A stretch of 64,000 nt of DNA from positions 23,404 through 87,403 of the forward strand of contig NIRF01000009.1 in the NCBI GenBank assembly GCA_002878375.1. Reading direction: 5' to 3'. This document shows positions 1-64,000 of this stretch, piece after piece. The stretch is from Dictyoglomus sp. NZ13-RE01. Lineage in GTDB: Bacteria > Dictyoglomota > Dictyoglomia > Dictyoglomales > Dictyoglomaceae. The notes beneath the pieces were generated by a model. That model was not told where the DNA came from and searched no databases. It saw only the letters and a program-made list of their open reading frames with translations. Position numbers and translations under genes: made by a program. Numbering within the stretch: the stretch's first letter is position 1; every line of letters starts with the position of its first letter.

Positions 1-1121
1 TCTTTAGAAAAAGAGCTTAAGGAGTCTTTGGAAAAGCCTATTAATTTTCTATCTCTTTCTGAATTTCTTAGAGATAAAAGGGAGATTGCAATAAGTATAG
101 AGGATGATACAAGACCTATAGATAATAAAAAGATTCTTAGAGTGTTATTTGATTATCTTAGAGAGAGTGGTATTTATAATAAAAACGTAAAAATTATTGT
201 GGCTACAGGTCTTCATAAGGATAATACTAAGTATGATTTTTCTGATATAAGCTATGGATTTTCTGTTGAAGTAATTAAACATGATCCCGACAATAATCTC
301 TTTTTCTTTGAAGATGAAAATTTGGGACCTGTTGGGATTAATGAGAATTTTGTAAAAGCAGATGCAAGAATAATTATTGGAGATGTAATTCCACATCAAA
401 TTTTTGGTTTTTCAGGACCACCAAAAAGCATAATTCCAGGTCTTTGTGATAGAAAGACCATAAATTATACCCATAAGCAAGTTTTATATCATGATTTTAA
501 AGCAGGAAGAAGAGAGAATATTGTTAGAAGATGGGTAGAAGAATTTTCAAGAAAGATTCCTGATATTTTTGCTATTAATATTGTTCAAAATATTAGAAAG
601 GAAATTGTGGGGTAGCTTCGGGAGAGTTAATAGCATCCTTCCAAAAAGCCATAGAAGAGTCTGAAAAATTATATTGTGTGAAGATTGATAAGATCTACGA
701 TGTAGTAATTACGTCTCCTGGAGGATACCCAATAGATCAGGATCTATATCAGACCCAAAAAGCTTTTACCCATGCAAGCTATGCTACAAAGGAAAAAGGC
801 AAAATTATAGTTTTTTCACCTTGCACAAGAGGATGGGGTTCTGAAGACTTTATGAAGATTACAATGAATTTGAAAGATATAGACGAAACAATTAATAATC
901 TTAGAGAAAATTTTTCCGTTGGCAAACATAAGCTTCTATTTTTCTTAGAATTAGCTAAAAAATATAATCTTTATCTCTATAGTGACTTCGATTTTTCTAA
1001 TTCTCCCTTAACAAAATTTATAAATATTATTTCGGAGAATGATTTATACAAAATCATTTCTACTGATGAAAGTTTGGCTATCTTGATGGGGGGGGGTGAT
1101 TTTACAGTTCCAATAATTTAA
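1..1121 (+). pseudogene. LarA-like (DUF2088) nickel racemase family protein, frameshifted and 5'-incomplete
   Basis: The reading frame is open from base 1, so the true start lies upstream of the window. The first part shows the LarA pattern: DDTRP, ATGLHK, IIIGDVIPHQ, FGFSGPPKSIIPG and NYTHK. LarA-type enzymes use a nickel pincer cofactor to racemise lactate or other 2-hydroxyacids. The frame stops at 613-615, directly after GGGG at 609-612. With one more G it would read on as EIVGVASGELIASF and join the second part, which ends at 1121. The break is therefore a one-base deletion in a G run. A nine-G tract (1088-1096) encodes Gly-Gly-Gly near the C-terminus. The exact substrate cannot be told. 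The gene lies upstream of a sugar-uptake operon in the same direction. Confidence 0.75.
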
Positions 1122-1191
1122 AAGAAAGGAGGGAGAGAAGGCATATTTTAGTTTCCAAAAACCTCAATTACTTTAAAGGGAGGTTAAAAGT

Positions 1192-2493
1192 ATGAAAAAA
1201 TTAGTGTTAGGTTTACTTACTTTGTTTCTAATATCTTTAAGCTTTGTTTTAGCCCAAGGAGCTCCTTACAAAACAACAATAAATGTTCTTGTATGGGATG
1301 ATGCCCATACAAAAGCAGTAAAAACTCTAATTCCAGATTTTGAAAAAGCCACAGGTATAAAAGTAAACTTTGTTGCTCTTCCAACAAGATCAGTACTGGA
1401 AAAAGCGGCGATTGGAATTTCTATGGATAGAACCGATTACGACTTAGTCTCTATTGATGAGCCTTTTGTTCCTCAATTTGGAGAATTACTCCTCAACTAC
1501 AATCTCTGGCCACAAGGTAAGGTCTTTCCAAAGGTGGATTTAAAGGATATTGTAGAGGGTGCAGTAAATGCAAGTATGTGGGAAGGCTCTCCAAGAGGTC
1601 TTCCTATAAACGGTAATGTTTACGTTTACATCTATAGAAAAGATCTCTTTGATGATCCAAAGAATAAGGAAGAATTTAAGAAAGAATATGGCTATGAACT
1701 AAATCCTCCAAATACTTTCAAAGAGCTTCTTGATGTTAGTAGATTTTTTGCAAAGAAACCAAATATGTATGGATTTGGACCATTTACTATAAAGGCAGAA
1801 GGAGTGACAGCTGAAGCAGTGTTTATTTTATCTTCTTTTGGTACTGATATACTAAAGGTGAGTGGTAAAAATGTTAAATTGGTTCTTGACAAGAAAAAGG
1901 CTGTGGATGCAATTAACTTCTATAAGCAACTATTAGAGACAGCTCCTCCAGGAAAACTCTCCTTTGGACATACTGAAAGAATTCAAGCCTTCAATATGGG
2001 ACAAATTGCAGTAATGTTCCAATGGCCTGCTTTAATTCCTAATCATGAAGATCCAAAACAGTCTCTTGTTGCAGGAAAAGTTGGCTATATGGTTCCTCCT
2101 GCAGGTCCTGCTCGAAGAGTAGCAGTTACAGGATGTTGGATTCTTGGAATTCCTAAGGCATCAAAGAATAAGCTTGCTGCAGCAGAATTTGCTTACTGGT
2201 GGGCATCAAAAGAGGCTGGAAGGAAACTAATAGAGGCAGGAATGTCTCCTGTAAGAAAGGATCTATTATCTGATCCAGAACTTCAAAAGACAAGAAAGTG
2301 GTATCAAGCAACTTTAGAAGCCTTTAAATATGGAATAAGCCGTCCAAGATTTAAGGATTATGCAAGAGTATCTGAAGTGATACAAGTTTATTGGACAAAA
2401 GGAATAAGTGGTGAGCTAACTCCAGAACAAGCAGTAGATGCTATGTATAACGAGATAGAAAAAATACTAAAGGAGGGGGGCTATGGTCAATAA
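1192..2493 (+). CDS. Sugar ABC transporter substrate-binding protein (family 1)
   Basis: This 433-residue extracytoplasmic protein has a signal peptide (MKKLVLGLLTLFLISLSFVLAQ) followed by a typical solute-binding fold: INVLVWDDAHTKAVKTLIPDF near the N-terminus and hinge-type segments such as RVAVTGCWILGIPKASKN near residue 310. Such proteins capture mono- or oligosaccharides and deliver them to a two-permease transporter. A GGGAGG ribosome site precedes the ATG. The next gene overlaps by 11 bases and two permeases follow, so this is the first gene of an uptake operon. The GH31 enzyme downstream hints at alpha-xyloside or similar substrates, which is inference only. Confidence 0.85.
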   Translation: MKKLVLGLLTLFLISLSFVLAQGAPYKTTINVLVWDDAHTKAVKTLIPDFEKATGIKVNFVALPTRSVLEKAAIGISMDRTDYDLVSIDEPFVPQFGELLLNYNLWPQGKVFPKVDLKDIVEGAVNASMWEGSPRGLPINGNVYVYIYRKDLFDDPKNKEEFKKEYGYELNPPNTFKELLDVSRFFAKKPNMYGFGPFTIKAEGVTAEAVFILSSFGTDILKVSGKNVKLVLDKKKAVDAINFYKQLLETAPPGKLSFGHTERIQAFNMGQIAVMFQWPALIPNHEDPKQSLVAGKVGYMVPPAGPARRVAVTGCWILGIPKASKNKLAAAEFAYWWASKEAGRKLIEAGMSPVRKDLLSDPELQKTRKWYQATLEAFKYGISRPRFKDYARVSEVIQVYWTKGISGELTPEQAVDAMYNEIEKILKEGGYGQ

Positions 2494-3385
2494 GAAGATA
2501 AGTCTCTGGCGGGGAAATCCCCGCCAGTTCCTAAATAATGTGCTGTTCCTTGGTCCTGCTATTATTTTCCTTATTTTAATGCTTCTATATCCTCTTGTCT
2601 ATTCTTTCTACATGTCTTTACATAAATGGGAGCTTGCTCAAGTAACTCCCCCCTCTTTTATAGGTCTTAAAAACTATATTAATCTCTTTAATGATCCTTT
2701 GTTTTGGAACGCCTTAAAAATACAAGTTATATTTGTAGCTATAGCAATTCCCATTGAGCTTGTGATTGGTCTATTAGTAGCTCTTTTATTCCAAATAGAG
2801 TTTCCAGGCAATAGAACAATGAGAACTTTACTTCTTCTACCCTTCTTTATTCTTCCATCCCTATCAGGAACTACCTGGAGATTTATTCTCCATCCTACAT
2901 ATGGTGTTTTTGGAGCTATATATAGGTTCTTAGGAAAAGAGCCTGTGGACTGGCTAAGCAATGGTACTCTCACTTTCATAGCTGTTATTCTTCAAGATAT
3001 TTGGAGAACCTGGCCCTTTATGTTTATCACCCTCTATGCAGCCCTTTCAAATTTTCCTCAGGAGTTAAAAGAGGCAGCTGCAATAGATGGTGCAAACAAA
3101 GTACAAACCTTTTTTAAGGTAACCCTTCCATTATTGGTACCTTCAATTATAGTAGCCTGTTTCCTTAGATTGATTGATGCGTTACGTATATTCTCTGAAG
3201 TATATGTAATGACCGAAGGTGGTCCAGGAAATGCAACTACATTCTTATCAATCTTTATTTACAAAAATGCCTTTAGATTTTTCCAAATGGGATATGCGAA
3301 TGCTGCAGGATATATTCTTACAATTATAGCTTTAACCATAAGCGCTATTGGACTTACAAGAATATTTACAAGAGAAATGTATTAA
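2483..3385 (+). CDS. Sugar ABC transporter permease, MalF/UgpA type
   Basis: The 300-residue membrane protein has about six hydrophobic segments, the first at FLGPAIIFLILMLLYPLVY. It carries the cytoplasmic EAA loop (EAAAIDGANKVQTFFKVTLP) that docks on the ATPase. The start codon lies inside the end of the binding-protein gene behind AAGGAGGGGGG, indicating translational coupling. It should pair with the next gene to form the membrane channel. No ATPase is encoded in this operon. Confidence 0.87.
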   Translation: MVNKKISLWRGNPRQFLNNVLFLGPAIIFLILMLLYPLVYSFYMSLHKWELAQVTPPSFIGLKNYINLFNDPLFWNALKIQVIFVAIAIPIELVIGLLVALLFQIEFPGNRTMRTLLLLPFFILPSLSGTTWRFILHPTYGVFGAIYRFLGKEPVDWLSNGTLTFIAVILQDIWRTWPFMFITLYAALSNFPQELKEAAAIDGANKVQTFFKVTLPLLVPSIIVACFLRLIDALRIFSEVYVMTEGGPGNATTFLSIFIYKNAFRFFQMGYANAAGYILTIIALTISAIGLTRIFTREMY

Positions 3386-3397
3386 AGAGGTGATATT

Positions 3398-4222
3398 GTG
3401 CTTAGAAAGAGATTAAAATCACTAATATTCATTTTAGCCTTAATTATCCTTATTATTGAGCTTTTACCTGCCATATTACTTTTTCTGACAAGTATAAAGA
3501 CAAACATGGCTATATGGACTTCTCCCACCCCTTTTCATCCTTTCACTCCTACCATTGAGCAGTATATAGGAGTATTTAAAGAAACTACATTTGTTAAAAA
3601 CATACTCAATAGTACTTATATAGCTGTTTGGACTACCCTTCTTTCAGTATTAGGAGGGGCTTTGGCTTCTTATGCCCTTGCCAGATTCCCCATAAAAAGA
3701 AAAAAAGAAATAGCTATGGGAATAATATTCAGTAGAATGATTCCTCAAATTGCTCTTGCAGTACCTATATACTCAATGATGAGAACCTTGGGTCTTTTAG
3801 ATACCTATACCGGTCTCATCTTAGCCCATACAACTTTTAGTCTTCCCTATGTAGTATGGCTTCTTCTTCCTTTCTTCCAACAAATACCTGTAGAGTATGA
3901 AGAAGCAGCATTAATTGATGGTTGTAATAAGCTTCAGGTTTTTAGCAAGATATTTCTTCCTTTGGCATCCTCAGGAATTATTGTTGCTATGACCTTTTGC
4001 TTCTTAGGTTCCTGGAATGATTTTATATACACATTAGTGCTAAGTAATGTTAAAACTACAACAGCTCCTATGTTAGTAACAACATTTGTAGGTATGTATG
4101 CACCTGAGGTTGGAAAGATGAGTGCTGCAGGGATATTAATTATTCTTCCTGTATTCTTAATCGCCCTATTTCTACAAAAATACATAATTATGGGGCTTTC
4201 GGGAGGAGGAATAAAGGGATAA
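3398..4222 (+). CDS. Sugar ABC transporter permease, MalG type
   Basis: This 274-residue membrane protein has the MalG arrangement: an N-terminal membrane helix, a periplasmic stretch, then five helices with the EAA loop EEAALIDGCNKLQVFSKIFL. Translation probably starts at GTG 3398 behind AAAGAGGTG. It is the second half of the permease pair and lies 12 bases after its partner. Two bases separate its stop from the GH31 start, which ties import to hydrolysis. Confidence 0.87.
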   Translation: MLRKRLKSLIFILALIILIIELLPAILLFLTSIKTNMAIWTSPTPFHPFTPTIEQYIGVFKETTFVKNILNSTYIAVWTTLLSVLGGALASYALARFPIKRKKEIAMGIIFSRMIPQIALAVPIYSMMRTLGLLDTYTGLILAHTTFSLPYVVWLLLPFFQQIPVEYEEAALIDGCNKLQVFSKIFLPLASSGIIVAMTFCFLGSWNDFIYTLVLSNVKTTTAPMLVTTFVGMYAPEVGKMSAAGILIILPVFLIALFLQKYIIMGLSGGGIKG

Positions 4223-4224
4223 TT

Positions 4225-6498
4225 ATGGATAAAATAATTAAATTGATAGAATATAGTATAAGGGATAACATTTTTCATGGTATTTTAAATACTGAAAAAG
4301 GAAAGTTTTTAAACCTATATATCTCTCTATACAATAAAGAATTTTGGAGAATACAATTATCGGAGGAAAGTCCTAAAAATAATCCTGTTCATCTTTTTCC
4401 TTCCTCTTTTAATGTAAGGGAGGAAGGAGAATTTGTTTTGATGGAAGGGGAAGAAATTGATTTATATATATTAAAAAGCCCCTTCTTCTTTTTCTTTAAA
4501 AAAGGAGAAGAAGTTATATTATCCTTGGATAATCACAGAAATGTGGGGCTTTTACATTTAACTCCCCCATTAGCAAAAAATGAAATTGGCTTTTGTGGGA
4601 CATTCTCATTAGATTCTGAGGATAGAATTTTTGGTTTAGGTGAGTTTTTTACCCCATGTGAAAGACATTCCCAAGAATTGGAAGTTTGGGTAAATGATGC
4701 CTATGGAACTTTTACACAAAGAGCTTACAAGCCTCTTCCTTTCTCGTGGAGTACAAAAGGATATGGAATATTATTTAATACTAATTATAAGACTAAGCAT
4801 TATATAGCGCATCCTGATAAAAATCTTTCAGGCTACTATTTTGAGGATTATTCTTCTATATTAGATATATTCTTATTCTTTGGTAAAGAACCTAAGGAGA
4901 TAATTAAAAAGTACCATATCTTAACAGGAAAGCCTGAAATACCGCCTTTTTGGAGTTTTGGTTTGTGGATGTCAAGATGCTACTATTGGGACGAAAAAAC
5001 TGTTTTAGAGGTAGCAGAAACTTTAAGGGAGAAGAATATTCCCTGTGATGTAATAAATTTAGATGGAAGAGCTTGGCTTAGGCATGGATACCAAACAGAT
5101 TTCCAATGGGATTTGGAAAGATATCCCGATCCAAAAAGACTAATATCAAGGCTTAAAGAGCTGGGATTTAGGGTTTGTTTATGGGAAAATCCCTATATTT
5201 CTGAAAAATCCCCTCTATTTTATGAGGCTGAAAAGAACGGTTTCCTACTTAAAGATTTAAATGGTCAGACGAAAAAAATAAAGTGGGTTCCTGAAGAGTT
5301 TCAAGGATTGCATAATCCACCATCCGCAGGAATTGTGGATCTTACAAATCCAAAAGCAAGAGAATGGTACAAGGATCTTCATAGACCCTTATTAAGAATG
5401 GGAATAGATACTTTTAAGACAGATTTTGGAGAGGAAATTCCAGAAGATGTCATAGCTTATAATGGAATGAAAGGTGATGAACTGCATAATTATTATGCCT
5501 TTATTTATAACCAGGTAGTATATGAGGTTGTAAAGGAGGAAAAGAAGGAAGGATTAGTTTGGGGAAGATCAGGCTATATTGGCTCCCAGACAATTCCTGT
5601 GCAGTGGGCAGGAGATACTGAAAGCTCTTATGAGGGAATGTTTACAAGTTTAAGAGGAGGATTAAGCTATGGGCTTTCTGGTGGTAACTTGCTATGGGCT
5701 CATGATTTAGGGGGATTTTATGGTGCAAAGCCAGACAGCCAGCTTTATATAAGATGGTCTGAATTTGCCTTACTAAATCCATTAGTTAGAGCCCACGGAA
5801 CAACTCCAAGAGAGCCCTGGGAGTATGGAAAAGAAGCAGAAAGAATATTCAAAAAGTTTACATTTTTAAGATACTCTCTTCTCCCATATATATATTCTTC
5901 TGCTGTTGAAGGAAAAGAAACATCCCTACCTGTTATGAGACATCTAATACTGGAATTTCCAAAGGATCCTATATCCGCCTATATAGAGGATGAATACCTT
6001 TTAGGAGATGATATACTCATTGCTCCCATTTTTACAAATAAAAATGAAAGAAAAATTTACCTACCAAGATGTAGGTGGTATGATTTTTGGGATAAGGATT
6101 ATTATGATGGTGAAAAGGTTTTAGAGAAGAAGGTTCCCTTAAGCAGAATACCTATTTTTATTAAGGAAGGAGCAATTATTCCAAGATTTATAAAAATTGG
6201 GAGAAATACAGAAGAGCTTGAAGAAAAGTATTTGGTGGAGATTTGGTTTCCAAACGAGAAAAAGGAGAAAACTTTCTATACTAAAAATAACACTTTCAAG
6301 ATAAAGTATGAGATGTTCCCAGACTACATGGAGTTTGATATAGAAAGTCAATTAAAAACAGATTTCATAGTACATATATTAGGTTTTAAAAACATAAGAG
6401 AAATAGACCCTGGCATAGACTATAATTATACTCCAAATGGAATTCTCTTTACTATAAAAGAATTGCAAAAGATAAATATAAAGTTATACAAGGAATAG
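4225..6498 (+). CDS. Glycoside hydrolase family 31, probable alpha-xylosidase (YicI/XylS-like)
   Basis: This 757-residue cytoplasmic enzyme has no signal peptide. The GH31 nucleophile motif KTDFGEEIP places the catalytic Asp at about residue 400. The likely acid/base Asp is about residue 464 (PVQWAGDTESSYEGM). The stretch after the nucleophile (HNYYAFIYNQVVYEVV) resembles E. coli YicI, an alpha-xylosidase acting on isoprimeverose-type ends. This suggests removal of alpha-linked xylose from imported oligosaccharides. An alpha-glucosidase role cannot be excluded by eye. It is translationally close to the transporter genes. Confidence 0.85.
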   Translation: MDKIIKLIEYSIRDNIFHGILNTEKGKFLNLYISLYNKEFWRIQLSEESPKNNPVHLFPSSFNVREEGEFVLMEGEEIDLYILKSPFFFFFKKGEEVILSLDNHRNVGLLHLTPPLAKNEIGFCGTFSLDSEDRIFGLGEFFTPCERHSQELEVWVNDAYGTFTQRAYKPLPFSWSTKGYGILFNTNYKTKHYIAHPDKNLSGYYFEDYSSILDIFLFFGKEPKEIIKKYHILTGKPEIPPFWSFGLWMSRCYYWDEKTVLEVAETLREKNIPCDVINLDGRAWLRHGYQTDFQWDLERYPDPKRLISRLKELGFRVCLWENPYISEKSPLFYEAEKNGFLLKDLNGQTKKIKWVPEEFQGLHNPPSAGIVDLTNPKAREWYKDLHRPLLRMGIDTFKTDFGEEIPEDVIAYNGMKGDELHNYYAFIYNQVVYEVVKEEKKEGLVWGRSGYIGSQTIPVQWAGDTESSYEGMFTSLRGGLSYGLSGGNLLWAHDLGGFYGAKPDSQLYIRWSEFALLNPLVRAHGTTPREPWEYGKEAERIFKKFTFLRYSLLPYIYSSAVEGKETSLPVMRHLILEFPKDPISAYIEDEYLLGDDILIAPIFTNKNERKIYLPRCRWYDFWDKDYYDGEKVLEKKVPLSRIPIFIKEGAIIPRFIKIGRNTEELEEKYLVEIWFPNEKKEKTFYTKNNTFKIKYEMFPDYMEFDIESQLKTDFIVHILGFKNIREIDPGIDYNYTPNGILFTIKELQKINIKLYKE

Positions 6499-6513
6499 GA
6501 GGAAAAGTTAGAA

Positions 6514-7833
6514 ATGCTAAATGTAGGTTTTATAGGGGTTACCCAGAAAACCTTTAAATATAGAAAAGAAGAAGTCTTTAATGAATCTATTAATGTTTTA
6601 AAATCTTTTGCGGATAAAGTGCCCTTTAATTTAATATATAATGATACTCTTATTGATGACCCAAACTTCTTAGCAGATCTAATGAGGGATTGGGAAACAA
6701 AAATAGATCTACTCATAGTACAAACTACTACTTTTTCCTCTGGAAATATAGGAGAAATAATTGCTAAAAGTAATATACCTGTAATATATTGGGCATTACC
6801 AGAGCCTGAAATTGCAAATAATTTGAAATGGAACTCTTTATGTGCCCTAAACTTTTTTGTAAGTTTGCTAAAAAGGTTTAATCCAAATAAGAAATTTAAA
6901 TGGGTCTATTCACCTATCCATGATGCCTCTGATCTTTTAAGGGAGCTAAAGATATATAAGGTTGTAAAAAGCTTGAAAAACTTGAGAATTGGGCACCTTG
7001 TGGGTACGGCACCAGGATTCTTAAACTTAGATGTCTCCGAAGATCTAATTAAGGAAAAATTAGGTACAGAGATAGTTAAATTTCCTAACTTAGATCTTTT
7101 AATGGAAACCATTAAAAATTTAGATGAGGAAGAGGTAAAGAAAGAGAAAGCGAATTTAATAGGGAAGATTGATATGAAGATAGAAGAGAAATGGCTTGAT
7201 GAAGGTATAAAAATATCCTTAGCTTTAAGAAAAATAGCAAAGGATTATAAATTGGAAGCTATTGCTTCCCGTTGCTGGCCAGACTTTAAAGAGAAGTTAT
7301 CAATCTTCCCATGTTTTAGTTTTGCTGTCCTAAATGAAGAAATTCCTGTTTCTTGTGAGGGGGACATACTAAGCTCTTTAGCCATGTATATGCTCAAAGA
7401 ACTATCACAAACACCTACCACAGTATTGGACTTGGTCTATTATGATGAGAAAGGTATAGTACTTTGGCATTGTGGAAATACTCCTTTATCTCTTACGAAG
7501 TCCAAGGTCTATTTAGATTACCAATTTAATCATCCTGGGATGGGAACTGTTATTGATAGTAGATTTAAAGAAGGAGAAGTAACTATATTTTCCTTTAATC
7601 AGGACATGAAAAATGCTTTGGTATTCTCTGGAAAAATCTCATATCCATTTGATACAAAATTTCAAGGAAGTTTTGCGTATGTAACTGATCTAACTGTTAA
7701 GCCTAAAGAACTATTTGATATTATACTGAGAGAGGGTTTTCCACATCACTTGGTACTTTCCTATGGAAATTATGTTGATTTGATAAAGGAAGTTTTGTAT
7801 TGGTTAGAAATACCAGTTATAATATTAAATTAG
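6514..7833 (+). CDS. L-fucose/L-arabinose isomerase family protein
   Basis: The 439-residue protein has the two-part FucI-like layout: an N-terminal Rossmann-type part (VGFIGVTQKTFKYRKE, LLIVQTTTFSSGNIGEI) and a C-terminal part with CEGDILSSLAMYML and LWHCGNTPLSL, typical of the family's metal-binding core and lid. Family members interconvert aldoses and ketoses, but many homologues are uncharacterised. AGGAGGAAAAG precedes the ATG. As last gene of the uptake operon it could isomerise the pentose or deoxyhexose released by the GH31 enzyme, which is inference. Confidence 0.7.
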   Translation: MLNVGFIGVTQKTFKYRKEEVFNESINVLKSFADKVPFNLIYNDTLIDDPNFLADLMRDWETKIDLLIVQTTTFSSGNIGEIIAKSNIPVIYWALPEPEIANNLKWNSLCALNFFVSLLKRFNPNKKFKWVYSPIHDASDLLRELKIYKVVKSLKNLRIGHLVGTAPGFLNLDVSEDLIKEKLGTEIVKFPNLDLLMETIKNLDEEEVKKEKANLIGKIDMKIEEKWLDEGIKISLALRKIAKDYKLEAIASRCWPDFKEKLSIFPCFSFAVLNEEIPVSCEGDILSSLAMYMLKELSQTPTTVLDLVYYDEKGIVLWHCGNTPLSLTKSKVYLDYQFNHPGMGTVIDSRFKEGEVTIFSFNQDMKNALVFSGKISYPFDTKFQGSFAYVTDLTVKPKELFDIILREGFPHHLVLSYGNYVDLIKEVLYWLEIPVIILN

Positions 7834-7858
7834 ATTGGGGGCATTTTTGCCCCCAATC
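7833..7858. terminator. Bidirectional terminator between convergent operons
   Basis: A perfect 10-bp stem GATTGGGGGC / GCCCCCAATC with a six-base loop lies between the stop codons of the rightward isomerase gene and the leftward GH4 gene. The flanking T tracts are short, so its efficiency is uncertain. Confidence 0.75.
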
Positions 7859-7860
7859 CC

Positions 7861-9219
7861 CTATTTATAATGCTTGTTTGCCTTTTCATTCCAAGGCTGA
7901 GAAAGGATGGTTTCTACCAAGTTCTTTCCCTGTTCAAAACTCTTTGTTCTTGGATCGTCCATAGTCATTAGTATCAAGCTTGTTCTATCACCTTCTAAGA
8001 AGGCTTGCAAAATCCTTTCCATTCTTAGCCATCTTGGGATCAATACATAAAGCATTAATCTTGAAGGGATCTTTTCTATTTTCTCCCTTTCTATTCCATT
8101 CTTATCTACATATACTGGTATCTCCACTATTACATCATCAGGTATGCCTGGGATTGCAGAATTATTTGGCACATTTATTACTAATCTTCTCCTATGGTTA
8201 TTCACTATAGAATCTACAAAAGGTATAATCGATTCCATACTCTCTTCTAATGGTATTTCAGAAGAAACAGGCACTTCTGGATTTTCTGCTATTCTTCTCA
8301 TAGTATTTAATCTTAACTTTAAGCCGTATAAATACATGGTCCAACCAATCTCAGAATCAGGTCCTCCTGCTGGAAACCATTTCCTTTTCTCATTAAGGTC
8401 TGTATGGAACCACCAAGGAGATACACTTCTTGGAGTATCCCCAATAGGAAATAGCCCGTATAGTTTATACATCTCTACACTGGCTGGAGAAAGTTGGGTA
8501 TATTCCCATGGAGATATCATGTAATCATAAGAATTCCAGAGCTCAGGTGCCTTCTTTTCTATCCACTCATCTATTAAAGGATATGCATTTTCCCCTTTGT
8601 ATAGGAACTTTGTAAGAAAGATGCAGTGATTGAATCCTGCTACCTGCTCTTCCACCTCATTTTTATCCAGTCCTAAAGCACTTATCAAATGGAACAATTC
8701 TAAATATCCATGACAAAATCCTACCACTTTCAGACCAGTAGTTCTCAAAACTAAGTTTGTCCCCTCAAAAACTGGATTAGATACTTGCAAAAACCAAGCA
8801 TTAGGACTTATCTTCTCCACATCCTTTGCTAAATCCATTATGAAATTTAGCTGTTCATAAGCGGCGAAACCACCATAGTAATCACTTACCCTATCTCCAA
8901 CTCCTCTGTAATATCCTAAACTCTCTGCAATCTCTCTTTCCTTCTCCATAAAATGATAACCACCAACTTTTACCGTATTTATTACAAAATCCGCCCCATC
9001 AATAGCCTTTTTTCTATCTGTAGTCTTTTCCAATTTCAAATTAACTCCAGATTCCTTTTTGAATCTTTCTGCCAGGTTATAAACAAGGTTTAGCCTATCC
9101 TCATCAATATCCATAAAGGTAACAGTGCTTCCTGCAAGATCTTTAAAAACATTAAGGTCCTGCAAAAGTCTCATGGAAAAAGCAACACTTCCCGCTCCAA
9201 TAATAGCAATCTTAACCAT
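7861..9219 (-). CDS. Glycoside hydrolase family 4 (NAD- and metal-dependent alpha-glycosidase)
   Basis: The 452-residue protein begins MVKIAIIGAGSVAFSMRLL, the NAD-binding Rossmann motif of GH4. It also has GVGDRVSDYYGGFAAYEQ, the QVSNP(V) segment and GFCHGYLEL, which supplies the metal-binding Cys. GH4 enzymes cleave glycosides by an oxidation-elimination mechanism using NAD and Mn2+. The subtype (alpha-glucosidase, galactosidase, galacturonidase) is not decided by these motifs. I chose ATG 9219 over the upstream in-frame codon at 9237 because GAGAGGAGGT sits just before it. The start region is duplicated at 12506-12592, which indicates that this gene once followed oppF. Confidence 0.85.
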   Translation of the reverse strand: MVKIAIIGAGSVAFSMRLLQDLNVFKDLAGSTVTFMDIDEDRLNLVYNLAERFKKESGVNLKLEKTTDRKKAIDGADFVINTVKVGGYHFMEKEREIAESLGYYRGVGDRVSDYYGGFAAYEQLNFIMDLAKDVEKISPNAWFLQVSNPVFEGTNLVLRTTGLKVVGFCHGYLELFHLISALGLDKNEVEEQVAGFNHCIFLTKFLYKGENAYPLIDEWIEKKAPELWNSYDYMISPWEYTQLSPASVEMYKLYGLFPIGDTPRSVSPWWFHTDLNEKRKWFPAGGPDSEIGWTMYLYGLKLRLNTMRRIAENPEVPVSSEIPLEESMESIIPFVDSIVNNHRRRLVINVPNNSAIPGIPDDVIVEIPVYVDKNGIEREKIEKIPSRLMLYVLIPRWLRMERILQAFLEGDRTSLILMTMDDPRTKSFEQGKNLVETILSQPWNEKANKHYK

Positions 9220-9281
9220 TCTGATACCTCCTCTCACTATTTATTATATTTATGACACATTACAACACGATCATCTACAAA
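9195..9281 (-). repeat. Direct repeat copy A: oppF tail joined to GH4 start
   Basis: These 87 bases match 12506-12592 with four mismatches. Read leftward they encode the last residues of an OppF-like protein (VDDRVVMCHKYNK, stop), the ribosome site GAGAGGAGGT, and the first residues of the GH4 gene. The oppF part here is a fragment, while the GH4 part belongs to the intact gene. Confidence 0.9.
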
Positions 9282-9290
9282 AATAACTGA

Positions 9291-10142
9291 TCACTCTTTA
9301 ACAGCACCTGAAGTCAATCCTTGAATTATAAGTCTTTGAAAAGCTAAAGCAATAAGAATTGGGGGAATTGATGCTACAATCCCAACTGTTGCCATAAGAT
9401 TAAAGCTTACATAAAACCTTCCCATAAACTCAGATATAGTGACAGGCATAGTTTTGGAAGCTAAAGAGTCTGTAAGGACTAAAGCTAATAAAAACTCTCC
9501 CCAACAAGCAATAAATGTGAAAATCCCGGTAGTAAAAAGTGCTGGTCCTGATAGTGGAATAACAATTCTAAATAGTACTGTAGGGGGACTACAGCCATCT
9601 ACTAAAGCAGAATCTTCTATTTCTTTAGGAAGGGTATCAAAATATCCCTTTAAAATCCATATAGCCATTGGAAGATTAAGGGCTAGATATATTAAACCAA
9701 GATAAAATTTAGTATCAAGAATTTTCAAGTAAGAGCCAATGACATAAAGTGATGTAACTAAAATTACAGGAGGAATCATTTGAATAAATAGGAGAAGAAA
9801 GACTACTATATTACTTGATAGAATCTTTAGTCTTGAAATAGCGTAGGCAGCTAAAGAACCCAGAAATACAGAAATTATAGATACAACAGTGCTTATTATA
9901 AAACTATTCATTAGACCTACCCTAAAGGCATTAGTAGTTCCTGCTTTCTTAAAAAATACATTCCAATAGTTTTCAAAGGTAGGATGTGAAGGGAACCAAC
10001 TGGCAGGAACTTTCGTTAATTCTGTTTCTTCAGAAATACTAGTTATAAAAGTCCAGAATATAGGGAGAAGAGTCCATATTAGGGCAAGAATAATTAAAAT
10101 AATATCAATAAAATAAAATATCCTTTTCTTTAAATTACTCAT
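9291..10142 (-). CDS. Sugar ABC transporter permease, MalG type
   Basis: This 283-residue membrane protein has six predicted helices and the EAA loop (EDSALVDGCSPPTVLFRIVIP), ending in the conserved GLTSGAVKE tail of MalG-type permeases. It follows its partner permease by nine bases and is the last gene of the inserted transporter cluster. It ends close to repeat copy A, so the cluster has no room for an ATPase or enzyme gene of its own. Confidence 0.87.
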   Translation of the reverse strand: MSNLKKRIFYFIDIILIILALIWTLLPIFWTFITSISEETELTKVPASWFPSHPTFENYWNVFFKKAGTTNAFRVGLMNSFIISTVVSIISVFLGSLAAYAISRLKILSSNIVVFLLLFIQMIPPVILVTSLYVIGSYLKILDTKFYLGLIYLALNLPMAIWILKGYFDTLPKEIEDSALVDGCSPPTVLFRIVIPLSGPALFTTGIFTFIACWGEFLLALVLTDSLASKTMPVTISEFMGRFYVSFNLMATVGIVASIPPILIALAFQRLIIQGLTSGAVKE

Positions 10143-10151
10143 AAGAACCCC

Positions 10152-11027
10152 CTAATAATTAATTTCACTCTTAAATAATTTAGTATAGATATAAACTAAT
10201 ACAAGTATAATAATTAAGAGAATAAAAGACATAGAGGCACCCTTACCAAATTGTAGAGAGTCAAAAACTGTAGAATACATTAAATGAGCTACAACTTGAG
10301 TTGTAGTTCCTGGACCTCCTCCAGTAAGAGCATAAACAATATCAAAAATTTTAAATGTTGCTATTGTTTTATATACAATAAGCATAAGATTTATAGGCAT
10401 TAATAAAGGAAGAGTTATCTTGGAAAATATTTGCCAACTATTTGCTCCGTCAATCTCCGCAGCTTCATACAACTCATTAGGAATTGTTTGAAGGGCTGCT
10501 AAATATAAAATAATAGCAAAAGGGGTTCCTTCCCAAAGATTAACAATAATCAACATATGTATGGCAAGTTTTGGTTCTGAAAGCCAAGGAATATAATGAT
10601 TAATAATCCCTAATTGGTAAAGAAGGCTATTTAGAAATCCATAGTCTGAGTTATAGATCCATTTCCACATTAAAGCCTTAACAATAGTAGGAAGAACATA
10701 AGGAAAAAGTACTAAAGTCCTTGCAATTCCCCTAAATCTGAAATTTTTGTTAAGAAGAATTGCAATTCCTAAACCTAAAGACATTCCTACAAAAATATCA
10801 TAAAAAACAAAATATGCTGTTCTTAAAAAGGACATCCACCATTCAGAACTTCTTAAAACATCAATATAGTTATTTAATCCTACAAATTTAAGCTTTAAAC
10901 CACCTAATCCTACTGATGTCTGGTAAAAAGAAAGAAACAAAGAATAAATTAGAGGATAAAAGAGAACTAATGTGATTACTAAAAAAGAAGGAAAGATTAA
11001 AATATATCCAAATTTTTTTTGAAGCAC
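10152..11027 (-). CDS. Sugar ABC transporter permease, MalF/UgpA type
   Basis: The 291-residue protein has an N-terminal helix (GYILIFPSFLVITLVLFYPL), further helices and the EAA loop YEAAEIDGANSWQIFSKITLP. Translation probably starts at GTG 11027 behind GGAGGAGG. A strong hairpin separates it from the binding-protein gene upstream, so it is probably made at a lower level than the binding protein. Confidence 0.87.
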   Translation of the reverse strand: MLQKKFGYILIFPSFLVITLVLFYPLIYSLFLSFYQTSVGLGGLKLKFVGLNNYIDVLRSSEWWMSFLRTAYFVFYDIFVGMSLGLGIAILLNKNFRFRGIARTLVLFPYVLPTIVKALMWKWIYNSDYGFLNSLLYQLGIINHYIPWLSEPKLAIHMLIIVNLWEGTPFAIILYLAALQTIPNELYEAAEIDGANSWQIFSKITLPLLMPINLMLIVYKTIATFKIFDIVYALTGGGPGTTTQVVAHLMYSTVFDSLQFGKGASMSFILLIIILVLVYIYTKLFKSEINY

Positions 11028-11040
11028 TTTTACCTCCTCC

Positions 11041-11073
11041 TAAGAAAAAAGGGGGGAGGAGAATCCTCCCCCC
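11041..11073 (-). terminator. Intercistronic hairpin with T tract after the binding-protein gene
   Basis: Read leftward, a perfect 10-bp GC-rich stem GGGGGGAGGA / TCCTCCCCCC with a three-base loop is followed by TTTTTTCTT. It lies inside the operon between binding protein and permease. The likely role is partial termination or 3'-end protection that raises the ratio of binding protein to permease, as in malE-malF. Confidence 0.8.
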
Positions 11074-11080
11074 TTTAATT

Positions 11081-12352
11081 TTACTTACCTAACTTGCTTT
11101 TTTCGTATTCTTCTTTTATCTCTAAAGCTTTCTTTTGGGCATCCTCCAAGGCTTGATCTACGCTCTTAATACCAGACAAAGCAGAGTTTAACTCTTTTGC
11201 AAACATTGTAGAGAAATCATGGTACCATGGAACTCTTGGTCTATTTACAACATATTTCCCTTGTTCTAATAGATCCTCAATTCCTGGGACTGCTTTTATT
11301 ACATCCTTATCGTTGAATACAGATGCCCATCCAGGAACTACTCCTTGTTCTATAGCTGCCTTTTTAGCTCCCTCTCTATCCGCCATAAAGAATATAAATT
11401 TTATTGCCTCTTCTTTATGTTTTGAGCCTGCTGATACTGCCCATCCCATAGGTCCAGAGACAGTATATGGATGTTTTCCATCTATAGATGGCATTAGAGC
11501 TATTTTCCATTGCCCTACAGTTTTAGATTGACTTGGATCGTTAAGCATAACTAAAGGAAGTCCCCATCTCATTCCAAAAGCTACATCTCCTGCTGCCATT
11601 GCTTTATCTACGTCGTTTTCTGTCCAAGAAATAGATGCAGGATTCACAATCTTGTACTTATGTATCATATCATACATAAATTGCAATGCTTGTTTTGCTA
11701 AAGGAGAATTTAGTTTAGGATTATTATCTTTATCAAAAAGTTCTGCGCCAAATGTAGCAGCAATTGCTACATAATCACAAATCAAACATTCTTTTGGAGC
11801 CCAACTCCACGCAGAAGCATATTTTACAATTCCTTTATTCTGAAGAGTTTGAGACATTTTCACAAATTCATCCCAAGTCTTAGGTGGATTTGTAAATCCT
11901 GCCTTTTTGAGAAGATTAGCATTATAGAGGAAAGATTTCCATTCTGATGCCCAAGGAAGTCCATACCATTTACCTTTGTACATCATTCCATCAGCTGCAA
12001 AGGGTAACAAATCCTTTTTCATTTCAGGTGTTATATATTCATCTATTGCTAAAACCCATCCAGCTTCAGCATATTGTGGAACTTCTACACAATCGATTAC
12101 AAAGACATCATATGCAGAACCGCCAGCGAGGAATGATGCCATGAGTTTAATGTTCTGATCTCTTCCATATGGAACCACTGTGGTTGTTACTTTTATTCCG
12201 GTTTTATCTTGAAATTCTTTGTATCTTTTAATTAGCCACTCTAATCCACCAGGTCCATTTATTGTGTGTAATTCTACCTCTTCAGCAATTGTAAAGACAA
12301 AAGCTAAAAGGAGAAAAATAAGAAAAACTTTAAGAAACTTTTTAAAGAACAT
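11081..12352 (-). CDS. Sugar ABC transporter substrate-binding protein (family 1)
   Basis: This 423-residue protein carries a signal peptide (FLKVFLIFLLLAFVFTIAEE) and a family-1 solute-binding fold: GGLEWLIKRYKEFQDKTGIKV near the N-terminus, GGSAYDVFVIDCVEVPQYAEAG, and SGPMGWAVSAGSKHKEEAI in the hinge region. It is the first gene of the three-gene cluster lying between the two 87-bp repeats. A promoter with an inverted repeat lies upstream at 12447-12494. The sugar ligand is unknown. Confidence 0.86.
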   Translation of the reverse strand: MFFKKFLKVFLIFLLLAFVFTIAEEVELHTINGPGGLEWLIKRYKEFQDKTGIKVTTTVVPYGRDQNIKLMASFLAGGSAYDVFVIDCVEVPQYAEAGWVLAIDEYITPEMKKDLLPFAADGMMYKGKWYGLPWASEWKSFLYNANLLKKAGFTNPPKTWDEFVKMSQTLQNKGIVKYASAWSWAPKECLICDYVAIAATFGAELFDKDNNPKLNSPLAKQALQFMYDMIHKYKIVNPASISWTENDVDKAMAAGDVAFGMRWGLPLVMLNDPSQSKTVGQWKIALMPSIDGKHPYTVSGPMGWAVSAGSKHKEEAIKFIFFMADREGAKKAAIEQGVVPGWASVFNDKDVIKAVPGIEDLLEQGKYVVNRPRVPWYHDFSTMFAKELNSALSGIKSVDQALEDAQKKALEIKEEYEKSKLGK

Positions 12353-12446
12353 ATTTTCTCTCCCCCTTTTTAGGATTTTATGAATCCCCTAATTTTCAAA
12401 AATTAAGATTTAAAATTTCTCACCTCCTATTTGTTAATTTTCTTAA

Positions 12447-12494
12447 CTATAAGTTTATGATATTAAAAATCTTTTGTCAAGGATAAACTTATAG
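12447..12494 (-). promoter_or_regulatory. Promoter with 12-bp inverted-repeat operator
   Basis: Read leftward, TTGACA (12480-12475), a 17-base spacer and TAAACT (12457-12452) form a promoter for the binding-protein gene. A perfect inverted repeat, CTATAAGTTTAT at 12447-12458 and ATAAACTTATAG at 12483-12494, covers the -10 box and sits just upstream of the -35 box. The half-site centres are 36 bp apart. A repressor binding both sites would block this promoter, but no regulator gene lies beside it. Confidence 0.65.
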
Positions 12495-12505
12495 AAAAGT
12501 TGTTA

Positions 12506-12592
12506 CTCCAATAATAGCAATCTTAACCATTCTGATACCTCCTCTCACTATTTACTATATTTATGACACATTACAATACGGTCGTCTACAAA
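12506..12592 (-). repeat. Direct repeat copy B: oppF tail followed by GH4 start fragment
   Basis: This matches 9195-9281 with four mismatches, three of them in the part that encodes OppF. Here the oppF end is part of the intact gene, whereas the following start of GH4 (MVKIAIIG and a few more codons) is a dead fragment that stops making sense by about 12505. Confidence 0.9.
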
Positions 12593-13525
12593 GACCTTTT
12601 CAGGCTCCAATTTATGGCATATATCCTCTGCATCAGGACATCTTTCTGAAAATTTACATCCCAATTTAGCAAACTCTTTTGCCTCTATAGCGGAAAGCTT
12701 TATTTCACCCTTCCATCTCTTCTCAATATCTGGCTCAGGAACTGATTCTATTAGCAACTTTGTATAGGGATGCAAAGGAGATAGCATTACTTTTTCTACA
12801 GGTCCAAACTCTATTATATTCCCCCTATACATTATAGCTATTCTATCACTTATGTAGTAGGCTGTAGCAAGATCATGAGTTATATATATAACAGAAACCT
12901 TATAATTTTCCTTTAAATCTTTAAAAAGATTCACAATAGACATTCTTAGAGAAGCATCCACCATAGAGACAGGTTCATCCGCTACCAGTAAGGATGGATT
13001 TGTGATGAGAGCTCTTGCTATGGATACTCTTTGAAGTTGTCCTCCTGAAAGTTCATGAGGATATCTTTTTTCTATCTCTCTTAAACTCAGTCCAACCGCT
13101 TGCAAATTTCTATCAATAGTATCGTAGGCTGAGTTTCTATCCATTGCAGTTTTAAAGTTTAAAGCTGTTTCAAATAAGTATGAGTCTACTCTTTTCAAGG
13201 GATTAAAGGATTCAAAAGGATTTTGGAATATTGGTTGGACCTCCTTCATAAAGGCTAATTTTTCTTCTTTTGAGGATATTTTTGTAATATTCTTCCCTTT
13301 ATAATAAATTTTTCCAGAAGTTGGTTCTATAATTCCTAAAATCATACGAGCCAAAGTAGTTTTTCCACAACCACTTTCTCCAGCTATAGTAAGAATTTCA
13401 GGATTTTTCAGGGGCATATCAAAATATTCATGATTTACTGCTACCAACTTTGTTCCTAAAAATCTTCCTCCAATAACAAAAACCTTCGTTAAATTTTCTA
13501 CAGAAAGAAGTTTATTATCCTTCAT
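12548..13525 (-). CDS. Oligopeptide/oligosaccharide ABC transporter ATPase, OppF type
   Basis: The protein has Walker A GESGCGKTT, Q-loop region FQNPFESFNP, signature LSGGQLQR and Walker B LLVADEP. The OppF C-terminal extension contains CKFSERCPDAEDICH, which in related ATPases binds an iron-sulfur cluster. I start it at ATG 13525, where ATGA overlaps the oppD stop and a GGGAGG site precedes. That gives 325 residues; a longer in-frame start at 13558 is less likely. It energises the transporter with OppD. Confidence 0.87.
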   Translation of the reverse strand: MKDNKLLSVENLTKVFVIGGRFLGTKLVAVNHEYFDMPLKNPEILTIAGESGCGKTTLARMILGIIEPTSGKIYYKGKNITKISSKEEKLAFMKEVQPIFQNPFESFNPLKRVDSYLFETALNFKTAMDRNSAYDTIDRNLQAVGLSLREIEKRYPHELSGGQLQRVSIARALITNPSLLVADEPVSMVDASLRMSIVNLFKDLKENYKVSVIYITHDLATAYYISDRIAIMYRGNIIEFGPVEKVMLSPLHPYTKLLIESVPEPDIEKRWKGEIKLSAIEAKEFAKLGCKFSERCPDAEDICHKLEPEKVFVDDRIVMCHKYSK

Positions 13526-14517
13526 ATCTCTTCTACCTCCCTTGAGTAGAGAAAACAAGCAACCTTATGTCCATTCTCTACCTCAACCAATTCTGGTATT
13601 TTCTCTTTGCAAATATCCATTGCATAAGGACAGCGAGGATGAAATCTACAGCCAGGAGGAGGATTTAAAAGGGATGGAGGAGAGCCTGGTGCACTTACTC
13701 GAGGAGACTTATCACCAATTTTAGGAAGAGATTCAATAAGATACTTAGTATAGGGATGTTTTGGAAGCTTAAATATATCCTCTGTTTTTCCTACTTCAAC
13801 AATTTTTCCTGCATACATAATAGCAATCCTATCCGCAATATTAGCATGTACCGCCATATCATGGGTAACTATTACTAAAGTATTTTTATATTCTGATTGA
13901 ATCTTTTTTAAGAGTTGAATAACCCCCCTTTGAACTACTACATCTAAGGCAGTTGTAGCCTCATCAGCAAAGATAATATAAGGTTTTAATAATGTTGCAA
14001 GGGCAATAGTAACCCTCTGTCTCATTCCACCAGATAATTGATGAGGATAGGAGTTTAAAACTTCTACTGGGAGACCTAAAGCTTTTATATGTTCCTCTAT
14101 AAACTTTTTGTAATCTTTGTTAACTAAATTATTTCCGTGGGTATTTATTACATCCTCAAAGGTTTTAATAATTTTCCTGGTAGGATTAAGAACACTCATT
14201 GAACCTTGAGGGATATAGGACATTTTTTTCCACCTAATGGAATCTAAATTTTCTTTTGGAATATGTGTGATATCTATCTCTTCATCTCCAAGTTTGTAAA
14301 CAACTCTACCGCTAAGGAGCGTTAAAGGGGGTTTTATTAAGCCTACTAAAACCTTGAGAAGGGTACTTTTTCCACAGCCTGATTCTCCTGCGATACCGAA
14401 AATTTCATTTTCTTTAATACTTAAATTAATACCATCTACTGCTTTTACATTTCTTCTTATTCCATATAACGAGGCTACGTAGTATGCTTTTAAATTTTCT
14501 ACCTTTAATATTTCCAT
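13522..14517 (-). CDS. Oligopeptide/oligosaccharide ABC transporter ATPase, OppD type
   Basis: The 331-residue ATPase has Walker A GESGCGKST, signature LSGGMRQR, Walker B IIFADEATTALD and the switch His in VIVTHDMAVH. Its C-terminal tail has the Cys pattern CRFHPRCPYAMDIC of OppD proteins. It starts immediately after the oppC stop and overlaps oppF by four bases, so the genes are co-translated. In thermophilic saccharolytic bacteria, Opp-type systems often import oligosaccharides rather than peptides. The sugar genes around it favour that here, which is inference. Confidence 0.87.
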   Translation of the reverse strand: MEILKVENLKAYYVASLYGIRRNVKAVDGINLSIKENEIFGIAGESGCGKSTLLKVLVGLIKPPLTLLSGRVVYKLGDEEIDITHIPKENLDSIRWKKMSYIPQGSMSVLNPTRKIIKTFEDVINTHGNNLVNKDYKKFIEEHIKALGLPVEVLNSYPHQLSGGMRQRVTIALATLLKPYIIFADEATTALDVVVQRGVIQLLKKIQSEYKNTLVIVTHDMAVHANIADRIAIMYAGKIVEVGKTEDIFKLPKHPYTKYLIESLPKIGDKSPRVSAPGSPPSLLNPPPGCRFHPRCPYAMDICKEKIPELVEVENGHKVACFLYSREVEEI

Positions 14518-15396
14518 TTATGCTTCACCACCTTTCTCCTCCATTATCATTCTTTGGAGTCTTGTTCTTGGATCTAAAAAGTTGCTAATACTTACTGATA
14601 GCATATAAAGAGAAATGAATAAAATCACTGCTATAACTACAGGTGTTAAAATCCACCACCAAATGCCTCTAAAGATAGCTTGATATTGAACAGCCCAATA
14701 AATGGTTGTCCCAATAGTTGGGGTCTCCAGGCTGGATAGACCAAATATGGATAAGGTAGTTTCCATTCCTATAGCCCAAAGAATTGTATTTATAAAATTA
14801 GCCATTACCCATGGAATTACAAAAGGTAAATGCTCTTTTACTACCACCTTCATGGTTCCCATGCCAGAAAAATTAGCGGTATATGTAAACTCTCTTTCTC
14901 TTAAGCTAAGAACTATGGCTCTTACTTGCCTTCCACCCCATGGCCAAGAAAATAAGGAAAGAATTATTGCTATTAGCACTATGCTTAGATGTTCTTTTAG
15001 AATAGAAGATAGAAGAATTAGTATGGGAAGACTTGGAAGAACTATAAAGCTATCATTTATAGACATTAAGATTCTATCTAATCTTCCTCCTCTATATCCT
15101 GCTATCAACCCAACTATTGTTCCTATTGAAATAGAAATAACTGCAGTTAGAGAACCTAAGGATAGAGAGTTTTTTATAGCATGGGTCATATTCCAAAATA
15201 TGTCTTGTCCCATTGAGTTTGTGCCTAATGGATATTTTAGAGAAGGGAGCATATCCTTAGGAACCACATTCCAAAGTTTTGGATCATATGGAGAAAAAAA
15301 GGAGAGAATAACTAAAATAATCAAAATCAAGATTACTGTAAAGCCAAAGGCAAATTTTTTATCATTCCTATAAAGGTCCTTAAATACAGTAAACAT
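14518..15396 (-). CDS. Opp-type ABC transporter permease (OppC/DppC)
   Basis: The 292-residue membrane protein has the OppC features: an N-terminal helix, the segment YPLGTNSMGQDIFWNMTHAI, and helices around VIVLSFFSPYD and PSLPILILLSS. The cytoplasmic loop GGRQVRAIVLSLREREF contacts the ATPase. It sits between oppB and oppD with tight spacing. It is the second permease of the transporter. Confidence 0.87.
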   Translation of the reverse strand: MFTVFKDLYRNDKKFAFGFTVILILIILVILSFFSPYDPKLWNVVPKDMLPSLKYPLGTNSMGQDIFWNMTHAIKNSLSLGSLTAVISISIGTIVGLIAGYRGGRLDRILMSINDSFIVLPSLPILILLSSILKEHLSIVLIAIILSLFSWPWGGRQVRAIVLSLREREFTYTANFSGMGTMKVVVKEHLPFVIPWVMANFINTILWAIGMETTLSIFGLSSLETPTIGTTIYWAVQYQAIFRGIWWWILTPVVIAVILFISLYMLSVSISNFLDPRTRLQRMIMEEKGGEA

Positions 15397-15410
15397 ATAT
15401 TTCCTTCCCC

Positions 15411-16421
15411 CTATCTGTATCTTACTCTTGGATCAAAAAGGGGATAAAGTAGATCAATTAGTAAAGCGGTTGTAGAGATACCTACAATTGAAAATACAGC
15501 TATCCCCATCATTAGATTAAAATCTCCATTATTTATTGCCATATACAAAACTTGTCCCAGTCCTGGATACGAAAAAACACTCTCTGTAACTAATGAGCCA
15601 CTAAAGATTCCTCCAATTTGAAGGGCAAGGTTTGTAATTTGTGGGAGCAAGCTATTTTTCATTACATACTGAAAAAGGATTTTTCTTCTTGGAATTCCCA
15701 TGACCTCTGCATAAATTACGTAATCCTCCGCTTTTACAGTGGAGGTTAAAGACCTCATACTCAAAAACCACCAACCAATACCTACAATTATGAGGGCTAA
15801 TGCGGGAAGAAAGGCGTGCTTAATGAGGTTTAATATAAAGCTAATAGAAAAAGAAGGTTTCATTCCTATACTGTAACCCCCTACTATGGGGAAAAAGGGG
15901 AATATGTATGCAAATAGAATAATTAATATTAAAGCCATTATGTAATATGGGATGGGATAGATACTCATAGCGACTACTGATAATATCTTTGACCATCTTT
16001 TCTCACTATAATAACCTGCAAGCCCTCCAAGAATATTTCCAATTATCCAAGAAAGTAAAGCAGCTATAATAAGAAGCCCAGCTGTCCATGGTAGTGAATC
16101 TCTTATAATAGAAATTACTGGTGTAGGAAAGATAGAAAGAGATGGTCCAAAATCTCCCTTAAAAAGCCTTCCCCAAAACTTAATGTACTGTTCCCAAACG
16201 CTACCTTTTAGACCATAAAGTTCCATCATGGTCTCTCTTAATTTTTCCAATGCTTGAGGATCTAAATACATGGAGCCATAAGAAGTCATTCTGTTCATAA
16301 CTGAAACGACTGGATCTAATGGGGTAAAGCGTGGAACTAAAAAAACTATGGTTATACCAATAAAAATAACCACAAAATATTGTATCAATCTTGGTAATAT
16401 ATACCTCTTTAAAAAATTCAT
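15411..16421 (-). CDS. Opp-type ABC transporter permease (OppB/DppB)
   Basis: The 336-residue protein starts with FLKRYILPRLIQYFVVIFIG, the usual OppB first helix. It contains QYIKFWGRLFKGDFGPS and the C-terminal ATPase-facing loop RRKILFQYVMKNSLLPQIT, with GSLVTESVFSYPGLGQVLY after it. It follows the binding-protein gene after a hairpin and forms the channel with OppC. Confidence 0.87.
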   Translation of the reverse strand: MNFLKRYILPRLIQYFVVIFIGITIVFLVPRFTPLDPVVSVMNRMTSYGSMYLDPQALEKLRETMMELYGLKGSVWEQYIKFWGRLFKGDFGPSLSIFPTPVISIIRDSLPWTAGLLIIAALLSWIIGNILGGLAGYYSEKRWSKILSVVAMSIYPIPYYIMALILIILFAYIFPFFPIVGGYSIGMKPSFSISFILNLIKHAFLPALALIIVGIGWWFLSMRSLTSTVKAEDYVIYAEVMGIPRRKILFQYVMKNSLLPQITNLALQIGGIFSGSLVTESVFSYPGLGQVLYMAINNGDFNLMMGIAVFSIVGISTTALLIDLLYPLFDPRVRYR

Positions 16422-16443
16422 TTTTAAAACCTCCTGACCAAAA

Positions 16444-16476
16444 GGAACCCCATCCTCTTTTTGAGGACGGGGCTCC
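16444..16476 (-). terminator. Intercistronic hairpin between oppA and oppB
   Basis: A 14-base stem with two mismatches (GGAACCCCATCCTC / GAGGACGGGGCTCC, five-base loop) follows the binding-protein gene. Read leftward it is followed by TTTT interrupted by G, so it is a weaker terminator than the one at 11041. It probably tunes the ratio of binding protein to permease. Confidence 0.65.
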
Positions 16477-16495
16477 TTCTAATTTTTTATACTTC

Positions 16496-18355
16496 CTATT
16501 TTCTTCCAGTACTTCTTATAAATGGTAGAATAAACTTAAATTGACCCCACCACCATACAGGAGCCATGTAAGGGTTATCTGCGGATGGATAGTTTGTCCA
16601 GTAATAGTGATCCTGAGCGGAGAATTTCAAGTTTATTATTGTGATAGGATGAGGCATTTCCTCAACAAAAACTTTAATGAAATCCATAACAAGTTCTTTC
16701 GCCTTTGGATCTTCTGGTTGTAATTTTACTAGTTTATCAAGAATATCGTCTGTTTTCTTACTCTTCCATCTTATTTGGTTAGTTGTAGCAACTTCTCCTG
16801 TAGGTTTATAGAATTTAGAATGAAATCCTTGGAGGAAGGGATATACATCTGTAGCTGGGACTGCCCAATAGGAGCCTACATCAAAATCACCAATATTCCA
16901 CTTCGTCCAGAATGGTCCTGCCTCTACAGTCTCCACAGTAGTATCTATACCAAACTTTCTCCATTGATCTGCAACTGCAAAGGCTAATCTTGTAGCATGG
17001 ATTTCAAAGTTTGCAGGGGCAGTTATGGTAATTTTCCAAGGCTTACCATCGGGAAGATACCATTTTCCACCAACTTTCTTAAATCCATTCTTTACTAATA
17101 GTTTTTCTGCTTCGTCTGGTGCATATTTCCACCAACCATATCCAAAAATCTCCCTTGGCTCTCCTTTTATTTTGTAGCCTTTACTTTTTGCAAAATCCGC
17201 AATTCTATATGGGACGGTTGGATCCCAAGGTTTAAATCCATCTTCTAAGGCAAAATCCTTTAGCCAGTCCTCAAGAGGAGCGTAATATTCCTTTAACAGA
17301 GACTGTGTAGCACACATATATAGTGGATTGACTCTTGAGATTCCACCAAATCCTGAAGTAACCACATCTACAATATCTATAGCCAATGTCAGTGCCCATC
17401 TTACATCTTTATTGTTATATGGGAATTTTTCTAAGTTCATTGCCATTATTCTTGCCCTTACATCATCCATCCATGCCCATGGAAAGTCTTTATACCAAAC
17501 TCTTGAATAGGGATTGCCCTTTCTTAAAACCTCCCATGCTTCTGGAGTTAGATCGAAGATTAGATCTAATTCATGTTTTGTTTGTGCAATAACTTTCTTT
17601 TCGTCAGGACCATAGTAGATAAATAGTACATACTTTGGTCTTGGCATTCCATATAATAATCCAACACTGGTTCTTCTCCAATCATTTCTCCTTTCAAAGA
17701 GCCACCAATATCCTTGTGGATCATAATCCTTAAGAACATAGGGTCCAAGAGAAACAGGAGGATTAAATTCAAACTTCAAAGGATCCTCTACTTTTTCAAA
17801 TATATGCTTTGGCATAATATAGCATGTGGAGTAGACCAAGGAAGTAAATATGTGGTGAAATGCAGGAGTTGGATTCTTTAACTCAAAAACTACTGTATAG
17901 TCATCAGTTTTATAAACCTTAGATACATAGGTATTAAATTGGGCACTATAGCTCATTCCAGGATTTTTCATTAGATATTCCACAGTAAAAACTACATCAT
18001 CCGCTGTAAAAGGCTTTCCATCGCTCCAATAAATTCCCTTTCTTAGCTTTACTGTCATCTTTTTGAAATCCTTATCATAAATGGGTGCTTCTTGCGCTAA
18101 AGCATTTATAGTTTTTCCTGTTTGAGGATCAAGATACCATAATCCATCTAAAAGCATTTGCTGAGTACCATTTCCTACACTAACACCTGGCTTCCAGAAG
18201 TTAAAATCCTTAGGATTTGCTAATCTACCATGAAGAGCATCTACAATGAGGGTTTCGTTGCGTGGTAAATTGGGAAGTATCTGAGAAAATGTAACAGAAC
18301 TACCTAACAAGGAAAGTAAAAGAATCAAAACAATAGTAAAAGATAACTTTTTCAT
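16496..18355 (-). CDS. Opp-type ABC transporter substrate-binding protein (family 5)
   Basis: This 619-residue secreted protein has a signal peptide (LSFTIVLILLLSLLGSSVTFS) and the family-5 pattern: WSDGKPFTADDVVFTVEYLM near residue 110 and FPYNNKDVRWALTLAIDI near residue 315. The length fits the large oligosaccharide-binding members found in saccharolytic thermophiles as well as peptide binders. It leads the leftward oppABCDF operon, with GAGGAGGTG just before the ATG. Confidence 0.85.
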   Translation of the reverse strand: MKKLSFTIVLILLLSLLGSSVTFSQILPNLPRNETLIVDALHGRLANPKDFNFWKPGVSVGNGTQQMLLDGLWYLDPQTGKTINALAQEAPIYDKDFKKMTVKLRKGIYWSDGKPFTADDVVFTVEYLMKNPGMSYSAQFNTYVSKVYKTDDYTVVFELKNPTPAFHHIFTSLVYSTCYIMPKHIFEKVEDPLKFEFNPPVSLGPYVLKDYDPQGYWWLFERRNDWRRTSVGLLYGMPRPKYVLFIYYGPDEKKVIAQTKHELDLIFDLTPEAWEVLRKGNPYSRVWYKDFPWAWMDDVRARIMAMNLEKFPYNNKDVRWALTLAIDIVDVVTSGFGGISRVNPLYMCATQSLLKEYYAPLEDWLKDFALEDGFKPWDPTVPYRIADFAKSKGYKIKGEPREIFGYGWWKYAPDEAEKLLVKNGFKKVGGKWYLPDGKPWKITITAPANFEIHATRLAFAVADQWRKFGIDTTVETVEAGPFWTKWNIGDFDVGSYWAVPATDVYPFLQGFHSKFYKPTGEVATTNQIRWKSKKTDDILDKLVKLQPEDPKAKELVMDFIKVFVEEMPHPITIINLKFSAQDHYYWTNYPSADNPYMAPVWWWGQFKFILPFIRSTGRK

Positions 18356-18502
18356 TTGAACACCTCCTCAATGAGAAATATTCCCCTAAAATTAGAGGTT
18401 GGAAAGGTGATTTTCTTTTCTAATTTCACCTCCTTTATTAAAAATTTAGTTGCTGAGGATTTTACAATTAATGTTTCTTTTATTAGTATTTCTTTTTTGT
18501 TT

Positions 18503-18537
18503 ATTATAAACTTTTCTAACTATATTGTACTATATAG
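18503..18537 (-). promoter_or_regulatory. Probable promoter/operator region of the opp operon
   Basis: The gap 18356-18605 holds no convincing gene. Read leftward, a TATAAT box lies at 18508-18503, and the imperfect palindrome CTATATTGTACTATATAG (18520-18537) covers the expected -35 position, where no good -35 box is seen. This would suit an activator- or repressor-controlled promoter. The short rightward open frame from 18356 has no ribosome site and looks spurious. Confidence 0.4.
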
Positions 18538-18605
18538 AAATAAAATATCAAGAATTAAATTGATGCTGTGGATAAATAAGTATAACAAAGGAGATCGAAG
18601 AAGCC

Positions 18606-19520
18606 TTAAAATTCAAATAACTTTGGCATATTAAAATTTAAGATAAATTCCTTAATGCGTTTCTCTGCTAATTTTACATACTCTTCATTAATTTCGTATC
18701 CAATATAGTGGCGGTTTGCTTTAATTGCTGCTATAGCTGTTTGCCCACTACCCATAAAAGGATCTAAAACAATTTCGTTCTCAAAAGTATAAAGCTGAAT
18801 TAAACGATAGGGTAATTCTACTGGAAAAGGTGCTGGATGACCAACCTTATTTGCTGATTCTGCGGGAAATGTCCAAACGCTTTTGGTAAATTCAAGAAAT
18901 TCCTCTTTAGTAATTGTACTTTTTCTTCCCAAATTTTCCCTTGAGAATGTAGATTTTGAAAATATCAGAATATATTCGTGAATATCTCTCAATGTGGGAT
19001 TTCTTGCTGAAAGCCAACTCCCCCAAGCAGTTGAAGGACTACTACTCGCCTTGTTCCATATGATTTCACCACGCATTAAGAAACCTAAATCAAGCATATC
19101 TTCAATAATAAATGCATGAAGTGGGATGTAAGGTTTTCTTCCAAGATTAGCAATATTTATACACACCCTTCCACCAGGTACAAGAACTCTTTTAGCTTCA
19201 TTCCAAACCTTTCTTAAAAATTCTCTATATTCATTTAAAGTAAGGTTTTTATCATATTCTTTTCCTACATTATATGGTGGAGAAGTAACTATTAGGTGGA
19301 TACTATTGTCTGGTAATTCATCCATCTTTTCACAGGACTTACAAAAAATCTTGTCAATAAACTGAGGTGGAATTGCATTTTCTGAATATTTTACAAATTC
19401 CTCTTTTGGTAACCCCTCATATAATCTGCTAGTATAAAATGGTGTAGCATCATGATTTATCCTTCCAGGAGAACCAAATATACTTGTTCTTGTGCCCTCT
19501 TTTTTCTGATATTTTCTCAT
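18606..19520 (-). CDS. Type II DNA methyltransferase, beta-type motif order
   Basis: The 304-residue enzyme has catalytic motif IV TSPPYNVGKEYD near residue 82 and the S-adenosylmethionine motif I DPFMGSGQTAIAA near residue 257, so the order is IV then I. The SPPY form is common in N4-cytosine and some N6-adenine methylases. It directly abuts the upstream nuclease gene (stop TAA, then ATG), so the two form a restriction-modification unit. The N-terminal 40 residues (GTRTSIFGSPGRINHDA) are of unknown role. The recognition sequence cannot be read from the protein by eye. Confidence 0.82.
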   Translation of the reverse strand: MRKYQKKEGTRTSIFGSPGRINHDATPFYTSRLYEGLPKEEFVKYSENAIPPQFIDKIFCKSCEKMDELPDNSIHLIVTSPPYNVGKEYDKNLTLNEYREFLRKVWNEAKRVLVPGGRVCINIANLGRKPYIPLHAFIIEDMLDLGFLMRGEIIWNKASSSPSTAWGSWLSARNPTLRDIHEYILIFSKSTFSRENLGRKSTITKEEFLEFTKSVWTFPAESANKVGHPAPFPVELPYRLIQLYTFENEIVLDPFMGSGQTAIAAIKANRHYIGYEINEEYVKLAEKRIKEFILNFNMPKLFEF

Positions 19521-20153
19521 TTATTCGTCCCTCCAGAGATCAACCCATCTTTTATATGGATTTAGCTCTATTTTTGTTCTTCTCCATTCTATCGGAATGC
19601 ATCTCGTTTCACTATCTTTTACTAAAGTTGTGAGCGCGTCTTTATTGATTTCAATACCTCTGGGATTTGTACCTGATTTAGGAGGTTTTATATAAAATTC
19701 TCTACCTAATTGCTTAAAAGTCCCTTTCTGTACTGCTAAGGGAATATGATAGAATCCTCCAATATCATTCCAGTTTATTTGTACAAGTAAAATATCACAG
19801 CGTGGGTAATAATTTTCCATAAATTCTTTTGCTTTTTGGGCATCAACAGTCCAAGTTAGTTTAACTCCACTTAATTTTTTACTCGTAATTGTTTTAATTG
19901 ATATTGGTTCTCCAAATAATTTTACATCTACTTCTGGTTCTGTTATAGGAATTTCTGTTTCAACATTTTCCTCACCAAATTTATAAATGAGCAATGCAAC
20001 TATTATTCGTTCACGAATTGAGCCAATTTCCATACCTATTTTACCTGCTCTTGAGCTTTCCAGTTCTGCAATTTGAAACAAATAGGGCAGGCGTTTTTTA
20101 ATTTTCTCAACAAGTTTTCTATCTTCAAATATTTCTATTATATGGTTAGACAT
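19521..20153 (-). CDS. Probable type II restriction endonuclease paired with the methyltransferase
   Basis: This 210-residue protein precedes a DNA methyltransferase with no gap, the usual arrangement of a restriction gene. A candidate PD-(D/E)xK-like core is seen around residues 84-105, TEPEVDVKLFGEPISIKT, with Asp and Lys at suitable spacing but Ser in place of the usual second acid. It may be related to the ThaI family, which I recall only loosely. A GGAGGAAG site precedes the ATG. Confidence 0.6.
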   Translation of the reverse strand: MSNHIIEIFEDRKLVEKIKKRLPYLFQIAELESSRAGKIGMEIGSIRERIIVALLIYKFGEENVETEIPITEPEVDVKLFGEPISIKTITSKKLSGVKLTWTVDAQKAKEFMENYYPRCDILLVQINWNDIGGFYHIPLAVQKGTFKQLGREFYIKPPKSGTNPRGIEINKDALTTLVKDSETRCIPIEWRRTKIELNPYKRWVDLWRDE

Positions 20154-20304
20154 TCTTACTTCCTCCTACAAGTTTTGTAACAACAAAAATTTATATAGTT
20201 TTTCCATAAATATTTAACACTACCATAGAAAAGTTTATACTAATGTTTTTCTTGTTCTTATTATATCAATTTTTAACTTTACAGGATAATTCTTTCCTCC
20301 TTAA

Positions 20305-21420
20305 TCACTTTAAGTATGTTACTTTATAAGTATATTCTAATGTGAAGGTGCTTTGTGCCTTTACCTCCACTTTAAATAATGCTCTATTTTCATCCAATCT
20401 TTCTGCAGGTATATTGGAGGATGTTATTTGCCAGCCCTTACCTAAATATTCAATAACATCTATCACTACATTTTCCTTCTTAGCATTTAAAAGCTTAATT
20501 TTTACACTACTTTCTTTAACAGTGTAATTTCCATTTTTCTTTTCTGTTGAGGATACAACTATTCTTTCCCCTTTTAGATCAAAATCAATCCCCTGTAGAA
20601 TAGATATTTTTTTCTCTTCAGGGGTGTTGTCTAAGGGAGATTCTCCAAGAAATACTGTTCTACCTTGATCTTTTACAAATATGTTTATGTTTCCTTCAGG
20701 AATAGGTATTCCAAGCCCATTTTCCTTTTTGTTATCAAACTCCCAAAAGATAAAAACACTATCAAAGGATTTTGAGTATTCATAGATATATCTTTTTAGG
20801 GCATTCTTTATATTTGTATCTATTAATGGAATAATTTTTGTCCCATTTGGAGATATACTAATCTCATCAGGAATTGAATAGATTTTATAACCCTGTAAGG
20901 ATTCAAAGGATTTTTCTTTTTGCATGGACATATCTGCTTCCATGTCTACACTTTTAAGGTCAAAAAATCTATCTTCCGTAAGAGAAACCTCACCTGCAAG
21001 AAGATTAACCTTTACATTTTGGAGGTAGCTTGGCGTATTATTTTTAATTAGCACATTAGTTTTAAATTTTAGTTGGTCATTATCTATGAGTAGGAGATGA
21101 TAAGCGGACCAATTAATATTCTGAAGAATATAAAATATATCCAAGGTTTCTTCCATGTCTGATGGAGACTCAATCCAAACTCCAGTTGGAGGATATAATA
21201 CCTCTGTTATTATAGAGCCATTATTAGTCACAATGAAAAAGGAGTCTGGAGATACATTTTGAGGAATCTCAGAGAGTGGTACAAAATTTATACCTTTTTT
21301 CAACTGTACCTTTTTAGTAATGGATACTACCGCTAAATTTTGCTGATAGATAGTAACCTGGTTTTGGGCAAAGGCGATGGTAATTAGGAAAAGTAAGGTT
21401 AAGAGGATTAAAAACTTCAT
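20305..21420 (-). CDS. Secreted DUF4139-like protein
   Basis: The 371-residue protein has a signal peptide (MKFLILLTLLFLITIAFAQ) and then VTIYQQNLAVVSITKKVQLKKGINFVPLSEIPQN, the opening usual for DUF4139/mucoidy-inhibitor-like proteins. The C-terminal half contains repeated beta-type segments (IKLLNAKKENVVIDVIEYLG). These proteins have no firm biochemical role. It appears to be monocistronic: a 150-base gap lies before the restriction genes, and the divergent small gene at 21503 starts about 80 bases away. Confidence 0.6.
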   Translation of the reverse strand: MKFLILLTLLFLITIAFAQNQVTIYQQNLAVVSITKKVQLKKGINFVPLSEIPQNVSPDSFFIVTNNGSIITEVLYPPTGVWIESPSDMEETLDIFYILQNINWSAYHLLLIDNDQLKFKTNVLIKNNTPSYLQNVKVNLLAGEVSLTEDRFFDLKSVDMEADMSMQKEKSFESLQGYKIYSIPDEISISPNGTKIIPLIDTNIKNALKRYIYEYSKSFDSVFIFWEFDNKKENGLGIPIPEGNINIFVKDQGRTVFLGESPLDNTPEEKKISILQGIDFDLKGERIVVSSTEKKNGNYTVKESSVKIKLLNAKKENVVIDVIEYLGKGWQITSSNIPAERLDENRALFKVEVKAQSTFTLEYTYKVTYLK

Positions 21421-21502
21421 GTTGAAACCTCCTAAAAAAGTTTAAAACTTTTTCATTTTTATTATACAATATACTTACAGACTTTAATAGGGAGGAAGAA
21501 GT

Positions 21503-21688
21503 ATGGATATTTATAGACCTATATTGGTAACCCTTATATGGGGTCTAATCTTAGAGATCCTTGTCCTTGTTTACTACCTTCTTAATAGATTCTATCCCTT
21601 TGAATTTTACTTAAATTTAGTTGTGATGGTTATTAATATATTTGGGCTTTTGTTTATATGGAGAAGAATGAAGAGGGAGTTTATGTAA
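21503..21688 (+). CDS. Small two-helix membrane protein, unknown function
   Basis: The 61-residue protein has two hydrophobic stretches (PILVTLIWGLILEILVLVYY and LNLVVMVINIFGLLFIW) and a basic C-terminus (RRMKREFM). AGGGAGGAAG lies six bases before the ATG, which supports it. Its last 72 bases overlap the convergent YkoP-like gene. I do not recognise the family. Confidence 0.55.
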   Translation: MDIYRPILVTLIWGLILEILVLVYYLLNRFYPFEFYLNLVVMVINIFGLLFIWRRMKREFM

Positions 21689-22267
21689 ATTTCTTTTAAG
21701 GATCTCCTTTTTTATCCAGATATGATATCTTTTTGCTTTAAAAAAATCCTTCTTTCTTTTAAGACTTTGGGGATTATAGGCGTAGACTAAACACCAGCTA
21801 TATCCATTTTGTAAGAATCTATAGAAATCTTCCCCTCTTGTCTTTCCCTCCTCTACTTCTAACACTAAAAATCCAAGCTTTTTCAAAAAATTCATTATCC
21901 TTTCCTGATCGACAAAGAAAAAGGCTATTTCTCCCATCAAATACTCAGAATTTTTCCAAGGAGAGTTTTCAAGAAATTTCAAAAGCTCTAAAAAGGATAG
22001 ATTTAGAAGATGTAGGAATTTTTTACCCCAAGCTAAACTAACACCATCCTGAGGAAGTTTTGGGAGATGTTCATTCCATAGATGTAATTCTATATACCAG
22101 GTGCCTTTTTTAATGAGATCACCATTAGGAAGGTAAATATCTTTTTTAGCTTTAACAGGTCTATACCTTAAGATACAATAGGGATTTTGAGTAAGGATCT
22201 TTACTCCCTGAACCTTACTTACAATCTTATCGAGCAGAATTATCAGAAAACCAAAAAAGCTTTGCAC
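21617..22267 (-). CDS. YkoP-like domain protein
   Basis: This 216-residue protein resembles the YkoP-like domain often found on polysaccharide deacetylases: ILRYRPVKAKKDIYLPNGDL followed by GTWYIELHLWNEHLPKLP. Here it stands alone without a deacetylase domain. The C-terminus is very basic and His/Lys-rich (LKRNLHKLPLHSSPYKQKPK), and this part overlaps the convergent small membrane gene. No enzyme motif is visible. Confidence 0.5.
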   Translation of the reverse strand: MQSFFGFLIILLDKIVSKVQGVKILTQNPYCILRYRPVKAKKDIYLPNGDLIKKGTWYIELHLWNEHLPKLPQDGVSLAWGKKFLHLLNLSFLELLKFLENSPWKNSEYLMGEIAFFFVDQERIMNFLKKLGFLVLEVEEGKTRGEDFYRFLQNGYSWCLVYAYNPQSLKRKKDFFKAKRYHIWIKKEILKRNLHKLPLHSSPYKQKPKYINNHHN

Positions 22268-22295
22268 TCTTTATTATACTTCCAAGAGCAAAATT

Positions 22296-23690
22296 TTACA
22301 CCTGTGGCACATCAAACCTAAACTTAATTTTACCTTCCTCAAGAAATTTTAAAAAGTATATAAAGGGATTGGATAGGGACTTTTCATCCCTAAAGCAGTA
22401 AATATTTGTGCCATGGTTGGGAACTGAGAATATTGCTATCTTTTTTTCAGGATGAATCTTCCTTTCATTAATAGCATAGAATATGGCATATCTGCTCATT
22501 TCATGCATAAGATCTACACCACAGCCAACAGGTGGATACTTTTCTATATCCTGTGGCACATAAATGATCTTCTCATCATCAAAGTAATCTATTCCTCTAT
22601 GAAGATGAACTATTCCCAAAATTTCAGGAATATCCTGACCAAGTTCCTTAAGGGGCAATGTAAATTCTTCTGCCTCTACCGATGGTCCCTTTACTTCTAT
22701 ATTCTCAATATTAAAAACCTCTACGATCCCTTCTTCAGTTGGGATAACAGGAACTAAATCCTTAGGAGATAGGTTTGACTTATCCACATTAAATCTGCCT
22801 GATGCAGTTACTACAAAAAGTTTTAATTCATAGTCATAGGACATAAAGGCACCTTCCGCCTGTCTTGAGTAGGATAGGATCATGGATATAAATTTACCTA
22901 ATTTTTCATTCTTAACTAAGCTATTTATCTCCACAGGAGAGGATAGAAGCCCCTTTTCTCCTAAATACCTTCCAAGATTTATTATAGATCTAACACCTAT
23001 GGAGTTTTCCCACTTATCATAGGGGATAACATCATTTCTTTTCCTGTGTCCTCCAACCTCTTTACAGGAGCCAAATACCCTAAGCCTTTTTGAAAGCTCT
23101 TTTGTATCTTTTAAAACAGGGCATCCTCCTTCTAAGGTGGAAAGAATAAAACCATTCACATAAATATCATTGTTCTTTAATTTGTAAGGGATGATGATAT
23201 TTTTAAAGGCACCAAGTTTTGCCATAAACATCCTAAATAGAAGTATCTTTTTATCATAGGGAAGATTAAATATCAATTCTTTCTCATCATGGATAAAAAT
23301 AACATTAATGAAATTGGGATGGGGAGATGGGGAAAGATTAAGGGTATTTTTCCCTATCTCTATAGCAAAAGGAGGGAAAACTTCTGGTAAATTCTCCCTA
23401 AGGAATTCCTCAAAGCCTTCAAAGGAATTTGGGTATGGAAAATCACCTATTGCTACAGGATTTAGTATTATACCAAAAGGCACATGAAATTCCTTTTTAA
23501 ATAATTCTTTATGCTCTTCATAGATGTAAGTATTGCTTCCCAAATTTTTAAAATTTTCCCTTATATCCTCATAAAATATTTTGAAGTATGTATTAATTGC
23601 ATTTAACTCCTCTTTACTAATTTTCTCGTCTACTACATTCAGATTATTGTAGACTATTAGTGTTGGGTTCCTATCCCACCAATCTTTCAT
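22296..23690 (-). CDS. Conserved-looking protein of unknown function, 464 residues
   Basis: I do not recognise this cytoplasmic protein. It has no signal peptide or membrane helix. Noticeable segments are GGCPVLKDTKEL, GSCKEVGGHRKRNDVIPYD around residue 210, SRQAEGAFMSYDYELKLFVVTASGRF, and a C-terminal part with GIVHLHRGIDYFDDEKI, PPVGCGVDLMHEMSRY and VPNHGTNIY. The clustered His, Cys and Asp residues could bind metal, but no family motif is clear. It begins just downstream of the parS-like site at 23715 and runs leftward, as do the two genes upstream. Confidence 0.6.
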   Translation of the reverse strand: MKDWWDRNPTLIVYNNLNVVDEKISKEELNAINTYFKIFYEDIRENFKNLGSNTYIYEEHKELFKKEFHVPFGIILNPVAIGDFPYPNSFEGFEEFLRENLPEVFPPFAIEIGKNTLNLSPSPHPNFINVIFIHDEKELIFNLPYDKKILLFRMFMAKLGAFKNIIIPYKLKNNDIYVNGFILSTLEGGCPVLKDTKELSKRLRVFGSCKEVGGHRKRNDVIPYDKWENSIGVRSIINLGRYLGEKGLLSSPVEINSLVKNEKLGKFISMILSYSRQAEGAFMSYDYELKLFVVTASGRFNVDKSNLSPKDLVPVIPTEEGIVEVFNIENIEVKGPSVEAEEFTLPLKELGQDIPEILGIVHLHRGIDYFDDEKIIYVPQDIEKYPPVGCGVDLMHEMSRYAIFYAINERKIHPEKKIAIFSVPNHGTNIYCFRDEKSLSNPFIYFLKFLEEGKIKFRFDVPQV

Positions 23691-23714
23691 ATTTCTCCCT
23701 CTTTTTAATGTTAA

Positions 23715-23730
23715 TGTTTCACGTGAAACA
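23715..23730. promoter_or_regulatory. Perfect parS-like ParB binding site
   Basis: The 16-bp palindrome TGTTTCACGTGAAACA is identical to the consensus chromosomal parS site of Bacillus subtilis and many other bacteria. It lies in the 44-base gap between two leftward genes. No parAB genes are in the window. ParB loads at such sites and spreads, helping origin segregation; chromosomal sites usually cluster near the replication origin. Confidence 0.8.
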
Positions 23731-23734
23731 ATTT

Positions 23735-26700
23735 TTAGTCAAAGTATTTTTCGCTTATAGAGATTATATCAATATTTTTCAGAGAGTCAATGAGATTAGT
23801 AGAAATGTTGGATATAAATATATTGGTTATATATGGGTCAAGCTTTTTGCCTGATTCTTCCATCATAATCTCTATAGCTTTTTCTAACTCATAGGCTTTT
23901 CTATATGGTCTATCAGAAGTTAGGGCATCAAATACATCTGCGATTGCTATTATCCTGGAAAGAAGGGGAATATCTTCTCCTGAGAGACCATCCGGATATC
24001 CTGTTCCATCCCATTTCTCATGGTGATGCCTTACTATTCTTGCTATTTCTGGATCTAATGGCAGTATTATCTCCTCCCCTATTGTTGGGTGCTCTTTAAC
24101 TATTATTTCAAATTCTTCCTCTGTCAATTTCCCTTTTTTATTCAGAATCTCCTCAGGAACTCCTATCTTTCCTACGTCATGAAGCAGTCCTGCCATCATT
24201 ATCTTTTGCAGACTTTCTTTATCCAATTGGAGTTTTTCTCCAATGAATAGGGATAGGAATGTAACTCTTTCCGAGTGCCCCTTTGTATATGGATCTTTTG
24301 ACTCTATAGCTCTTGTTATGGATAACATGTATCCTAAGAGCAACTCTTTTGCCCTTTGATGGGATGTTACCATTTGGAATAAATTAGCTACATACCTTCC
24401 ATATCTTTCAAAAAATGCTCTCTCTTCATCCTCAAATTTTTTAATAGTGTTGAAACGAATGTAAAATATGGGGAAATTAGTGACATTGGTATAAACTGAG
24501 ACCTCCTCATCACTTATTTGGGAGACCTTATCTTCGAGAGTTTTTAAAATTATTCCCTCTTCATTTCTAAAAGAAGTAGAATCCATATAGTATCCATTAT
24601 ATAGATGGAATTTAAAATCTTTCTTCTCTTTCTCCAATATTCCTACATAATCCAAATCTTCATACAACTCTTTCAAAATTTCATAAACGTGTTTTATAAT
24701 CTCATCCTTTTTTGAGCTTAAGGTTATGTTTCTATAGAGGGAAATTCCAGCCTTATCAAAGGATTGCAACTTATTTAGCTTATCATATGCTAATTTGCTC
24801 TCAATAAAGGCTGTTGAAAGCTTTGATAGTGCTTCCGCTATTTTAAAATCTTCCCTTTTGAAAACCTCCTTCTCTGAAAAACTATCAAAAAATATACCTC
24901 CAAAGTATTCATTGTTTATAAATATAGGGGCTACCAAGGTTTGCTTAATTTTCTCTGATCCTGCTAAGTTAAATTGTTCTCTAAGATGAGAGGGCAATGT
25001 ATTATTGAAAGAAACAATATCTTTAACTATATGAGCTTTATTTTCCTTTGGCTTATAAATTGTATCATCATTTAAAATTATATTATGTAAAATTTCTTTA
25101 TTATATCCAAAGGAATCTTCATATTTGTAATAGTCTCCATGTTTAATTATTATAGAGCCTGCATCCGCATGGGGTATTAAACTCCTTCCTACATTCAATA
25201 TACCTTTGAAAAACTCCTCATCCTCAAGGGATATATCTATCTTTGAAAATTCAGAAATCATATACATGATCTTTTCCTCTGCCTTTTTTAAAGAGTCTGT
25301 AAGAAGCCTATTTTTTATATGGGCGGAGACCAGGTTTGATATAGATTTAGCAATCTCTATATCCTCAGTGGAATATTCCTGAGAGCTGTAAAATAGTATC
25401 AATGCACCATAATAATTATTATCCACTATGTAGGGTACATGTAATAGGGAATAATTTTTAGCATCCTCCGCCTTAATAATATTAGGGATCATTGTAGGAT
25501 GAGATAAAATCTCCTCTATTAATTCATTATCACAATCACCTACTTGCGCCTTAATAGAAAATCTATTATTTTCTTTTATTACCACTATTCCTCCTATTGC
25601 ATTTTTAATTATGGATAAAGTATAGTTTAAAAGCCTTCTATAAAATTCAGTTGTATTTTGCTCTATATCAGTAGTGCTAAAAAACTCAACAAGCCTTGAT
25701 AGCTTATCCGAAAGGGTAAGGGATGATGAATATTGATTTATAGCAATGCTTTTTAGCTCTTCCCATTCTTTATAATAGACCCCTGTCAAATGAACCATAT
25801 AGGTGACAATACTTAATATTAGTAAAATTATAAATAGGATCATAGGGGAAAGTTTATATATTATCTCATTAATAAAGGTTTTGTAGGGTGCTATGGAATA
25901 GATATAGGATATATTACCTGCAATTTTTAGAGGGGTCCTTACTAAAAAGACTCTTCCCCATTCCTTAATGATATCTTTTACATTCTTAAATAGTAATTCT
26001 TTTTTAGATGCAATAATAATGTTTCCTTTACTATCTGTAATTAAGTTTATCTCTCCCCTTAAGGATTCAGTTTTTAAAATGATATTTAATAATGGAGTAT
26101 CCTTAAAAAGTACTGCTAAGGAACCTGAAAATACCCCTTTATAGAAAAGGGGCTCATGGTAAATAAATGTGGGAAATCCTTTATTTTGGGTATATGGATA
26201 TGTAAAGATAATTTTCCCTTCTTTATTCATGCGGGTAATACTTGCTATTATTCCATCATTTCTAAGATAATAAGATACGAGAGCTTTCTTTCCCTTCTCA
26301 TTAAGGAATATAATATTTTCATCCTCTCCCAAGCTTCTCAATTCTTTACTAATTTTCTCAATAAGATTTATAAACTTATCTTCAATATTCTTGGTATTTA
26401 AGGTGAGTTCATACTGAAAATTGTTATTTAACTCTTTTATACTCTTATTAAAATAGGAAAAAGCTATGAAGGTAACTAAGGAGAAAATGATGGTCCAAAT
26501 AAGACCAGCCCTTAAAAAATTATTTATAAAATTTAGACTGGATGAGATAGTTATCTCCTCTTCTTTTTTGGCACTTGCATTAATTACTGCCTTCAAAAAA
26601 GTAATGAAAAGTATGGTAGATGAGATGCCTCTCAATAAAAAGGAGAAAAATTTTAATTCTTGCAGAAAGCTTATATTATAAAAGGAGGAAAAAGCTTTTA

Positions 26701-27229
26701 ATAGATAATCTAAACTAACACTTAGAGAGAAAAAACCAAGAGAAAGAGATCTATAAAAGGTTCTCTCTCTTATGAGAAGATAAATGGTTCCTACTGAAGA
26801 GAGTAGTATTACTATTATGGCATAGTATATAAAGAGGTCTAAAGCCAAGATATAATTTTTGTTTATTAGAGCAAGGAATGGAGGAAGTAGAAGTAAGAGT
26901 GAATAAAAATATATTCTTTTAGGGATAGTTATCTTTTCAGTAATCTCTCTTTTTATTTGAATTATAGATATGAGGATAAATAAATAAGAAAAAAAGATAC
27001 ACAAATTCCCAATAAGAATGGCATTTTCTAATTTTAAAGGAGATTGGAGTATAAGAAAGTTTTTAATGGTTACAGAAACTCCGGTAAGAATGGATGATAC
27101 TACTATGGATTGAATGCCATTTATTTTTCCATTTTTTGAAGTTAGTTTAAATCTTAAGAGAGCAATTATCCCAATAGGTAGAAGCCAAACTAAATATTCC
27201 AAAAAAGCATTTATATATTTAATAATCAT
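23735..27229 (-). CDS. Membrane sensor with GAF-like domains and C-terminal HD-GYP phosphodiesterase
   Basis: This 1164-residue protein has about seven membrane segments in residues 1-220, another near 240, and an outside sensory region of roughly 190 residues (KGNIIIASKKELLFKNV suggests a Cache-like fold). A membrane segment follows near 460 (MILFIILLILSIVTYMVHL), then two or three GAF-like regions. The HD-GYP domain fills about 965-1130, with HDVGKIGVPEEIL (His1017, Asp1018), HPTIGEEI and HHHEKWDGTGYPDGL. HD-GYP domains hydrolyse cyclic-di-GMP. The catalytic set looks complete. It starts two bases after the GGDEF/HD gene stop, so the two are co-transcribed. Confidence 0.82.
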   Translation of the reverse strand: MIIKYINAFLEYLVWLLPIGIIALLRFKLTSKNGKINGIQSIVVSSILTGVSVTIKNFLILQSPLKLENAILIGNLCIFFSYLFILISIIQIKREITEKITIPKRIYFYSLLLLLPPFLALINKNYILALDLFIYYAIIVILLSSVGTIYLLIRERTFYRSLSLGFFSLSVSLDYLLKAFSSFYNISFLQELKFFSFLLRGISSTILFITFLKAVINASAKKEEEITISSSLNFINNFLRAGLIWTIIFSLVTFIAFSYFNKSIKELNNNFQYELTLNTKNIEDKFINLIEKISKELRSLGEDENIIFLNEKGKKALVSYYLRNDGIIASITRMNKEGKIIFTYPYTQNKGFPTFIYHEPLFYKGVFSGSLAVLFKDTPLLNIILKTESLRGEINLITDSKGNIIIASKKELLFKNVKDIIKEWGRVFLVRTPLKIAGNISYIYSIAPYKTFINEIIYKLSPMILFIILLILSIVTYMVHLTGVYYKEWEELKSIAINQYSSSLTLSDKLSRLVEFFSTTDIEQNTTEFYRRLLNYTLSIIKNAIGGIVVIKENNRFSIKAQVGDCDNELIEEILSHPTMIPNIIKAEDAKNYSLLHVPYIVDNNYYGALILFYSSQEYSTEDIEIAKSISNLVSAHIKNRLLTDSLKKAEEKIMYMISEFSKIDISLEDEEFFKGILNVGRSLIPHADAGSIIIKHGDYYKYEDSFGYNKEILHNIILNDDTIYKPKENKAHIVKDIVSFNNTLPSHLREQFNLAGSEKIKQTLVAPIFINNEYFGGIFFDSFSEKEVFKREDFKIAEALSKLSTAFIESKLAYDKLNKLQSFDKAGISLYRNITLSSKKDEIIKHVYEILKELYEDLDYVGILEKEKKDFKFHLYNGYYMDSTSFRNEEGIILKTLEDKVSQISDEEVSVYTNVTNFPIFYIRFNTIKKFEDEERAFFERYGRYVANLFQMVTSHQRAKELLLGYMLSITRAIESKDPYTKGHSERVTFLSLFIGEKLQLDKESLQKIMMAGLLHDVGKIGVPEEILNKKGKLTEEEFEIIVKEHPTIGEEIILPLDPEIARIVRHHHEKWDGTGYPDGLSGEDIPLLSRIIAIADVFDALTSDRPYRKAYELEKAIEIMMEESGKKLDPYITNIFISNISTNLIDSLKNIDIISISEKYFD

Positions 27230-27231
27230 AA

Positions 27232-28623
27232 TTATCCCAAAATATTTAGAAAGATAGGAACCAAATTAGGATCAAATTGTATTCCTGCATATCTTTTCAA
27301 TTCCTCAATAGCCTCCTTTTTTGTTTTTGCCTTTTTATAAGGTCTTCCTCTTATCATTACATCATAAGCATCAGCAATCATAAAAATTCTTGAAACCAAA
27401 GGAATATCTTCTCCTTTAAGTTTTCTTGGGTATCCTTCTCCATTCCACCATTCATGATGGGAAAGGATCTCATCTAATATGATGGATAGTTCATAGCTTG
27501 CTCCTGCAATTCTATATCCTATCTCTGGATGCTTTTTAACAATTTCCCACTCCTCTTCATTTAAAGGACCATTCTTCTTTAATATGGTAGGGGGTAAGGC
27601 TATCTCTCCGATATCATGGAAATGAGAAAGAAGAGATAGTTTTTCCCTCTCTACATCGGAAAGATATAAGTAATCCGCCATTCTTAAACATAGTGTTTCT
27701 ATATTATCCTCATGCTCTTTACTCTCATAGCTATTTTCCCAAAGAAGACTCTTAAGGGATAATAGTACAGACTCTCTAAAGGTTTTTCCCTCAATCAGTT
27801 TATTTCTATACATCCTATCTTCCGCTATCTTAATAATATCTTCTATATTCTCCCTTTCCTCCTCCTTCGTGGCATATCCTAAGGATATACTTAGCTTTAT
27901 TGCATTATTGTTTTCAATACTGTATTTTTCACAATTTCTTTTTATCCTCTCGCATACCTCCTGAGCTGTGAATTTGTCAGTTTTGGGAAGAAGAATGGTA
28001 AATTCGTCCCCTCCCCATCGAGCAATGATATCCTCTTTTCTACACGAATTTCTTAATACATCCGCTATGGCTATAATGAATTTATCTCCCTCTTCATGTC
28101 CAAAGGCATCATTTATGAGCTTTAGACCATTTAAATCTCCCATGATTACTGTAAGGGGAAGATTCCTTTTTGTGTTTAGTCTCCTTAATTCCTCCTCAAA
28201 AAAGTATCTATTGTAAAGTCCTGTAAGAGAATCATGAAAACTTAAATATTTTATTTCTTCCTCCATCTTCTTCTTCTCAGTAATATCCATTGTAAGTTCT
28301 ACTGCGCCTATTATATTTCCATTCTCATCTAATACCGGATATCCCCTTATAAACCATATTCTTCCATTGGGAGTCTTTATTTCTGCCTCTTGGGGCATTT
28401 TTGTATCCATAGCCTTTTTAACAGGACAGTTTTCGCAGATGCTCTCTCTTTTATGCCAAAGATTATAGCATTTTTTATTTATCAATTCTTCCTTGGGTAG
28501 ATTTAGAGAGTCTCCTGCGGACTTATTGGCATAAAGGATATTCATATCCTTGTCGTAGAGGATAACATGCTCTTTTATGGAATCTAAAATAATATCTTTC
28601 AGTATTTCCTCTTTAAATAACAT
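27232..28623 (-). CDS. PAS-GGDEF-HD protein (diguanylate cyclase with HD-GYP-like domain)
   Basis: The 463-residue soluble protein has a PAS domain (1-115) with Cys52, Cys63 and Cys66, which could hold a cofactor, then a GGDEF domain (RWGGDEFTILLP, GGDEF at 204-208). RKED at 195-198 matches the RxxD inhibitory site. The C-terminal HD domain (about 290-463) has FHDIGEIALPP and HHEWWNGEGYP. The usual Lys after HDIG is Glu, so phosphodiesterase activity is less certain. It may make and break cyclic-di-GMP, upstream of the larger HD-GYP sensor. Confidence 0.82.
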   Translation of the reverse strand: MLFKEEILKDIILDSIKEHVILYDKDMNILYANKSAGDSLNLPKEELINKKCYNLWHKRESICENCPVKKAMDTKMPQEAEIKTPNGRIWFIRGYPVLDENGNIIGAVELTMDITEKKKMEEEIKYLSFHDSLTGLYNRYFFEEELRRLNTKRNLPLTVIMGDLNGLKLINDAFGHEEGDKFIIAIADVLRNSCRKEDIIARWGGDEFTILLPKTDKFTAQEVCERIKRNCEKYSIENNNAIKLSISLGYATKEEERENIEDIIKIAEDRMYRNKLIEGKTFRESVLLSLKSLLWENSYESKEHEDNIETLCLRMADYLYLSDVEREKLSLLSHFHDIGEIALPPTILKKNGPLNEEEWEIVKKHPEIGYRIAGASYELSIILDEILSHHEWWNGEGYPRKLKGEDIPLVSRIFMIADAYDVMIRGRPYKKAKTKKEAIEELKRYAGIQFDPNLVPIFLNILG

Positions 28624-28707
28624 AAAAGACGTCCTTTTTTCTTTTATTATACAAAAAATTCATTACATGTTAAAATATTTTCAAATAGAGGGGAGAGTTT
28701 TGGAAAG

Positions 28708-29142
28708 ATGTATGAGGATTTGGTAAGGCAGATACTGCTTTATTTTTCTGCAAATAAGCCTCCTATAAAGCCTGAGCTTATCTCTTTTGGTCTTGGCATA
28801 GATATCCATTATACTAATCTTCCTGCAGGTTCCGGTCTACTTATCTTATACAATGATAAACAGATTATGTTAGTAGAGGAGAAGGATCCCATGGTAAGAA
28901 AGAGGTTTACTATTGCTCACGAACTGGGGCATTATTTCCTCCATGATGGGGATTCTCTAAGATTTGATAAGAAGAAGGAGAGGGAGGCAAATATTTTTGC
29001 AGGTACCCTTCTTCTCCCCTATTTTATATTGGAAAATTATCTACATCTTTCCATCCCTCAGATTGCTAAGATTTTTTGGGTATCCCAAGATACTGTAAGA
29101 ATAAGATTGGAATATCTTCGCAAAGAGAAAAAAATTTATTGA
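28708..29142 (+). CDS. ImmA/IrrE-type metallopeptidase
   Basis: The 144-residue protein carries the zinc motif HELGH (His71, Glu72, His75) within KRFTIAHELGHYFLHDGD, and a later REANIFAGTLLLP with the third ligand Glu. This is the ImmA/IrrE pattern. Such proteases usually cleave a partner repressor and relieve its control, in mobile elements or stress responses. No partner repressor lies beside it. The C-terminus ISIPQIAKIFWVSQDTVRIRL-type segment is helix-turn-helix-like and typical of the family. GGGGAGAG precedes the start at modest distance. Confidence 0.8.
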   Translation: MYEDLVRQILLYFSANKPPIKPELISFGLGIDIHYTNLPAGSGLLILYNDKQIMLVEEKDPMVRKRFTIAHELGHYFLHDGDSLRFDKKKEREANIFAGTLLLPYFILENYLHLSIPQIAKIFWVSQDTVRIRLEYLRKEKKIY

Positions 29143-29150
29143 AAAAAAAT

Positions 29151-29179
29151 TTGCAATTAATAGGGAAATGGTATATAAT
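29151..29179 (+). promoter_or_regulatory. Promoter for the flavodiiron gene
   Basis: TTGCAA (29151-29156), a 17-base spacer and TATAAT (29174-29179) lie 47 bases before the flavodiiron start codon, a strong vegetative-type promoter. Confidence 0.7.
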
Positions 29180-29225
29180 TATTGCGAAAATAAGACTAAA
29201 AAAGTATAAATTGGGAGGTTGAAAT

Positions 29226-30404
29226 ATGAAACCAAGAGTTATAAAAGAGAATATATATTATGTGGGGGCGCAGGATTGGAATAGAAGACTTTTTGATTCC
29301 TTAATTCCTTTGCCAGATGGAACAAGCTACAATGCCTATTTAATAGTAGGGAGCGAAAAAACCGCCCTAATTGATACAGTAGATCCATCAAAGAAGGATA
29401 TACTATTCTCCTACTTAGAAGAGATAGATAATATAGATTATATAATTTCGCACCATGCGGAGCAGGACCATTCAGGCTCTATCCCTTATGTGTTGGAGAA
29501 GTATAAAAATGCAAAGGTGGTTACAAATCTAAAAGGAAAAGAGTTACTTAGTTTACACCTTCATATACCAGAGGATAGGTTTATTACGGTGGCAGATGGT
29601 GAAACCTTATCCTTGGGGGATAAAACCCTGAAGTTTATATATACGCCATGGGTACACTGGCCGGAAACAATGGTTAGCTATCTTTTAGAGGATGAGATAC
29701 TCTTTACCTGCGACCTTTTTGGTTCCCACTTGGCAACTTCAGACCTTTATGTAACTGATGAGGGATTAGTTTATGAGTCTGCAAAAAGATATTATGCGGA
29801 GATTATGATGCCTTTTAGGGCTATTATCCAGAAAAATTTGGAGAAGCTAAGCCCATATAAGATTAGTATGATTGCTCCAAGTCATGGACCCATATACCAA
29901 AATCCCAATTTTATAATCTCCGCCTATAATGATTGGGTAAATAATCCCCCTAAAAATATTGTGGTTATACCATATGTATCCATGCATGATAGTACTAAGA
30001 TCATGGTTGATTACCTTACGGAAAGATTGATCGAGAAGGGAATAAAGGTGGAGATTTTTGACCTATCCTCTGCTGATATTGGGAAACTGGCTATATCTTT
30101 AGTGGATGCAGGAAGTATAATTATAGGAACGCCAACGGTTCTTACAGGACCACATCCCCATGTGGTTTTTGCAGTTTATTTGGCAAATGCTCTAAAGCCT
30201 AAAGCAAAATTGGTTTCTATTATTGGATCCTATGGTTGGGGAGGAAAAACTGTAGATATAATAAAAGGAATGATAACAAATCTTGATGCAGAAATCCTTG
30301 ATCCCGTGCTTGTAAAGGGTCTTTCTAAGAAAGAAGATTTAAAACTTTTAGATGAGCTTTCCGAAAAAGTATATAGGAAGCATAAGGAGTTGGGATTAGT
30401 TTAA
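29226..30404 (+). CDS. Flavodiiron protein (FprA-type oxygen/NO reductase)
   Basis: The 392-residue cytoplasmic protein has an N-terminal metallo-beta-lactamase-like domain with the diiron motif HHAEQDHSGS (His77, Glu79, Asp81) and further ligands in CDLFGSHLA. A C-terminal flavodoxin domain binds FMN (GTPTVLTGPHPHVVF, GSYGWGGKTVD). Such proteins reduce oxygen to water or nitric oxide to nitrous oxide and protect anaerobes. It has its own promoter and a GGGAGG site. The electron donor, probably rubredoxin, is not in the window. Confidence 0.88.
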   Translation: MKPRVIKENIYYVGAQDWNRRLFDSLIPLPDGTSYNAYLIVGSEKTALIDTVDPSKKDILFSYLEEIDNIDYIISHHAEQDHSGSIPYVLEKYKNAKVVTNLKGKELLSLHLHIPEDRFITVADGETLSLGDKTLKFIYTPWVHWPETMVSYLLEDEILFTCDLFGSHLATSDLYVTDEGLVYESAKRYYAEIMMPFRAIIQKNLEKLSPYKISMIAPSHGPIYQNPNFIISAYNDWVNNPPKNIVVIPYVSMHDSTKIMVDYLTERLIEKGIKVEIFDLSSADIGKLAISLVDAGSIIIGTPTVLTGPHPHVVFAVYLANALKPKAKLVSIIGSYGWGGKTVDIIKGMITNLDAEILDPVLVKGLSKKEDLKLLDELSEKVYRKHKELGLV

Positions 30405-30410
30405 TATAGA

Positions 30411-31457
30411 TTAGGAGGGGGGTGATTTCATCTTTTCAATGATGCCTCCACAAAGGACAAAATCTTCAAGGTAACAAACTAAGATTTGTCCTGGAGCTGG
30501 TGCCCATTGAGGCTCCTTAAATTCTACCATTACCTCCTCTTCTGATATAATTTTTAGCTCTGCAGGCTGGGGCTTCATGTTGTAGCGGATCATAGCAAAA
30601 ACATCTATTCTTTTCTTCTTAGGTTTAAAGGATGGGAAATTAACATTTTTTGCATATACTAAATTTGACAAGATTCTTTCTCTTTCAGCCACTATTACTA
30701 ATCCTTCCTCGGGTACTATTTCCTTCACATATACAGGTTTTCCCATAGCTACTTTTAATCCCTTTCTTTGCCCAATGGTAAAAGAAAATACTCCATCATG
30801 TTCTCCTACTATCCTTCCATCTTCCGTTATAATTTTTCCCTTCTTCTCCTTTACATATTTTTTTATAAACTCTCTGTAATCGTTATTGGGAAGAAAGCAT
30901 ATTTCTTGGCTTTCGCTTTTTTCCTCTGTGACCAAATTATTTTCTCTTGCAATTCTTCTTACCTCTTCTTTTGTGTAATCTCCTAAGGGGAAAAGGGATT
31001 TTTCTATCTGTTCCTGGGTTAGATAGGCTAAAAAGTAGGACTGATCTTTTCTTTCATCCTTTGCCCTTTTCAACAAGAACACTTTCCTTTCCTGATCCCA
31101 TTCTTTTTTTACATAGTGACCTGTGGCAAAATATTCTGCGGATATTTCTTTGGCTCTTTTCATCAATAAACCAAATTTTATAAATCTATTACAAAACATA
31201 CAAGGATTAGGAGTATATCCCTTTTCGTAGGACTCTACAAAATATTTAACAATAGTTTCTTCAAACTCTCTTTTTAGGTTAATTACATAGTGAGGAATAT
31301 TGAGAAGATAGGCTACTTTTTTGGCATCATTAATGGAGGTTGAAGAAACGGAAATATTCATGGTTAATCCTATAACTTCGTATCCTTCCTTTAAAAGTAG
31401 TAGGGCTGTTACACTACTATCAACCCCACCACTCATTGCTACAACAACTCTACTCAC
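30411..31457 (-). CDS. mnmA: tRNA-specific 2-thiouridylase MnmA
   Basis: The 348-residue enzyme has the ATP pyrophosphatase motif AMSGGVDSS at residue 7, NPCMFCNRFIKFG with the first catalytic Cys, FATGHY, and SQEICFLP with the second catalytic Cys. MnmA thiolates U34 of tRNAs for Lys, Glu and Gln. Its start overlaps the end of the cysteine desulfurase gene by eight bases, which fits sulfur transfer from IscS to MnmA. Confidence 0.9.
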   Translation of the reverse strand: MSRVVVAMSGGVDSSVTALLLLKEGYEVIGLTMNISVSSTSINDAKKVAYLLNIPHYVINLKREFEETIVKYFVESYEKGYTPNPCMFCNRFIKFGLLMKRAKEISAEYFATGHYVKKEWDQERKVFLLKRAKDERKDQSYFLAYLTQEQIEKSLFPLGDYTKEEVRRIARENNLVTEEKSESQEICFLPNNDYREFIKKYVKEKKGKIITEDGRIVGEHDGVFSFTIGQRKGLKVAMGKPVYVKEIVPEEGLVIVAERERILSNLVYAKNVNFPSFKPKKKRIDVFAMIRYNMKPQPAELKIISEEEVMVEFKEPQWAPAPGQILVCYLEDFVLCGGIIEKMKSPPS

Positions 31458-32628
31458 GCTTTAATGTCCACCCCTGTTTATATGGAGATATGGATCTTAA
31501 CTTTTCTACTGTTTTTTCTAAAACGTCCAAGGTATAGTCTAAGTCTTCTTTTGTAGTCCAAAGTCCCAGGGTAAATCTTAAGGCACCCTGTACAAGCTCT
31601 ATAGGTACTCCTATGGCGGAAAGAACATGGGAGGGCTCTAAGGAACTTGAGCTACATGCAGATCCTGTAGATACCGCAATACCTTCTAAGTCTAAGTTTA
31701 AAAGTAGAGCTTCTCCTTCAACGTATGCAAAACTAAAATTAATATTATTAGGAAGTCTTTTTTCCCTATGACCATTCAGATAAACATCAGTTATTCTCTT
31801 TTCTACCTCACTGATGAAGTAGTCTCTAAGCTCTGTTAATCTTTTCATTTCTTGATCTAATTCTTTTACAGCAAGCTCAATGGCAGTACCAAAACCCACT
31901 ATTCCTGCTACATTCTCTGTTCCTGCTCTTTTTCTGCTTTCCTGCTCTCCCCCATGAATTAAAGAGTATAATTTGCTCCCCTTTCTTATATACAAAGCTC
32001 CTATTCCTTTTGGACCATAAAACTTATGGGCAGAAATTGAAAGGAAATCAATCCCTAAATCATTAACATCTACAGGTATATGACCTACAGTTTGTACAGC
32101 ATCTGTATGGAAGTAAACATTCCTTTCTCTTGCAATTTGGGCAAGCTCTTTAATAGGCTCTATGGTTCCTATCTCATTGTTGGCGTGCATGATGGATATT
32201 AATATAGTGTCCTTCCTGATGGCTTTTTTTAGATCGTCGGGATCTATAAGTCCATATCTATCTACAGGAAGGTATGTAACTTCAAATCCCAATTTCTCTA
32301 AGAAATGGCATGGTTCCAATACAGCATGGTGCTCTATTGGGGTTGTAATAATATGTTTTCCTTTTTCCTGCAGGGCAAAGGCAACCCCTTTTAATACCAT
32401 ATTATTTGCCTCGGTACCACCACTGGTAAATATTATTTCTTCAGGCTTTGCGGAGATAGCTTTTGCTACTTTTTCCCTGGCAGATTCAATAGCATTTCTT
32501 GTTTCTCTTCCAAATCTATGTAAACTTGATGGATTTCCAAAATATTCCTTTAAGTAAGGCTCCATAGCGGACCATACTTCTGGTCTCACAGGTGTTGTGG
32601 CTGCATAATCCAAATATACTTTTCTCAT
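31450..32628 (-). CDS. Cysteine desulfurase (IscS/NifS family)
   Basis: The 392-residue PLP enzyme contains YLDYAATTP at the N-terminus, the cofactor Lys202 in SISAHKFYGPKG, and the active-site Cys325 in STGSACSSSSLEPSH. It removes sulfur from cysteine and hands it on as persulfide. The coupled mnmA gene indicates a tRNA thiolation role, and it may also feed iron-sulfur assembly. No IscU gene is beside it. Confidence 0.9.
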   Translation of the reverse strand: MRKVYLDYAATTPVRPEVWSAMEPYLKEYFGNPSSLHRFGRETRNAIESAREKVAKAISAKPEEIIFTSGGTEANNMVLKGVAFALQEKGKHIITTPIEHHAVLEPCHFLEKLGFEVTYLPVDRYGLIDPDDLKKAIRKDTILISIMHANNEIGTIEPIKELAQIARERNVYFHTDAVQTVGHIPVDVNDLGIDFLSISAHKFYGPKGIGALYIRKGSKLYSLIHGGEQESRKRAGTENVAGIVGFGTAIELAVKELDQEMKRLTELRDYFISEVEKRITDVYLNGHREKRLPNNINFSFAYVEGEALLLNLDLEGIAVSTGSACSSSSLEPSHVLSAIGVPIELVQGALRFTLGLWTTKEDLDYTLDVLEKTVEKLRSISPYKQGWTLKRE

Positions 32629-32664
32629 TATTTACTCCTCCTTTTTTTGACTAATTTAGTATAA

Positions 32665-32693
32665 ATTATATGAAATTGGAAATTAAATGTCAA
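32665..32693 (-). promoter_or_regulatory. Promoter for the cysteine desulfurase-mnmA operon
   Basis: Read leftward, TTGACA (32693-32688), a 17-base spacer and TATAAT (32670-32665) form a perfect consensus promoter 37 bases before the start codon. It diverges from the MarR-family gene. Confidence 0.78.
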
Positions 32694-32729
32694 AAATTTC
32701 TCTTTCATTTTTTCCTTTTCTATGATAAT

Positions 32730-32745
32730 ATTTAGTTAGCTAAAT
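32730..32745 (+). promoter_or_regulatory. Candidate MarR-family operator
   Basis: The inverted repeat ATTTAG-TTAG-CTAAAT lies 21 bases before the MarR gene start, just after a GATAAT -10-like box at 32724-32729. Its position suggests autoregulation of the marR-exporter operon. No second copy was found nearby. Confidence 0.5.
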
Positions 32746-32766
32746 AATTTTTAAGGAAGATTTGGA

Positions 32767-33222
32767 ATGAAAGATCCTTTATATAGCTTATTTAAGGATG
32801 TATTAAGGGAACATTTTATAAGAAGGGAGATGCTCCTTGGAAAAGTAAAACTTTTTCGAGGACAAGCTCCTGTACTCCTTCTACTTTCTGAGAGGGATGG
32901 GATTACTCAGAAGGAGATAGCGTATGAGCTAAAAATAAAACCATCTACTTTGAACCTTATTCTAAGAAGATTAGAGAAAAGAGGATACATAGTTAAAAGA
33001 AGGGATGAAAAGGATAAAAGATTTACAAAGATTTATATTACTGAAGAGGGGAAAAATTTAGTATGTAAGCTAAAGAGCATTTTTGAAACCCTCTCTCAGG
33101 ACTGTTTTGGCATATTAAATGAGGAGGAGAGAAGATTTTTGGAGGAAGTTTTCATTAAAATTAGGGAGAATTTGAGAAGGTTAAATGAGGAAGGAGATGG
33201 AAAGAAATGCGGAAAATTCTAA
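32767..33222 (+). CDS. MarR-family transcriptional regulator
   Basis: The 151-residue protein has the MarR winged-helix core: RDGITQKEIAYELKIKPSTLNLILRRLEKRGYIVKRRDEKDKRFTKIY split as helix-turn-helix then wing. Its 3' end overlaps the first exporter gene by 16 bases. It probably represses the ABC exporter operon until a toxic ligand binds. Confidence 0.85.
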   Translation: MKDPLYSLFKDVLREHFIRREMLLGKVKLFRGQAPVLLLLSERDGITQKEIAYELKIKPSTLNLILRRLEKRGYIVKRRDEKDKRFTKIYITEEGKNLVCKLKSIFETLSQDCFGILNEEERRFLEEVFIKIRENLRRLNEEGDGKKCGKF

Positions 33223-34934
33223 AGTATTTAAGACCATATCTTCATTTTTTAATTCTTGCCCCACTATTTATGGTAGTAGAGGTTATCTGTGATCTTTATC
33301 AGCCTACCTTTCTTGCAAGAATTGTGGACGAAGGACTACTAAAACATAATCTTCCTTTTATCATAAATACTGGGCTTAAGATGGTAGGAGTTGCCTTGAT
33401 TGGTCTTGTTGGGGGAGTTGGCTGTGGTATCTTTGCAAACTTTGCTTCACAAAATTTTAGTGCGGACTTAAGAAAGGATTTATTTAAAAAGATACAATCC
33501 TTCTCCTTTTCCAATATAGATAAGTTTCATACATCTTCATTAATTACAAGATTAACCAATGATATTACTCAATTGCAAAATGCCGTTACTATGTCTTTAA
33601 CAATAGTTGTTAGAGCTCCTCTTCTTTTTATCGGTGGAATTATAATGGCTGTTTCAATAAATAGGAGTTTGTCCACTATCTTTCTTTTTGTTATTCCCCT
33701 TTTATCCTTTATTTTTATCTTTATTATGAAAAAGAGTTTTCCATTATTTACTGAAATGCAAAAAAGAATAGATGGGTTAAATAGGGTTGTTAGGGAGAAC
33801 TTGGCAGGAATTAGGATTGTAAGGGCATTTATGAGAAGTGATTTTGAAAAGGAAAGATTCAGGAAGGCAAATGAAATGCTAATGAATGCGGTTAAGAGAG
33901 CCATAAGATTAACTGTATATGGTATGCCTCTTTTTATGTTGGTGATGAATTTCAGTATGATTTTTGTTTTGTGGTATGGAGGATTTCAGGTAAAAAGTGG
34001 CACCATGCAGGTAGGAGAGATCATGGCATATATAAATTACATGATGCAGATTATGTTTTCTCTTATGATGATTGGAAACATTTTGATGTTTATATCAAGG
34101 GCATCTGCCTCTGTTGAAAGAATAAATGAGATATTAGATGAGAAAGTTTCCATTGAAAGTAAGGAAAAACCTGTAAAAAAGACCATTGAGAGGGGAGAAG
34201 TTGTTTTTGATCATGTTTATTTTAGTTATAACAGTGATGAGTATGTTTTAAAAGATATTTCTTTTATTGCTAAGCCCTCAGAGATTGTTGCTATTATTGG
34301 AACTACAGGCTCAGGTAAATCTACGTTAGTAAATCTGATACCAAGGTTATACGATGTTTCTTCTGGAAGGGTTTTGATTGATGATGTGGATGTTAGAGAT
34401 TATGATCTGGAGGGACTTAGAAGTTCAATTGCTATGGTGCCTCAAGATACTATTCTTTTTACAGGGACCATTAGGGAGAATATATTATTTGGGAGAGAAG
34501 ATGCAACAGAAGAAGTCATAGAGTCTGCAAAGATTGCCCAAGCCCACAATTTCATCATGAATTTACCACAAGGTTATGATACTGTTATTGGAGAAAGAGG
34601 AGTTACACTATCAGGAGGACAAAAACAAAGGATTGCCATTGCAAGAGCCATCATTAGAAAGCCTAAGATCCTTATTCTTGATGATTGTACCTCTGCAGTA
34701 GATTTTGCTACTGAGCAAAGGATTTTGAGAGGATTAAAGGAAATCATGAAAAATTCTACAACCTTTATTATTGCACAAAGAATAAGTACTGTTATGAATG
34801 CGGATAAGATTATTGTGATGGATAGGGGAAGAATATCAGGAATAGGAAAGCATGAAGAACTCTTGAAGAGTAACAAGGTATATCAGGAGATCTTTAAGTC
34901 GCAGCTTGGTGAGGAGGGAATAGAGTATGCGTGA
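33207..34934 (+). CDS. Heterodimeric ABC exporter subunit with degenerate ATP site
   Basis: The 575-residue half-exporter has six membrane helices (about 1-320), then an ATPase domain with Walker [10 protein letters not shown] (from about 365), signature LSGGQKQR, and Walker [12 protein letters not shown]. The catalytic Glu after Walker B is Asp (about residue 493), the mark of the non-hydrolysing site in heterodimeric exporters such as TM287/288, LmrCD or BmrCD. It overlaps marR and the next gene, so the three form one operon. The cargo is unknown, probably drugs or lipophilic compounds. Confidence 0.86.
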
Positions 34935-36750
34935 TCAGAGAAGGATGGGACCAGGACCCATATTTAGAGGACCAGGTGGAAGACCACCTTTAAGGAGTTA
35001 TACGGATGTTAAGGTAAAGGATCCATGGGGAACCCTTAGAAAATTAATTGGTTACTTAGGTATATTTAAGGTTAGATTACTTATTGCTTTTCTTTTAGTA
35101 TTGATTTCTTCCTTGCTGGGAATTTTAGGACCATTCCTAATTGGAAAAGCAATTGATAATTATATAGTGCCAAAGAGGTTTGAGGGATTTTTTAACTTTT
35201 TATTATTTCTTGGAGGAATATATGTTTTAGGGGCAGTTTTGGCTTGGATTCAGGGGTATTTAATGCTGGATACTACACAAAGGCTTGTTTTTAAAATGAG
35301 AGAGGATTTATTTAATAAGATTCATGCACTTCCCTTGAAATATTTTGATCTGAGACCCTATGGAGATATTATGAGTAGGTTTACCAATGATATAGATAAT
35401 ATTGGTTTTGTACTGGGAAATAGCATTATCCAGATGTTTTCAGGGATTATAACCTTAGCAGGAATCTTTATTATGATGTTAAGGGTAAATGTAACCCTTA
35501 CTTTTATAAGTATGATTACTATTCCTCTTACTATTTTTGTAACAGAGTTTATTTCACGAAGGACAAGAAATTTATTTTATGCTAATCAATCGATATTAGG
35601 TAAATTGAATAGCATAATTGAAGAGGATGTTTCAGGACTTAAGATTATAAAAATATTCAATAGGGAGAAGAAAGAGTATGAAAAATTCTCTGTAGTAAAT
35701 GAGGAGCTGAGAAGGGTAGGAGTATGGGCACAGATTTATTCACGTATTATTGGTCCTATTATGAACCTTCTTAATAACCTAAGCTTTGCTATTATTGCAG
35801 GATTTGGCGGTTGGTTTGCCTTCAGGGGACTCATATCCATTGGAACTATCTCTGTATTTTTAAGTTACTCAAGACAATTTACAAGACCAATAAATGAACT
35901 TGCCAACCAATTTAATATGATACAGTCCGCCATTGCAAGTGCAGAGAGAATCTTTGAGGTTATGGCGGAAGAGGAAGAGAAAGAGGATGATAAAAACTTA
36001 ATAGAGTTAAAAGAGGTAAAAGGAGAGGTAGAATTTAGAAATGTTTATTTCTCCTACAAGCCAGGTGTACCAGTGCTAAAAAATATTAATTTTAGGGCTC
36101 TTCCTGGTCAAAAAATAGCCATCGTAGGTCCAACAGGAGCTGGAAAGACAACTATAGCAAGCTTAATTGCACGTTTTTATGATGTAGATGAGGGAAGTAT
36201 ATTATTAGATGGAATAGATATTAGAAAGATAGAGAAGAGTAGTTTAAGGGCTAATTTGGGTATTGTTTTACAAGATACTTATCTTTTTTCAGAAACAGTA
36301 ATGGAAAATATTAGATATGGAAGACTTTCTGCTACTGATGAGGAAGTAAAAGAAGCTGCAAGGCTTGCACATGCAGAGGAGTTTATCTTGAGCCTGCCAA
36401 AAGGCTATTATACTGTACTTTCTGAAGATGGAGGAAGCCTTAGTCAGGGACAAAGACAGCTCATTGCTATTGCAAGGGCTATTTTGGCGGATCCTAAGAT
36501 ATTAATTTTAGATGAGGCAACCAGCAACGTAGATACTATGACAGAAAGATACATACAATCCGCCATGCTTAGACTAATGGAGGGAAGAACAAGTTTTATT
36601 ATAGCTCATAGGCTAAGCACCATAAAAAATGCAGATCTAATCCTCGTGGTAAACCACGGAGAAATAATTGAGAGGGGTACCCACGAAGAACTATTAAGAA
36701 AGAGGGGCTTTTACTACAATCTTTATATGAGCCAGTTCAGTGAAGTGGAG

Positions 36751-36774
<24 letters not shown>
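34927..36774 (+). CDS. Heterodimeric ABC exporter subunit with canonical Walker B
   Basis: The 615-residue partner has a longer N-terminal tail rich in Gly, Pro and Arg before its six helices. The ATPase has Walker [10 protein letters not shown] (from about 401), Walker [12 protein letters not shown] with catalytic Glu530, and an altered signature LSQGQRQL instead of LSGGQ. Together with the previous subunit this gives one consensus and one degenerate ATP site, as expected for the TM287/288 type. Its last 24 bases overlap the convergent cysK gene. Confidence 0.86.
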
Positions 36775-37674
<900 letters not shown>

Positions 37675-37747
37675 TCTTTAATCTCCTCCTTTTTTGATAC
37701 GAATTATACCATTTTTGTGTGAAAAATAAAGGGAGTAGGATTATAGT

Positions 37748-37776
37748 TTGAAAAGCTATAAATTTTTTGTTAATAT
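37748..37776 (+). promoter_or_regulatory. Promoter giving a leaderless methyltransferase mRNA
   Basis: TTGAAA (37748-37753), a 17-base spacer and TAATAT (37771-37776) end only six bases before the ATG at 37783. There is no ribosome site, so the transcript probably begins at or next to the start codon. Confidence 0.6.
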
Positions 37777-37782
37777 AAAAAC

Positions 37783-38733
37783 ATGAAGATAATACGAAGG
37801 AAAGCTACAAAAGAAAATAAATACGTAGAGATGAAAGAGGTAACTCAAGAGGAATATCTTGAGTTTATTAAAGAAAATGACATCATTGTTATTGAAGATG
37901 TTCAGATAAAGCTAAGGAAAACCTGGAATATTAAGAGCTTTTCTCCCCCTGAGGAGTATGAATTAGAAAAAAGTACCGTTTGGAGCTTTCCAGAGAGAGG
38001 AAGCTGGGCTACCCATGTGGGAGATTATAGAGGGAATTGGTCCCCTTACATCCCGAGAAACCTAATATTAAAATATTCTCAAAAGGGAGATTGGATTTTG
38101 GACCAGATGATGGGAAGTGGAACTACTTTGGTAGAGGCAAAGCTTTTGGGAAGAAATGCTATAGGGGTAGATATAAATTTAAGTGCAGTTATGTTGGCAA
38201 GAGACAGACTGAATTTTTCCTACAATCCCCTTTTAGAGGAGTATAAAGAGCCTATTATTAAAACTTACTTTGGAGATGCGAGAAATTTAGATAAAATTGA
38301 AAATGACAGTATAGATCTTATAGCCACTCACCCTCCCTATGCTAATATAATCTCTTATTCAAAAAAGAATAGGCTTGAGAATGATTTATCACAGCTTCCC
38401 CTTGAAGAGTATTTACTTGAAATGAGAAAAGTTGCTGAAGAGGCTTTTAGGGTATTAAAGCCTGGTAAGATATGTGCCATATTAATTGGAGATACAAGGA
38501 AACACAAGCATTATATTCCTCTTGCTTTTAGAGTTATGGAAGTTTTTTTAGATGTTGGTTTTATTTTGAAGGAAGATATTATAAAGGTCCAATGGAATAT
38601 GAAGACTACAAGAGAAAAATGGAGTTTTAGAAATTATGATTTTTACCTAATTTCTCATGAACATATATTTGTATTTAGAAAACCTGAAGATACAAAAGAA
38701 TATAAAAAGTACAAGTTTAGTATTAAATGGTGA
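37783..38733 (+). CDS. DNA methyltransferase of a type II restriction system
   Basis: The 316-residue enzyme has the S-adenosylmethionine motif DQMMGSGTTLVEAKLLGRNA near residue 106 and then the catalytic motif ATHPPYANIIS near 184, so the motif order is I then IV, unlike the methyltransferase at 18606. The target base is not certain. It overlaps the nuclease gene by seven bases. No Shine-Dalgarno site is visible and the promoter is immediately upstream. Confidence 0.78.
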   Translation: MKIIRRKATKENKYVEMKEVTQEEYLEFIKENDIIVIEDVQIKLRKTWNIKSFSPPEEYELEKSTVWSFPERGSWATHVGDYRGNWSPYIPRNLILKYSQKGDWILDQMMGSGTTLVEAKLLGRNAIGVDINLSAVMLARDRLNFSYNPLLEEYKEPIIKTYFGDARNLDKIENDSIDLIATHPPYANIISYSKKNRLENDLSQLPLEEYLLEMRKVAEEAFRVLKPGKICAILIGDTRKHKHYIPLAFRVMEVFLDVGFILKEDIIKVQWNMKTTREKWSFRNYDFYLISHEHIFVFRKPEDTKEYKKYKFSIKW

Positions 38734-39623
38734 AAGAGCCAGATAAATACAAAAAGTTAGGATTTAACAGCCTTGATGAATATGCAAATTACTTTTTTAG
38801 TACCCTTCTTCCAAGCAATAAAACTTATGAATATTTTGTAGATTGGGAAAAGGTCAAAGAGAACATATTTAGATATCTCAATGAAATATCATTATTAAAT
38901 ACTCTTTCTCGGGTTCCTTCTAATCAGAGAAAAGAAAGGTTTATAGAAATAATAAAGGAATATCCAAGGGTAGTTAAAGTAATTCCGGTACTTATTGCGG
39001 AAAGAATAAAAAATTCCCATATAGATATTTTTGATCCTGATTTAGAGGAACTTATTAGGATAGATTTAGATATTAATAATATTGATGAAACTTCCCTTCA
39101 AAAAATAACAGAATTTGTTGAGAAGGTAGGGGTATTGGCTCTATTCTCAGAGATAAAGGATTTATATGATTATCTAATGGGTGTAGAAGTGGGTATTGAT
39201 ACAAATGCAAGGAAAAATAGAAGTGGAAAGATTTTTGAAGATATGGTAGAGGGAAAGCTAAGAAAAATTCTTAGATCTTATAAAATATTAAGGAATGATA
39301 CAAATTTTTCATTATATAAACAACATACAAAATTCAAGACTAAAACTCATGATTTTACTATTTATAAAGATAATTTAGAAAGACCAATAGCAATTGTTGA
39401 GTGCAGTTTTTATAATATATCAGGGAGTAAGGAAATATCTATATCAGAAAGTTATGAAGAATTATCTAATTTAGCAAGAAATCTAAATATCTCCTTCATA
39501 TGGGTTACCGATGGTCCTGCTTGGATTAAAATGAAAGGACAAATTCTCCATTCTATTAGAAATATTGATTGGATTTTGAATTACAAAATGCTGGAATTAA
39601 TAAAATTCATCGTGGAAAAATAA
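38727..39623 (+). CDS. Type II restriction endonuclease, DpnII-like family
   Basis: The 298-residue protein shows the DpnII-family stretch LMGVEVGIDTNARKNRSGK near residue 150. The probable PD-(D/E)xK core follows at KTHDFTIYKDN and IAIVECSFYNISGSKEIS (residues 210-240). The Glu-x-Ser form replaces Glu-x-Lys or Glu-x-Asn seen elsewhere, as in DpnII itself where related spacing occurs. DpnII cuts GATC, but members of this family can differ, so specificity is open. It is translationally coupled to the methyltransferase. Confidence 0.72.
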   Translation: MVKEPDKYKKLGFNSLDEYANYFFSTLLPSNKTYEYFVDWEKVKENIFRYLNEISLLNTLSRVPSNQRKERFIEIIKEYPRVVKVIPVLIAERIKNSHIDIFDPDLEELIRIDLDINNIDETSLQKITEFVEKVGVLALFSEIKDLYDYLMGVEVGIDTNARKNRSGKIFEDMVEGKLRKILRSYKILRNDTNFSLYKQHTKFKTKTHDFTIYKDNLERPIAIVECSFYNISGSKEISISESYEELSNLARNLNISFIWVTDGPAWIKMKGQILHSIRNIDWILNYKMLELIKFIVEK

Positions 39624-39642
39624 AGGCACTCTATCTCTCTAT

Positions 39643-39671
39643 TTGAATTATTTTTTAGAAATAGTTATAAT
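39643..39671 (+). promoter_or_regulatory. Promoter for the phosphotriesterase-like gene
   Basis: TTGAAT (39643-39648), a 17-base spacer and TATAAT (39666-39671) lie 21 bases before the ATG, with an AAAGGGTG ribosome site between. Confidence 0.7.
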
Positions 39672-39692
39672 ACTCAAAAAGGGTGAATTTTT

Positions 39693-40616
39693 ATGATAAT
39701 GACTGTGAGAGGGAAAATAGAGGATGATGATTTGGGGAAAACCCTAATTCATGAGCACATCTTGGTAGATTTTAGAGGAGCAGAGTTTAGCAAGGATAAG
39801 GGATATTTTATAGATGAGGTTGTTGAGATAGTTCTTCCCTATTTATTAGAGATAAAAGAATTGGGTTATAAGACTTTTGTAGATTGTACTCCTGCTTATA
39901 TCGGAAGGGATCCAGAATTACTTTTAAAGCTTTCTAATATGTCAGGCTTGAATATTATTACAAATACAGGATTTTATTGTGCAGGAAATGATAAATATAT
40001 TCCGAGATTTGCCTATGATATGACTGAGAAGGAAATTTCTAACATTTGGATAGAAGAATGGAAGAATGGTATAAATGGGAGTGTCAGACCTGGGTTCATA
40101 AAAATTGGTGTTGACCCAGGACCATTGAGAGAAATAGAGAAGAAAATTGTGAAAAGTGCTTGTCTTACCTATCATGAGACAGGGCTTACTATAGCATGCC
40201 ATACAGGAGAAGCTCAATGTGCTTTGGAGGTTTTGTCTATTATAAAAGATTATGATGTTCCCACTTCTTCTCTGATCATAGTTCATGCGGATGGTATAGA
40301 AAAAGAGGTTATATGGAATTTGGCAGAGGAAGGGTGTTTTATAGAGTTTGATTCAGTTGGAGGAAGACCTTTAGAATACCATGTTGATTTAATTAGAAAG
40401 GCTGTAGAAAAAGGGGTTGAAGATAGGCTTTTGATCTCTCATGATGCAGGTTGGTATAATGTTGGAGAAAAGGATGGAGGTAAAGAAAGGTTTAGACCCT
40501 ACACAACCATTGAGAAAGAACTTATTCCAGAGCTTGAAAAATATTTTTCTAAGGCTCTTTCTCAAAAGTTATTAATAGATAATCCCAAGAGGGCTCTCTC
40601 TATTAAAAAACAATAG
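39693..40616 (+). CDS. Phosphotriesterase-related metal-dependent hydrolase (Php/PLL type)
   Basis: The 307-residue amidohydrolase-superfamily enzyme has the metal-binding HEH (His20, His22), the bridging Lys137 in FIKIGVDPG that is carboxylated in the family, TGEAQ, VHADG and the Asp of LISHDAGWYN. Homologues hydrolyse lactones or phosphotriesters; the natural substrate is not known. It has its own promoter and precedes a pseudopilin gene by nine bases. Confidence 0.83.
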   Translation: MIMTVRGKIEDDDLGKTLIHEHILVDFRGAEFSKDKGYFIDEVVEIVLPYLLEIKELGYKTFVDCTPAYIGRDPELLLKLSNMSGLNIITNTGFYCAGNDKYIPRFAYDMTEKEISNIWIEEWKNGINGSVRPGFIKIGVDPGPLREIEKKIVKSACLTYHETGLTIACHTGEAQCALEVLSIIKDYDVPTSSLIIVHADGIEKEVIWNLAEEGCFIEFDSVGGRPLEYHVDLIRKAVEKGVEDRLLISHDAGWYNVGEKDGGKERFRPYTTIEKELIPELEKYFSKALSQKLLIDNPKRALSIKKQ

Positions 40617-40625
40617 GGGGAATTT

Positions 40626-41039
40626 ATGAGAGATGGATTTACTTTATTAGAGGTTTTGGTAGTAATCTTGATTTTAGGAATCTTATCCGCAATTGCCCTT
40701 CCTTTATATTTTGATGCTATTCATCAGGCAAAAAGAAATGCACAGCTTCATAACATGAAACTAATAAAAGAAGGGTTAGAAATTTACAAGTTAAAGTACA
40801 AAACTTATTCCCAAGACGCATGGGCTTTTACTACGTATTTTCTATATAATAGTGAATATTTTTCTGAAACCTTGATTTGTCCATACAATAACAAACCCTA
40901 TCAAGCTATTCAATGGCAACCTTCTTATACTAATTGGGATGATATTTGGAATTGGGTAGAGGCGAGTAATAATTATCAAAATATTTATTATAAGTTAGAG
41001 GAAAGTGGAAATTATGCCTTAACTTATTATTCCCGCTAA
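40626..41039 (+). CDS. Orphan type IV pilin/pseudopilin-like protein
   Basis: The 137-residue protein begins MRDGFTLLEVLVVILILGIL, a textbook prepilin peptidase site (cut after Gly4) with Phe1, Glu5 and the hydrophobic assembly helix. The rest (KLKYKTYSQDAWAFTTYFLYN, CPYNNKPYQAIQW) resembles major pseudopilins of the GspG class. No pilus or secretion genes are beside it, so machinery must be elsewhere. It follows the hydrolase gene closely and may be co-transcribed. Confidence 0.78.
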   Translation: MRDGFTLLEVLVVILILGILSAIALPLYFDAIHQAKRNAQLHNMKLIKEGLEIYKLKYKTYSQDAWAFTTYFLYNSEYFSETLICPYNNKPYQAIQWQPSYTNWDDIWNWVEASNNYQNIYYKLEESGNYALTYYSR

Positions 41040-41088
41040 GCTTTTTATGTTATAATCAAAAAAAACATCTCGTTTTGTGGAGGGATTT

Positions 41089-43521
41089 ATGGAGTTGCTT
41101 GATCTTAATGGAGGATGGCTTTTTAAGAGGAAAGATGATTCTAAATGGTATTCTGCAAAAGTGCCAGGATGTGTGCATCTTGATCTATTAGAGAATGATT
41201 TAATCCCTGATCCTTTTATTGGGCTAAATGAATTAGAGGTTAGATGGGTAGAAGAGGAAGATTGGATCTATAGAAAAACTTTTAATCTTGATAAAAAATT
41301 TCTTGAATTCCCCAATTTAGAGCTTTATTTTGAAGGTCTTGATACTTTTTCTGAGATCTTTTTGAATGGACAAAAGGTTGGAGAAACTGACAATATGTTT
41401 ATTCCATGGAGTTTCAACATTAAGCCCTATGTGAAAGAAGGAGAAAATACATTAGAAGTGCTTTTCCACTCACCTAAAAGGGTATTGGAAGAAAGGGCTA
41501 AGAATTATCCAGTAGAGTTAAGAGGGGGAGAATTTGCACCTCGTGTATTTGGAAGAAAAGCCCAGTATTCTTTTGGTTGGGATTGGGGACCAAGACTTGC
41601 CACCTCTGGTATATGGAGACCTGTTTATATAAGGGCTTGGAGGAAGGCAAGGATCAGAGATATATGGATTCCTGTAGGGATCATGGAGGGAAGAGCCCAA
41701 ATTAATTTGGAACTTGAGATGGAGCTCCAGGAGAATGCTACTATAGATGTGCCACTAAGAATTTCTTTAGATAAGCCTATTTTAGATAAAAAGTTGAGAT
41801 TTACTCTTCCAGAAGGAAGGATCATTGTAAAAATACCTTTGATTATAGAAAATCCAAAACTTTGGTATCCCAATGGATATGGAGATCAACCCATTTATAC
41901 TCTTCAGTTGGTTTTAGTAGATGAGAAGGGAGAGATCTTAGATAGGAAAGAGCAGAAGTTTGCTATAAGGAAGGTAGATTTAGTAACTCAAGATCAAAAT
42001 GATGAAAGTTGTTTTACTTTTTATGTGAATGATATTCCCATATTTGCAAAAGGAGCCAATTGGATTCCTTCAGACTCCTTTATTCCCCGCTTAAAAGAAA
42101 AAGATTATGAGGAGCTACTTTTAAGGGCGAAGGAAATTGGAGTTAATATGCTTAGGGTTTGGGGCGGAGGAATCTATGAGAATGAGATCTTCTATGATTT
42201 ATGTGACAAGTTAGGGATAATGGTATGGCAGGACTTTATGTTTGCCTGTGCAGAATATCCAGAGGATGAGGAATTTCTAAAGAAGGTAGAAGAAGAGGCA
42301 GAGATCATCATAAAAAAGTTGAGAAATCACCCTTCAATTGTGATTTGGTGCGGAAATAATGAGAATGATTGGGGCTTTTATGCCCATTGGTGGGGAGAAA
42401 GAGAAAAGTTCTGGGGAGAGATCATTTATCATAAGGTTCTTCCTGATGTTTGTGCCAGGCTTGATTTAACGAGACCCTATTGGCCAAGTAGTCCCTATGG
42501 AGGAAAAGATCCAAATAGTGAAAAGGAAGGAGATAGGCATAATTGGATAGTTTGGGCAGGATGGCAAGATTATAAAGGTTACTTAAAAGATAATGGAAAG
42601 TTTATAAGTGAGTTTGGTTTTCAGGCGCCTCCTCATAAGGAAACTATTATTGATTTTCTCTCATCTCTTGATGAATATTATCCTCAAAGTATGGAGATGG
42701 AATTTCATAACAAGCAGATAAATGGCACAGAAAGGATCATAAGATTTTTGGCAGAGCATTTCCCTATCACATCAGATATGGAAGATTATATATATCTTAC
42801 TCAGATAGTACAGGGCTTGGCAGTGAAAACTGGAATGGAACATTGGAGAAGCAATAAGTTTAATACATCAGGAGCTTTAGTGTGGCAATGGAATGATTGT
42901 TGGCCTGTAGTCTCATGGAGCATTATAGACTACTATAAGAGGGAGAAGCCTGCTTATTACTTTTTAAAGAGGGCATTGAAAGATATAAAGGTCACAATTA
43001 AAGAAAATAAGGGAGAGATCATCATCTATGGAATAAATGATACTTTAAAGGATTTTGAAGGAAAGCTTAAAATAGATGTTTTAAGCTTTAGAGGCGGAAG
43101 GAAAAGAAGCTATACCGTTAATTGTACTATACCTGCAAATAGTAGTATAAAAGTTTTCTCCTTTAGGTATAAACCTCAAGTTTATAATGAGTTTATTGTT
43201 GTAAGGCTTATTAAGGATGGAGAGATTGTAGATAGAAATGAGTATTTCTTTGCGGAATTTAAACATTTGAAGCTTCCTAAGGCAGAAGTTGAGTATGAGA
43301 TAAGGAAACAAAAGGATGAGTATGTTATAAGGCTTAATTCAAAAGTAACTGCATTATTTGTAGCCTTAGAGCTTGATGGAGCAAAATGGGAGGATAATTA
43401 CTTCCATCTTTATCCGAAAGAGGATTATGAGGTTAGATTCAAAACTTCAAAGGATTTAAAATATGTGAAGGATAATTTAAAGATAAGATGGTATAATTCT
43501 AAGAAAATTAGGAGGAGGTAA
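41089..43521 (+). CDS. Beta-mannosidase, glycoside hydrolase family 2
   Basis: The 810-residue cytoplasmic enzyme has the GH2 layout: sugar-binding N-terminus (WLFKRKDDSKWYSAKVPGCVH), immunoglobulin-like part, TIM barrel and C-terminal domains. The acid/base Glu is in WCGNNENDW (about residue 425) and the nucleophile in FISEFGFQAPP (about 508). The motif CGNNEN is typical of beta-mannosidases, which remove mannose from manno-oligosaccharides. I start at ATG 41089 behind GGAGGG instead of the upstream GTG 41077. A TATAAT box is at 41051-41056. Confidence 0.86.
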   Translation: MELLDLNGGWLFKRKDDSKWYSAKVPGCVHLDLLENDLIPDPFIGLNELEVRWVEEEDWIYRKTFNLDKKFLEFPNLELYFEGLDTFSEIFLNGQKVGETDNMFIPWSFNIKPYVKEGENTLEVLFHSPKRVLEERAKNYPVELRGGEFAPRVFGRKAQYSFGWDWGPRLATSGIWRPVYIRAWRKARIRDIWIPVGIMEGRAQINLELEMELQENATIDVPLRISLDKPILDKKLRFTLPEGRIIVKIPLIIENPKLWYPNGYGDQPIYTLQLVLVDEKGEILDRKEQKFAIRKVDLVTQDQNDESCFTFYVNDIPIFAKGANWIPSDSFIPRLKEKDYEELLLRAKEIGVNMLRVWGGGIYENEIFYDLCDKLGIMVWQDFMFACAEYPEDEEFLKKVEEEAEIIIKKLRNHPSIVIWCGNNENDWGFYAHWWGEREKFWGEIIYHKVLPDVCARLDLTRPYWPSSPYGGKDPNSEKEGDRHNWIVWAGWQDYKGYLKDNGKFISEFGFQAPPHKETIIDFLSSLDEYYPQSMEMEFHNKQINGTERIIRFLAEHFPITSDMEDYIYLTQIVQGLAVKTGMEHWRSNKFNTSGALVWQWNDCWPVVSWSIIDYYKREKPAYYFLKRALKDIKVTIKENKGEIIIYGINDTLKDFEGKLKIDVLSFRGGRKRSYTVNCTIPANSSIKVFSFRYKPQVYNEFIVVRLIKDGEIVDRNEYFFAEFKHLKLPKAEVEYEIRKQKDEYVIRLNSKVTALFVALELDGAKWEDNYFHLYPKEDYEVRFKTSKDLKYVKDNLKIRWYNSKKIRRR

Positions 43522-43522
43522 A

Positions 43523-44047
43523 ATGAGAAAATATATAATACCTATTTTTTTAATCCTTTTTCTTCTAAGTTTTGCCTTTGCAGAGACAAAAGCCTATGTG
43601 GATGAGAAAAATGGTTTTTCCATTGTTCCACCTGAGGGCTGGGAGGTATTAGAAGGAAGTCCATATAGAGTTGCTGTTATATTTAGAGGACCTATAAATT
43701 TTGGTTTTGCAACTAATATAAACATTGGGGTGACTCCTGTTGAAGGTCTCAGCGATGAAGATTTTTATTCTAATATTGATAGCTTTTTAGAAGCAGTTTT
43801 AGAAGAGCTCTCTGCAAGTTTCGATTCCTTTAATATAGTTTCCCAGAAAGAAATATTAGTAAATAATCTTAAGGCTTATGAAATAGAATATACTTTTGAA
43901 TATCAGATATTTTCTCTAAAGCAGAAACAAGTTTACATATTTAAGAATGGCAAACTTTATGCTATTACTTTTACTTCCACCACAGCAAATTATGATCAAT
44001 ATCTTCCCATATTTGAGGATGCTCTTCAAACCTTTAATATATTGTAA
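43523..44047 (+). CDS. Secreted PsbP/DcrB-like protein
   Basis: This 174-residue protein has a signal peptide ([18 protein letters not shown]) and a PsbP-like fold outline: [20 protein letters not shown] and a C-terminal [23 protein letters not shown]. Such proteins are found outside the membrane with no general function. It follows the beta-mannosidase by one base behind GGAGGAGG, so the two are co-translated. Confidence 0.65.
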
Positions 44048-44067
44048 AATTTGAGGAGGGATTAGAT

Positions 44068-45276
44068 TTGATAAAGGTTAAAAATCCGATTGTAGAATTA
44101 GATGGGGATGAAATGGCAAGGGTTATGTGGCACATGATAAAGAAAGAGCTCATTTTCCCCTATCTGGACATTCCTATTAAATATTTTGATTTGGGTATAG
44201 AAAATAGGGATAAGACTGATGATCAGGTTACCTTAGAGGCGGCTAAAGCGATTAAGGAGTATAAAGTTGGAGTTAAGTGTGCCACAATAACACCTGATGC
44301 AGAAAGAGTAAAAGAATATAATTTAAAAAGGGCTTGGAAAAGTCCTAATGCAACTATAAGAGCTTACTTAGATGGTACAGTCTTTAGAAAACCTATCATT
44401 GTTAAAAACATTCCTCCCTTTGTAAGAACATGGAAAAAGCCCATAATAATTGGTAGGCATGCCTATGGAGATATTTACAGTGCCTTTGAGTATAAAGTGG
44501 AGGGAGAAAAGGAATTAAAGGTTCTTCTTAGTAATGGAGGAGAAGAGACTCATATTGTGCATAAATTTGATGGAAATGGTGTATTTATGGTCCTCCATAA
44601 TACAGAAAAATCCATTAGGAGTTTTGCAAGGTCATGTATAAATTATGCTCTAAGTGAAAAAGTGGATCTTTGGTTTTCCGCTAAAGATACTATATCTAAG
44701 GTATACCATGGTTATTTTAAGGAGATTTTTCAGGAAGAGGTAGATAAAAGAAAAGAGGATTTTGAAAAAGTAGGAATAAGTTATAGATATTTTTTAATAG
44801 ATGATGCAGTAGCACAGATCATTAAACATGAGGGTGGAATTTTGTGGGCATGTATGAACTACGAGGGAGATGTAATGTCAGATATGATAGCAGCAGGTTT
44901 TGGAAGCTTAGGACTTATGACTTCTGTTTTGGTTTCTCCTGAAGGAGAGTTTGAGTTTGAGGCAGCCCATGGAACTGTTAGAAGGCATTATTACGAATAT
45001 TTAAAAGGAAATCCTACTTCTACAAATCCAACCGCCTCAATTTTTGCGTGGACAGGAGGTATAAGAAAAAGGGGAGAATTAGATAATACAAAAGAAGTAT
45101 GTGATTTTGCGGATAAGTTAGAAAGGGCTGTTATTGAGACCATAGAAAGTGGTATAATGACAAAGGATATTCAGCCATTAGCAGAGCCCAAAGTGGAAAG
45201 ATATGTATACACAGAAGAGTTTATTAAGAGGGTTAAAGAGCGTTTGGAAGAGAAACTGTTGCAATCCAAGAAATGA
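44068..45276 (+). CDS. icd: NADP-type isocitrate dehydrogenase
   Basis: The 402-residue enzyme begins at TTG behind GAGGAGGG with [20 protein letters not shown], the start of the Thermotoga/eukaryote-type isocitrate dehydrogenases. It has [31 protein letters not shown] and the Asp-containing [13 protein letters not shown] and [11 protein letters not shown]. It converts isocitrate to 2-oxoglutarate, feeding the glutamine synthetase reaction encoded elsewhere in the window. Its last 25 bases overlap the frame of a ferritin remnant, so the C-terminus may be altered. Confidence 0.88.
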
Positions 45277-45435
45277 AACATGCAGAAAAAATATTTGTTG
45301 GAAAAACTTTAAAGGAAATGTTGGAACAAGATAAGAAAGATGAGAGATATTACTACTGCCAAAATATTTGAGGACATTCTTGAGGAAGAAGAAGATCATC
45401 ACGATACCTTTACAAGTCTCTTAGAAGAAGTTTAA
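45252..45435 (+). pseudogene. Bacterioferritin/ferritin-like gene remnant
   Basis: One frame reads [14 protein letters not shown], then VGKTLKEMLEQDKKDERYY up to a stop. A shifted frame then reads TAKIFEDILEEEEDHHDTF and a few residues to the stop at 45435. These are pieces of the bacterioferritin helices in order, with internal deletions and a frameshift: KHAEK is helix B, and the Glu-rich ILEEEEDHH is the C-terminal ferroxidase helix. It begins inside the end of icd. Confidence 0.65.
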
Positions 45436-45600
45436 AAATAAATTCAAGCCTATTGTACGTAGACCCATAATTTCTTGTCTTTGGGGGTGGGGTTAATTCC
45501 TTTAATTTCAAAGAGCTTAGATAGAGTTACAAAAAATTTTGTAGAAAGTCTCGTCCTTTCAGGTGGGGATGAATGCAATTATTGAAAATGAGAACCGAAA

Positions 45601-45663
45601 ATGAATACCTACAAATCAACACGACATGCTAAGTTTCTAAAAGACCCTGAAGTAAGAAGGTAG
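45601..45663 (+). pseudogene. tnpA remnant of element 1
   Basis: The 20-codon frame MNTYKSTRHAKFLKDPEVRR begins like IS200-type Y1 transposases (MNxYKxTRHxxxLL) and then stops, because nearly the whole gene has been deleted. The catalytic HUH and Tyr residues are gone, so the element cannot move on its own. Confidence 0.6.
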
Positions 45664-45669
45664 AGGAAG

Positions 45670-46920
45670 ATGGATAAGACATATATTGTGCCAGTTACAG
45701 AAGAGTATCAAAACCTTGCAAAACAACTTTCCCAGCAGTCTGGAAAAATCTACTCCAAAGCTGTAAGTTTTCTGAAACGAATGAATAAAAAAGCCATAAA
45801 GATTTCAAGAAAGACATTTGACAGATACATGGAATGGTGGATACATAAGAAAGGTTTTATACTGCACAGTCAGAGCAAACAGGCGGCATATCAACAAGCA
45901 TGGACAGCATATACTGCAACCCTAAAAAAGGTTAAGAAAACAGAAAAGAAAAATAAAGATGTTTCAAAGATAAGAGTACCATACAAAAGTAAGAAGTACA
46001 ACAAAGTATGTTTTAAAAGCTCAGCGATAAAACAAGAAGGTAGCAATCTAATTTTTTCAAACATGAAAGGAGCAGAAAGGATAGTAATAAAAGTTGAGGA
46101 TTTTGAAGCAAGACCTAAGTATGCAGAACTTATCTACCATAAAGATAAGAACAAGTATTATATGCATGTAGTAGTAGAATTTCCAAAAAAGCAGGTAAAC
46201 TCTGAAAAAGCCCAAACAATTGCAATAGATCTTGGTATAATACATCCGATGACATGCTTTGATGGGAAACGAGTAACAATATACAATGGTGGAATTTTGA
46301 ATTCGCTGATAAGATACAGAAACAAGAAACTTGGGGAGATACAAAACAAACTGTCCAAATGCAAGAAAGGCTCAAAGAGATGGAAAAGACTCCAGAGAGC
46401 CAAGAGAAAAATTTTAAAGAAAATCAGAAATCAAATCAGGGATGTATTGGAAAAATATACATCCCATTTGATAGGGTATTGTGTGAAAAATAACATAGGA
46501 ACAATTGTGATAGGTGATTTAAAAGGTATAAGAAATGAAGCGAAGTATGGGAAGGTAGCAAATCAGAAAATTCATCAATGGATGTTTAGAAAAGTGGCAA
46601 GAAGGATAGGAGAGAAAGCAGGGTTTGTAGGGATAGATATTGTGTATGTAAAGGAGAATGGCACATCACAAGTTTGTCCTGTATGCGGAAGTAAAAACAA
46701 ACCACGAAACAGGAACTATGAATGCGGAGAATGTGGATTTAGGTACCACAGGGACGGAGTTGGGGCTATAAACATCTACAAAAAGTATACAGGGATAAAA
46801 TTCCTGGTAGTAGGGCGATTGGCCTGCCCCACAGGTGTGAGATTCAGATGGCACCTGCGTTGCCCAGTAGAATGGAACACCCATCCGTGGATGAGAAATT
46901 CTGCTGGGAAGACAGCCTGA
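45670..46920 (+). CDS. tnpB: TnpB RNA-guided nuclease with rearranged RuvC site
   Basis: The 416-residue protein has an N-terminal part similar to TnpB/OrfB, a RuvC-I Asp187 (IAIDLGIIHP), a zinc ribbon (CPVC...CGEC) and RuvC-III Asp362 (YHRDGVGAINIYKKY). The usual RuvC-II Glu is missing: the position reads IVIGDLKG with Gly282. A Glu329 appears 47 residues later in YVKENGTSQVCPVCG. This swap is like that described for Fanzor and some TnpB proteins. Its 3' end and the sequence after it probably encode the guide RNA. The protein looks intact. Confidence 0.85.
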   Translation: MDKTYIVPVTEEYQNLAKQLSQQSGKIYSKAVSFLKRMNKKAIKISRKTFDRYMEWWIHKKGFILHSQSKQAAYQQAWTAYTATLKKVKKTEKKNKDVSKIRVPYKSKKYNKVCFKSSAIKQEGSNLIFSNMKGAERIVIKVEDFEARPKYAELIYHKDKNKYYMHVVVEFPKKQVNSEKAQTIAIDLGIIHPMTCFDGKRVTIYNGGILNSLIRYRNKKLGEIQNKLSKCKKGSKRWKRLQRAKRKILKKIRNQIRDVLEKYTSHLIGYCVKNNIGTIVIGDLKGIRNEAKYGKVANQKIHQWMFRKVARRIGEKAGFVGIDIVYVKENGTSQVCPVCGSKNKPRNRNYECGECGFRYHRDGVGAINIYKKYTGIKFLVVGRLACPTGVRFRWHLRCPVEWNTHPWMRNSAGKTA

Positions 46921-46965
46921 ATCGAGCTGTCAGGAATCCTCGTCTCTGTGAGGCAGAGAGGAGGT

Positions 46966-47262
46966 CAAAAACTTATATCCTTGCTTTAATAATTCAGGAA
47001 TAATTATTTCTAAAGTTTGAGGCGTAGGGTGAGGTATATGCATTCAAACATCAGGTTATTCACAGCGAGATTTGGTGGTCGGAAAAATCTTGGTGTTTGC
47101 CCTGTATACTAAATGGTTACCAAATTCACAGCCAAGTCTTTTTGCTCTTTCTAAGATGGGAGCTGAAATATTATACTTTTCTAAAACATCAAGTACTTTG
47201 GGAGTTAGATCTGGGTCAATACTTGGTCCATCGTCAAAGGTTAGCACTACATATTTAGCATT
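46966..47262 (-). pseudogene. Polysaccharide deacetylase (NodB-type) remnant
   Basis: Read leftward, the frame directly after the rlmI-like stop gives AKYVVLTFDDGPSIDPDLTP and VLDVLEKYNISA, the NodB motif 1. It then jumps to PILERAKRLGCEFGNHLV with about 17 residues missing, and soon stops. A shifted piece HPTPQTLEIIIPELLKQGYK is the family's C-terminal end and runs into the right end of element 1. Signal peptide, middle and active-site parts are lost. Confidence 0.7.
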
Positions 47263-48441
47263 TCAATCTTTTTTAAGCACCTGATATATGGCACATTTTA
47301 AATAGTAGGATTCAGGGTATGAGAGAAGTATTGGATGGTCTTTTGCCTGAGTTCTAAAATCTACAAGCCTTAAAATTCTATTAGCATCCTCACTGGCAGA
47401 CTCAATAACTTGTTCAAAAAGTTCCCTTGTGATATGCTGAGAACAGGAGCAGGTTATTAAGAATCCTCCCTCTCTTAATATTTTCATGGCTCTTAAATTT
47501 ATTTCTTTATATCCTCTTAAAGCATCTGCTACAGTCTTTTGAGATTTTGTAAAAGCAGGAGGATCTAAGATTACCACATCAAATTGCCTTTTTTCTTTAT
47601 GATATTCCCTTAGTAGATCAAAAACATTTTTCTCAATAAACTCAATCTTATCTTCATAGCTATTTATTTTAGCATTTTCTTTGGCAATTTCTAATGCGTC
47701 TGAAGATATATCAACTGCCGTCACCTTTTGCGCTCCATATTTGCAAGCATGAATGGCAAAGGATCCAGTATAGCAGAATGCATCTAATACTTCAGCATTG
47801 TTAACAATATTTTTTAGCATAGCTCTATTTTCTCTCTGATCCAAGAAGTATCCAGTTTTTTGACCGTTTTCTACATCTACAAGAATGTTTACATCATTCT
47901 CCATAATCAAAATTTTTGTATCAAAGTTGCCTTTAAGAAATCCCTTTTGAAGAGGAAGCCCTTCTATTTCTCTCACGGATACATCATTTCTCTCATAAAT
48001 TCCTCTTGGGTTAAAGATTTCATTCAGAACATCCACGATTACATCTTTAAACCTGTCAATTCCTAAGGTTAAGGTTTGAATTACAAAAATGTCTTCAAAC
48101 TTATCAATTATCAGTCCTGGTAAAAAGTCTGCCTCCGCAAACACTACTCTACATGAAGAAGTATCTACTACTTTTTTTCTATACTCCCATGCTTGTAATA
48201 TTCTTCTATAAAAAAAGTCTTTGTTAATTTCCTCGTCTTTTCTTGTGAGTACTCTAACTGTAATTTTAGATTTTGGGTTAATATATCCCCTGCCAATGAA
48301 ACTTTTGCTTGAATCCAAAATATCTACAATATCCCCAGGTTCGTATTCGCCAATTATTTTATCTATCTCATTATAGTAGATCCAGGGAAAACCCTTTACT
48401 ACATTTTTATGTTCATTTTTCTTAAGTATTACCTGTACCAC
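47263..48441 (-). CDS. RlmI-like 23S rRNA cytosine methyltransferase
   Basis: The 392-residue protein has an N-terminal PUA-like domain (about 1-75), then GYFLDQRENR, a S-adenosylmethionine motif VLDAFCYTGSFAIHA, the catalytic ILDPPAF and ITCSCSQHI. This is the RlmI/YccW family of m5C methyltransferases acting on 23S rRNA. GTG 48441 is taken as start because an extended -10 box TGGTATAAT ends six bases before it; there is no ribosome site, so the mRNA is probably leaderless. Confidence 0.85.
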   Translation of the reverse strand: MVQVILKKNEHKNVVKGFPWIYYNEIDKIIGEYEPGDIVDILDSSKSFIGRGYINPKSKITVRVLTRKDEEINKDFFYRRILQAWEYRKKVVDTSSCRVVFAEADFLPGLIIDKFEDIFVIQTLTLGIDRFKDVIVDVLNEIFNPRGIYERNDVSVREIEGLPLQKGFLKGNFDTKILIMENDVNILVDVENGQKTGYFLDQRENRAMLKNIVNNAEVLDAFCYTGSFAIHACKYGAQKVTAVDISSDALEIAKENAKINSYEDKIEFIEKNVFDLLREYHKEKRQFDVVILDPPAFTKSQKTVADALRGYKEINLRAMKILREGGFLITCSCSQHITRELFEQVIESASEDANRILRLVDFRTQAKDHPILLSYPESYYLKCAIYQVLKKD

Positions 48442-48488
48442 AGAGATATTATACCAGATTATTAGAAATGGGGAAGGTTTGAGTTTAT

Positions 48489-48677
48489 AAAAAAAGAAGC
48501 CACAGGCTCAACGGACCCTCCGGATTTTCATGGCAATCACCCCCTTTGCTTTCAGCCTCCTTTATCTCCTTCAGTAATCAGGGAAACTCTACTTCCCCTT
48601 TCCCAAAGGTCAGGAGACCTACTCCGCCACAGGGAGCCTTGCCACGGTCCTCCATCGGACCCCTTGATGCCTGTGGC
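48489..48677 (-). ncRNA. Stable non-coding RNA, 6S RNA-like
   Basis: Read leftward, a promoter (TTGATT 48711-48706, 16-base spacer, extended -10 TGGTATAAT ending 48684) predicts a start at G48677. The RNA is about 189 bases. Its first bases GCCACAGGC pair with GCCTGTGGC at the 3' end, followed by TTCTTTTTTT. Next come TCAA/TTGA, an 18-by-18-base internal bubble whose 5' side can form the hairpin GGTCC/GGACC, and then GTGGCA/TGCCAT, CTCCCT/AGGGGG, GTCTCC/GGAGAT and GGGAAA/TTTCCC. This rod with a central bubble and this length fit 6S RNA. An SRP RNA is unlikely because no GGAAG-type domain IV loop is seen. Confidence 0.65.
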
Positions 48678-48683
48678 AATTAT

Positions 48684-48711
48684 ATTATACCAAATCCATT
48701 CAAAAAATCAA
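48684..48711 (-). promoter_or_regulatory. Promoter of the 6S-like RNA
   Basis: TTGATT at 48711-48706, 16 bases, then TATAAT at 48689-48684 preceded by TGG gives an extended -10 promoter reading leftward. The predicted start is G48677. Confidence 0.7.
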
Positions 48712-48796
48712 CCCTTATTAAAATTATGTTAAAATCTTTCTTTTAGAAAACATCTATTTCTAAAACATAGCTTTTACAATACCTTAACATTGTCAA

Positions 48797-48834
48797 GAGG
48801 GAAAATTTTAAAAAAGAGAGTATATTTTTCCCTC
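48797..48834 (-). terminator. Hairpin after the DUF1284 gene
   Basis: GAGGGAAAA (48797-48805) and TTTTCCCTC (48826-48834) form a nine-bp stem just past the DUF1284 stop codon. The stem itself supplies T residues, and the terminator is probably moderate. The stretch 48712-48796 shows nothing else. Confidence 0.5.
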
Positions 48835-48843
48835 ACTTTCTAA

Positions 48844-49248
48844 TTATTTTTGTTTTTTTAAATTAATGAGTCCTTCCTTACAATATCCTAATTTGAACCA
48901 TTCACAATCTCTGCAGATATTTTCAAATTCTTCTATGGAAAGTTTAGTTAAAATAGTGTAAACCTCGCTTGGTAAAATGTTATGGAAGTTTGTAAATCCA
49001 TTTTTCTTCAAAAACTCCAAGAGCTTTGTATCTAATTTTTTAACCTTATCTTCAAATTTACACACACTGTTTATGAGATTAGGACAGCCCTTACATATTT
49101 AATCTGGATCTAAAATAAGATTTATTTTGGTGTTTTCAAAGATAACTTTTGTATATATCTTCTTGAAATTTTCTACAAAGTTTTCTCCATATCCTAATCC
49201 TCTAAATCCAAGAAAACATAAAAGATGATGAAATCTTAAATTAATCAT
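48844..49248 (-). pseudogene. DUF1284 family gene with an in-frame stop codon
   Basis: From ATG 49248 the frame reads MINLRFHHLLCFLGFRGLGY (the DUF1284 opening with the HHLLC motif), then GENFVENFKKIY up to ILDPD. A TAA stop at 49101-49099 interrupts it. The same frame continues with ICKGCPNLINSVCKFEDKV, the expected Cys-rich part, to a stop at 48844. Only the one codon is wrong, so it is a recent nonsense change. The downstream part alone could start at GTG 49065 but would lack the motif. Confidence 0.75.
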
Positions 49249-49251
49249 ATT

Positions 49252-49279
49252 TTGATTATAGAAAATTTCATATTATAAT
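49252..49279 (+). promoter_or_regulatory. Promoter giving a leaderless mRNA
   Basis: TTGATT (49252-49257), a 16-base spacer and TATAAT (49274-49279) end five bases before the ATG at 49285. There is no ribosome site. Confidence 0.65.
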
Positions 49280-49284
49280 AAACC

Positions 49285-49845
49285 ATGATCTTTAAAGATA
49301 CAAAGTTTATAATAAAAAGAGATTCTGGAGTACTAAGTCCTTTTGCCTCTTTTAATATTTTTTCTTATGATGGTAAATTTGTTGCTTTTGCAAAGGATGA
49401 AAATAGAAATATTGTTACTCATTTTGTAAAAAGACTTGGAAAGTTAAGGGCTCTAGCTCCTGTTTATTTGAAGGTAAAAGATTTGTTTGGTGTAAGCGTT
49501 ATAAATATAAATTCTCATCCCAGAGTTTTTTACTCCCTCTATGATCTATGGACCATAAATGGAGAGAAATATTTTATAAAACCTAAAATTTTCCCAATTC
49601 CAAATGTTATGGAGATATGGGATAGTTTTAACAAAATCGGAGAAGTAATAGGAAGAACAATCTTTGACGGGGTTAATAGGGAAGTTGCTATTTTTTCTTG
49701 GAGCCAATCTGATTTCTTAAATTGGTATGATGAAGGGTTTTTAGAAGTATTAGAAGAAGATTGGATAGATATATCTTTAGGAATAGCCTTAATAAAGGGG
49801 GCTCATATCAAACCAATGGAGTTGACCCCCCTCCCTGTATTTTAA
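49285..49845 (+). CDS. Hypothetical protein, possibly LURP-one-related
   Basis: The 186-residue soluble protein opens MIFKDTKFIIKRDSGVLSPF and contains a run of beta-strand-like segments (NIFSYDGKFVAFAKDENRN, YFIKPKIFPIPNVMEIWD, NKIGEVIGRTIFDG). The pattern is loosely like the LURP-one/scramblase-like barrel, a weak guess. It ends with a helix-like WIDISLGIALIKGAHIK. It has a promoter adjoining its start and is convergent with the GH44 gene. Confidence 0.55.
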   Translation: MIFKDTKFIIKRDSGVLSPFASFNIFSYDGKFVAFAKDENRNIVTHFVKRLGKLRALAPVYLKVKDLFGVSVININSHPRVFYSLYDLWTINGEKYFIKPKIFPIPNVMEIWDSFNKIGEVIGRTIFDGVNREVAIFSWSQSDFLNWYDEGFLEVLEEDWIDISLGIALIKGAHIKPMELTPLPVF

Positions 49846-49849
49846 ATGA

Positions 49850-51515
49850 CTATTCCAATACTAAATGGTAAACAGTGAGAGGTGGAATATTTATTTGGAA
49901 GCTATTGTTTTGAATATTATTTACCTCTCCCATTTTTCTTATTTCAGGAGATGAATAGTCAAAACCATATATAACTGAAGTAGAATAGTTTTTGCTTGCA
50001 TTATTAATAACTATACTTACTTTTCCTACTTTATCTAAATTTCTATTTATTATGATAATGTGTAATTTATTATCAGATTCTCCGTGAATAGCTGAGTATA
50101 CAGGTAAGTTTTCAACATCTGTGGTTTCTGCCTTTACACATGTATCTCCATATTTTGAGCCCTTTCCATCATAGTTCAGATATATGTTATAGGCGCTTTT
50201 TGCGTAGGTTCCACTATCTCCCCATCTTGTGGCAAGATATACTCCATACTTTCCAAAAATACCAAGCACATCTACAAGGGCAATTCCACCTGATATATCA
50301 TTTCTTCCTCCATAATCAAATTCTGTAATAGCAAGTTTTGTCCCTGGATAGTATGTGTTTATATCGTTTATTATATTTGTTAGTATAGGTAGATATTCAG
50401 GAAACCATTGATTTATCCAACTGTTTTCTCCTGCTGTAATTTGTCCCTTTTGTGTAGTTTTATAAGTTGGATCCCATAAGGTTCTTGGGGCTTGCATTCT
50501 TGCATATCTCATCTCTGGGCTTGTATTGTTTTCTCCATCAAAACATATTCTTACTCCATTTGGGTCTCTTGCTTCTGGATACCAATGGAGAGAAAGTACA
50601 TCTAAAAGCCTCTTTCCAGCTTTTTGAGACTCTTCTCTCATTTTTTCTAAGTAATAGCTTATAAACCATCTATGATTTCCTTTTTACACTGGACCAATCA
50701 GGAGCATTCTGTAGGCTAAGAAATCCCATGAATCCATAGGATTCGTATCCAAATACTTCTGCATACGGATCAATTTCTTTAATAACCTGCGCAAGGGATA
50801 CAGATTTAGATATTAATTCATCACATGTAACAGGGTTAGGATGAATTCTTGGATGGATGGAATTCCATAGATCTGGTTCATTATCAAGTAAGTATCCTTT
50901 TATTCCATTATTTGTATTTGCTCTACCATATCTATTTGTGAGAAAGTTTATAAACTCATCCATATAAACATAGTTATCTGATGTATCTGGAGTAAGAGAT
51001 AGAGAAGAGTCCTTTTTGAATTTTACTTCTGCCCATCTTGGGGAGGGAGCAGTTTCATTCTCCTTAACCTCTCCGTTAGCATCCTTTGCTACATATCCTG
51101 CCATCTGTAAGGTAACAGCACTGTATGCCCCTATCTCTAAGGACTTTTCATGAAACTTTTGTATCACAATGGCAGGAATGTTATATTGGTTTTGAGGTAT
51201 GCCCATTACCCATGGGAGATAATAATCGCTACTATGGTACCAGTCTGAACCTGCATTGGAACAATTATTTTCCCAATTATATCCTGTTAATCTATTTCCT
51301 CCAATTCTTCTTGCTGTATGGTTTACTCCTTCTATATCTTGGTTAGCTCCGTAAATATATGGACTTATTGGGGTTCTTTCAGAAGATGAATCAATTGTTA
51401 TTTGAGCATCAAATTCTCCTGAAATAATCACCTCTTCACCTCCTAAAGTTTTTGGAGCACATCCTGTGAGAAGAAGAATTAGGGTTAATACAAGTAAAAT
51501 CTTAACAAATTGCAA
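49850..51515 (-). pseudogene. GH44 endoglucanase-like lipoprotein, single-base frameshift
   Basis: The first part (51515-50670) starts at TTG behind GGAGGTG with a lipoprotein signal (LLVLTLILLLTGCAPK). It has ISPYIYGANQDIE, ARRIGGNRLTGYNWENN and the acid/base motif LLDNEPDLW. It ends DWSSVKRKS, stop. With one A removed from the run at 50681-50685 the frame reads SVKGNHRWFISYYLEKMREE and joins the second part, which has LSLHWYPEA and the nucleophile motif AITEFDYGG. Intact family-44 enzymes cut glucan, xyloglucan or mannan chains. As read, no full enzyme is made unless the frameshift is bypassed. Confidence 0.82.
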
Positions 51516-51562
51516 AAAATCACCTCCTATTTACAATTTTTTATATTTTATCACATACATAC

Positions 51563-51610
51563 TTGATGAAAATGTTTTTATAGGTTATCATTATAAAAAC
51601 GTTTTTATAA
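51563..51610 (+). promoter_or_regulatory. Promoter with 20-bp palindromic operator
   Basis: TTGATG (51563-51568), 17 bases and TATCAT (51586-51591) form a promoter for the UroD-like gene. The perfect palindrome TTATAAAAACGTTTTTATAA (51591-51610) starts at the last base of the -10 box, covering the start of transcription. A further half-site GTTTTTATA is at 51574-51582. The central CG and symmetry recall LacI-type operators. No regulator gene is near. Confidence 0.65.
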
Positions 51611-51621
51611 GGGGGAATTTT

Positions 51622-52626
51622 ATGAATAAGTGGATCAATAGAATTTATGAAAACTATCCCAAAAGATTTTCTTTCCCAATTCTTACATATCCTATTTTAA
51701 AAATCCTTGGTTATAATGTGGCTCAAATGCTTACAGATTCAGAGATACATTATCTTTGTTTAATGAAGATAATGGAGAAGTTTGATGTGTATGGAGTTGC
51801 AACTGCAATGGACCTTTCTGTAGAGGCGGAAGAATTCGGATGTAGTATAGATTTTGAAGAGGAAGAGGTACCAAAGGTTAAAAAACCATTAATTAGTAGT
51901 TTAGAAGATATAAAATACATTAAGGTTTCTGAAGTTGGCAGAAAAAGAACTAAAATTGTTCTTGAAACCTTAGAAAGGGTTTTAAAAGAAAATCCAAGAA
52001 TTCCTGTTTTTGGAAGCATGATAGGTCCCTTTTCTTTATCCATAAGGTTATATGATATTAATGAAATAATGGTAAACCTTATTGAAGAGCCAGAAAAAGT
52101 CCACGAACTTCTTGAAAAAACTTTTGAGTTTTTACTCTCATATGGAAAAGAGATGAAGAGGTTGGGAGCAAAAGGAGTATTGATAGCAGAACCGGCAGCA
52201 GGTCTTTTATCTCCTAAGTTTTGTGATGAGTTTTCTTCAAGCTATATTAAAAGAATAACTGATAATTTGCAGGATGAACATTTTATTGTAATACTTCATA
52301 ATTGTGGAAATACTCAGAAACTTGTAGATTCTATGGTATCTACAGGTAGTAAAATACTTCATTTTGGAAATGCGGTAGATTTGAAAAAGGATATAATAGG
52401 AAAGGTTCCTGAAAATATTATTGTTATGGGCAATTTAGATCCTGTTAATGTATTTATGAAAGGAGAAGTAAAAGAGATTTATAATAAAACTATTAATCTC
52501 TTAGAAGAATTGAAGGATTATAAAAATTTTGTGATATCTTCAGGTTGTGATATTCCTTATAGAACTCCTTTAGAAAATATTGAGGCTTTCTTCTCTGCAG
52601 TCAAAGATTACAATGAAAAATTATAA
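51622..52626 (+). CDS. Uroporphyrinogen decarboxylase-family methyltransferase (MtaA-like)
   Basis: The 334-residue protein has the UroD fold outline: AMDLSVEAEEFGCSIDF, PVFGSMIGPFSLSIRL, VLIAEPAAGLLSPKF, VILHNCGNTQKLVDSM and NLDPVNVFMKG. The HxCGN motif matches the zinc-ligand region of MtaA/MtbA-type corrinoid methyltransferases, not heme-pathway HemE. I start at ATG 51622 behind AAGGGGG. It overlaps a RACo-like activator gene, supporting a role in corrinoid-dependent methyl transfer. The corrinoid protein itself is not in the window. Confidence 0.75.
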   Translation: MNKWINRIYENYPKRFSFPILTYPILKILGYNVAQMLTDSEIHYLCLMKIMEKFDVYGVATAMDLSVEAEEFGCSIDFEEEEVPKVKKPLISSLEDIKYIKVSEVGRKRTKIVLETLERVLKENPRIPVFGSMIGPFSLSIRLYDINEIMVNLIEEPEKVHELLEKTFEFLLSYGKEMKRLGAKGVLIAEPAAGLLSPKFCDEFSSSYIKRITDNLQDEHFIVILHNCGNTQKLVDSMVSTGSKILHFGNAVDLKKDIIGKVPENIIVMGNLDPVNVFMKGEVKEIYNKTINLLEELKDYKNFVISSGCDIPYRTPLENIEAFFSAVKDYNEKL

Positions 52627-54328
52627 AGTATTTTATAAGGATAAAGTGTTTATAAGTGATGAGAGAAATTTATTAAAAATCTTTCAAAAAGAGAAAGTTA
52701 AAATTTCTGCGCCCTGCGGAGGGAAAGGTTTATGTGGTAAGTGCAAAGTAAAGATAGAGAAAGGTAATGTTTCTCCTCTTACAGAAGTAGAAAAATCCTT
52801 TTTAAGAGAGTATGAGATAAAAAATAATGTGCGTCTTGCATGTCAGGTTTTTATAGAGGATGAAGTTTATGTTGCCCCTTTAGAGGATGAGAGAAATATA
52901 AATATCCTTACTAATTTTTTATTGGAAGCTTATTATCCTATTAACCCTGAGGTTAAGGTTAAAGCTTTTAAATTAGAAAAGCCTGATCTTACTAATCAAA
53001 CTTCTTATCATGATAGACTTCTTTCTTACTTTGATAATAAATACAAAATTGCTAATATCTTTTTGATAAGAAAGATTCCTGATTATTTTAAAAATAATAA
53101 TTTTTTAGGGAACGTCATAGTTTATAAGGATGAGATCATTGATATAAGAGAAGAAAGCTTTAATGATCCTTTGGGGCTTGCCATAGATCTTGGCACAACC
53201 ACTATTGTTATGAAAATATTAAGTTTATCTAATGGGAGAGAGATCTGGAATACCTCCTTTAGAAATCCCTTGAATGTTTTTGGGGCGGATGTTATTTCCC
53301 TTATTGGGTATACTATGGAGAATGAGAGAGGAATAGATACACTAAATTATACTCTTGTTTCTGAGATTAAGGAGAGACTCAAAAACTTTCAGAGATTATC
53401 GGATATATATGAGATTGCTTTATCTGGAAATCCTACTATGACACACATTTTCATTGGTGTAAATCCAGAATCCATATCTTTTTCTCCTTACATTCCTGTG
53501 TTTACATCTTCTCTAACCTTTGATGCCCTTTCTCTTAATTTTCATAATATAAATCCTTTTTCTAAAATATATACCTTCCCTCTTATATCTGGATATGTTG
53601 GGGGAGATATTTTGGCTGGTATATTGGCTATTCAGCTTTGGAGGGAGGATGGAAATGTTATTTTTATAGATATGGGAACAAATGGGGAGATTGTTTTAAA
53701 AAGTGGTGATATTATTTATTCTTGCGCTACTGCATGTGGACCTGCTTTTGAAGGGGGAAATATTAGTATGGGAATGAATGCAGAAGAGGGAGCTATTGAT
53801 CATGTTTGGGTTGATGAAGGAAAGTTACGGTTTAGTACTATAGGTGAAAGTAGGGAAAGGGGAATGTGTGGGACAGGATTAATAGACGTGGTAGCAAAAG
53901 GCTTGGAACTTGGGCTTATTGATAATACAGGAAAAATCAAAGGCGGAGAAATAGAGCTTGGAAATGTGAAGATTTTGCAAAAGGATATTAGAGAATTTCA
54001 GTTGGCAAAGTCCGCTATAAGGTCTGGTATTGAAATATTATTAAGGGAGGCAGGTATAAAAGTAGAAGATGTGGATAAGATTTTTCTTGCAGGTGCCTTT
54101 GGGAGCTTTATAAATATTGAGAATACCATTAAGGTGGGTTTAATCCCTAAGATAGAAAGGAGAAAGGTAATTCCAGTTGGAAATTCATCCTTAAAGGGAG
54201 CAGAACTTGTACTTTTAAATAAGCATTATAAAAAAATTGCAGAACTCTTATCTAAAAGGGTTAAATATACTGAGCTTTCATCTCGTAAAGACTTTCAGGA
54301 CCTCTTTGTAGAGTTCATGTATTTTTAG
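52613..54328 (+). CDS. RACo-like ferredoxin/ASKHA corrinoid reductive activator
   Basis: The 571-residue protein has an N-terminal [2Fe-2S] domain (APCGGKGLCGKCKVKI, later Cys in RLACQVF), a linker, and an ASKHA-type ATPase domain (GLAIDLGTTTIVMKI near residue 190, FIDMGTNGEIVLKSG, IFLAGAFGSFI). This DUF4445 architecture is that of activators that use ATP to reduce inactive Co(II) corrinoid proteins. The start ATG 52613 lies inside the end of the UroD-like gene, so the two are coupled. Confidence 0.82.
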   Translation: MKNYKVFYKDKVFISDERNLLKIFQKEKVKISAPCGGKGLCGKCKVKIEKGNVSPLTEVEKSFLREYEIKNNVRLACQVFIEDEVYVAPLEDERNINILTNFLLEAYYPINPEVKVKAFKLEKPDLTNQTSYHDRLLSYFDNKYKIANIFLIRKIPDYFKNNNFLGNVIVYKDEIIDIREESFNDPLGLAIDLGTTTIVMKILSLSNGREIWNTSFRNPLNVFGADVISLIGYTMENERGIDTLNYTLVSEIKERLKNFQRLSDIYEIALSGNPTMTHIFIGVNPESISFSPYIPVFTSSLTFDALSLNFHNINPFSKIYTFPLISGYVGGDILAGILAIQLWREDGNVIFIDMGTNGEIVLKSGDIIYSCATACGPAFEGGNISMGMNAEEGAIDHVWVDEGKLRFSTIGESRERGMCGTGLIDVVAKGLELGLIDNTGKIKGGEIELGNVKILQKDIREFQLAKSAIRSGIEILLREAGIKVEDVDKIFLAGAFGSFINIENTIKVGLIPKIERRKVIPVGNSSLKGAELVLLNKHYKKIAELLSKRVKYTELSSRKDFQDLFVEFMYF

Positions 54329-54343
54329 AAAACATAGATTTTA

Positions 54344-55942
54344 AGTTTAATATACTCGAAAGGAGTCTCCATCTTCTGTAAGATAGAGATGAATTGCGAT
54401 TGATAAATAATTTGTTTTAGTATACAATAGACCTGGTGATAATTATGAAGTTTGATACTAATAAACATTATATAGAAGAGATGTAATAGATGATAAAATT
54501 TGAAAACTCTGATTAAGTGGAATCACGAGAAAGACTATATTCATGTTCTATTCAAGGCAACTCCTACAACGCCACTTTCTAAGTTCATAAAAGCTAAAAA
54601 TCAAGCAAAAGCTTTGGAAGGAATATTTTTAGTCAAGAAGTTATTGTCTTATCACAAGTGGTGGTGCTTCAGCTGAAGGAGTAAAAAAAGGAAATGTTGA
54701 AAGCATATAAGTATTGTATATGTCCGAACAAAGACCAAATAGAGTTTTTTGAAAAGACCTTTGGTTGTTGCAGATTTGTATGGAACATGATGCTGGAAGA
54801 AAAGCTTGAAGCATTAAGACGGGATAGGAAAATTCCAAGGATAACTCCAGCAAAGTACAAAAGGCAGTATCCTTTTTTAAAAGAAGTTGATAGTCTTGCT
54901 CTTGCAAATGTTCAGCTTCAACAAGAGAAAGCATTTAAGGATCATTTCAATAATCCGAAACATTTTAGCCCTCCGAAGTTCAAGAGGAAGAAAGATGAAC
55001 AGTCATACACGACAAACAATCAGAAAACCAAAAGTGGAAGTGAGACAATCAGGGTAGATTTTGAAAAAGGGCTTTTATATTTACCGAAGATAAAAAGTGC
55101 AATAAAAGCGGAATTTCACAGGAGGTTTGAAGGCAGAATAAAATCAGCAACAGTTGTTAAAACAAAAGCAGGCAGGTATTATGTGAGCATACTTGTAGAT
55201 GTACAGGACCCGAGGAATAAAATTAAAGAACCACAGAATTTTATTTGTGGGATAGATTTAGGGTTGAAAAGTTTTGCAACAGTTGTGAATGATTCAGAGT
55301 GTTTGAAGATTGAATACCCAAGATATCTAATCAAAGCTGAAAAGAAACTGAAAAGGTTACAGAGACAGCTTGCGAGGAAGAAGGAAGGTTCTAAGAATTG
55401 GAAGAAAGCAAGAGAAAGGCTTGCAAAAGAGCATGAATATGTAAAAAATACAAGAGAAGATTTTATGCACAAGATATCGAAAGCCATCATAGACGAGAAT
55501 CAAGTCGTGGTGGTTGAGAGCTTGAATGTAAATGGTTTATCAAGGACAAAGCTTTCGAAGTATGTTCTGGATAGCAGTTTTGCAAGGTTTATAGATTTTC
55601 TAAGGTACAAGGCAGAGTGGTATGGAAGGGAATTAATAGAAGCAGATAGGACATTTCCATCGTCAAAAATGTGCAGTAAATGTGGATACATTTATAAAGA
55701 GCTGAAATTAAGAGATAGAGTATGGAAATGTCCTGAATGTGGAGAAGTTCATGACAGGGACGAGAACGCAGGAAAGAACTTAAGAGACTATGGATATAGA
55801 TGTATAAGAAGTAGTAGGGTGGGGACCACCCGAATTTACGCCTGTGGAGATTGGACCTCTACTGCCATGGATAAAACCATGGTGGCAAGTCTGGCCGATG
55901 AATCAGGAAGCCTACACCTGTTCAAGGTGGATGGTAGTTCAC
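54344..55942 (+). mobile_element. IS200/IS605-type element 2 (broken tnpA plus TnpB)
   Basis: Limits are approximate. The left region has GGAGTCTCCATCTTCTGTAA with a small hairpin (ATCTT/AAGAT). The right end carries CTACACCTGTTCAAGGTGG followed by GTAGTTCAC at 55934-55942, which I take as the element's end. The sequence after it, beginning ATCCATATAAAAGG, belongs to a dehydrogenase gene and would be the guide portion of the element's RNA. Confidence 0.7.
54444..54711 (+). pseudogene. tnpA (Y1 transposase) pseudogene of element 2
   Basis: The start MKFDTNKHYIEEM, stop, matches the tnpA opening MKLDTNxH. A later frame has KTLIKWNHEKDYIHVLFKA and TPTTPLSKFIKAK, the HUH-type segment with the second His kept. 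A third frame has SRSYCLITSGGASAEGVKK, the C-terminal end. Frameshifts and deletions break it several times, so this transposase is dead. Confidence 0.72.
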
Positions 55943-56895
55943 ATCCATATAAAAGGGTTTTGAAGGAGGAGGAGTTAATAAACCTTATTAAGGATGTAGA
56001 TGGGATAATAGTAGGAATAGATCCCATAACAGAGAAGGTTTTGGAGAAGGCGGAAAGACTAAAGGTTATATCTAAGTATGGAGTTGGAGTTGATAACATA
56101 GATCTTGAAACTGCCAAAAAGATGGGAATTATAGTTACAAATACACCAGGTGCAAATAGTAATGCTGTTGCAGAGCTCACATTAGGACTCATTTTTTGTG
56201 TACTTAGAAATATTCATGTATCCGATAGGAAGGCAAGGGAAGGTTTTTGGGGAAGGTTTGTGGGATATGAGCTTTATGGAAAAACTCTGGGAATTATAGG
56301 AACGGGAAGTATAGGGAAGAGATTAGTAAGTCTTTTAAAGGGGTTCAATTTGAATATTCTTTGTTATGATATTTATCCAGATTACTCATGGGCAGAAAGG
56401 GAAAATGTGAAATATGTAAGTATGGAGGAGCTTTTGAAAGGCTCTGATATTATTTCTATTCATGTACCATTAACAAAGGATACCCACCATTTAATATCTA
56501 AGAAGGAAATTAGTCTTATGAAGAATTCTGCCATAATAATTAATACCTCAAGAGGTGGAATTATTGATGAGAATGCTCTTTATGAGGCTTTAAGAGATAA
56601 AAGGATTTTGGGAGCAGGGCTTGATGTTTTTGAAAAAGAGCCTCCTGAAAACTCTCCTCTTCTTTCTTTGGATAATGTTGTTGTTACCACCCATATAGGG
56701 GCTCATACAAAGGAGGCAATAGAGAATATGGCAAGTATAGCTACTGAAAATCTAATTTTAGCTTTAAAAAGGGAAAAGCCTAAATTTATTGTTTTAGAGA
56801 GCATTGAAAAGGATGGTAGAATAGAAATTAAAAAATTTTTTGAAGACCTGGCGCCTAATCATGGATATATCAAAAGAAAAGGAGAGAATAGTTAA
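54694..56895 (+). CDS. tnpB: TnpB read in frame into a 2-hydroxyacid dehydrogenase
   Basis: The 733-codon frame begins with a canonical TnpB (about residues 1-416): RuvC-I Asp188 (CGIDLGLKSFA), RuvC-II Glu275 (VVVESLNVNG), zinc ribbon CSKCGYIY...CPECGEVH, and RuvC-III Asp356 (DRDENAGKNL). No stop codon occurs at the element's right end, so the frame runs on through about 316 residues of a D-2-hydroxyacid dehydrogenase. Most likely the insertion removed the dehydrogenase start and the fusion is accidental. A fused protein could still be made. The TnpB part looks catalytically complete. Confidence 0.8.
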   Translation: MLKAYKYCICPNKDQIEFFEKTFGCCRFVWNMMLEEKLEALRRDRKIPRITPAKYKRQYPFLKEVDSLALANVQLQQEKAFKDHFNNPKHFSPPKFKRKKDEQSYTTNNQKTKSGSETIRVDFEKGLLYLPKIKSAIKAEFHRRFEGRIKSATVVKTKAGRYYVSILVDVQDPRNKIKEPQNFICGIDLGLKSFATVVNDSECLKIEYPRYLIKAEKKLKRLQRQLARKKEGSKNWKKARERLAKEHEYVKNTREDFMHKISKAIIDENQVVVVESLNVNGLSRTKLSKYVLDSSFARFIDFLRYKAEWYGRELIEADRTFPSSKMCSKCGYIYKELKLRDRVWKCPECGEVHDRDENAGKNLRDYGYRCIRSSRVGTTRIYACGDWTSTAMDKTMVASLADESGSLHLFKVDGSSHPYKRVLKEEELINLIKDVDGIIVGIDPITEKVLEKAERLKVISKYGVGVDNIDLETAKKMGIIVTNTPGANSNAVAELTLGLIFCVLRNIHVSDRKAREGFWGRFVGYELYGKTLGIIGTGSIGKRLVSLLKGFNLNILCYDIYPDYSWAERENVKYVSMEELLKGSDIISIHVPLTKDTHHLISKKEISLMKNSAIIINTSRGGIIDENALYEALRDKRILGAGLDVFEKEPPENSPLLSLDNVVVTTHIGAHTKEAIENMASIATENLILALKREKPKFIVLESIEKDGRIEIKKFFEDLAPNHGYIKRKGENS
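55943..56895 (+). pseudogene. D-2-hydroxyacid (3-phosphoglycerate-type) dehydrogenase, 5'-truncated
   Basis: The frame has ELINLIKDVDGIIVGIDPIT, the NAD motif LGIIGTGSIGKRLVSLL, catalytic Arg in NTSRGGIIDE, Glu in DVFEKEPPE and His in THIGAHTKEA, all in order. The first 30 or so residues of a normal protein are missing: the element's right end stands there, and only a few bases separate the element's left end from the RACo-like gene. The missing 5' part was therefore deleted. Without the fused TnpB start there is no obvious initiation codon. Confidence 0.78.
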
Positions 56896-57605
56896 TTTTT
56901 TAAGGGAAAAGTTGAAAGAGGAAGGAAAAGAGGGGTATGTTGTAGGAGTAAGCGGGGGAATTGATTCCTGTGTTGTATCTTATCTTCTTCGGGAGGCTGT
57001 AGGAAAAGAGAGAGTTTTTGCCCTTATAATGCCTGAGATGGATTCTGAGCCATCTTCTAAAAAGGATGCATTACTTGTTGTAGAAACCCTTGGAATTCCT
57101 TATAAAATTATCTCTCTAACAAAGGCTTTATGGGTATTAGGAGTATATAAAACTATACCTTTGTGGCTTCTTTTGTTTAGACCTTTAAAGAGGAGAGCAG
57201 TTAGATATTTATATAGAGAATATAGTAAAATTTTAGGAAAACCCATATTTTTTGCTTTAAAGGAGAAAATAAATATAAAATTAAACTGGTTTTATGAAGG
57301 TATTGCCTATCATAGAATAAAACACAGAATAAGAATGGCTCTTTTATAATTTTATGCAGAGAGGATGAATTATTTAGTTTGAAAAGCCACCCTCTCTAGA
57401 CCTTTTGCCAGGAATTACGGACGAATTCTCCATAGGTATAGATTATAATACTTTAGATAAAATGCTTATGATGTTTGAAGAGGGGAAGTTGCCATCTGAG
57501 CTAAAGGAATTTGATGAAAAATTATTGAATCTCGTATATGAACATTATAAATGGGTTAAAAAAGAAAAAAATAAGCCCCTTTCTTTAGAAAGGATTAAGG
57601 AATAA
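56861..57605 (+). pseudogene. NAD synthetase (nadE) pseudogene
   Basis: From ATG 56861 the frame reads MDISKEKERIVNFLREKL and VVGVSGGIDSCVVSYLL, the ATP pyrophosphatase motif, then continues to RIKHRIRMALL and a TAA at 57347-57349. The same frame goes on FYAERMNYLV and stops again. The frame then shifts to KPPSLDLLPGITDEFSIGID and the family's C-terminus, ending at 57605. About 45 codons (the GTGNKSE to IPEEI stretch) are missing. The gene has a nonsense codon, an internal deletion and a frame change, so it cannot make a working enzyme. Confidence 0.8.
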
Positions 57606-57613
57606 AAAATTTA

Positions 57614-57674
57614 CTACAAAAGGACTTCTTAGAGGAGCTTAAATAAATACAAATCTTTTTAGAAGTTTTTGTAG
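57614..57674. repeat. Imperfect inverted repeat downstream of nadE
   Basis: CTACAAAA-GG-ACTTCT (57614-57629) pairs with AGAAGTTTTTGTAG (57661-57674) over 14 bp with a two-base bulge and a 31-base loop. There is no T tract after it. It could be a remnant of a small mobile repeat or an mRNA 3' structure. Confidence 0.45.
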
Positions 57675-57696
57675 CAAGAATATTTTCCCAAAGAGA

Positions 57697-57750
57697 GAAT
57701 AGCCCCCATTCAGTAATTTGGAAAAATTCCTCTCTTATTGGGGGCTATTC
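57697..57750. terminator. Long-loop inverted repeat, probable convergent terminator
   Basis: GAATAGCCCCCA (57697-57708) and TGGGGGCTATTC (57739-57750) form a perfect 12-bp stem around a 30-base loop. It lies between the nadE remnant and the leftward metal-redox cluster. The large loop is unusual for a simple terminator. Confidence 0.5.
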
Positions 57751-57772
57751 TATTGATAAAAAGAGCAGTTAA

Positions 57773-58186
57773 TTAGGTAAGGTCTTTTAGAATAATATTC
57801 ACAATCTTTTCTACTTCATCCTCACTAAAATCCAAAGTAGGAATCTTTTTAATTCCTAATTCTGTTAAAGTGTAATCAAAATCAATTTTTATACCATTCT
57901 TTTCCATAATCTTTGTTACACATTTATTAGCACATCCATTTATAACTATAACTCTTCTTGCCTTCTTGCCTACATTTATATGGGGCTCCGAACCTGCGGC
58001 AACAGCACTGGTACAACACATACGGGCAGGTCCACTCATATTTGTTAGTCTAACTCCTACTTCATGCCCAATTTGTCCAACACTGGCAGCCCCATCACAT
58101 ACAAAAATAATATCTAACTTTTCTGGTTCCTTTGTACAAACAGGAAGTAAATTTGCTCCTTCTTTAGGAGTAACTTCTTCACTCAT
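57773..58186 (-). CDS. DGC-domain putative zinc-binding protein
   Basis: The 137-residue protein has the family stretch IIFVCDGAASVGQIGHEVG, then ARMCCTSAVAAGSEPH and VINGCANKCVTKIMEK. The conserved DG and paired Cys define the DGC family, proposed to bind zinc but not functionally settled. It is the last gene of the leftward cluster that begins with the NifX-like gene. An AAGGAGG site precedes the start. Confidence 0.72.
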   Translation of the reverse strand: MSEEVTPKEGANLLPVCTKEPEKLDIIFVCDGAASVGQIGHEVGVRLTNMSGPARMCCTSAVAAGSEPHINVGKKARRVIVINGCANKCVTKIMEKNGIKIDFDYTLTELGIKKIPTLDFSEDEVEKIVNIILKDLT

Positions 58187-58234
58187 TTTAAAAACCTCCT
58201 TAAAAGATAAGGGGAAGAAACCTCCCCCTAAATT

Positions 58235-58588
58235 TTATGAATTCTTTATAAGCTCTCTTATAACTGAAAGTGCTTGCTCTGTATTCATGTTGCGAATATC
58301 TACCCCATAATGTTTTGTTTTATCAAATCCTGCCTTTTCGAAGGCATCCCTAAACATTTTTACCTGCATTTTGGGATCGCATCCTGCTACATATAACTTC
58401 TCAATTTTTTCTCCATCCTTTGCAAGAATACTTAAGAAGTTCTCTCCGTCATCAGCACAAAGCTGTGGATGTAAAGCTACAAAATCTACTAATCCCTCTC
58501 TCCTGATGGTATTTAAAATCTCAAATATGTTCATTCCTTGGAAAGATGGACAAGTCCCTTGACATACACATAATAGTAGTCCTTTCAT
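58235..58588 (-). CDS. HdrA-like Cys-rich protein, fragment-size
   Basis: This 117-residue protein opens MKGLLLCVCQGTCPSFQGMN, a CxCxGTC motif. It has LCADDGENFL and KLYVAGCDPKMQVKMFRDAFEKAGF, like the N-terminal region of heterodisulfide reductase subunit A (VAACSPR...FR). It may bind an iron-sulfur cluster or relay thiols. Alone it is far shorter than HdrA. Its start touches the ferredoxin stop, so the pair is coupled. Confidence 0.6.
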   Translation of the reverse strand: MKGLLLCVCQGTCPSFQGMNIFEILNTIRREGLVDFVALHPQLCADDGENFLSILAKDGEKIEKLYVAGCDPKMQVKMFRDAFEKAGFDKTKHYGVDIRNMNTEQALSVIRELIKNS

Positions 58589-58824
58589 TATTTTTCACCT
58601 CCATCTGCTGCTAACTCCATCTTTTTATCTCCAAAGTAGCTAATTGCTCCTACTGGACAAGCACCCTTTAGACATCCCTTACAAAAATCAACACATTCTT
58701 CAGGATGAGCTACAAATGGTTTTCCATCTTTTACCTCGTAAACTCCATGAGGACAAAATTCTACGCAGGAGAGACAGGATATACATTTCTCATAGTCTAT
58801 AATTGGATACCAATGTTTTGACAT
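58588..58824 (-). CDS. Two-cluster [4Fe-4S] ferredoxin-like protein
   Basis: The 78-residue protein has CISCLSCVEFCP and, in the second half, CVDFCKGCLKGACPVGAI, giving eight Cys in two groups typical of a dicluster ferredoxin. I start at ATG 58824 behind GGAGGAG in preference to the in-frame codon at 58845. It should pass electrons to or from the adjoining HdrA-like protein. A gap of 111 bases separates it from arsR upstream. Confidence 0.78.
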   Translation of the reverse strand: MSKHWYPIIDYEKCISCLSCVEFCPHGVYEVKDGKPFVAHPEECVDFCKGCLKGACPVGAISYFGDKKMELAADGGEK

Positions 58825-58935
58825 CTCTTTTCTCCTCCTTTGCATTAAAATTTGTTTATTCCTTGGAACTTTTTATATATATTTTTATAAGGCTTAAAAT
58901 TTAATAACCATGCCACCAGCAAGGACAAATTTTCT

Positions 58936-59334
58936 TCATAAAAGATCCCTCTTTTCTATAATTTTTTCCCATTCATGGGATTTCAAAATAACACATCTAT
59001 TTTCCTTCCTAAATCTTGTCCTCAGATTCAATAATTCCAAATTTTCTTTTATATATTCATCAGGTATACTTTCAAGAGCCTTAAAAAGATAACTCTTGAA
59101 CTCATTGTCAGGCTCTTTAATAGAATAAAGCACCCCTTTCCCAACTCTTCTTTCCTTTACAATTTCCTCCCTTTTTAATTCTGAAAGATATTTTGAGACA
59201 TTATAATGATTCTCCCCCAAAGCATCTGCAATCTCACACACATAATATTCCCCTTTGCTTTTTAAAAGGAGAAGCAAAACTTTTAATCTCTTTTCTTCAG
59301 ATAGCACTTTAAATATCATTGCGTATCTATTCAT
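58936..59334 (-). CDS. ArsR-family transcriptional repressor
   Basis: The 132-residue winged-helix protein has the ArsR/SmtB core: FKVLSEEKRLKVLLLLL, YVCEIADALGENHYNVSKYLSELKREEIV and a wing RVGKGVLYSI. A Cys sits at the start of the recognition unit (VCEIAD), where many family members bind metal. Another Cys follows near the end (NRCVILK). I start at ATG 59334; a GTG at 59340 is an alternative. The operator at 59332-59354 covers this start and its -10 region, so it probably represses itself. The effector is not known. Confidence 0.8.
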   Translation of the reverse strand: MNRYAMIFKVLSEEKRLKVLLLLLKSKGEYYVCEIADALGENHYNVSKYLSELKREEIVKERRVGKGVLYSIKEPDNEFKSYLFKALESIPDEYIKENLELLNLRTRFRKENRCVILKSHEWEKIIEKRDLL

Positions 59335-59354
59335 ATGCACATATTAGCACATAA
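59332..59354 (-). promoter_or_regulatory. Operator of the arsR gene
   Basis: Read leftward the sequence is TTATGTGCTAATATGTGCAT followed by ATG. Its TATGTGCTAA half matches the operator at 59871-59893. A TTGACT box lies upstream (59368-59363) and TATGTG could serve as -10, with 18-19 bases between. The start codon follows within a few bases, so the mRNA may be leaderless and repressor binding would block it. Confidence 0.6.
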
Positions 59355-59364
59355 AATTAAAAAG

Positions 59365-59457
59365 TCAAGCGTTATCTTTTGTTTTCTTCTTATCTTTTAA
59401 GGCAGAAAGTAATAAAAAGGAAAAAGCAAAGATTAGGTAGATATCTCCAACATCCAT
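59365..59457 (-). CDS. 30-residue membrane peptide of the metal-redox cluster
   Basis: The small frame from ATG 59457 reads MDVGDIYLIFAFSFLLLSAL and then KDKKKTKDNA, stop at 59365. It has one hydrophobic helix and a charged Lys-rich tail. GGTGG lies five bases before the ATG. It lies 21 bases after the NifX-like gene and before arsR in the same direction. I do not recognise it. It was found by reading the gap, which is otherwise unusually long for this cluster. Confidence 0.5.
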   Translation of the reverse strand: MDVGDIYLIFAFSFLLLSALKDKKKTKDNA

Positions 59458-59478
59458 TCTATCCACCTTTTAAAAAAT

Positions 59479-59847
59479 TTAATCAGTAAGCTCAGGAAAA
59501 TCTTTTAAGTTGCCAGAGAGGTATAGCTCTAAGGCTCTTTTTACATCAGTCTCTTCTGTAACGATAACTTGAATACCTGCGGATCTTAAATCGTCATATA
59601 ATCTTCTTCCCATCCCATGGGAGATAACCACATTGCAGTCTCTTAAGGCGTTTATAATATCTCCATGGGTATCATAGTGACCATGACCAGAATGATGGAG
59701 TCCCCGAGCATGTCCTGTAAATGTATTTGGTCTATACTCCTCTCCAAGAACCTTTCCATCTTCAATCTCAAAAATTACAAATCCTCTTGTTCTCCCAAAG
59801 TGGGAGGAAATGGTCCTTCCATCATCAGACGCAATTGCTATTTTCAT
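59479..59847 (-). CDS. NifX/NifB-C-type dinitrogenase cofactor-like protein
   Basis: The 122-residue protein begins MKIAIASDDGRTISSHFGRT, the opening of the NifX/NafY/NifB C-terminal family. It continues with GFVIFEIEDGKVLGEEYRPN, a His-rich loop (HARGLHHSGHGHYDTHGD), and ISHGMGRRLYDDLRSAGIQV. Family members bind Fe-Mo or other metal-sulfur cofactors, and many live outside nitrogen fixation. The His-rich loop suggests metal binding. I start at ATG 59847 behind AAAGGAGG, not the long upstream frame. It is the first gene of the cluster and faces the NRAMP gene. Confidence 0.78.
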   Translation of the reverse strand: MKIAIASDDGRTISSHFGRTRGFVIFEIEDGKVLGEEYRPNTFTGHARGLHHSGHGHYDTHGDIINALRDCNVVISHGMGRRLYDDLRSAGIQVIVTEETDVKRALELYLSGNLKDFPELTD

Positions 59848-59870
59848 TTTTATCAACCTCCTTTTATTTA

Positions 59871-59919
59871 CATATGTGCTAACTGCACATATGATATAAT
59901 GACAAAAAATTTTTGTCAA
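59871..59919 (-). promoter_or_regulatory. Promoter and operator of the metal-redox cluster
   Basis: Read leftward, TTGACA (59919-59914), 17 bases and TATCAT (59896-59891) form a strong promoter. The inverted repeat CATATGTGC-TAACT-GCACATATG (59871-59893) overlaps the -10 box. It shares TATGTGCTAA with the site at arsR, so the ArsR protein probably controls both. The NRAMP gene starts about 44 bases beyond on the other strand and could be affected too. Confidence 0.72.
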
Positions 59920-59962
59920 TATACAATTTTTATTTTTTTTATATATAATCAATTAGTAATCT

Positions 59963-61219
59963 ATGAAGAGGGTTAAAGATTTATTTTCAAAACATAAGCC
60001 AAGGCTTGAAGCTTTAGAAATCCTTAAGTACATTGGTCCTGGGTTTCTTGTAACAGTTGGCTTTATAGATCCAGGTAATTGGGCATCTAATATCTCCGCA
60101 GGATCAATGTATGGGTACAAGCTTTTGTGGATGGTTACTCTTTCTACAATAATGCTTATTATTCTTCAGCATAATTCTGCCCATCTTGGGATTGTAACGG
60201 GTCTTTGTCTTGCAGAATCTATAAATAAATATTTCCCTAAGAATATTTCTCGATTTGTCCTTTTAACTGCATATCTTGCTACTGTTTCTACGGCACTTGC
60301 GGAAATACTTGGTGCTGCAATTGGCTTGAAAATGCTTTTTAACATACCTATAAAAATTGCTTCTGTGATTGTAAGTATTTTTATTGTATATCTTGTTTTG
60401 ACAAATTCTTACAAAAAAATTGAGCGCATTATTATTGGATTTGTAAGTCTTATTGGTATTTCATTTATTATAGAGCTTTTCCTTGTGGGAATTAATGTAA
60501 AAGAGGTAATTTTAGGATGGTTTGTGCCAAGGGTTCCAAAAGGTTCTGAGCTTATTATCATGAGTGTTCTTGGTGCTGTAGTTATGCCTCACAATTTATT
60601 CTTGCATTCTGAGGTTATTCAAAGTAGGCAATTTAATCTTGAGGATGAAAAGGTAATTCAAAAGCAACTTTCTTATGAATTCCTTGACACAATATTCTCC
60701 ATGTTTGTAGGATTTCTTATAAATTCTTCAATGATTATAGTGGCAAGTCAAGTTTTTTATAAATTTAACATACAGGTGACAGAGCTTGAATCAGCTCAGG
60801 CAACTTTAAAACCTCTCTTAGGAAATTTTGCCTCTTTAGTTTTTGCTATTGCACTTCTTTTTTCTGGAATTTCTTCCTCTATTACTGCAGCAATTTCTTC
60901 TGGAATTGTTGTGGCAGGTTATTCCAATGAGCCTTTTGACACAAAGGACAACCACTCAAGGTTAGGAATTATTTCATCTTTATTCTTTGCAACCCTAATA
61001 ATTTTCTTTTTAAAGGACACCTTCAAAGGGCTTATTATAAGTCAGGCAATTTTGAGCATACAGCTTCCTTTTACAATTCTTGCCCAGATCACATTGACAT
61101 CAAGTAAGAAGGTAATGGGAAAATATCACAACAAGGGTATAGAAAAGCTACTTTTAATTTTAACCTTTATAATTGTCCTTGTATTAAATATTTTGCTGTT
61201 AATAAATCTAAAGGGGTAG
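59963..61219 (+). CDS. NRAMP-family Mn2+/Fe2+ transporter
   Basis: The 418-residue membrane protein has the metal-binding DPGN motif in helix 1 (Asp36, Asn39 in VGFIDPGNWAS) and MPHN in helix 6 (Met208 in VVMPHNLFLHS), both canonical for proton-coupled Mn2+ or Fe2+ uptake. About eleven helices are visible. The start ATG has no clear ribosome site and an AT-rich upstream. It diverges from the NifX-like gene, whose promoter operator lies between them. Confidence 0.87.
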   Translation: MKRVKDLFSKHKPRLEALEILKYIGPGFLVTVGFIDPGNWASNISAGSMYGYKLLWMVTLSTIMLIILQHNSAHLGIVTGLCLAESINKYFPKNISRFVLLTAYLATVSTALAEILGAAIGLKMLFNIPIKIASVIVSIFIVYLVLTNSYKKIERIIIGFVSLIGISFIIELFLVGINVKEVILGWFVPRVPKGSELIIMSVLGAVVMPHNLFLHSEVIQSRQFNLEDEKVIQKQLSYEFLDTIFSMFVGFLINSSMIIVASQVFYKFNIQVTELESAQATLKPLLGNFASLVFAIALLFSGISSSITAAISSGIVVAGYSNEPFDTKDNHSRLGIISSLFFATLIIFFLKDTFKGLIISQAILSIQLPFTILAQITLTSSKKVMGKYHNKGIEKLLLILTFIIVLVLNILLLINLKG

Positions 61220-61234
61220 ACTAAAGTCTACCCC
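61213..61234. terminator. Terminator between NRAMP and glnA
   Basis: A perfect ten-bp stem GGGGTAGACT / AGTCTACCCC with two-base loop, followed by AAATTTTT, includes the NRAMP stop codon. The convergent glnA gene ends seven bases beyond. Confidence 0.78.
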
Positions 61235-61240
61235 AAATTT

Positions 61241-62581
61241 TTATAGCACTGGCAAATAAGTCTCAAGCTCGTATCCTGTCACTTGTCTTCTGTAATTATC
61301 CCATTCAATCTTTTTGTTCTCTATAAAGTTTGTAAATACATGATCTCCCAAAGTTTTTCTAACAAGTTCACTCTTTTCAGTGAGCTCTATAGCTTCAATT
61401 AAACTGCCAGGAAGGCTTTCTATTCCTCTTCTTCTTCTCTCTTCTTCACTCATATGATAAACATTTTCTTCAACCGGCTCAGGAAGAGGATATTTCTTCT
61501 CTATTCCTTCGAGACCTGCAGAAAGCATTACTGCGAAGGTAAGATATGGATTGCATGCAGGATCAGGAGCTCTATACTCAACTCTTGTAGCCTCCTCTTT
61601 TCCAGGCTTATACATAGGAACCCTTATTAAATCTGATCTATTTCTTAATGCCCAGGAGATATAAACGGGGGCTTCGTATCCAGGGACCAACCTCTTATAA
61701 GAATTTACCCACTGATTAGTAATAAGGGTTATCTCTTTTGCATGTTTCAATAAGCCTGCAATAAAATGCTTTGCAGTATCAGAAAGATGATATTTATCAT
61801 TAGGATCAAAGAAGGCATTTCTTCCCTCTTTAAATAAGCTCATATGGACATGCATTCCAGAGCCATTCTGTCCAAATAAAGGTTTTGGCATAAAGGTAGC
61901 GTAGACTCCATTAAGATATGCCACTTCCTTTATAGCCAATCTTGCAGTCATAACAGTATCAGCCATTTTTAGAGCCTCTGCATATCTAAAATCAATTTCA
62001 TGTTGAGAGGGGGCTACCTCATGATGGGTAAACTCCACTTCAATTCCCATTTCCTCAAGCATCAAAACAGTCTGATGTCTCAAATCAATAGCCTCATCTC
62101 TTGGGATTAGATCGAAGTAACCTCCCCAATCTAAAACCTCAGGGGAAGGATTAGATGTTTTAAAGTAGAAGAACTCCAATTCAGGACCCACATAGAAAGT
62201 AAATCCCATATTTTTAGCTCTTTCCAATACTCTTTTTAGCACATATCTTGGATCTCCCTCAAAAGGTCTTCCGCTTGGTTCTACAATAGTAGCAAACATT
62301 CTTGCGACCTTTTTATCTTTAGGTCTCCAAGGTAAGATGGTGAAGGTTTCTGGTTCTGGGAAGGCGATCATATCACTTTCATCGATTCTTGTGAAGCCTC
62401 TAACTGAGGAGCCATCAAAACCAAGTCCTTCTTCAAAGGCTTTTTCTAACTCATGGGCTGTTATAGTGAAGCTTTTCAAATATCCCAAGATATCTGTGAA
62501 CCAGATTTCCACAAAATAGACATCATTTTCCTTGATATACTTTAAGATTTCTTCTTTTGTTTTTGGAAAACTACCAGCCAT
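61241..62581 (-). CDS. glnA: Glutamine synthetase, type I
   Basis: The 446-residue enzyme has FDGSSVRGF, the metal/glutamate site EFFYFK and EVAPSQHEIDFR, the ATP loop NGSGMHVHMSL and NRSDLIRVP. Length and the lack of an obvious adenylylation Tyr segment fit the GSI-alpha subtype of Firmicutes and Thermotogae. It makes glutamine from glutamate and ammonia. GGGAGGAG precedes the start. It shares a face-to-face promoter region with the zinc-ribbon/mrp genes. Confidence 0.9.
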   Translation of the reverse strand: MAGSFPKTKEEILKYIKENDVYFVEIWFTDILGYLKSFTITAHELEKAFEEGLGFDGSSVRGFTRIDESDMIAFPEPETFTILPWRPKDKKVARMFATIVEPSGRPFEGDPRYVLKRVLERAKNMGFTFYVGPELEFFYFKTSNPSPEVLDWGGYFDLIPRDEAIDLRHQTVLMLEEMGIEVEFTHHEVAPSQHEIDFRYAEALKMADTVMTARLAIKEVAYLNGVYATFMPKPLFGQNGSGMHVHMSLFKEGRNAFFDPNDKYHLSDTAKHFIAGLLKHAKEITLITNQWVNSYKRLVPGYEAPVYISWALRNRSDLIRVPMYKPGKEEATRVEYRAPDPACNPYLTFAVMLSAGLEGIEKKYPLPEPVEENVYHMSEEERRRRGIESLPGSLIEAIELTEKSELVRKTLGDHVFTNFIENKKIEWDNYRRQVTGYELETYLPVL

Positions 62582-62617
62582 TTTTTCTCCTCCCTTTCCT
62601 TGAATGAAAACTTTTAT

Positions 62618-62675
62618 ATGCTATTTTAAAAAGAAAGTTTTGTCAATTGACATTATAAACTGCGTGGTTTAAAAT
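62618..62675. promoter_or_regulatory. Divergent promoters with abutting -35 boxes
   Basis: Leftward for glnA: TTGACA (62646-62641), 17 bases, TAGCAT (62623-62618). Rightward for the zinc-ribbon/mrp pair: TTGACA (62647-62652), 17 bases, TAAAAT (62670-62675). The two -35 boxes touch and together form the perfect palindrome TGTCAATTGACA (62641-62652). Polymerase bound at one promoter should hinder the other. Confidence 0.75.
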
Positions 62676-62732
62676 ATGCTATTGTGAATTTAGTCAATAT
62701 ATGTAGATTGAATATATTGGGAGGTTAAAAAT

Positions 62733-62912
62733 ATGGAAGGATTAGGTCCTGTAGGATATTGTATATGTCCTAAATGTGGTTATAAAAAGGAGCATGTTCC
62801 TGGAGTTCCATGTAGAGAGGAGAGATGTCCAAAATGTGGTTCGGTTTTAGTAAGGGAAGGATCAGAACATCATAAGTTGATTGAGGAAAGGAGAAGAAAA
62901 AATGAAGGGTAA
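62733..62912 (+). CDS. Small zinc-ribbon-like protein upstream of mrp
   Basis: The 59-residue protein MEGLGPVGYCICPKCGYKKE has two Cys groups (CICPKCG and CREERCPKCG), a zinc ribbon or metal site, and a charged C-terminal helix (EGSEHHKLIEERRRKNEG). GGGAGG precedes its ATG. Its end overlaps the start of mrp by 11 bases, which couples translation. Small Cys-rich partners of Mrp are common in anaerobes, but their function is not known. Confidence 0.72.
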   Translation: MEGLGPVGYCICPKCGYKKEHVPGVPCREERCPKCGSVLVREGSEHHKLIEERRRKNEG

Positions 62913-63681
62913 TATTAAACATAAGATAATAGTTATGAGTGGAAAGGGAGGGGTAGGAAAAAGCACTTTTTCTGCAAATCTTGCAATTGCTTTTGCATTG
63001 AAAGGTTACGAGAATAAAGTAGGGATTTTGGATGCGGATATACATGGTTATAGCATTCCTAAACTTTTTAATATGAATTCAGAGAAAATGTATCAGTATG
63101 ATGAGGGGATTATACCTGCAAGTGGTCCCTTAGGAATTAAAGTAGCATCTGCTGGTTTTTTAGTGAAGGATGAGGACTCTCCAATAATTTGGAGAGGACC
63201 TTTAAAAGCACAGTTAATAAGACAATTTATATCGGATATTGCATGGGGGGATTTGGAATTTTTGATCATTGACCTTCCCCCAGGAACTGGTGACGAGCCT
63301 CTAAGTATTGCACAAGAACTACCAAATCCTGATGGAGCTATTATTGTTACTATTCCCTCAAAAGTCTCTGAAAAAGTAGTAAGAAGGTCTGTAAATTTTG
63401 CAAAAGCCCTTAATTTGCCAGTAATTGGAATTGTAGAAAATATGAGTGGCTTTGTATGCCCATACTGTGGAAAAAGGGTGGATATTTTTGGTAGTGGAGG
63501 GGGCGAAAGTATAGCAAGAGATTTAGGAGTACCATTCTTGGGAAAAATTCCTTTAGATGTAAGAATAAGTGAGAGTGGGGATGTAGGACATCCCTTCCTT
63601 CTTGAAGATAAAGATTCTGAAATTTCAAAAAGTTTTTTGGATATTGTAGAGAAAATTGAAAATTTTGTAAGAGAGAAATAG
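62902..63681 (+). CDS. mrp: Mrp/NBP35-family iron-sulfur carrier ATPase
   Basis: The 259-residue P-loop protein has the deviant Walker A SGKGGVGKST (13-22), GILDADIHGYSIP, IDLPPGTGDEP, and the CPYC pair (Cys186, Cys189) that binds a bridging [4Fe-4S] cluster in the dimer. It loads clusters onto apoproteins. I start at ATG 62902 behind AAAGGAG instead of the earlier TTG. Its position behind a Cys-rich small gene suggests a joint cluster or metal role. Confidence 0.88.
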   Translation: MKGNIKHKIIVMSGKGGVGKSTFSANLAIAFALKGYENKVGILDADIHGYSIPKLFNMNSEKMYQYDEGIIPASGPLGIKVASAGFLVKDEDSPIIWRGPLKAQLIRQFISDIAWGDLEFLIIDLPPGTGDEPLSIAQELPNPDGAIIVTIPSKVSEKVVRRSVNFAKALNLPVIGIVENMSGFVCPYCGKRVDIFGSGGGESIARDLGVPFLGKIPLDVRISESGDVGHPFLLEDKDSEISKSFLDIVEKIENFVREK

Positions 63682-63699
63682 GGGAGAAAAAATTCCCCT
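63680..63699 (+). terminator. Weak terminator after mrp
   Basis: AGGGGA and TCCCCT pair around a short A-rich loop directly after the mrp stop, followed by CCCTCTTTT. The stem is only six bp, so confidence is limited. Confidence 0.4.
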
Positions 63700-63791
63700 C
63701 CCTCTTTTAAAATTTTGTCCTTTTTCTCCCCCTTTGCAATCAAACCTCTTTTTATGATACTATATACTTAGTTTTTAGGGGGAGAATTGGG

Positions 63792-64000
63792 ATGAAGAAA
63801 TTAAAAGTTTTTTGATATTTTTTAGCCTTCTAATCATAACCTCTATCTTTCCTCAGGTTAATTATGAAAATAGTTTAAAGATTGTTATAGATAAAGACTA
63901 TCCACCATTTACCTTTATAAATGAAAAAGGACAGCTTGTTGGAATTTCTGTAGATTTTTGGAGGCTCTGGAGCGAAAGAATGGGAATTAAGGTAGAATTA
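63792..64000 (+). pseudogene. Periplasmic binding/sensor protein, frameshifted start, runs off window
   Basis: ATG 63792 behind GGGGAGAA begins MKKLKVF and meets TGA. With one more T in the six-T run (63808-63813) the frame becomes MKKLKVFLIFFSLLIITSI, a normal signal peptide, followed by NSLKIVIDKDYPPFTFIN, EKGQLVGISVDFWRLWSE and further bound-ligand fold to the window edge. This family-3 solute-binding domain with its W..W pattern is common at the front of sensor kinases and cyclic-di-GMP proteins. The rest of the gene is outside. A TTG at 63812 is a poor alternative start. Confidence 0.6.

What the first reader, a model, noticed from the sequence alone, without database searches (positions are those of the whole stretch)
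45670..46920. TnpB with Fanzor-like rearranged RuvC catalytic Glu
The RuvC-II position reads IVIGDLKG (Gly282 instead of Glu), and Glu329 stands 47 residues later beside the zinc ribbon (YVKENGTSQVC). A shift of this kind and distance was reported for Fanzor and related TnpB proteins. Asp187 and Asp362 are kept. The nearby second TnpB (54694) is canonical, so both types coexist in one genome.
Basis: partly seen in the sequence, partly recalled or inferred. Interest (0 to 1): 0.7.

Follow-up and report, generated by a model that had tools for sequence, protein, structure and literature searches.

The report
TnpB nuclease with relocated catalytic glutamate
This is a transposon-borne RNA-guided DNA-cutting enzyme (TnpB) whose catalytic glutamate sits about 47 residues further along than usual, a variant already described in 2023 for a large bacterial branch of the family and for the eukaryotic Fanzors, so it is a well-preserved new member rather than a new kind of thing.

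Summary
The ORF at 45670-46920 is an intact 416-aa TnpB with D187, G282 (IVIGDLKG), E329 (KENGTSQVC) and D362. It matches exactly the motif that Yoon et al. 2023 (PMC10711439) used for TnpBs with the alternative glutamate 'Ealt', and belongs to their D-Phi-G + Ealt clade. It is not a pro-Fanzor: the DPG motif and an IS607 context are absent. In 90 TnpBs collected here, 63 have Glu only at the 282 position, 24 only at the 329 position (always with Gly at 282), none at both and 3 at neither. The nearest relatives are multicopy IS200/IS605 elements of Caldicoprobacter (about 68% identity). The element is 45531-46968, inserted 3' of TTAC and ending in TCAA (IS608 signature), with an empty site recognisable in a relative of the host. 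Its 3' end folds strongly as an omegaRNA (z -4.8). tnpA is a 20-codon remnant, and no intact TnpA of this type was found in the genome, so the element looks stranded. Most likely function: omegaRNA-guided nuclease recognising TTAC plus the flanking sequence, using D187/E329/D362. The catalytic role of E329 is inferred, not shown. New member of a known kind; low interest.

The parts
45527..45530 (+). TTAC target tetranucleotide left of the element (predicted TAM; IS608 left cleavage site)
   Evidence: Present before the left end in all 10 Caldicoprobacter full copies; belongs to the target in the empty site of relative G004
45531..46968 (+). Whole insertion sequence, 1438 bp, IS200/IS605 (IS608-like), tnpA eroded
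   Evidence: Flank joint aligns without a break to the uninterrupted deacetylase gene in G004, E 2e-10; ends fixed by multicopy comparison
45545..45548 (+). AAAG, same as the IS608 left guide sequence GL
   Evidence: Read from the sequence; IS608 signatures from PMC5934647
45601..45663 (+). tnpA remnant: MNTYKSTRHAKFL fused to KDPEVRR, then stop
   Evidence: Comparison with the intact 136-aa TnpA of L006
45670..46920 (+). tnpB, 416 aa, intact ORF
46228..46230 (+). Asp187 codon, RuvC-I (DLG)
46513..46515 (+). Gly282 codon at the canonical RuvC-II Glu position
46654..46656 (+). Glu329 codon, alternative catalytic Glu (Ealt), with six residues between it and the first zinc-ribbon Cys
46675..46734 (+). 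Zinc ribbon C336-C339-C352-C355
46753..46755 (+). Asp362 codon, RuvC-III
46800..46968 (+). Predicted omegaRNA scaffold overlapping the 3' end of tnpB and the right end
   Evidence: RNA fold of 46790-46988: -81.4 kcal/mol, z -4.8; stems shared with Caldicoprobacter, with compensatory changes
46938..46964 (+). Right-end hairpin (IPR), preceded by GAAT (46934-46937, IS608 GR) and followed by TCAA (46965-46968, IS608 CR)
   Evidence: DNA fold z -4.05; IS608 signatures
46969..46988 (+). Predicted guide (flanking DNA): AAACTTATATCCTTGCTTTA
   Evidence: First bases after the element end; guide logic from ISDra2 (PMC8612924)

Best explanation
An IS608-like IS200/IS605 element (45531-46968) carries an intact TnpB of the known D-Phi-G + Ealt clade. 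TnpB binds the structured RNA from the 3' end of its own gene and the right end (omegaRNA); the bases just outside the element serve as guide. The complex recognises TTAC followed by the guide sequence, that is, the empty donor site, and cuts it with a RuvC site made of D187, E329 (in place of the usual Glu at 282) and D362. This favours retention of the element. The copy's own tnpA is gone, so it is immobile unless a TnpA acts in trans. Shown by sequence here: the residues, their conservation, the element ends, the empty site, the RNA folding potential, the tnpA loss. Inferred: omegaRNA expression, TAM use, cleavage, and the catalytic role of E329.
For: Exact match to the published Ealt motif. 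Mutually exclusive Glu positions in 87 of 90 TnpBs, with Gly282 in every Ealt protein. G282, E329 and D362 invariant in 14 divergent Ealt proteins. On a tree built without the two trait columns, 13 of 14 Ealt proteins form one group (83/83), and the window protein sits in an all-Ealt set supported 98/95. AlphaFold2 model with mean pLDDT 83: D187 ends strand 182-187, G282 lies in strand 276-283, E329 follows strand 323-328, D362 is at the start of helix 361-374; this is the topology described for the Fanzor Glu (PMC11423790). Fold matches TnpB 8h1j Z 21.0 and Fanzor2 9b0l Z 18.3. dN/dS about 0.15 against Caldicoprobacter. Ends, empty sites and omegaRNA.
Against: No expression or cleavage data. 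The local pLDDT is lower (60-74 per block of ten) from about residue 281 to 310, between the two Glu positions. With tnpA gone and a single copy left, the protein may no longer be used even if it is competent. The left-end hairpin of the window copy looks weak.
Confidence: 0.85

Rival explanations
1. The protein has lost nuclease activity (no Glu at the canonical RuvC-II position) and acts, if at all, as an RNA-guided DNA binder, like TldR proteins.
For: Gly at position 282; tnpA is lost, as can happen in domesticated TnpB derivatives.
Against: E329 is invariant wherever 282 is Gly and absent wherever 282 is Glu; both Asp are kept; the same proteins sit in multicopy, evidently mobile elements in Caldicoprobacter.
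Confidence: 0.05
2. A relic: a stranded, decaying insertion whose nuclease is intact only because it arrived recently; the active-site arrangement is that of its live relatives but nothing acts in this cell. This is compatible with the best explanation of the enzyme itself.
For: tnpA reduced to 20 codons, single copy, no intact Y1 transposase in the genome; no TnpB in six related genomes; weak left-end hairpin.
Against: The tnpB ORF and omegaRNA stems are intact; codon comparison gives dN/dS about 0.15, though most of that divergence may predate arrival.
Confidence: 0.4
3. A pro-Fanzor or close relative of the prokaryotic ancestor of eukaryotic Fanzors.
For: Shared Ealt position; Fanzor2 9b0l among the structural matches, Z 18.3.
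Against: DLG instead of DPG; IS200/IS605 tnpA instead of IS607; non-cyanobacterial relatives; TnpB and Cas12f structures match better (Z about 21).
Confidence: 0.03

Closest known systems
D-Phi-G + Ealt TnpB clade (Yoon et al. 2023, PMC10711439)
   Same: D-Phi-G in RuvC-I, Glu exactly six residues before the first zinc-finger Cys, canonical Glu missing, D after the zinc finger
   Different: Nothing found; this is a new member, in a genome whose close relatives searched here have no TnpB at all
Caldicoprobacter IS200/IS605 elements (L003-L013)
   Same: 68% identical TnpB with the same G/E pair, same TTAC/TCAA ends, same omegaRNA stems
   Different: Caldicoprobacter elements carry an intact 136-aa TnpA (read in L006) and are multicopy; the window copy is single and its tnpA is deleted
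IS608 of Helicobacter pylori
   Same: TTAC and TCAA cleavage sites and AAAG/GAAT guide tetranucleotides (PMC5934647)
   Different: Only the transposon ends were compared; the IS608 TnpB was not examined here
Fanzor / pro-Fanzor
   Same: Glutamate in the alternative position beside the zinc ribbon
   Different: They have DPG and are tied to IS607 or eukaryotic transposons; this one has DLG and an IS200/IS605 setting
ISDra2 TnpB
   Same: Overall fold (Z 21.0), omegaRNA from the 3' end of the gene, TAM equals the transposase target
   Different: ISDra2 TnpB has its catalytic Glu at the canonical position (established knowledge); TAM TTGAT instead of TTAC

Membership tests
TnpB (IS200/IS605 RNA-guided nuclease) | OrfB_IS605 and zinc-ribbon domains over cut-off; NCBIfam guided_TnpB over cut-off | tested here: met
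   PF01385 76.4 bits (cut-off 30.5), PF07282 59.7 (26.3), NF040570 176.4 (100)
TnpB (IS200/IS605 RNA-guided nuclease) | Located in an IS200/IS605 element with defined ends and target site | tested here: met
   Empty site in G004 and a second one for the Caldicoprobacter element; intact IS200-type TnpA in relatives
TnpB (IS200/IS605 RNA-guided nuclease) | Structured omegaRNA at the 3' end of the gene | tested here: met
   z -4.8; conserved stems with two-sided changes; expression not tested
D-Phi-G + Ealt TnpB clade | D{P}G x(120-160) E x6 CxxC x(12-18) CxxC x(4-8) D | tested here: met
   The regular expression matches residues 187-362 (motif)
D-Phi-G + Ealt TnpB clade | Groups with other Ealt TnpBs in a tree | tested here: met
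   Window protein in all-Ealt set 98/95, tree without the trait columns
pro-Fanzor / Fanzor | DPG motif in RuvC-I | tested here: not met
   DLG at 187-189
pro-Fanzor / Fanzor | Association with IS607 TnpA (serine recombinase) | tested here: not met
   tnpA remnant and relatives' TnpA are of the IS200/IS605 type
pro-Fanzor / Fanzor | Place inside the DPG clade in a tree with Fanzors | not tested
   No Fanzor sequences in the collections at hand
RNA-guided nuclease with Glu329 in the active site | Glu329 near Asp187 and Asp362 | tested here: inconclusive
   Position right after the last RuvC strand fits, but atomic distances were not available
RNA-guided nuclease with Glu329 in the active site | Guided cleavage dependent on Glu329 | not testable with these tools
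   Needs biochemistry

The most novel reading that the evidence does not exclude
A stand-alone Ealt TnpB, cut off from its transposase, has been kept by this host as a useful nuclease (for example to guard its locus or act against other elements), and its genome offers a natural side-by-side of the two RuvC active-site layouts.
Probability: 0.07. Interest if true: 0.45.

Novelty: new member of a known kind. Interest (0 to 1): 0.2.

Why it matters
Mainly as a clean representative of the D-Phi-G + Ealt TnpBs, with close relatives in thermophiles. Element ends, predicted TAM (TTAC), guide and omegaRNA are all defined, so it is ready for a direct test of how moving the glutamate changes cleavage and collateral activity. 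The count made here also shows simply that the two Glu positions exclude each other across TnpBs.

Tried and rejected
Chance or frame error for the Gly/Glu pair: rejected by conservation in relatives. Pro-Fanzor membership: rejected on DPG and IS607. A second copy or a trans-acting TnpA in the genome: none found, with the caveat of a 34-contig draft, where repeats can be lost. Collinear flanking genes in congeners: not found, the genes on either side lie at different places; the empty site was found instead through the guide pattern. The pattern search alone was no better than its control; only the flank alignment made the site convincing. Rfam: only a chance match to GIR1 at 15.9 bits. The Altae-Tran 2023 PNAS and Jiang 2023 Science Advances papers are not in the library. 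The structure alignment was limited to window sequences and loci from the search for related loci, as the tool requires. No paper in the library links TnpB or IS605 with Dictyoglomus, which was my unverified guess at the host.

Full report
Observation. The ORF 45670-46920 (+) encodes a 416-aa TnpB. The neighbouring TnpB at 54694 has the canonical Glu.

Is the Gly/Glu pair real? I collected 90 TnpB-family proteins from genomes, plasmids, phages and viral contigs and read the two columns. Glu stands only at the 282 position in 63, only at the 329 position in 24, at both in none, at neither in 3 (Q/R, all from one genome). Every protein with Glu at 329 has Gly at 282. In 14 divergent proteins of this type, G282, K316, E329, S333, the four Cys and D362 are invariant. 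Proteins of the type come from Firmicutes, Deinococcota, Proteobacteria, Thermodesulfobacteriota, Bifidobacterium, a haloarchaeon and phages. The swap is therefore an old, fixed trait. The survey is not random: sequences were found through similarity to the window protein or its relatives, so the proportions are not population frequencies, and 10 of the 24 are the window protein and near-identical Caldicoprobacter copies.

Known or not. Yoon et al. 2023 (PMC10711439) named the two positions Ecan and Ealt. They reported clear separation of Ecan and Ealt in a tree of about 800 representatives, and two Ealt clades, one with D-Phi-G and one with DPG; only the second contains Fanzors and the cyanobacterial IS607 pro-Fanzors. 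The window protein fits their D{P}G-Ealt regular expression. It is thus a D-Phi-G Ealt TnpB. My tree, built without the two trait columns, puts 13 of 14 Ealt proteins together (83/83) and the window protein in an all-Ealt set with 98/95 support; the fourteenth is a very long branch. An earlier smaller tree gave one change for the trait.

Structure. AlphaFold2 on 28 aligned sequences gave mean pLDDT 83.2, pTM 0.63. D187 ends strand 182-187, G282 lies in strand 276-283, E329 comes right after strand 323-328, and D362 is at the start of helix 361-374. For these RuvC nucleases PMC11423790 describes one Asp on a strand, the Glu on the loop between the fifth strand and the zinc-ribbon (TNB) domain, and the last Asp on the helix. 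The fold matches ISDra2 TnpB and AsCas12f (Z about 21) and mimivirus Fanzor2 (Z 18.3).

The element. The closest relatives are 10 full-length copies and a fragment in Caldicoprobacter oshimai and C. algeriensis, 66-69% identical in protein. Their elements are 1.8 kb, with a 136-aa IS200-type TnpA read in L006. Comparing copies fixes the ends: TTAC on the left, TCAA on the right. These are the IS608 cleavage sites, and the IS608 guide tetranucleotides AAAG and GAAT are also present in the window at 45545-45548 and 46934-46937 (PMC5934647). For one C. oshimai copy the empty site is found in C. algeriensis as an exact TTAC + flank joint. For the window copy, the joined flanks align without a break, including TTAC, to a deacetylase gene region in the related genome G004 (E 2e-10), with a weaker match in G005. 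The window element is therefore 45531-46968, 1438 bp, inserted 3' of TTAC without target duplication.

State of the copy. tnpA has suffered two internal deletions and is a 20-codon remnant (45601-45663). The ends occur once in the genome, and the only other Y1 transposase match is a 35-position fragment upstream of the second TnpB. Six related genomes have no match to the TnpB zinc-ribbon family. The element was probably acquired from a thermophilic Firmicute-like source (inference) and is now stranded, unless repeats were lost in the 34-contig assembly.

omegaRNA. The last 170 bases of the element plus guide fold at -81.4 kcal/mol, z -4.8; the Caldicoprobacter counterpart has z -6.85. Four stems are shared. 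Five pairs differ on both sides yet remain paired between window and Caldicoprobacter, three in the RNAalifold consensus; some of the five lie in the right-end hairpin, which is also under selection as DNA for transposition. A 15-nt in-frame insertion in the window copy lies within one stem and is itself mostly paired. With only two clearly different lineages this is supportive, not conclusive.

Mechanism. By analogy with ISDra2 (PMC8612924), the TnpB-omegaRNA complex should cut the donor joint, TTAC followed by AAACTTATATCCTTGCTTTA, and so restore the element by repair from the sister copy. dN/dS of about 0.15 against Caldicoprobacter indicates a protein kept functional over most of that divergence. 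Whether this copy acts today cannot be told from sequence.

Verdict. The class is already published. Coexistence with a canonical TnpB is also seen in another genome (G016). Interest is low to modest.

Noticed in passing
54694-56895: The canonical TnpB reads in frame through its right end (..GGTAGTTCAC near 55943) into a D-2-hydroxyacid dehydrogenase, giving one 733-aa ORF; relatives have the dehydrogenase but no TnpB. Its tnpA is also a remnant (54506-54610).
   Followed up: partly
46969-47247: Remnant of a polysaccharide-deacetylase-like gene on the minus strand (LTFDDGPS), interrupted by the element; bases corresponding to about 130 positions of the G004 region are also missing.
   Followed up: partly
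45333-45431: Short remnant resembling the C-terminus of a ferritin-like protein; similar DNA occurs in three related genomes.
   Followed up: no
L036, L038, L042 (genome G016): TnpB-like proteins with Gln and Arg at the two Glu positions (neither Glu), forming their own branch; possibly nuclease-dead TnpB derivatives.
   Followed up: no
window, about 46888-46904: A 15-nt in-frame insertion relative to Caldicoprobacter (about residues 407-411) lies in a predicted omegaRNA stem and lengthens it, so protein tail and RNA changed together.
   Followed up: partly
45670-46920, residues 10-370: A PADLOC model named Csx1 (PDLC01039) matches this TnpB at 4e-45, which suggests that the model is built from TnpB-like proteins.
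   Followed up: no

Follow-up and report, generated by a model that had tools for sequence, protein, structure and literature searches.

A small leftward operon of the heat-loving anaerobe Dictyoglomus sp. NZ13-RE01, with the core arsR–ferredoxin–HDRL–DGC, has in our estimate an even chance of being a redox module against arsenic-type thiol stress that ArsR represses and the ferredoxin supplies with electrons. In this reading a NifX-like partner of Mrp was recruited to the module, and the NRAMP gene beside it is probably only a neighbour. The operon lies in the 64,000-nucleotide stretch of DNA analysed here (the window), and HDRL is the name given here to a cysteine protein that a preceding sequence-only reading had labelled HdrA-like. 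The open reading frames listed in that reading are all present at their positions, and its NifX-like, ArsR, ferredoxin, DGC and NRAMP families were matched; the operon core is redrawn from its grouping. Neither Rfam nor tRNA scanning found anything in the window. The genes of the cluster are the following.

57773..58186, minus strand: DGC-domain cysteine protein, last gene of the operon (PF08859, 1.5e-28).
58235..58588, minus strand: HDRL, a stand-alone HdrA N-terminal domain protein of 117 aa.
58588..58824, minus strand (ORF extends to 58845): 2[4Fe-4S] ferredoxin (MSKHWYP...), Fer4 families.
58936..59334, minus strand (ORF extends to 59340): ArsR/SmtB-type repressor (MNRYAM...), HTH_5 3e-8, above cut-off.
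59479..59847, minus strand: NifX/ORP-like protein with a His-rich loop, a displaced Mrp partner (PF02579).
59963..61219, plus strand: NRAMP importer, a neighbour gene (PF01566).

The HdrA relationship of HDRL was upheld by profile comparison (1.4e-5) and by the fold. The best fold matches of the AF2 model (pLDDT 93) are all HdrA, with Z scores of 12–14 over 114 residues (Foldseek, VIA-align). Five cysteines, Cys7, 9, 13, 44 and 70, are invariant in an alignment of 71 sequences; four of them are common to HdrA, the A subunit of CoB-CoM heterodisulfide reductase, and Cys13 is specific to the HDRL family. HDRL thus combines the N-terminal domain fold and the four cysteines of HdrA with an invariant cysteine of its own. 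By contrast with HdrA, it has no FAD/thioredoxin-reductase or ferredoxin domain (117 aa; family consensus of about 117–119 columns), and its ferredoxin is the product of a separate gene. In HdrA, the ligand Cys197 comes from the partner (PMC9012536). No HdrB/C was recognised near HDRL. The protein has no Pfam match above cut-off and belongs to no Pfam or NCBIfam family, with only weak matches to HdrA/HdrA2; a search for HDRL in plasmids gave no match. Neither a description of HDRL nor the ferredoxin–HDRL pair was found in the literature searched, where subscription journals are little covered. A bolder proposal, which we regard as rather doubtful, is that HDRL and its ferredoxin form an undescribed class of ferredoxin-dependent reductase. 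Its free HdrA N-domain would complete a [4Fe-4S] cluster of its own through Cys13 and would cleave disulfides or act directly on arsenic- or antimony-thiol species, and the class would have spread among anaerobic bacteria and archaea in the service of metalloid defence.

The ferredoxin has a Fer4 dicluster match above cut-off and is closely tied to HDRL, lying within 100 bp of it on the same strand in 69 of the 77 loci that have both within 5 kb. Its best NCBIfam match is the mercury-methylation ferredoxin HgcB, yet at 40.3 bits it falls far under the family cut-off of 99 (NF040864), and no HgcA was seen in the neighbourhood. Membership of HgcAB was rejected on this score, as was nitrogenase membership for the NifX-like protein, which reaches 32.1 bits against the cut-off of 112 for the NifX of nitrogen fixation (TIGR02663).

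The survey covered the neighbourhoods of 84 HDRL loci, spread over at least 14 phyla of bacteria and archaea. Within 5 kb of HDRL, a ferredoxin occurs in 77 loci, ArsR in 54, a NifX-like gene in 21 and DGC in 16, counts that come from phylogenetically clumped loci and, for several families, from HMMs built on the same loci. The density of each family per 100 kb falls from 0–3 kb to 5–8 kb from HDRL: from 19.3 to 1.3 for ferredoxin, from 11.9 to 2.0 for ArsR, from 4.8 to 0.3 for NifX, and from 5.7 to 0.3 for ArsP. ArsR, ferredoxin, HDRL, NifX-like and DGC genes also occur together in Ornatilinea (L058) and Cryosericum (L069), two cases in which the set recurs in other anaerobes, and the order ArsR-Fdx-HDRL-DGC is identical in Caldisericum (L031).

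The arsenic-type thiol-stress reading is preferred because the neighbours in relatives are ArsP, ACR3, ArsC, ArsM, ArsD, CcdA and Thioredoxin_3; it takes the place of the transition-metal pathway fed by NRAMP that had been proposed from the sequence. An ArsP-like, ACR3, ArsC, ArsD, ArsM or ArsA gene lies within 5 kb in 44 of the 84 loci (24 of 84 when ArsP-like genes are not counted). The remaining 40/84 loci lack both named ars genes and ArsP-like permeases over that distance and count against arsenic. For the window operon, the arsenic link is one that we infer from the relatives. The cluster holds no arsenite or organoarsenical efflux gene and no arsenate reductase, only the relic of an ArsP half-permease, and an ArsC-like gene of this genome is on another contig. 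A search of the genome for ACR3 and ArsP gave no match, so the effector here may be something other than arsenic.

The same neighbourhoods bear on a second explanation, possible though on the improbable side, in which ferredoxin, HDRL, DGC and NifX rebuild or carry iron-sulfur clusters or sulfane sulfur that metals or oxidants have damaged, and the metalloid is a trigger on which nothing acts directly. Nine loci have SufB/D-like genes close to HDRL, and 15 have SufC-type ABC genes there; SufC-SufB directly precedes ArsR-Fdx-HDRL-DGC in L031, and an IscA/HesB-type gene (PF01521) lies upstream of arsR in L021. The ancestral tie of NifX to Mrp points the same way, as does the function of MrpORP in Fe-S biogenesis (PMC6345978). 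Most loci, however, have no Suf, Isc or Mrp gene near HDRL, and its commoner neighbours are pumps, permeases and thioredoxins.

Most of the operons described for arsenic and thiol stress come from aerobes and draw their electrons from glutaredoxin or thioredoxin, and to our knowledge the HdrA N-domain is otherwise known only within an electron-bifurcating enzyme. If the thiol-stress reading is true, the conserved ferredoxin and the free HdrA N-domain, present in at least 14 phyla including archaea, would let low-potential electrons flow directly into the metalloid or thiol defence of anaerobes. The unnamed HDRL family also acquires a clear context for tests in hosts that can be cultured (Geobacter, Thermoanaerobacter, Thermococcus). 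For redox genes within ars operons there is a precedent (PMC2963123). Those operons resemble the present one in their ArsR-linked redox helpers, and many HDRL loci hold the same neighbours plus ArsP/ACR3/ArsC; by contrast, no ferredoxin is found there, HDRL is not among the determinants named, and the window ArsR-Fdx-HDRL-DGC has no pump, CcdA or thioredoxin. Another related case is the arsC-1 context of Fusibacter sp. 3D3, an anaerobe in which a ferredoxin and a redox-active disulfide protein adjoin the ars gene (PMC9751042), although HDRL is not described there and the route proposed is arsenate reduction by ArsC.

Control by ArsR is suggested by two palindromic sites, each placed at a promoter of the cluster.

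59335..59352, minus strand: ATGTGCTAATATGTGCAT, candidate autoregulatory operator spanning the arsR -10, sole exact match in the genome.
59341..59368, minus strand: arsR promoter TTGACT-16-TAATAT (promoter scan).
59871..59893, no strand assigned: perfect inverted repeat CATATGTGC-TAACT-GCACATATG, candidate ArsR operator of nifX, the genome's sole match at up to 3 mismatches.
59891..59919, minus strand: nifX promoter TTGACA-17-TATCAT (promoter scan, 11/12 matches), touching or overlapping the inverted repeat.

The repressor scores 62.2 bits against the cut-off of 55 for NF033788, and its transcript is probably leaderless. Of the 66 ArsRs near HDRL genes, 50 carry the CxC motif that senses arsenite; the window ArsR has YVCEIADAL in its place, with the first cysteine missing and one left, a point against the arsenic reading. 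An element like ATGTGCTAATATGTGCAT precedes arsR or its operon in L019, L020, L021 and L031. The control region said to be shared by nifX and NRAMP is real; it measures 115 bp and holds the 9-bp perfect inverted repeat, which is expected 0.01 times in the window. The repeat at the nifX promoter is unique and resembles the site over the arsR promoter; therefore, ArsR probably controls both nifX and the arsR operon.

In the proposed mechanism, ArsR would bind a thiol-loving metalloid or metal, most likely As(III)/Sb(III), and the ligand-bound protein would leave the two candidate operators, which would open nifX and arsR-fdx-hdrl-dgc. The two-cluster ferredoxin would pass low-potential electrons from the ferredoxin pool of the cell to HDRL, which is predicted to bind a [4Fe-4S] cluster through the cysteines common to HdrA, Cys13 taking the place of the ligand that HdrA borrows from the thioredoxin-reductase domain of a partner subunit. 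HDRL would then reduce a protein disulfide or a metalloid-thiol adduct, the target possibly being DGC here and small thioredoxins in relatives. NifX, once an Mrp-linked carrier of iron-sulfur or metal clusters, would have become a further target of this repressor, and with it an ArsP half-permease that later decayed.

The history of NifX and of the permease is recorded in three further features.

59365..59457, minus strand: relic of 30 residues, the first transmembrane helix of an ArsP-type half-permease, recognised by its likeness to the L062 half-permease.
62733..62912, plus strand: small Zn-ribbon protein, ancestral NifX partner, with a 79–80% identical gene before Mrp-NifX in G003/G004.
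62881..63681, plus strand: Mrp/NBP35 iron-sulfur carrier ATPase, ancestral NifX partner (PF10609, 321 bits), adjoining NifX in G003/G004.

The window NifX belongs to PF02579 (NifX/NifB-C/ORP; 65.7 bits, gathering score 26.3), a family with only 1–5 copies per genome. The His-rich loop noticed in the sequence is HARGLHHSGHGHYDTHG, and it is conserved in the Dictyoglomus orthologue of G004 as HARGLHHTGHHHYDSHA. The closest orthologues of the window NifX, 67–70% identical, lie directly 3' of Mrp in Zn-ribbon-Mrp-NifX operons of the closed Dictyoglomus genomes G003 and G004, and a NifX remnant follows Mrp in G001. Set against MrpORP and the NifX family, the window protein differs in lying away from Mrp, in its His-rich loop and in its operator-like repeat, and it falls below the MrpORP and NifX equivalog cut-offs; the ATPase and the NifX-type domain are encoded by separate, unfused genes here (42 and 341 bits against 450 for NF041136). 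The peptide between nifX and arsR had been misread as a 30-residue membrane peptide. It is the truncated N-terminus of a half-permease, 59% identical to that directly 3' of NifX in L062, and its alignment score was reached by 0 of 5000 shuffles, on which grounds a new small protein was rejected. The half-permeases of L062, L064 and L067 match PF03773.

Such displacement and decay are also what would be seen in a decaying patchwork. In this unlikely case the core genes of the operon may be functional, but rearrangement brought in nifX and the permease relic, and the parts do not act together. Immediately beside the cluster lie a broken nadE and a TnpB-type ORF that is fused to a dehydrogenase. 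NifX, ferredoxin, HDRL, DGC and ArsR are nevertheless all intact, and nifX has a strong promoter of its own, with the operator-like repeat resembling the arsR site.

The NRAMP importer is genuine (PF01566 370 bits, NF037982 133 bits, both above cut-offs) and is probably a neighbour, not a component. The sequence-only reading had joined it to the cluster as one system that imports a transition metal such as Mn, Fe or Mo through NRAMP, senses it, carries it on NifX and handles it by redox chemistry. Its regulated metal- or thiol-type redox cluster with a ferredoxin stands, and NRAMP as a component does not; the full system we consider very unlikely. In its favour, NRAMP and nifX diverge from the common control region with its repeat, HDRL genomes in the sampled family mostly also carry NRAMP, and the same-genus genomes G001 and G002 have neither gene. 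Against this, NRAMP is near HDRL in the window only and absent from the other 83 mapped neighbourhoods. The G003 copy is about 6.5 kb away, beyond unrelated genes, and upstream of it is a CRISPR array that lacks the repeat; the copy of G004 is about 82 kb distant. The window repeat itself precedes the NRAMP start by about 70 bp and does not lie on the NRAMP -10.

The DGC protein matches PF08859 with 99.4 bits (gathering score 27), and its AF2 model shows a general alpha/beta fold for which no specific relative emerged. The top match, an uncharacterised Wolinella protein, has a Z score of up to 9.2; flavodoxins, phosphosugar isomerases, hydrogenase maturation proteases and pI258 ArsC-like folds follow at Z 6–8, a likeness that may reflect just a common arrangement.

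The genes of the cluster and its surroundings are arranged in the window as follows.

52580-54328 (+), reductive activator of corrinoid proteins (RACo-type, ASKHA) bearing a 2Fe-2S domain at its N-terminus
54694-56895 (+), TnpB-type ORF (OrfB_IS605, Cas12f1-like TNB) in frame with a D-2-hydroxyacid dehydrogenase, as a single 733-aa ORF
56861-57605 (+), NAD synthase split into two parts (covering profile positions 3-85 and 183-235)
58208-58230 (-), GC hairpin resembling a terminator, separating the genes for HDRL and the DGC-domain protein
Leftward from 59847, nifX-like gene, 30-residue ORF, arsR, 2[4Fe-4S] ferredoxin gene, gene of a 117-aa Cys protein (HDRL; 58235-58588) and DGC-domain gene
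Rightward from 59963, NRAMP, then glnA and genes for a small Zn-ribbon protein and an Mrp/NBP35 ATPase

The 733-aa ORF resembles a serA-like gene with an IS605-type insertion, and the two NAD synthase pieces apparently represent a decayed nadE adjoining the cluster. The hairpin possibly attenuates DGC expression.

HDRL matched no family in a Pfam search, its NCBIfam matches to HdrA were all below threshold, and no description of it was found in the literature searched. A profile search of the PDB nevertheless recovered HdrA chains (1.4e-5). The top seven Foldseek matches of the AlphaFold model (pLDDT 93) are all HdrA, and VIA-align superimposes the model on HdrA with Z values of 12-14 across 114 of the 117 residues, with the next unrelated rows at 9 or below. 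Cysteines 7, 9, 13, 44 and 70 are invariant among 71 aligned HDRL sequences; C7, C9, C44 and C70 coincide with cysteines of the HdrA N-terminal domains, and C13 is specific to HDRL. HdrA takes one cluster ligand (Cys197; PMC9012536) from the thioredoxin-reductase domain of its partner subunit; because HDRL lacks such a domain, C13 may complete the site.

A survey of 84 neighbourhoods, comprising 80 loci from a genome scan plus those of Dictyoglomus relatives, of one further genome and of the window, places the ferredoxin within 5 kb of HDRL in 77 loci (in 69 on the same strand and within 100 bp) and ArsR in 54, counts to be read with interrelated loci and uneven sampling in mind. Thioredoxin_3 proteins (27/84), CcdA/DsbD (26), ArsP permeases (24), NifX-like proteins (21), ACR3 (17) and DGC (16) occur within the same distance, several families being called by HMMs made from the very loci counted, with the main identities verified with Pfam. 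Since neighbour densities fall steeply past 5 kb and PF02579 has only 1-5 copies per genome, the association of NifX with HDRL is non-random. In the HDRL tree, which looks laterally mixed, at least 14 phyla are represented, archaea included, and the window protein is placed within the Dictyoglomaceae. The sequence-only reading had joined the cluster and NRAMP into one system whose gene set should recur elsewhere. ArsR, ferredoxin, HDRL, NifX-like and DGC genes do occur together in Ornatilinea (L058) and Cryosericum (L069), and Caldisericum (L031) has ArsR-ferredoxin-HDRL-DGC in the window's order, but among the 84 loci NRAMP lies near HDRL solely in the window.

On this mostly comparative evidence, the core (ArsR-ferredoxin-HDRL, with or without DGC) would most likely be an ArsR-repressed, ferredoxin-fed redox module against arsenic-type thiol stress. 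ACR3, ArsC, ArsD, ArsM or ArsA is found in 24 of the 84 loci, these or an ArsP-type permease in 44, and 50 of 66 ArsRs near HDRL carry the arsenite-sensor motif CxC. Earlier work describes ars operons that carry redox genes, namely those for CcdA, thioredoxin and redox-active disulfide protein 2 (PMC2963123), and a ferredoxin has been noted near arsC in Fusibacter (PMC9751042). What speaks against a strictly arsenic reading is that the ArsR of the window has a single Cys in place of the two of CxC, and that neither ACR3 nor ArsP was found in the window's genome (1.93 Mb), which does have an ArsC-like gene on a different contig. The main rival reading is a role in Fe-S cluster repair, given that HDRL also has Suf, HesB and Mrp genes among its neighbours.

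Both closed Dictyoglomus genomes, G003 and G004, carry the core (ArsR-[DGC]-ferredoxin-HDRL), NifX and NRAMP at separate places, and their NifX orthologues (67-70% identical) follow the Zn-ribbon and Mrp genes. The same-genus genome G001 has a broken NifX remnant 3' of Mrp. As the window retains Zn-ribbon-Mrp (62733-63681) without NifX, its NifX was probably relocated from Mrp. The G001 locus (L129; G001:C69:3000-12000) contains in a row ArsC-like, peroxiredoxin, PadR, three ArsP-type half-permeases, Mrp and the remnant, an arrangement probably near the ancestral setting of NifX. The 30-residue ORF behind nifX, previously taken as a membrane peptide, matches (59%; 0/5000 shuffles) the first helix of an ArsP_1-type half-permease that immediately follows NifX in locus L062; G003 holds a still shorter relic (MDVGDIYLI), and no intact ArsP was found in the window's genome. 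We infer from these matches that nifX and a permease came or remained together and that the permease then decayed.

A perfect inverted repeat, CATATGTGC-TAACT-GCACATATG, touches the nifX promoter (TTGACA-17-TATCAT) and has no other match in the genome with up to 3 mismatches allowed. The arsR -10 sits inside ATGTGCTAATATGTGCAT, which has no second exact match in the genome; sequence related to it stands ahead of arsR, or of the operon containing arsR, in L019, L020, L021 and L031. Both are good candidates for ArsR operators, and the similarity of the arsR sites may be due in part to the -10 itself. The window repeat lies about 70 bp 5' of the NRAMP start; the region upstream of NRAMP in G003 has no such repeat. 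A CRISPR array with GTAGCGTACCTATAAGGGATTGAAAC repeats (L020, 18000-19000) lies immediately 5' of G003 NRAMP.

A distinct small PF02579-like subfamily, with a GAGLGAW motif and without HFGR, lies immediately 3' of HDRL in L036, L058, L062, L064, L070, L101, L104 and others, and a third type (FASKNHLGLNS) lies 5' of the ferredoxin in Thermoanaerobacter and Cryosericum. Some ferredoxins adjoining HDRL have Asp in place of the second Cys ligand in the first cluster motif, namely those of L023 (9135-9350; CIGDFVC), L042 (CIGDLTC) and L047, as also occurs in some 3Fe/4Fe ferredoxins.
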